Source: Holosporales bacterium
GTDB lineage: Bacteria; Pseudomonadota; Alphaproteobacteria; RUG11792
Assembly: GCA_031275915.1 (NCBI GenBank)
Contig: JAISOC010000057.1
Location: 1-13,359, forward strand
Length of the DNA: 13,359 nucleotides
Reading direction: 5' to 3'
Both the position numbers and the translations under genes were made by a program. Shown one piece after another: positions 1 through 13,359 of the stretch. The notes under the pieces were generated by a model that saw only the letters and a program-made list of their open reading frames with translations, was not told the origin of the DNA and ran no database searches. Each line of letters begins with the position of its first letter. The stretch's first letter is position 1.

Positions 1-44
1 TACTTTTAGCGAACTTTATTCAATGTTATTGCTGAAAAAGACCA

Positions 45-365
45 TGAAAATAAAATATGAAACTGAGATTATCCGAGACAGTTTCAAATTCTGACACATC
101 TTTCGGAAAAAATTTTCCAGAAATTAACATACTTTTAATCTTTTTATGATAAGCTGAAGCTATGCTGACGCATAGATGAAGGGGTGAGCACGAGCCCCCA
201 AGGTGGCGGGCGGGGGCTAGGGATGGGAAAAAATAACACAAAAAGGTTAATTTTCCGTTAACAAGTGGGAACTTTTTTTCAAAAAAATTTTCCCAGAAAT
301 GTATTTTTTGCATAAAACTTGCGCATATTGTTACATGTTTCGCAAGGATTTCCATACTGTTGGGA
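45..365. repeat. Dispersed repeat with RNA-like hairpins, copy 1
   Basis: This segment is repeated at about 3445-3750. The core 121-267 aligns without gaps to 3510-3656, with 11 mismatches in 147 positions by hand count, mostly transitions; flanking similarity is patchier and the outer limits are approximate. Three hairpins lie in the core on the plus strand: CTATGC/GCATAG at 160-175 with a 4-nt loop, AGCCCCC/GGGGGCT at 193-218, and GTTAA/TTAAC at 246-262. A G-rich stretch follows the second stem. A minus-strand frame is open through the copy, but it has no ribosome site and resembles nothing I know. It could be a mobile intergenic element, a structured RNA, or both. Confidence 0.75.
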
Positions 366-711
366 TTGACAATCAAATTTAGAAGTTCTAATTGCCAAAC
401 CTTATCTTCTATAAACACTGTTAGAAGTAGCGTTAGCGAACGATAGTGAGCAAGCGTACACTCCTATATATATACCTTCTTTTCCCCTACAGTATATTTC
501 CTTTTTGGAACGAGAAAGAGAGAACCAGATTGTGAGGCACTTTGTCAAGGTGGAGAGCGTAGCGGACCTTGACAAAGGCTGGCCGAACAGTCGGTACAAT
601 GGAGTTCCTCCAAAAAGGAAGAGTACTGAAGGAACACAAGACCTTGTAGATAGAACTTATACATTTAGTTGTCAGTTCCCATACTGTTCCACATTAAATT
701 GAAGTTGAATG
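366..711. other. Intergenic region downstream of murC
   Basis: No gene is supported here. Two short frames, one on each strand, cover about 400-700, but they overlap each other and lack ribosome binding sites; the plus-strand one needs a TTG start. The region holds a perfect 12-bp inverted repeat (listed separately) and a smaller GTTCCT...AGGAAC pair near 604-635. murC transcription enters from the right, and I see no hairpin followed by a T-run to end it. Confidence 0.5.
540..577. repeat. Perfect 12-bp inverted repeat
   Basis: CTTTGTCAAGGT (540-551) and ACCTTGACAAAG (566-577) are exact reverse complements separated by 14 nt. No T-run follows on either strand, so it is not a typical intrinsic terminator. 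It lies about 135 bp beyond the murC stop. It may be an mRNA 3'-end stabilising hairpin, a protein-binding site or the remnant of a mobile element; the sequence does not decide. Confidence 0.7.
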
Positions 712-2142
712 CTATTCGCCGATTTTATTCACTATTGAGTGAGCCCATTTGCTAATGCTTCCTGCTCCGGCAAACAATAAAAAATCTCCAGTGGAGAGTT
801 TTCCGCTCTCTATTAGATTTACGATCAAATCTTCAAGCTCTTTTTCGTTATTTATAAAAAATGTGTTTTCAATTGCAGAGAGAGCAATAAAAAGATCATC
901 CGATGTTAGTAATCCAGAATCTGAGTCATCTGCCTTGTATACAGGAGTTATAATTCTCATATACGGTTTGGATAGGATTTTTACAAACTCATCAAATAAA
1001 TTATTTAATCTTGTAAATCTATGAGGTTGAAATATAACAGCAATCCTTTTTTCAGTAGCTTGATGTGCTGAATCCAAAACTGACTCCAGCTCAGTTGGAT
1101 GATGAGCATAATCATCAACGACTTTTACACCTCCCTTTATATTCCCGATGTATGTAAATCTTCTGTTGACTCCTGTAAAGCCAGCAAGCGCCATTTTAAC
1201 AATTTCAATATCTATATCTAATTCTTTGGACATAACAACTGCAGCCAGAGAATTTTCTATATTGTGATTCCCTAACATTGGGATTGAGATATCCCTAATA
1301 ATTTCCTCTTTCCCATTTCTTATAAGGATGTTAAATGTTGAACCTTGCGATGTTTTTTTAATATCTATTGCTCTATACATGGCTTCAGGGTCATCTATAG
1401 AGTATGTGACAATTCTTCTATCACTCACTCCAGATACAACTTCTTTAATATTTTGATCATCCACACACACGATACAACATCCATAGAATGGAGTATTTTT
1501 AATGAAATCTTTAAATGCATTTTTTAAATTCTCAAAGTCTCCATAGTAATTGATGTGTTCACAGTCTATGTTTGTTACAATTCCAATTGTTGGGAAAAAA
1601 TGCGTGAAACTACCATCAGATTCATCTGATTCAACAACAGCCCAATCTCCTTTCCCGAGTTTTGCGTTAGTATTGTATGAGTTTATAACACCTCCGTTTA
1701 CGATTGTTGGATAAAAAGAGGCCATTTCCAAAATTACTGCACATATGGCAGTAGTAGTGGTTTTGCCGTGCGATCCAGCAACCACAATTGATTTTTTAAA
1801 TCTAATGATTTGAGACAACATTTCTGCCCTGGTTATCACAGGTATTTTTAATTTTTTGGCATACAAGAGCTCAGGATTATCCTGCTTTATGGCAGAGGAA
1901 TAGACAACCACATCAGCTTCCCCAACGTTCTTTTCTTCATGACCATCAAAAACTTTTATCCCTAATTTCTCCAGGCGCTCGGTATTTGCTGAACGCGTTC
2001 TATCAGAACCCTTAACAATATATCCCATGGATAGCATAATCTCAGCTAATCCACTTACTCCTATCCCCCCAATTCCAACAAAATGTATAACCTTGTTGTA
2101 CCCAAATGTTTCAAACACAATTTCAACTCTATTTATTGGCAA
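712..2142 (-). CDS. murC: UDP-N-acetylmuramate--L-alanine ligase (MurC)
   Basis: Cytoplasmic Mur ligase that joins L-alanine to UDP-N-acetylmuramate using ATP, the first step of peptidoglycan stem-peptide assembly. The N-terminal UDP-binding motif HFVGIGGIGVSG is at residues 20-31 and the ATP loop GSHGKTTTT at 123-131. ESDESDGSF (171-179), NIDCEHINYYG (191-201), GNHNIENSLAA (291-301), RRFTYIG (327-333), DDYAHHPTE (343-351) and FQPHRFTR (371-378) are all in the family order. At 476 residues it is full length. The start is uncertain: the frame opens with TTG at 2142 just after an in-frame stop, and a GTG eight codons later is the alternative. It is unusual in lying away from other division and cell-wall (dcw) genes. 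Its presence implies that the organism makes peptidoglycan. Confidence 0.96.
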   Translation of the reverse strand: MPINRVEIVFETFGYNKVIHFVGIGGIGVSGLAEIMLSMGYIVKGSDRTRSANTERLEKLGIKVFDGHEEKNVGEADVVVYSSAIKQDNPELLYAKKLKIPVITRAEMLSQIIRFKKSIVVAGSHGKTTTTAICAVILEMASFYPTIVNGGVINSYNTNAKLGKGDWAVVESDESDGSFTHFFPTIGIVTNIDCEHINYYGDFENLKNAFKDFIKNTPFYGCCIVCVDDQNIKEVVSGVSDRRIVTYSIDDPEAMYRAIDIKKTSQGSTFNILIRNGKEEIIRDISIPMLGNHNIENSLAAVVMSKELDIDIEIVKMALAGFTGVNRRFTYIGNIKGGVKVVDDYAHHPTELESVLDSAHQATEKRIAVIFQPHRFTRLNNLFDEFVKILSKPYMRIITPVYKADDSDSGLLTSDDLFIALSAIENTFFINNEKELEDLIVNLIESGKLSTGDFLLFAGAGSISKWAHSIVNKIGE

Positions 2143-2170
2143 GACGCCACTGACTCATGTATTATACATG
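2136..2170. promoter_or_regulatory. Palindromic divergent promoter candidate, murC/psd
   Basis: CATGTAT-T-ATACATG (2156-2170) is a perfect 7-bp-arm palindrome between the divergent murC and psd genes. It contains TATTAT on the plus strand (2160-2165) and TATAAT on the minus strand (2166-2161), so it could be a shared -10 region. On the plus strand TTGGCA (2136-2141) lies 18 nt upstream as a fair -35, giving a predicted start near 2172 just before the first psd ATG. The minus-strand -35 is poor. A repressor operator is an alternative reading. Confidence 0.4.
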
Positions 2171-2187
2171 CCTAAATCAGAGAAACT

Positions 2188-3003
2188 ATGCATTTTATTC
2201 GAAGAGGTGGTGTCTCTGGTTGGAAGATGAAAGTAAAAAATTCATTGGTAGAATCCAAATTATATATGTTAGACTTTTTGGGTGTTCCACGTTTTTGGAC
2301 GCCATCAAGTATGCTTAAAAGTAATTTTTGTGTACACAATGACGGCATCAGGTTCATAGCAGCCACTGCTGCAGCCTCACTTGTGCTTATGATATTCTCC
2401 AGTACCCTGGCTTGTATTGGTATTTGTTTGACTCTCTTTTGTATTTTCTTTTTCAGGAGCCCGAAGAGAGTAGTGAACAGTGATGAAAATCTTATAGTTA
2501 GCCCGGCCGATGGTATTATATCAGCGATAACTTTAGAGGAACCACCTCAGGATCTAAACATAGGCTCTGATCAGCGGTATAAGGTGAGCATTTTCTTAAG
2601 TTTGCTCAATGTACATGTCAACAGGGTTCCTTTCTCTGGAACTGTGAAGCACATTTTGTACTATCCAGGTTCTTTTATAAACGCCTCCTTTGATAAATCC
2701 AGTGTTTTGAACGAAAGAAATACAATCGTAATTACGTTGCACAACAATCCAGAAAAAACAATGGCATTCACTCAGATAGCAGGAATGTTGGCGAGGAGAA
2801 TTATATGCGACCTTCATGAGGGGCAAGAAATCAAGAAGGGAACCATATTTGGGTTAATAAGATTCGGCAGTAGATGCGATGTTTGGCTCCCAACTGGAGC
2901 TATTCCCAAAGTCATACAAGGCCAAACGATGACAGCAGGGGAATCCGTTATATCGGACATTTCAGATAAAAGAAAAACTCCCCCCTCTGGGAAAGTGATA
3001 TGA
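2188..3003 (+). CDS. psd: Phosphatidylserine decarboxylase, short form
   Basis: Membrane-associated pyruvoyl enzyme that converts phosphatidylserine to phosphatidylethanolamine. In the 271-residue reading, a hydrophobic hairpin spans about 56-89 and is followed by FFRSPKR. The SPADG motif (105-109, D108) and NVHVNR (141-146, H143) supply the Asp and His expected for self-processing. FGSRCDVWLP (226-235) holds the Gly-Ser cleavage site, with S228 becoming the pyruvoyl group. The start is uncertain. ATG 2188 sits after a weak AGAGAA and fits the predicted promoter; in-frame ATGs at 2227, 2266 and 2311 also exist, and the last gives 230 residues, closest to usual family length. The usual partner pssA is not next to it. 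An ATG overlaps the stop as ATGA, opening a short G+C-rich frame of doubtful reality. Confidence 0.93.
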   Translation: MHFIRRGGVSGWKMKVKNSLVESKLYMLDFLGVPRFWTPSSMLKSNFCVHNDGIRFIAATAAASLVLMIFSSTLACIGICLTLFCIFFFRSPKRVVNSDENLIVSPADGIISAITLEEPPQDLNIGSDQRYKVSIFLSLLNVHVNRVPFSGTVKHILYYPGSFINASFDKSSVLNERNTIVITLHNNPEKTMAFTQIAGMLARRIICDLHEGQEIKKGTIFGLIRFGSRCDVWLPTGAIPKVIQGQTMTAGESVISDISDKRKTPPSGKVI

Positions 3004-3096
3004 AAGAGGGCCGCCTCACCACGCGTCCCCGGAAAATGGAAACGGTCACGAGTGCAGCCCCTATCGGTAATCCAGAGGACTTCTATGTAAGAAACT

Positions 3097-3327
3097 CTAG
3101 ACTGTACCCTCTGCAGGCCAACAGGCATCTGCAGCCGGCCAACAGGCATCCGCTGCGGGCCAACAAGCATCAGCAGCAGGCCAGCACTTAGAAGCCGGCC
3201 AGCAGGCATCAGCCGCAGGCCAACAAGCTTCGGAAGTTGGCCAACAGCTACCAGCGTTGGCAGTGGGCCAACATACGCCCAGAGCCACCAATCCAGCAGC
3301 AACCACTCTCAAAACAGAAAATGCCAT
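3097..3327 (-). CDS. Putative secreted Cys-Trp-Pro heptapeptide-repeat protein
   Basis: Small 76-residue protein of unknown function. A perfect AGGAGG (3334-3339) lies 6 nt before the ATG, the clearest ribosome site in this part of the window, and a promoter candidate lies upstream. Residues 1-25 form a Sec-like signal with a possible cut after TANA. The rest is almost entirely repeats starting with CWP: CWPTSEA, CWPAADA, CWPASK, three more CWPAADA, then a CWPAEGTV tail, giving eight CWP motifs and eight cysteines. The four full CWPAADA units differ only at third codon positions, which supports this frame and selection on the peptide. The gene is markedly richer in G+C than its neighbours, suggesting transfer or local expansion. 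It runs convergent with psd. Envelope component, metal or disulfide-linked peptide, and toxin-like peptide all remain possible. Confidence 0.72.
   Translation of the reverse strand: MAFSVLRVVAAGLVALGVCWPTANAGSCWPTSEACWPAADACWPASKCWPAADACWPAADACWPAADACWPAEGTV
3100..3273 (-). repeat. Tandem 21-bp repeats encoding CWPAADA
   Basis: Eight units each begin with the codons for Cys-Trp-Pro. Most are 21 bp: 3124-3144, 3145-3165, 3166-3186, 3205-3225 and 3226-3246. One is 18 bp (3187-3204), the first is 27 bp (3247-3273), and the last runs into the gene's 3' end. Because the unit length is a multiple of three, other frames on both strands stay open and produce spurious long frames here. Confidence 0.85.
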
Positions 3328-3361
3328 AATGCACCTCCTAAAAAAACCACTCAGGATGAGG

Positions 3362-3390
3362 ATAATATGCTGACAACTCCGTTTCAACAA
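3362..3390 (-). promoter_or_regulatory. Promoter candidate for the CWP-repeat gene
   Basis: On the minus strand TTGTTG (3390-3385) and TATTAT (3367-3362) are separated by 17 nt. The -10 matches five of six consensus bases and the -35 only three. It predicts a leader of roughly 30 nt carrying the AGGAGG site. Confidence 0.4.
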
Positions 3391-3444
3391 CTTTAAATTT
3401 TATCCAGTTAGTTGAAAAATTAAAAAATTATCAACTGTTAATTG

Positions 3445-3750
3445 AAATATGAAACTGAGATGATCTAGGCAAGCTTCGAATTCTAATATATCTTTTCAAA
3501 AAAATCTCAAAATTAACGTACTTTTAATCTTTTTATGATAAGCTGAAGCTATGCTTAGGCATAGATGAGGGAGTGAGCACGAGCCCCCGAGGTGGTGGGC
3601 GGGGGTTAGGGATGGAAAAAAATAGCACAAAAAAGTTAATTTTCCGTTAACAAGTGAAGAAATTTTTGAATTTTTTTGGGATTTTGCTTTCAGAAAGCTT
3701 CCAAAAATGTATTTTTTTATACATTGCGCCAGGATTTTCCTGCTGTGCTT
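3445..3750. repeat. Dispersed repeat with RNA-like hairpins, copy 2
   Basis: Second copy of the element at about 45-365, with the best-conserved core at 3510-3656. The first stem CTATGC/GCATAG (3549-3564) is intact, and both nearby changes fall in its loop. In the second stem (3582-3607) one G-C pair becomes G-T, which would be a G-U wobble in plus-strand RNA but an A-C mismatch on the minus strand. The third stem is unchanged. On the minus strand that third hairpin is followed by TTTTTT, so it might also act as a weak terminator for truB, whose stop codon lies about 30 bp from the element. With the promoter at 3362-3390, this accounts for the gene-free stretch 3328-3778; the rest is A+T-rich sequence without visible signals. 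Confidence 0.75.
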
Positions 3751-3778
3751 TGTGTGAAATCGTAAAGATTTGTTTATT

Positions 3779-4504
3779 TCACTCGCTGACGCAACTATTT
3801 GCAGGGCTATTTTCCAACACAAATTCTGGAGTTTGGAGTATATCATCAATACAAAAGGATAGATTCTCCAGAAGCTCCATAGTCACTGCTTTGTGTATAC
3901 TAAACTGTCCATCCTGGATACGTCTTAGATTCTTGACATAAGCAACAGAACCGAGTTTGTTTGCTATATCTTCTGCAAGAGTTCTTATATAGGTTCCAGG
4001 GCTTACAGTTGCTTCAAAAACATACGAATTTACTGATGCTTGATTTAATAAATTCAGAGAAAAGATTGTGATAGGCCTTTCTTTAAGGTTTGGTTGACCT
4101 CCTGTTCTTGCTATTTCATATGCTTTTTTCCCATTTATTTTTACTGCTGAAAATCTATGAGGAATTTGCAAAATATTCCCTGTGAAATACTGAAGAACTG
4201 ATAATATTTCCTCTTTTGAAGGACAAAAATCTGAGGTTTCTATGATGTTTCCCGTGATATCTCCTGTTTCTCTTTTCTCTCCAAAAAACACTTCAAAAAT
4301 ATAAGTTTTTTGTTCAGATTTAATATACGGAATAAGTTTCGTAGCACTATTGAAGGCTATTGGAAGAACTCCTGTTGCAAATGGGTCTAAAGTTCCGAGG
4401 TGACCCACCTTCTTCGCTCCCACTTTCCTTCCTATGATCCTCGTTATGAACGCTGAAGATTTACCAACAGGTTTATCTAAAATTATTATTCCTGGTTGGT
4501 TCAT
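3779..4504 (-). CDS. truB: tRNA pseudouridine-55 synthase (TruB)
   Basis: Cytoplasmic enzyme that isomerises uridine 55 in the T-loop of tRNAs to pseudouridine. The N-terminus GIIILDKPVGKSS is typical, and the catalytic motif GHLGTLDPFATGVLPI holds the essential Asp at residue 40. The conserved RFSAVKINGKKAYEIAR segment and SPGTYIRTLAEDI are also present. Its 241 residues form a compact version ending soon after LRRIQDGQFS, so any longer C-terminal RNA-binding domain is missing or short. The ATG at 4504 is preceded by GGGAG nine nt upstream and lies inside the dnaE 3' end, overlapping it by 32 bp. The two are therefore probably co-transcribed. truB is more often found with rbfA or rpsO. Confidence 0.96.
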   Translation of the reverse strand: MNQPGIIILDKPVGKSSAFITRIIGRKVGAKKVGHLGTLDPFATGVLPIAFNSATKLIPYIKSEQKTYIFEVFFGEKRETGDITGNIIETSDFCPSKEEILSVLQYFTGNILQIPHRFSAVKINGKKAYEIARTGGQPNLKERPITIFSLNLLNQASVNSYVFEATVSPGTYIRTLAEDIANKLGSVAYVKNLRRIQDGQFSIHKAVTMELLENLSFCIDDILQTPEFVLENSPANSCVSE

Positions 4505-7500
4505 AAAATTTGACTCCCTTAATGTTTTGAAATTTTCTCCTAATTTCTATAGATATGTGTTTCTTGTATTTTGTATCTATCTCGGATTTTCTTGCGGAGT
4601 TTTTGTTATGAACAATGAACGATATTGGATTATCTCCTTCTTCTATGCTTTGTATGAGTTTGTCTAAAGTTTCTACATCTGCGTCTTTCGACAATTCCAG
4701 GTAAATTTTTTGTTTGTTTAAAATAGTTTCAATATCTTGAATGGTATTTGCTATTGTCCTTGTTGTTTCATTGATTTTCTTGATACTGACTTCAAGGATG
4801 AGGGTTCTTCCAGGAACAAGCATACCGGATGTTTGCTTAAACACATCTGGCATGACTGTTACCTCAAATGTGTTATCTTGGTCCGATATATTGATAAATG
4901 CATATTTTTGAGCGTTTTTGGAAAGTTTCTCTTTTTTGCTTATAAGTACTCCTGCAATTGTAATGCGTGCATTGGTGATTTTTGCAAAATCATTGCTTCT
5001 TGTGATACAAAACCTACCTAGAAATTGAGAATATACATCCATTGGGTGAGAACTCAGGTAGAATCCAATAGCACTTCTTTCCTTTTCTAATTTTTCCATC
5101 AGGGGCCATTCCTGGATGTTATCCATATCAACTTTATTAATACATACTTCCGTACTGAATAAAGATTTTTGAATGGTAGAGCTTGGTTCTGGTCTAGAAG
5201 AGAGTTTAGAGGAGTATGCAAGAACCTGTTTTCTATTACTATTAATGCAGTCAAAAGCTCCAGCCATAATGAGAGTTTCCATCTGTCTTTTATTCACAAA
5301 TTTTTTATCCATTCTGTTAAAAAAATCTTGTATATCTTTAAATTTGCCGTTTTTTTCTCTTTCTAATATGATTTCCTTGCTGGCTGTGATACTGCTTCCC
5401 TTCATAGCTCCGAGAGCATATCGTATGTATTCTCCTTCTTTTTTAAATTCTGCAAGAGATAAGTTTATATCTGGAGGCAGAATTTTAATGCCGTTGGCTC
5501 TTGCATCTTGCACATACATTGCTATTTTATCAGTGTTTGTAATATCAAGGTTTAATGTTGCCACATAGAATTCATGCATATAATTGGCCTTGAGGTATGC
5601 GGTTTGGTATGAAATCAGGGCATATGGAGCTGCGTGTGATCTGTTGAATCCATACCCAGCAAATTTTTCCATTTGAGAAAAAATGATTTTAGCTATTTCT
5701 TCATTGACTCCATTTTTCTTTGCTCCATCAACAAAGGTTTTCCTGTGTTGCATCATTTCTGAGGCTTTTTTCTTGCCCATAGCTCTGCGAAGAAGATCAG
5801 AGGCAGCGAGAGTATATCCTCCCATGACCTGGGCTATTTTCATGACCTGTTCTTGATATACCATAACCCCGTATGTGTTTGATAAAATTGACTCGAGGCA
5901 CGGATGCAGGTATGTCACATCCTCCTTCTTGTGTTTTCTTGCCAAATATTTTGGGATGTCATCCATAGGACCTGGTCTGTATAGAGAAATTAGAGCTATT
6001 AGGTCTTCTAATCTATCAGGCTTTAATTCTTGAATAACATCTCTCATGCCAATACTTTCGAGTTGGAATACCCCAATAACATTCACCTCCTGCAGGAGTT
6101 TGAATGTTTTTTCATCTTCAAGAGAGATTCTACAGATGTCTATACCTGCAAGATCTGAAGCCTGTTTCACGATTGTTAGAGTTTTAAGTCCTAAGAAGTC
6201 GAATTTAACTAATCCTGCTTTTTCAATGAATTTTAGATTGAATTGAGTAATGGCAATGTCAGATTCACCATCATTATATATTGGCACTACTTCATCTATT
6301 GGTTCACTGGAAATAACTACTCCTGCAGCGTGAACAGAAGCGTGTCTATACAGTCCTTCCAGTTGTAATCCTGTTTGTATCAAAAAGTTTACAGATTCAT
6401 CTTCCTTCATCATATTTGGTAGCGTTGGTTCTATCTCCAAAGCTTTTTCAAGATCAACAGGATAAGAGGGATTAACTGGGATGAGTTTGCATATTCTATC
6501 CACTTTCAAAAATGGCATTTGTATAACCCTTCCAACGTCACGTAACACTACTCTTGCTTGCAAGGTCCCAAGAGCTATGATGTGAGCTACCTTATCCTTC
6601 CCGTATTTTTCCTTTACATATTCAATGACTTCATCTCTTCTATCTTGACAAAAATCGATATCGAAATCAGGCATAGATACTCTATCTGGGTTTAAAAATC
6701 TCTCGAAAATGAGAGAATATTTAATTGGATCCAGGTCAGTTATGCATAGGGACCAGCCAACAACAGATCCAGCTCCGGATCCTCTGCCCGGCCCCACAGG
6801 TATTTCGTTGTTCCTTGCCCACTGTACAAAATCAGAAACTATGAGGAAATATCCGCAAAATCCCATGTTTTTAATAACTTCATATTCATATTCCAGACGT
6901 TCCGTGTATTCTTTTTCAATTTCTTCTCTTTTTTTTGCATGATTTTCCTCATAGAGCATCACTTCTGCATCTATTCTTCTTTGTAATCCTTCTTGAGCAT
7001 GCTTCTTTAGAATTTCTTCTTCTGAGCGATTAGTGCCATCGTTGAAACGAGGAAGCATTGGAGCTCTTGGTTCTGGCATAAAGCTACATCTTTTGGCTAT
7101 AACAGAGGTGTTAATTACGGCTTCTGGAATATCTTTGAAAAGAGAAAACATCTCTTCAGTAGTTTTTACGTAGCAATGCGCGGATACCTTTCTTCTATCA
7201 GTTTGAGATACGTATGTTCCTTCAGAAATACACATTAAAATATCTTGGGTAGCATGCATGTCTTTTGTTAGAAAAAAGACTTCATTCGTGGCTACAAGAG
7301 GAACGTTATTATCCATGGCATACTTAACGAAAAAATCTTCTGTTCTATTTTCTTCTTCAACAAAGGTTCTGGATATTTCTATGTATAGATTGTCTTTGAA
7401 TATAGAATGTAAATCATTCAGAAACTCTACTGCTATTGTTTGAAGATTTTGCAGATACAACATTCCAGCAGGGCCTTTGTATCCTCCACTCAATACTATT

Positions 7501-7877
7501 ACTCCCTCATTGTAAGTTTTTAAATTCTCAAAAGTGACCGGATGATGATTATAGAAACAAGTCATTAATTTGAGAATATTTTGATATCCAGTTTTGTTTT
7601 TAGCAATAACCACTATGGGAGCGTATACGTCCTTGTATTGCATATCAATTTGGCAACCTACAATTGGTTGAATGCCGTTGCTAGAGCACTGAATTGAAAA
7701 ATCTAAAACCCCAAACATATTATTGGTATCAGTTATGGCACACGCAGGGATCTCCCTCTCTTTGCACAGGGAAGTTAGATGACTAATCTTAACTGCTCCT
7801 TCGCAGATAGAATACGCAGTGTGTAATCTTAGATGTATGAATGAGGAATCTATTGGCATTTCTCGAAAGATACCCAT
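4473..7877 (-). CDS. dnaE: DNA polymerase III alpha subunit (DnaE)
   Basis: Catalytic subunit of the replicative polymerase. At 1134 residues it is full length for the DnaE1 class. The PHP domain opens with FIHLRLHTAYS (13-23). The polymerase core has GRGSGAGS (364-371), PDFDIDF (403-409) with metal ligands D404 and D406, and KFDFLGL (558-564) with the third Asp at 560. The segments GVMVYQEQVMKIAQ (670-683) and GYGFNRSHAAPYALISYQTA (741-760) follow. QKSLF at 903-907 resembles a beta-clamp binding motif, and an OB-fold lies around 970-1030. ATG 7877 gives the longest form; ATG 7859 (starting MPIDSS) is equally plausible, and neither has a good ribosome site. It lies 49 bp after nuoH on the same strand and overlaps truB at its end. 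Confidence 0.97.
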   Translation of the reverse strand: MGIFREMPIDSSFIHLRLHTAYSICEGAVKISHLTSLCKEREIPACAITDTNNMFGVLDFSIQCSSNGIQPIVGCQIDMQYKDVYAPIVVIAKNKTGYQNILKLMTCFYNHHPVTFENLKTYNEGVIVLSGGYKGPAGMLYLQNLQTIAVEFLNDLHSIFKDNLYIEISRTFVEEENRTEDFFVKYAMDNNVPLVATNEVFFLTKDMHATQDILMCISEGTYVSQTDRRKVSAHCYVKTTEEMFSLFKDIPEAVINTSVIAKRCSFMPEPRAPMLPRFNDGTNRSEEEILKKHAQEGLQRRIDAEVMLYEENHAKKREEIEKEYTERLEYEYEVIKNMGFCGYFLIVSDFVQWARNNEIPVGPGRGSGAGSVVGWSLCITDLDPIKYSLIFERFLNPDRVSMPDFDIDFCQDRRDEVIEYVKEKYGKDKVAHIIALGTLQARVVLRDVGRVIQMPFLKVDRICKLIPVNPSYPVDLEKALEIEPTLPNMMKEDESVNFLIQTGLQLEGLYRHASVHAAGVVISSEPIDEVVPIYNDGESDIAITQFNLKFIEKAGLVKFDFLGLKTLTIVKQASDLAGIDICRISLEDEKTFKLLQEVNVIGVFQLESIGMRDVIQELKPDRLEDLIALISLYRPGPMDDIPKYLARKHKKEDVTYLHPCLESILSNTYGVMVYQEQVMKIAQVMGGYTLAASDLLRRAMGKKKASEMMQHRKTFVDGAKKNGVNEEIAKIIFSQMEKFAGYGFNRSHAAPYALISYQTAYLKANYMHEFYVATLNLDITNTDKIAMYVQDARANGIKILPPDINLSLAEFKKEGEYIRYALGAMKGSSITASKEIILEREKNGKFKDIQDFFNRMDKKFVNKRQMETLIMAGAFDCINSNRKQVLAYSSKLSSRPEPSSTIQKSLFSTEVCINKVDMDNIQEWPLMEKLEKERSAIGFYLSSHPMDVYSQFLGRFCITRSNDFAKITNARITIAGVLISKKEKLSKNAQKYAFINISDQDNTFEVTVMPDVFKQTSGMLVPGRTLILEVSIKKINETTRTIANTIQDIETILNKQKIYLELSKDADVETLDKLIQSIEEGDNPISFIVHNKNSARKSEIDTKYKKHISIEIRRKFQNIKGVKFYEPTRNNNFR

Positions 7878-7887
7878 TGTATTAGGT

Positions 7888-7893
7888 ATTATA
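7888..7893 (-). promoter_or_regulatory. TATAAT -10 candidate before dnaE
   Basis: A perfect TATAAT on the minus strand lies about 10 nt before the longest dnaE start, with no convincing -35. Transcription from it would give an almost leaderless mRNA for ATG 7877, or a leader of about 20 nt for ATG 7859, which mildly favours the latter. Chance occurrence is likely enough in A+T-rich DNA. Confidence 0.25.
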
Positions 7894-7926
7894 TATCAAG
7901 ATTATTTTTATGGATACGCCCAGGGA

Positions 7927-8865
7927 CTATGGCACTATAGATTGAAATATCATGAAATAGATCACTAATGCGGGACAAAATATGCTCCATGAGATACGTA
8001 TAACATGTTCTTGTTTATACCTCGGAAGAATGGCTCTTATCAGAATCATTATGACTATAATTGTTGTGATTTTTATAAACATACTAATATGTGGTGGTAG
8101 GAAGGATAATCCAGGAATCGAATGCCAACCTCCCAAAAACAAGAGTGATACTATGCTGGCGGAGAAAACAAGATTGATATATTCACAAAGATATAGCATT
8201 CCAAATAGCATTCCTCCATATTCTACGTAATTTCCAGCTATTATTTCAGATTCAGCTTCAGTGAAATCAAAAGGAGTTCGGTTCAATGTAATTGTGGATA
8301 CAATAAAAAAAATAAAAAATACAGGAAACATAGAAATAATGAAGGGAACTGGTTTTTGGAGCTCCACTATGTCAATTAAGTTAAAGCTGTTGGTTAATAA
8401 GGCAACACATAATATTGACAAAACATATGGTATATAACTGGAGATTGCTTGAAAATATGCCCTAAATCCTCCAATTATTCCATATTTTGATCCAGATTCT
8501 GTTCCTATGATAATTTCCGTGAACGTGAAAATTGTGTGAAAAACTAGAATGTATAACAAACCAAATTTTGGATTAAAAATGTATAAATCTGAAGATATTG
8601 GTATCATTGTGATAGACATTAGACTACACAACATTAAAGCAACAATGGAGATTATCGAACGCTTCGAATATACAGATAACACTCCCCTCTTAAAGAAAAG
8701 TTTTAAAATATCCGCTATTGGTTGCATCATACCGAATGGACCTGTATAGGACGGTCCCAACCGTCTTTGTACTCTTGCTATAACTTTTCTTTCGAATAGA
8801 GATAGGTACGCAGCACACAACACACATATAGTGAAAACAATCAACACCTTAAAAACAAACAACAC
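7927..8865 (-). CDS. nuoH: NADH-quinone oxidoreductase subunit H (NuoH)
   Basis: Membrane subunit of respiratory complex I, at the quinone-site junction between the peripheral arm and the proton-pumping arm. LFERKVIARVQRRLGP (23-38), TGPFGMMQPIADILKLF (41-57) and NRTPFDFTEAESEIIAG with NYVEYGGMLFGM (195-223) are diagnostic. The 312 residues are mostly hydrophobic, with roughly eight membrane segments. In the loop normally reading R-A-x-x-Q-x-x-S-Y-E, this protein has RAYFQAISSY (135-144), so the conserved Glu seems absent. The start here is GTG, with GGGAG 11 nt upstream; an ATG frame immediately upstream may be the true N-terminus lost to a frameshift. No other nuo gene is adjacent, though scattered nuo genes do occur in reduced alphaproteobacterial genomes. 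Confidence 0.92.
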   Translation of the reverse strand: MLFVFKVLIVFTICVLCAAYLSLFERKVIARVQRRLGPSYTGPFGMMQPIADILKLFFKRGVLSVYSKRSIISIVALMLCSLMSITMIPISSDLYIFNPKFGLLYILVFHTIFTFTEIIIGTESGSKYGIIGGFRAYFQAISSYIPYVLSILCVALLTNSFNLIDIVELQKPVPFIISMFPVFFIFFIVSTITLNRTPFDFTEAESEIIAGNYVEYGGMLFGMLYLCEYINLVFSASIVSLLFLGGWHSIPGLSFLPPHISMFIKITTIIVIMILIRAILPRYKQEHVIRISWSIFCPALVIYFMIFQSIVP

Positions 8866-8978
8866 CGACCATTATGCTCCCAATATTCCATGGAAATCCT
8901 TGCATTGTTATCATAATTTTTGAAGATGAACAAGCTGACTTGAAGAGTTAAGTTGATATATTGAGGGATAAGGTGTTG

Positions 8979-10655
8979 TTAAATTGAATCTTCTATAACA
9001 TTTATGAAGGCATTTTCAAGGGTGGGTTCTCCATCTCCTTTATATAAATTTTTGATATCATCTGGTGAACCAGCAGCTCTAATTTTTCCCTTGTATACGA
9101 GAGCTATATCATCACAATTCTCTGCCTCATCCATGAAGTGAGTTGTAACAATAACGCTAACTCCGTGTCTTACCATACTATTTATATGTATCCAGAATTC
9201 TTTTCTTGTAAGGGGATCAACTCCTGAGGTTGGTTCATCCAGAAATAGAACCTGGGGTTTATGCATAATGGAGCATGCGAGGGCTAGTCTCTGTTTATAC
9301 CCCAAAGAGAGGACTCCAGTACTAATTTTTTCCATCTCTTCAAGATGAAATATTTTTAACATAAGATCTACAGCATTTTTTTGTTTTTTCCCTGAAAGTC
9401 TATAGGCTCCAGAGAAGAACTCCATATTCTGTCTCACAGAAAGGACAGGATACAGGGAGAATTTTTGAGCCATATATCCTATGTTCATTTTTGCATCGCT
9501 TCCCATGTTTGTGATATCTATGCCAACGATTTTTGCAGTTCCCTCATCCTGTCTCAAAAGTCCACACAATATTTTGAAGGTTGTCGATTTACCAGATCCA
9601 TTTGGACCTAGTAATCCAAATATTTTTCCCCTTTTAACTGAGAATGATATATTATCAGTTGCTTTGAAATCTCCGAATTTTTTGGAGAGATGCAAGGCTT
9701 CTACCACATTTTCATCTCCCTCAAACATTGTGTTCTCCATGTATTCATCAATTGCTGATTTTTTGAGAAGGATTCCTCCAAGCATATCCACGCATGCATC
9801 CTCAAAATTTGGGGTGGTTCTTATGAATTCTTTGGAAATTTTGTCTGTGAAACCTGAAGATATGACAACTCTTATATCTTGTCCTCTTATCACAGAATCC
9901 TCTATATACTCCAATTCCATCAATTTATGAGCCTTCTCTCTCTTGTTAATTCCAACATCTTTTAGGAGAAATACCCTTGACTCCACATTTTTCATGGCTT
10001 CCTTTGGATTGCCTTCAAAAAGAATCTTCCCTTCATTAAGGAGTACAACATGGTCCAGGCTCTCTGCCTCGTCAAGATATGCTGTGCTCCAAATTACAGT
10101 TGTGTCTTCCTCAGCCAGCATATTATTCACCATTTTTATAAGTTCCATTCTTGATATAGGATCCACCCCAACAGATGGTTCATCTAGAATCAATATTTTT
10201 GGTTTTTTGAGAAGAGAACAGGCAAGACCTAGTTTTTGCTTCATACCTCCAGATAGGTTCCCTGCCAATCTATCTTTGAAATTTTCAAGTCTTGTAATTG
10301 AAAGAACGTTTTTGAATATATTCTCTTTTTCCTCTTTTTTCACACCCTGTAATTTTGCATATAGATTTAAATTTTCTATAACACTCAGTTCTTCATATAA
10401 ACCAAATTTTTGTGGCATATACGACATATTTTTATGTAATTCTGAGATGGGCATATTGGAATTGCCAAAATAATTGATATTTCCACTATCCATGATCAAA
10501 ATACCTGCAATTATTCTGAGGAGGGTTGTTTTACCTGAACCATCAGGACCTATAATTCCAACCATTGTGTTTCTTTTAATAGTGAAGAAGACATCATCGA
10601 GAGCTTTTATAGTTCCTCTGTTAAAAGTTTTCGAAATATTTTGTATTCGTATCAT
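8979..10655 (-). CDS. Double ABC ATPase, RbbA/YhiH type
   Basis: Cytoplasmic protein of 558 residues with two fused ABC ATPase domains. Domain 1 has Walker A GPDGSGKT (36-43), signature LSGGMKQK (134-141) and Walker B ILILDEP (154-160). Its switch position reads STAYLDEAE (190-198), with Ala where the H-loop His normally sits. Domain 2 has GPNGSGKST (350-358), LSLGYKQR (449-456), VLFLDEP (469-475) and an intact TTH (504-506). The STAY variant, the GPDG Walker A and the linker with EDACVDMLGG are features I associate with RbbA/YhiH exporter ATPases, which normally work with an ABC-2 permease and an HlyD-type adaptor. RbbA itself lies fused to membrane segments, which are absent here. No permease lies beside it in this window, so its partner must be encoded elsewhere or lost. 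Drug or envelope-component export is the best guess. Confidence 0.88.
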   Translation of the reverse strand: MIRIQNISKTFNRGTIKALDDVFFTIKRNTMVGIIGPDGSGKTTLLRIIAGILIMDSGNINYFGNSNMPISELHKNMSYMPQKFGLYEELSVIENLNLYAKLQGVKKEEKENIFKNVLSITRLENFKDRLAGNLSGGMKQKLGLACSLLKKPKILILDEPSVGVDPISRMELIKMVNNMLAEEDTTVIWSTAYLDEAESLDHVVLLNEGKILFEGNPKEAMKNVESRVFLLKDVGINKREKAHKLMELEYIEDSVIRGQDIRVVISSGFTDKISKEFIRTTPNFEDACVDMLGGILLKKSAIDEYMENTMFEGDENVVEALHLSKKFGDFKATDNISFSVKRGKIFGLLGPNGSGKSTTFKILCGLLRQDEGTAKIVGIDITNMGSDAKMNIGYMAQKFSLYPVLSVRQNMEFFSGAYRLSGKKQKNAVDLMLKIFHLEEMEKISTGVLSLGYKQRLALACSIMHKPQVLFLDEPTSGVDPLTRKEFWIHINSMVRHGVSVIVTTHFMDEAENCDDIALVYKGKIRAAGSPDDIKNLYKGDGEPTLENAFINVIEDSI

Positions 10656-10700
10656 CTGTTAAATTCTTGAAAAGTACCTTTCCCTTTTTAGAGGGACTTT

Positions 10701-10732
10701 ATTATATCAGATTATTTTCGTTTGCATGTCAA
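10701..10732 (-). promoter_or_regulatory. Promoter candidate for the ABC ATPase gene
   Basis: On the minus strand a perfect TTGACA (10732-10727) and a perfect TATAAT (10706-10701) are present. The spacer is 20 nt, longer than the 17-nt optimum, but TGA directly before the -10 makes it an extended -10 promoter that depends less on the -35. Predicted transcription starts near 10694, about 40 nt before the ATG. Confidence 0.5.
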
Positions 10733-10786
10733 GGATTACTCAGTTTTTTCTTCAAAAAAAAATTCAATTTTTCATAAAATTTTTTC

Positions 10787-10814
10787 TTGTCATTATAAAA
10801 TTTTGAGATACACT
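10787..10814 (+). promoter_or_regulatory. Promoter candidate for the BspA-like gene
   Basis: TTGTCA (10787-10792, five of six consensus bases) and TACACT (10809-10814, four of six) are separated by 16 nt. Transcription would start near 10821, leaving a leader of about 27 nt that carries GAGGAG at 10835-10840. It is back-to-back with the ABC gene promoter. Confidence 0.45.
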
Positions 10815-10847
10815 GGAAATAAGATGGAAAGCTTGAGGAGAAATTAA

Positions 10848-10922
10848 ATGATTGAAAGAATCGTGTTTGAAGCAGGAAAGAATAATAATATTACCCCCCC
10901 CCCCCCCCCCCCCACGAAATAA
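10848..10922 (+). CDS. 24-codon OFF-state frame from the best start codon
   Basis: This ATG has the best translation signal of the region: GAGGAG 7 nt upstream. The frame reads MIERIVFEAGKNNNIT, then six prolines from the C-run, then Thr-Lys and a stop at 10920. It is one base out of phase with the BspA-like frame. It is best read as the truncated product of a phase-variable gene rather than as a separate gene. Confidence 0.5.
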   Translation: MIERIVFEAGKNNNITPPPPPPTK

Positions 10923-12552
10923 TATAACAATAATCAAAGCTGGCAGGATCATATCTTGCTTGGCGGTTGGAGTTCTCTTATCTACATCAAGTGTAAGAGG
11001 AACTGGAGCATCAGGGTTAATAGTAGAGGATCTTGATCTGCTTAGTGAAAGTGCAAAATTAGTTGAAGTGGCAGATACTCTTGCGGAGCTGATAAAAGGC
11101 TTGCCGCAGTACGATCTTGGTACAATTTTGGGGAATCTGTTACTAAATACACACGAAGTAGTAGTGACAAATGGAGTCGCAAAGCAGGGGTATACACTAG
11201 CCGATTTTAAGGCGATAGCAAGTGATCTAACTAATGGTGCAACTGGTGCAACTTTCAGAGACTGGATACAAATAATAGAGATCAATGGAAGACAAATAAA
11301 TTTATCACTAACAGATAGCACTGGTGGACGTTTCCAGAACACACACACAATAAAAGCAAACGACACAATATCGCTGGCAGCCGATGCTTTTGGTACAGTA
11401 TATGAAGTTCCGTACTTTTCAGCACTACATCAAGTATGTCTCCCAAATGTAAACGCAATAGGAGATGATGCATTTGCTGGGACTGCAATACAAAGACTCG
11501 AATTGCTGTCGTATACGGGTGGAGAGCAGAGCGATGGAATGACTCCGTTTGGGAATATGAATCAGCTGGAAGAACTGTGTGCTCCAAAACTTTTTATTGG
11601 GGCAGGTGGAGCAACAATCATCAGTGCAAATTCGCCTTCATCAGCAGAAGGAAAACCAGGATTCAGCAAAATCACAATTAAAGGTTTTGCTGGAGATACT
11701 CCAACATTGGGTTCTAACAGTTACATAGATGGTGTACAAGCTTTATTTAGAGATCAGACAAATCTATTTGAACTTAAGCTTATAGATGGTTGCCCGGCTG
11801 TGCTTCCAGAAAATACTTTTAATGGATGCGAGAGACTTAGACATGTAGATCTCAGCAATGTGAAAGAGCTGAAAGGAGGGGCGCTGGTAGACACCAGGAA
11901 TTTGGAGAATCAAACGCTGCACTTGCATGGGATGAAAGGCAAGACTCTTACAAACAGCTCGATTAAGGAGCTGGTGTTAGAAGTCCATGAGCAGGATAGT
12001 GATAACATTTCGCCATACTGGACAATGATGGTTGAAGGTGCTTTTGCAGGTTCGCACATCGAGAGTTTAACGCTCTCGTCACAATATCCTTTAAACATTT
12101 GTTGGGCAGAATATGATTCTGGAACAACAGTGCATACCTATCATAGTACACTTTCTGGCATGGCGTGTCTCAGGAGATTGCATGTTAAAAGCGTGTTGTA
12201 TTCAGCAGTTTCGAGCGATCCTGACGGTACAGGCCCATACCATGGAAGAGGATCCTACAGCCTAATAACGGGAGGATGGTTTTTTGGCGAATCTGCAGAA
12301 TGGCAGCCGTATCATATAGATCTCACTTTAGAAGGAGGTGCACTAAACATTGAAAATGGCGGCTATGATGTTGCAACACGGAGATGGCGTATAGAAACAG
12401 ACGTAGATGTTGATCCGACCCCAGTATACACAATAAATGAGAAAGGTCGGGCATTGATATTCAAAACTGTCACTGTGATTGGAGGACCGCTCACTAATGT
12501 TGTTGCACACACAGGCAACGGTTATAACGTCGTTGTTGATAGTAGTACTTAA
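10852..12552 (+). CDS. Secreted BspA-type leucine-rich repeat protein, phase-variable
   Basis: The frame is open from a TTG at 10852, but the natural start is probably ATG 10848, out of frame at the present C20 length. After the proline run, residues 22-50 form a Sec signal (basic RNNITIIKAGR, then a hydrophobic core). The mature protein begins near TGASGLIVEDL. BspA-type (LRR_5) units are visible as VNAIGDDAFAGTAIQRLEL (200-218), VLPENTFNGCERLRHVDL (317-334) and VEGAFAGSHIESLTL (394-408). The C-terminus from about 500 is not LRR-like and shows no sorting motif or anchor. BspA repeats mediate adhesion and host interaction in other bacteria and protists; surface or exported binding protein is inference. 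It diverges from the ABC ATPase gene and precedes another secreted-protein gene. If TTG 10852 is used, a low-level product could be made without any switch. Confidence 0.8.
   Translation: MKESCLKQERIIILPPPPPPPRNNITIIKAGRIISCLAVGVLLSTSSVRGTGASGLIVEDLDLLSESAKLVEVADTLAELIKGLPQYDLGTILGNLLLNTHEVVVTNGVAKQGYTLADFKAIASDLTNGATGATFRDWIQIIEINGRQINLSLTDSTGGRFQNTHTIKANDTISLAADAFGTVYEVPYFSALHQVCLPNVNAIGDDAFAGTAIQRLELLSYTGGEQSDGMTPFGNMNQLEELCAPKLFIGAGGATIISANSPSSAEGKPGFSKITIKGFAGDTPTLGSNSYIDGVQALFRDQTNLFELKLIDGCPAVLPENTFNGCERLRHVDLSNVKELKGGALVDTRNLENQTLHLHGMKGKTLTNSSIKELVLEVHEQDSDNISPYWTMMVEGAFAGSHIESLTLSSQYPLNICWAEYDSGTTVHTYHSTLSGMACLRRLHVKSVLYSAVSSDPDGTGPYHGRGSYSLITGGWFFGESAEWQPYHIDLTLEGGALNIENGGYDVATRRWRIETDVDVDPTPVYTINEKGRALIFKTVTVIGGPLTNVVAHTGNGYNVVVDSST
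10894..10913 (+). repeat. Homopolymeric C20 tract, likely phase-variation switch
   Basis: There are twenty consecutive C residues in an otherwise A+T-rich neighbourhood, 46 nt after the ATG with the strong Shine-Dalgarno. At C20 the ATG frame stops at 10920; at C21 it would also stop within a few codons. At C19 or C22 it joins the long BspA-like frame, giving six or seven prolines before the signal peptide. Slipped-strand mispairing at such runs is an established on/off mechanism in other bacteria. The exact length in an assembly can be a consensus error. Confidence 0.85.
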
Positions 12553-12604
12553 AGAGAAAAACTTGGGCCTCAAAAAATAATTTTGCGGCTCAATTTTGCG
12601 ATAT

Positions 12605-12635
12605 CCCCCACGATTTCTCCCAAGGTGCGTGGGGG
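12605..12635. repeat. 8-bp perfect hairpin between secreted-protein genes
   Basis: CCCCCACG (12605-12612) and CGTGGGGG (12628-12635) are exact reverse complements around a 15-nt loop. No T-run follows, so it is not a standard intrinsic terminator. It lies between the LRR gene stop and the ribosome site of the next gene, and may shape transcript ends or translation there. The rest of the 138-bp gap shows only a short imperfect repeat around the motif ATTTTGCG. Confidence 0.6.
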
Positions 12636-12690
12636 TCCAGATTATTGAGATGAAAGAATGCACCAAGGGGAGTGTGAAGTGGAGGATAAA

Positions 12691-13359
12691 ATGATTAAAT
12701 TTAAGACATTGTGGGCTGGTTTAACAGCATGGGCATCTTTCAGTGTGTGTAGTGCTTCAGGGCTGTTGGAACAAATGGAAATAGCAAGTGATGGCCAAAG
12801 AGCTTTTTTAACGGTAGAGGAAATTAAAGATTATGTTGGAAATGCAAAAAATGAGATAAAAACTGAAGTTAATAATGCATCTTACAACATAAACAATGCT
12901 GTTGAAGGAGTACAAACAGCAGCATATGCTTTAAATAATACAGTTACTGAAATAGATGGAGAAATCGATAAACTAACCATAACAATTGGTGACATAAACA
13001 CAGCGGCTGGTAGCATAACTTCAGGAGTCACCACGCTACAAGAAACTATCAATAACTTAGACACGACCGTCAATTACTTAGACGATGTAATTAAAGATCA
13101 TCTTGACGGTGTCCAAACGGCAATCGAAACAAAAATCGATGGTGCAGTCACTACTATAGGAGGACAGATTGGTGGTGCAGTCGGTACCATAGAATACAAG
13201 GTTGATGGTGCGGTCACTGCTATAAATGCAGCGACTGGAACAGCAGTTGGTGGTGCAGTTGATACTATAAATGCAGCGACTGGAACAGCAGTTGATGGTG
13301 CAGTTGATACTATAAATGCAGCGACTGGAACAGCAGTTGGTGGTGCAGTCACTGCTATA
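12691..13359 (+). CDS. Secreted 15-residue-repeat stalk-like protein, 3' end missing
   Basis: Partial gene: 223 codons are visible with no stop before the window edge. GGAGG (12681-12685) lies 5 nt before the ATG. MIKFKTLWAGLTAWASFSVCSASG forms a signal peptide with a likely cut after the Ala of CSA. Residues from about 25 to 150 are polar and helical, with spaced Val, Ile and Leu (for example GVTTLQETINNLDTTVNYL), suggesting a coiled coil. From about 150 on, GAV motifs recur and resolve into exact 15-residue units of the type INAATGTAVGGAVDT. Such pentadecads fit a right-handed coiled coil, as in trimeric autotransporter stalks, but no YadA anchor can be seen because the gene is cut. The mature start ASGLLEQ echoes the ASGLIVED of the preceding LRR protein, hinting at a shared export class. 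Function is unknown. Confidence 0.82.
   Translation, partial: MIKFKTLWAGLTAWASFSVCSASGLLEQMEIASDGQRAFLTVEEIKDYVGNAKNEIKTEVNNASYNINNAVEGVQTAAYALNNTVTEIDGEIDKLTITIGDINTAAGSITSGVTTLQETINNLDTTVNYLDDVIKDHLDGVQTAIETKIDGAVTTIGGQIGGAVGTIEYKVDGAVTAINAATGTAVGGAVDTINAATGTAVDGAVDTINAATGTAVGGAVTAI
13222..13359 (+). repeat. Tandem 45-bp repeats, continuing past the window
   Basis: Three head-to-tail units (13222-13266, 13267-13311, 13312-13356) encode INAATGTAVGGAVDT and close variants. They are nearly identical at the DNA level, with a few changes such as GGT/GAT, in contrast to the diverged 21-bp units at 3100-3273. This points to recent duplication and likely copy-number variation. Confidence 0.9.

Follow-up and report, generated by a model that had tools for sequence, protein, structure and literature searches.

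A poly-C tract at the start of a Holosporales gene for a secreted-type LRR protein: a predicted phase-variation switch

A run of 20 cytosines lies within the coding region for a secreted-type LRR protein in the window analyzed here (the whole stretch of 13,359 nucleotides from a Holosporales bacterium), and we consider it very probable that this run is a contingency (phase-variation) tract that acts as a predicted switch. It is not an isolated oddity but belongs to a large set of such runs, and it is probably functional in phase variation. The tract, its relation to the reading frames, its occurrence beyond chance, the placement of such runs at gene starts in many relatives, and the length differences among close paralogues are established directly. 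According to the proposed mechanism, replication slippage (slipped-strand mispairing) would alter the length of the tract, one length class in three would join the strong start codon ATG 10848 to the long reading frame, and the protein would then be made by some cells of a population and not by others. The protein may be exposed at the surface, where the purpose of the switch would be to vary what a eukaryotic host or a phage meets.

The C20 tract and its reading frames

The features of the start region, all on the plus strand, are as follows.

10835..10840, plus strand: SD-like GAGGAG, 7 nt from ATG 10848 and 11 nt from TTG 10852 (direct reading)
10848..10850, plus strand: ATG start, whose register at C20 is not that of the long frame
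10852..10854, plus strand: TTG, a possible weak alternative start that at C20 shares the register of the long frame
10894..10913, plus strand: C20 homopolymer, the proposed phase-variation tract, proline when read (exact count, chance calculation)
10915..11019, plus strand: signal-peptide-like stretch, basic and then hydrophobic, that opens the post-tract frame (by eye and hydropathy)
10915..12552, plus strand: open frame of 545 codons with a weak BspA-type LRR match (frame reading, Pfam)

An earlier note on this DNA had placed GAGGAG 7 nt ahead of ATG 10848 and had counted exactly 20 C, and direct reading confirms these coordinates. The frames of ATG 10848 and TTG 10852 are both open up to the run. 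Past it, the ATG frame meets a TAA at 10920-10922, two codons beyond C20, and the third frame lasts only three codons, while the 545-codon frame, one base off the ATG register, continues to its stop at 12552. The one-base offset that the earlier note had described, and its arithmetic of repair (loss of one C or gain of two), are thus borne out by frame reading. The TTG that it had named as another possible start is likewise present and in frame with the long frame at C20; translation from it could work at this length, so the OFF state is only a candidate. The proline linker that it had called unusual is what a C tract encodes, just as a G tract encodes glycine.

The window has a G+C content of 37.6%, and its longest other runs are A9, T8, C6, and G5. 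The expected number of C or G runs of at least 20 in 727,082 bases is 4e-9 with independent bases and 3e-8 with a first-order chain, or about 1e-8 per genome; the run is not a chance occurrence, as had been claimed. The window tract thereby combines a simple repeat far beyond chance length with a site in the 5′ coding part, where its length sets the frame. The length of 20 is an assembly consensus from which the true length may differ somewhat.

Directly after the tract, the frame opens with RNNITIIKAGRIISCLAVGVLLSTSS, which is signal-peptide-like by eye and hydropathy. The first in-frame ATG, GTG, or TTG after the run is codon 16, within the hydrophobic part, and because the stretch from the run to the hydrophobic core contains no such start, translation of the window gene most likely begins upstream and crosses the run. 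Paralogues on two other contigs (C5 and C85) each carry C23 before the same kind of signal-peptide-like stretch, with 585 and 542 open codons after the run in the two genes and a first common in-frame start at codon 16 (C5) or codon 46 (C85). The nucleotide match between the C5 paralogue and the window gene (94% over 185 nt) starts at the tract; upstream of the tract the two do not match, over the only 88 nt that the C5 contig offers there, and the upstream parts of the paralogues are in general cut by contig ends or unalignable. A search for an orthologue or a second strain in which tract lengths could be compared found, among 8000 proteins scored, the window protein itself and the paralogue on C5 but nothing else.

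The match of LRR_5 (PF13306) to the window protein is weak (E 1.4e-4, 22.2 bits, under the curated 27.7), whereas the C85 paralogue, which is 30% identical to the window protein over residues 102-447, scores above the curated cut-off (E 7e-9, 36.1 bits). For the paralogue on C5, no Pfam model matches at E 0.01. The label BspA-type LRR for the window protein therefore comes mainly from the C85 paralogue. The earlier description of a secreted LRR protein of more than 500 codons stands in its length and its signal-peptide-like start; its LRR part depends mainly on the paralogue, the protein's own match falling below the cut-off.

The neighbors on the contig are of housekeeping type, namely, MurC, phosphatidylserine decarboxylase, TruB, DnaE, NuoH, and an ABC ATPase, although many of the models matched for the decarboxylase, NuoH, and ABC protein labels scored below their own cut-offs. 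A 21-nt tandem repeat of 6.6 copies occupies 3113-3247 in a minus-strand open reading frame (ORF; 3097-3390) and reads as CWPAADA-like repeats. The next gene after the tract gene, from 12658 on, encodes a secreted-type coiled-coil-like protein and is cut by the contig end; it has 33- and 45-nt tandem repeats at 13138-13359, no NCBIfam match, and coiled-coil Pfam matches that are all below cut-off.

Long C and G runs in the genome and the order

The earlier note had suggested a search of the genome for other runs of at least 9 C or G at the 5′ ends of surface genes. The genome has 18 runs of that length that are preceded by another base, the window run included, and the addition of contig-start runs on C55 and C81 gives 20 runs at 19 places. 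Eleven of these (G9 to G16) follow the leader MKKLLLSIAII or a near-identical version of it, and a G15 on C105 stands behind a related leader. Three runs belong to the poly-C genes (window, C5, and C85), those on C26 and C86 lie at contig ends beside frames that are LRR-like or related, and the run on C95, read by eye, encodes glycine inside an ABC-ATPase-like frame. Contig C55 opens with 58 C (L084), and the end of C86 has a G12 directly beside a C9 (L090); both are likely assembly or read artefacts.

Two of the leader genes, L082 (G14) and L083 (G13), are 95% identical over 312 nt spanning the run. LRR_5 matches L082 (1.2e-18) and L094 (1.3e-17) clearly and L081 (0.0026) weakly. Among 8000 candidates scored, L082 has 227 relatives at 1e-5, with LRR_5 proteins in the 120 listed, and its sequence matches the solved LRR chains 4fs7 (best), 4gt6, and 6mlx. 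Long frames follow the run in 4 of the 11 leader copies (L077, L082, L083, and L093), three of them reaching the contig end, and contig ends truncate three further copies (L091, L080, and L088). In L079, L085, L086, and L087 (contigs C7, C75, C79, and C80), all three frames stop within 20 codons past the run; these stops count against the switch reading. A common downstream sequence, absent from the LRR genes, is found in L079, L085, L086, and L091.

The nearest named relatives by dnaE are the Holosporales MAGs Cd354_bin23 (55%) and Gsp477_bin11 (56%), which fits the alphaproteobacterial-symbiont context that the earlier note had assumed. The order, sampled as one family of 35 genomes, holds 139 C or G runs of at least 12, which amounts to 4.7 per Mb versus 0.34 per Mb in 141 other alphaproteobacteria, using rounded genome sizes for the relatives. 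(The genome-wide counts required another base before the run and so miss contig-start runs.) The 141 other genomes have 138 such runs, of which 51 are in just two, G124 and G103. Within the order, the richest genomes are G043 (42 runs in ~0.9 Mb), G008 (23), the window's own genome (14), G003 (14), and G005 (9); at least one run is present in 21 of the 35, and the 14 that have none count against the switch reading. A mismatch-repair defect was rejected as an explanation of the tracts, as mutS (PF00488) was found in 38 of 40 genomes searched, the own genome among them.

Among the internal runs that could be classified, 52 of 80 stand at the 5′ end of an ORF at least 100 codons long, compared to 1030 of 6275 random positions (16%). 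The Fisher probability of 8e-22 assumes that paralogues are independent of one another, an assumption that does not hold here; leaving out G043 gives 30 of 53. Stretches were taken for the own-genome runs and for part of the relatives' runs, many of those near contig ends being omitted, and the classified set excludes runs less than 250 nt from the stretch start or less than 310 nt from the stretch end and runs with repeated flanks; the control positions lie in those stretches too, no closer than 200 nt to any run. An SD-like motif and ATG precede 37 of the 52 runs, versus 189 of the 1030 random positions at 5′ ends, and the base on the coding strand is G in 44 of the 52 and C in 8. A hydrophobic stretch (mean of at least 1.8 over ten residues, a threshold chosen afterwards) stands before or just after the run in 38 of 44 runs with SD and ATG by hand count; the three leader genes of G003 fail this threshold and lack a clear hydrophobic signal segment, which counts against the switch reading. 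The remaining 28 runs, many of them in G008, are within ORFs (6), at 3′ ends (2), or neither (20). These 28 and the non-independence of paralogues count against the switch reading.

The layout across the order would be a ribosome-binding site, an ATG, a short leader, a long G/C run ahead of or within a signal-peptide-like stretch, and then a diverse protein. The switch reading is supported because many runs across the order sit at the 5′ ends of ORFs and their lengths differ behind near-identical flanks. In this way the runs in the genome and the order, their 5′-end placement, and the differences in length between paralogues all favor the earlier note's proposal that tract length acts as a switch.

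Outside the order, three tract-bearing genomes from other families supplied 20 stretches (13 from G103, 4 from G139, and 3 from G171), and the placement found in the order did not recur there. Eight were listed with 80 or more codons downstream, and in one of these eight the tract followed an SD and ATG, 31 nt from the contig end. G103, from another alphaproteobacterial family (L274-L286), has 22 C runs of at least 12 in 2.2 Mb, many of which lie close to the end of a contig. Its loci L274 and L282 both have MLHFCYKY, then a C13/C12 run, and then long frames.

Shared leaders and competing explanations

Leaders repeat within a species and differ between species, as with MKKLLLSIAII in the own genome, MRGIQSIP in G003, and MKIFNKFANKNVGKPGLTRR in G043. 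The run lies 61-63 nt past the ATG in 23 of the 24 tract-bearing leader copies of G043, mostly just past an arginine pair and ahead of the hydrophobic stretch, and its length ranges from 10 to 21 across all 24. Identity among the 24 copies is 0.61-0.91 between 60 nt upstream of the ATG and the run, going from 0.91 to 0.78 before the run and from 0.36 to ~0.27 after it, and is near random beyond 30 nt past the run. Four further leader copies lack a run of at least 8. In two of these, L257 and L263, five or six G stand in the same place, as a shortened tract would leave, and it is possible that these are fixed forms of formerly switching genes. The 29 proteins encoded after the run in G043 form blastp groups of 15, 4, and 3, with 7 singletons.

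This pattern raises the rather doubtful possibility that the tract is a junction as well as a frame switch, at which a short conserved module of upstream region, SD, and leader could be recombined with diverse mature genes. The G043 copies are alike before the run and dissimilar after it, 226 of 247 nucleotide matches between them end at the run, and the match of the window gene to the paralogue on C5 starts at the tract (with the 88-nt limit given above). Elsewhere, however, matches that end at the run are rare (2 of 13 in the own genome, 0 of 16 in G003, 1 of 4 in G005, and 0 of 2 in G008), the same pattern would arise if the leader were conserved and the mature part diverged fast, and 15 of the 29 G043 proteins still form one blastp group. 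If the junction reading were true, on/off switching would be coupled to antigen swapping in genomes of ~0.5-1.1 Mb. Graded expression is a refinement compatible with the main reading, in which tract length would pick the strong start (ATG), the weak start (TTG), or none, with C20 as the weak state. The two start codons do share one SD in different frames, both open, with the TTG in register at C20, but a TTG is a poor start and this one is 11 nt from the SD rather than 7; we regard such grading as unlikely.

We consider the other readings all improbable. Long homopolymers can provoke slippage, and RNA polymerase or ribosomes slipping on the run could yield a fixed mixture of products at any tract length; by itself, this would leave the length differences among near-identical copies unexplained and seems quite improbable as a full account. 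A decaying gene in which the run is a fixed frameshift would be consistent with the out-of-register C20, with a search of 8000 proteins that found only the protein itself and one paralogue, and with the leader copies in the own genome that have no long frame behind the run. Yet the long frames are open in the window gene and in both paralogues, and it is at the tract that register is lost for 35 of the 44 runs with SD and ATG (9 are in register, where one third would be expected; p 0.08), so that we hold decay to be very improbable. Least credible of all is that poly-G read tails or misassembly created or lengthened the run. The 58-C contig start, the G12/C9 pair, and several sibling tracts less than 250 nt from contig ends would suit an artefact, but the window run is internal to its contig, with flanks of 10,893 and 2,446 nt and coding sequence after it, and the placement of internal runs is far from random. 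A read-tail artefact was accordingly rejected for the window run and retained for contig-start runs such as that of C55. Promoter-spacing control was also rejected, as 6 promoter-like sites near the gene compare with 5.4 expected and the tract lies downstream of the SD and ATG.

Known systems and biological meaning

The predicted frame switch has close parallels in Neisseria gonorrhoeae (PMC5354566). There, pilC undergoes on/off frameshifts through a G run in its signal-peptide region, which resembles the present case in being a homopolymer frame switch located in that region. It differs in comprising two genes, as opposed to many tract genes per genome here, in an unrelated lineage, and in that PilC is a pilus-associated protein and not an LRR or shared-leader family. 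The same source describes opa, in which up to 12 surface genes are each frame-switched by a repeat in the leader peptide (PMC5354566). As a multigene family with a leader repeat, opa may be likened to the 11 leader copies of the own genome and the 24 of G043, but its repeats are CTCTT pentamers (PMC5354566) and not a C homopolymer, and homology is not expected, which makes this an analogy and not a membership.

The earlier note knew of no such switch driving a BspA-like protein in an alphaproteobacterial symbiont. For this lineage the open-access literature searched likewise gave none, but PMC5476646 describes BspA-like LRR surface proteins with read-counted repeat-length variants, and a predicted switch, in "Ca. 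Mycoplasma girerdii," which co-occurs with Trichomonas vaginalis. That mollicute, from another phylum, uses CA repeats in the BspA example and G8 for a methyltransferase gene (PMC5476646). The open-access literature, with subscription journals mostly outside it, gave no report of phase variation or homopolymeric tracts in Holosporales, of slipped-strand phase variation in termite symbionts, or of homopolymeric phase-variable surface proteins in Rickettsiales; for poly-G phase variation in alphaproteobacterial endosymbionts it gave capsule work only. The mechanism is known; within that literature, the lineage, the scale, and the design of a shared leader plus tract appear to be new.

If the switch reading is true, reduced-genome alphaproteobacteria that are kin of known endosymbionts keep up to 42 long G/C runs (in G043), many of them at or inside the leaders of families of secreted-type proteins. 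They would also have converged with the Trichomonas-associated mycoplasma on phase-variable BspA-like proteins (PMC5476646). For a host-dependent bacterium, such tracts would provide a testable route to vary its surface in the face of a protist or animal host or of phages.
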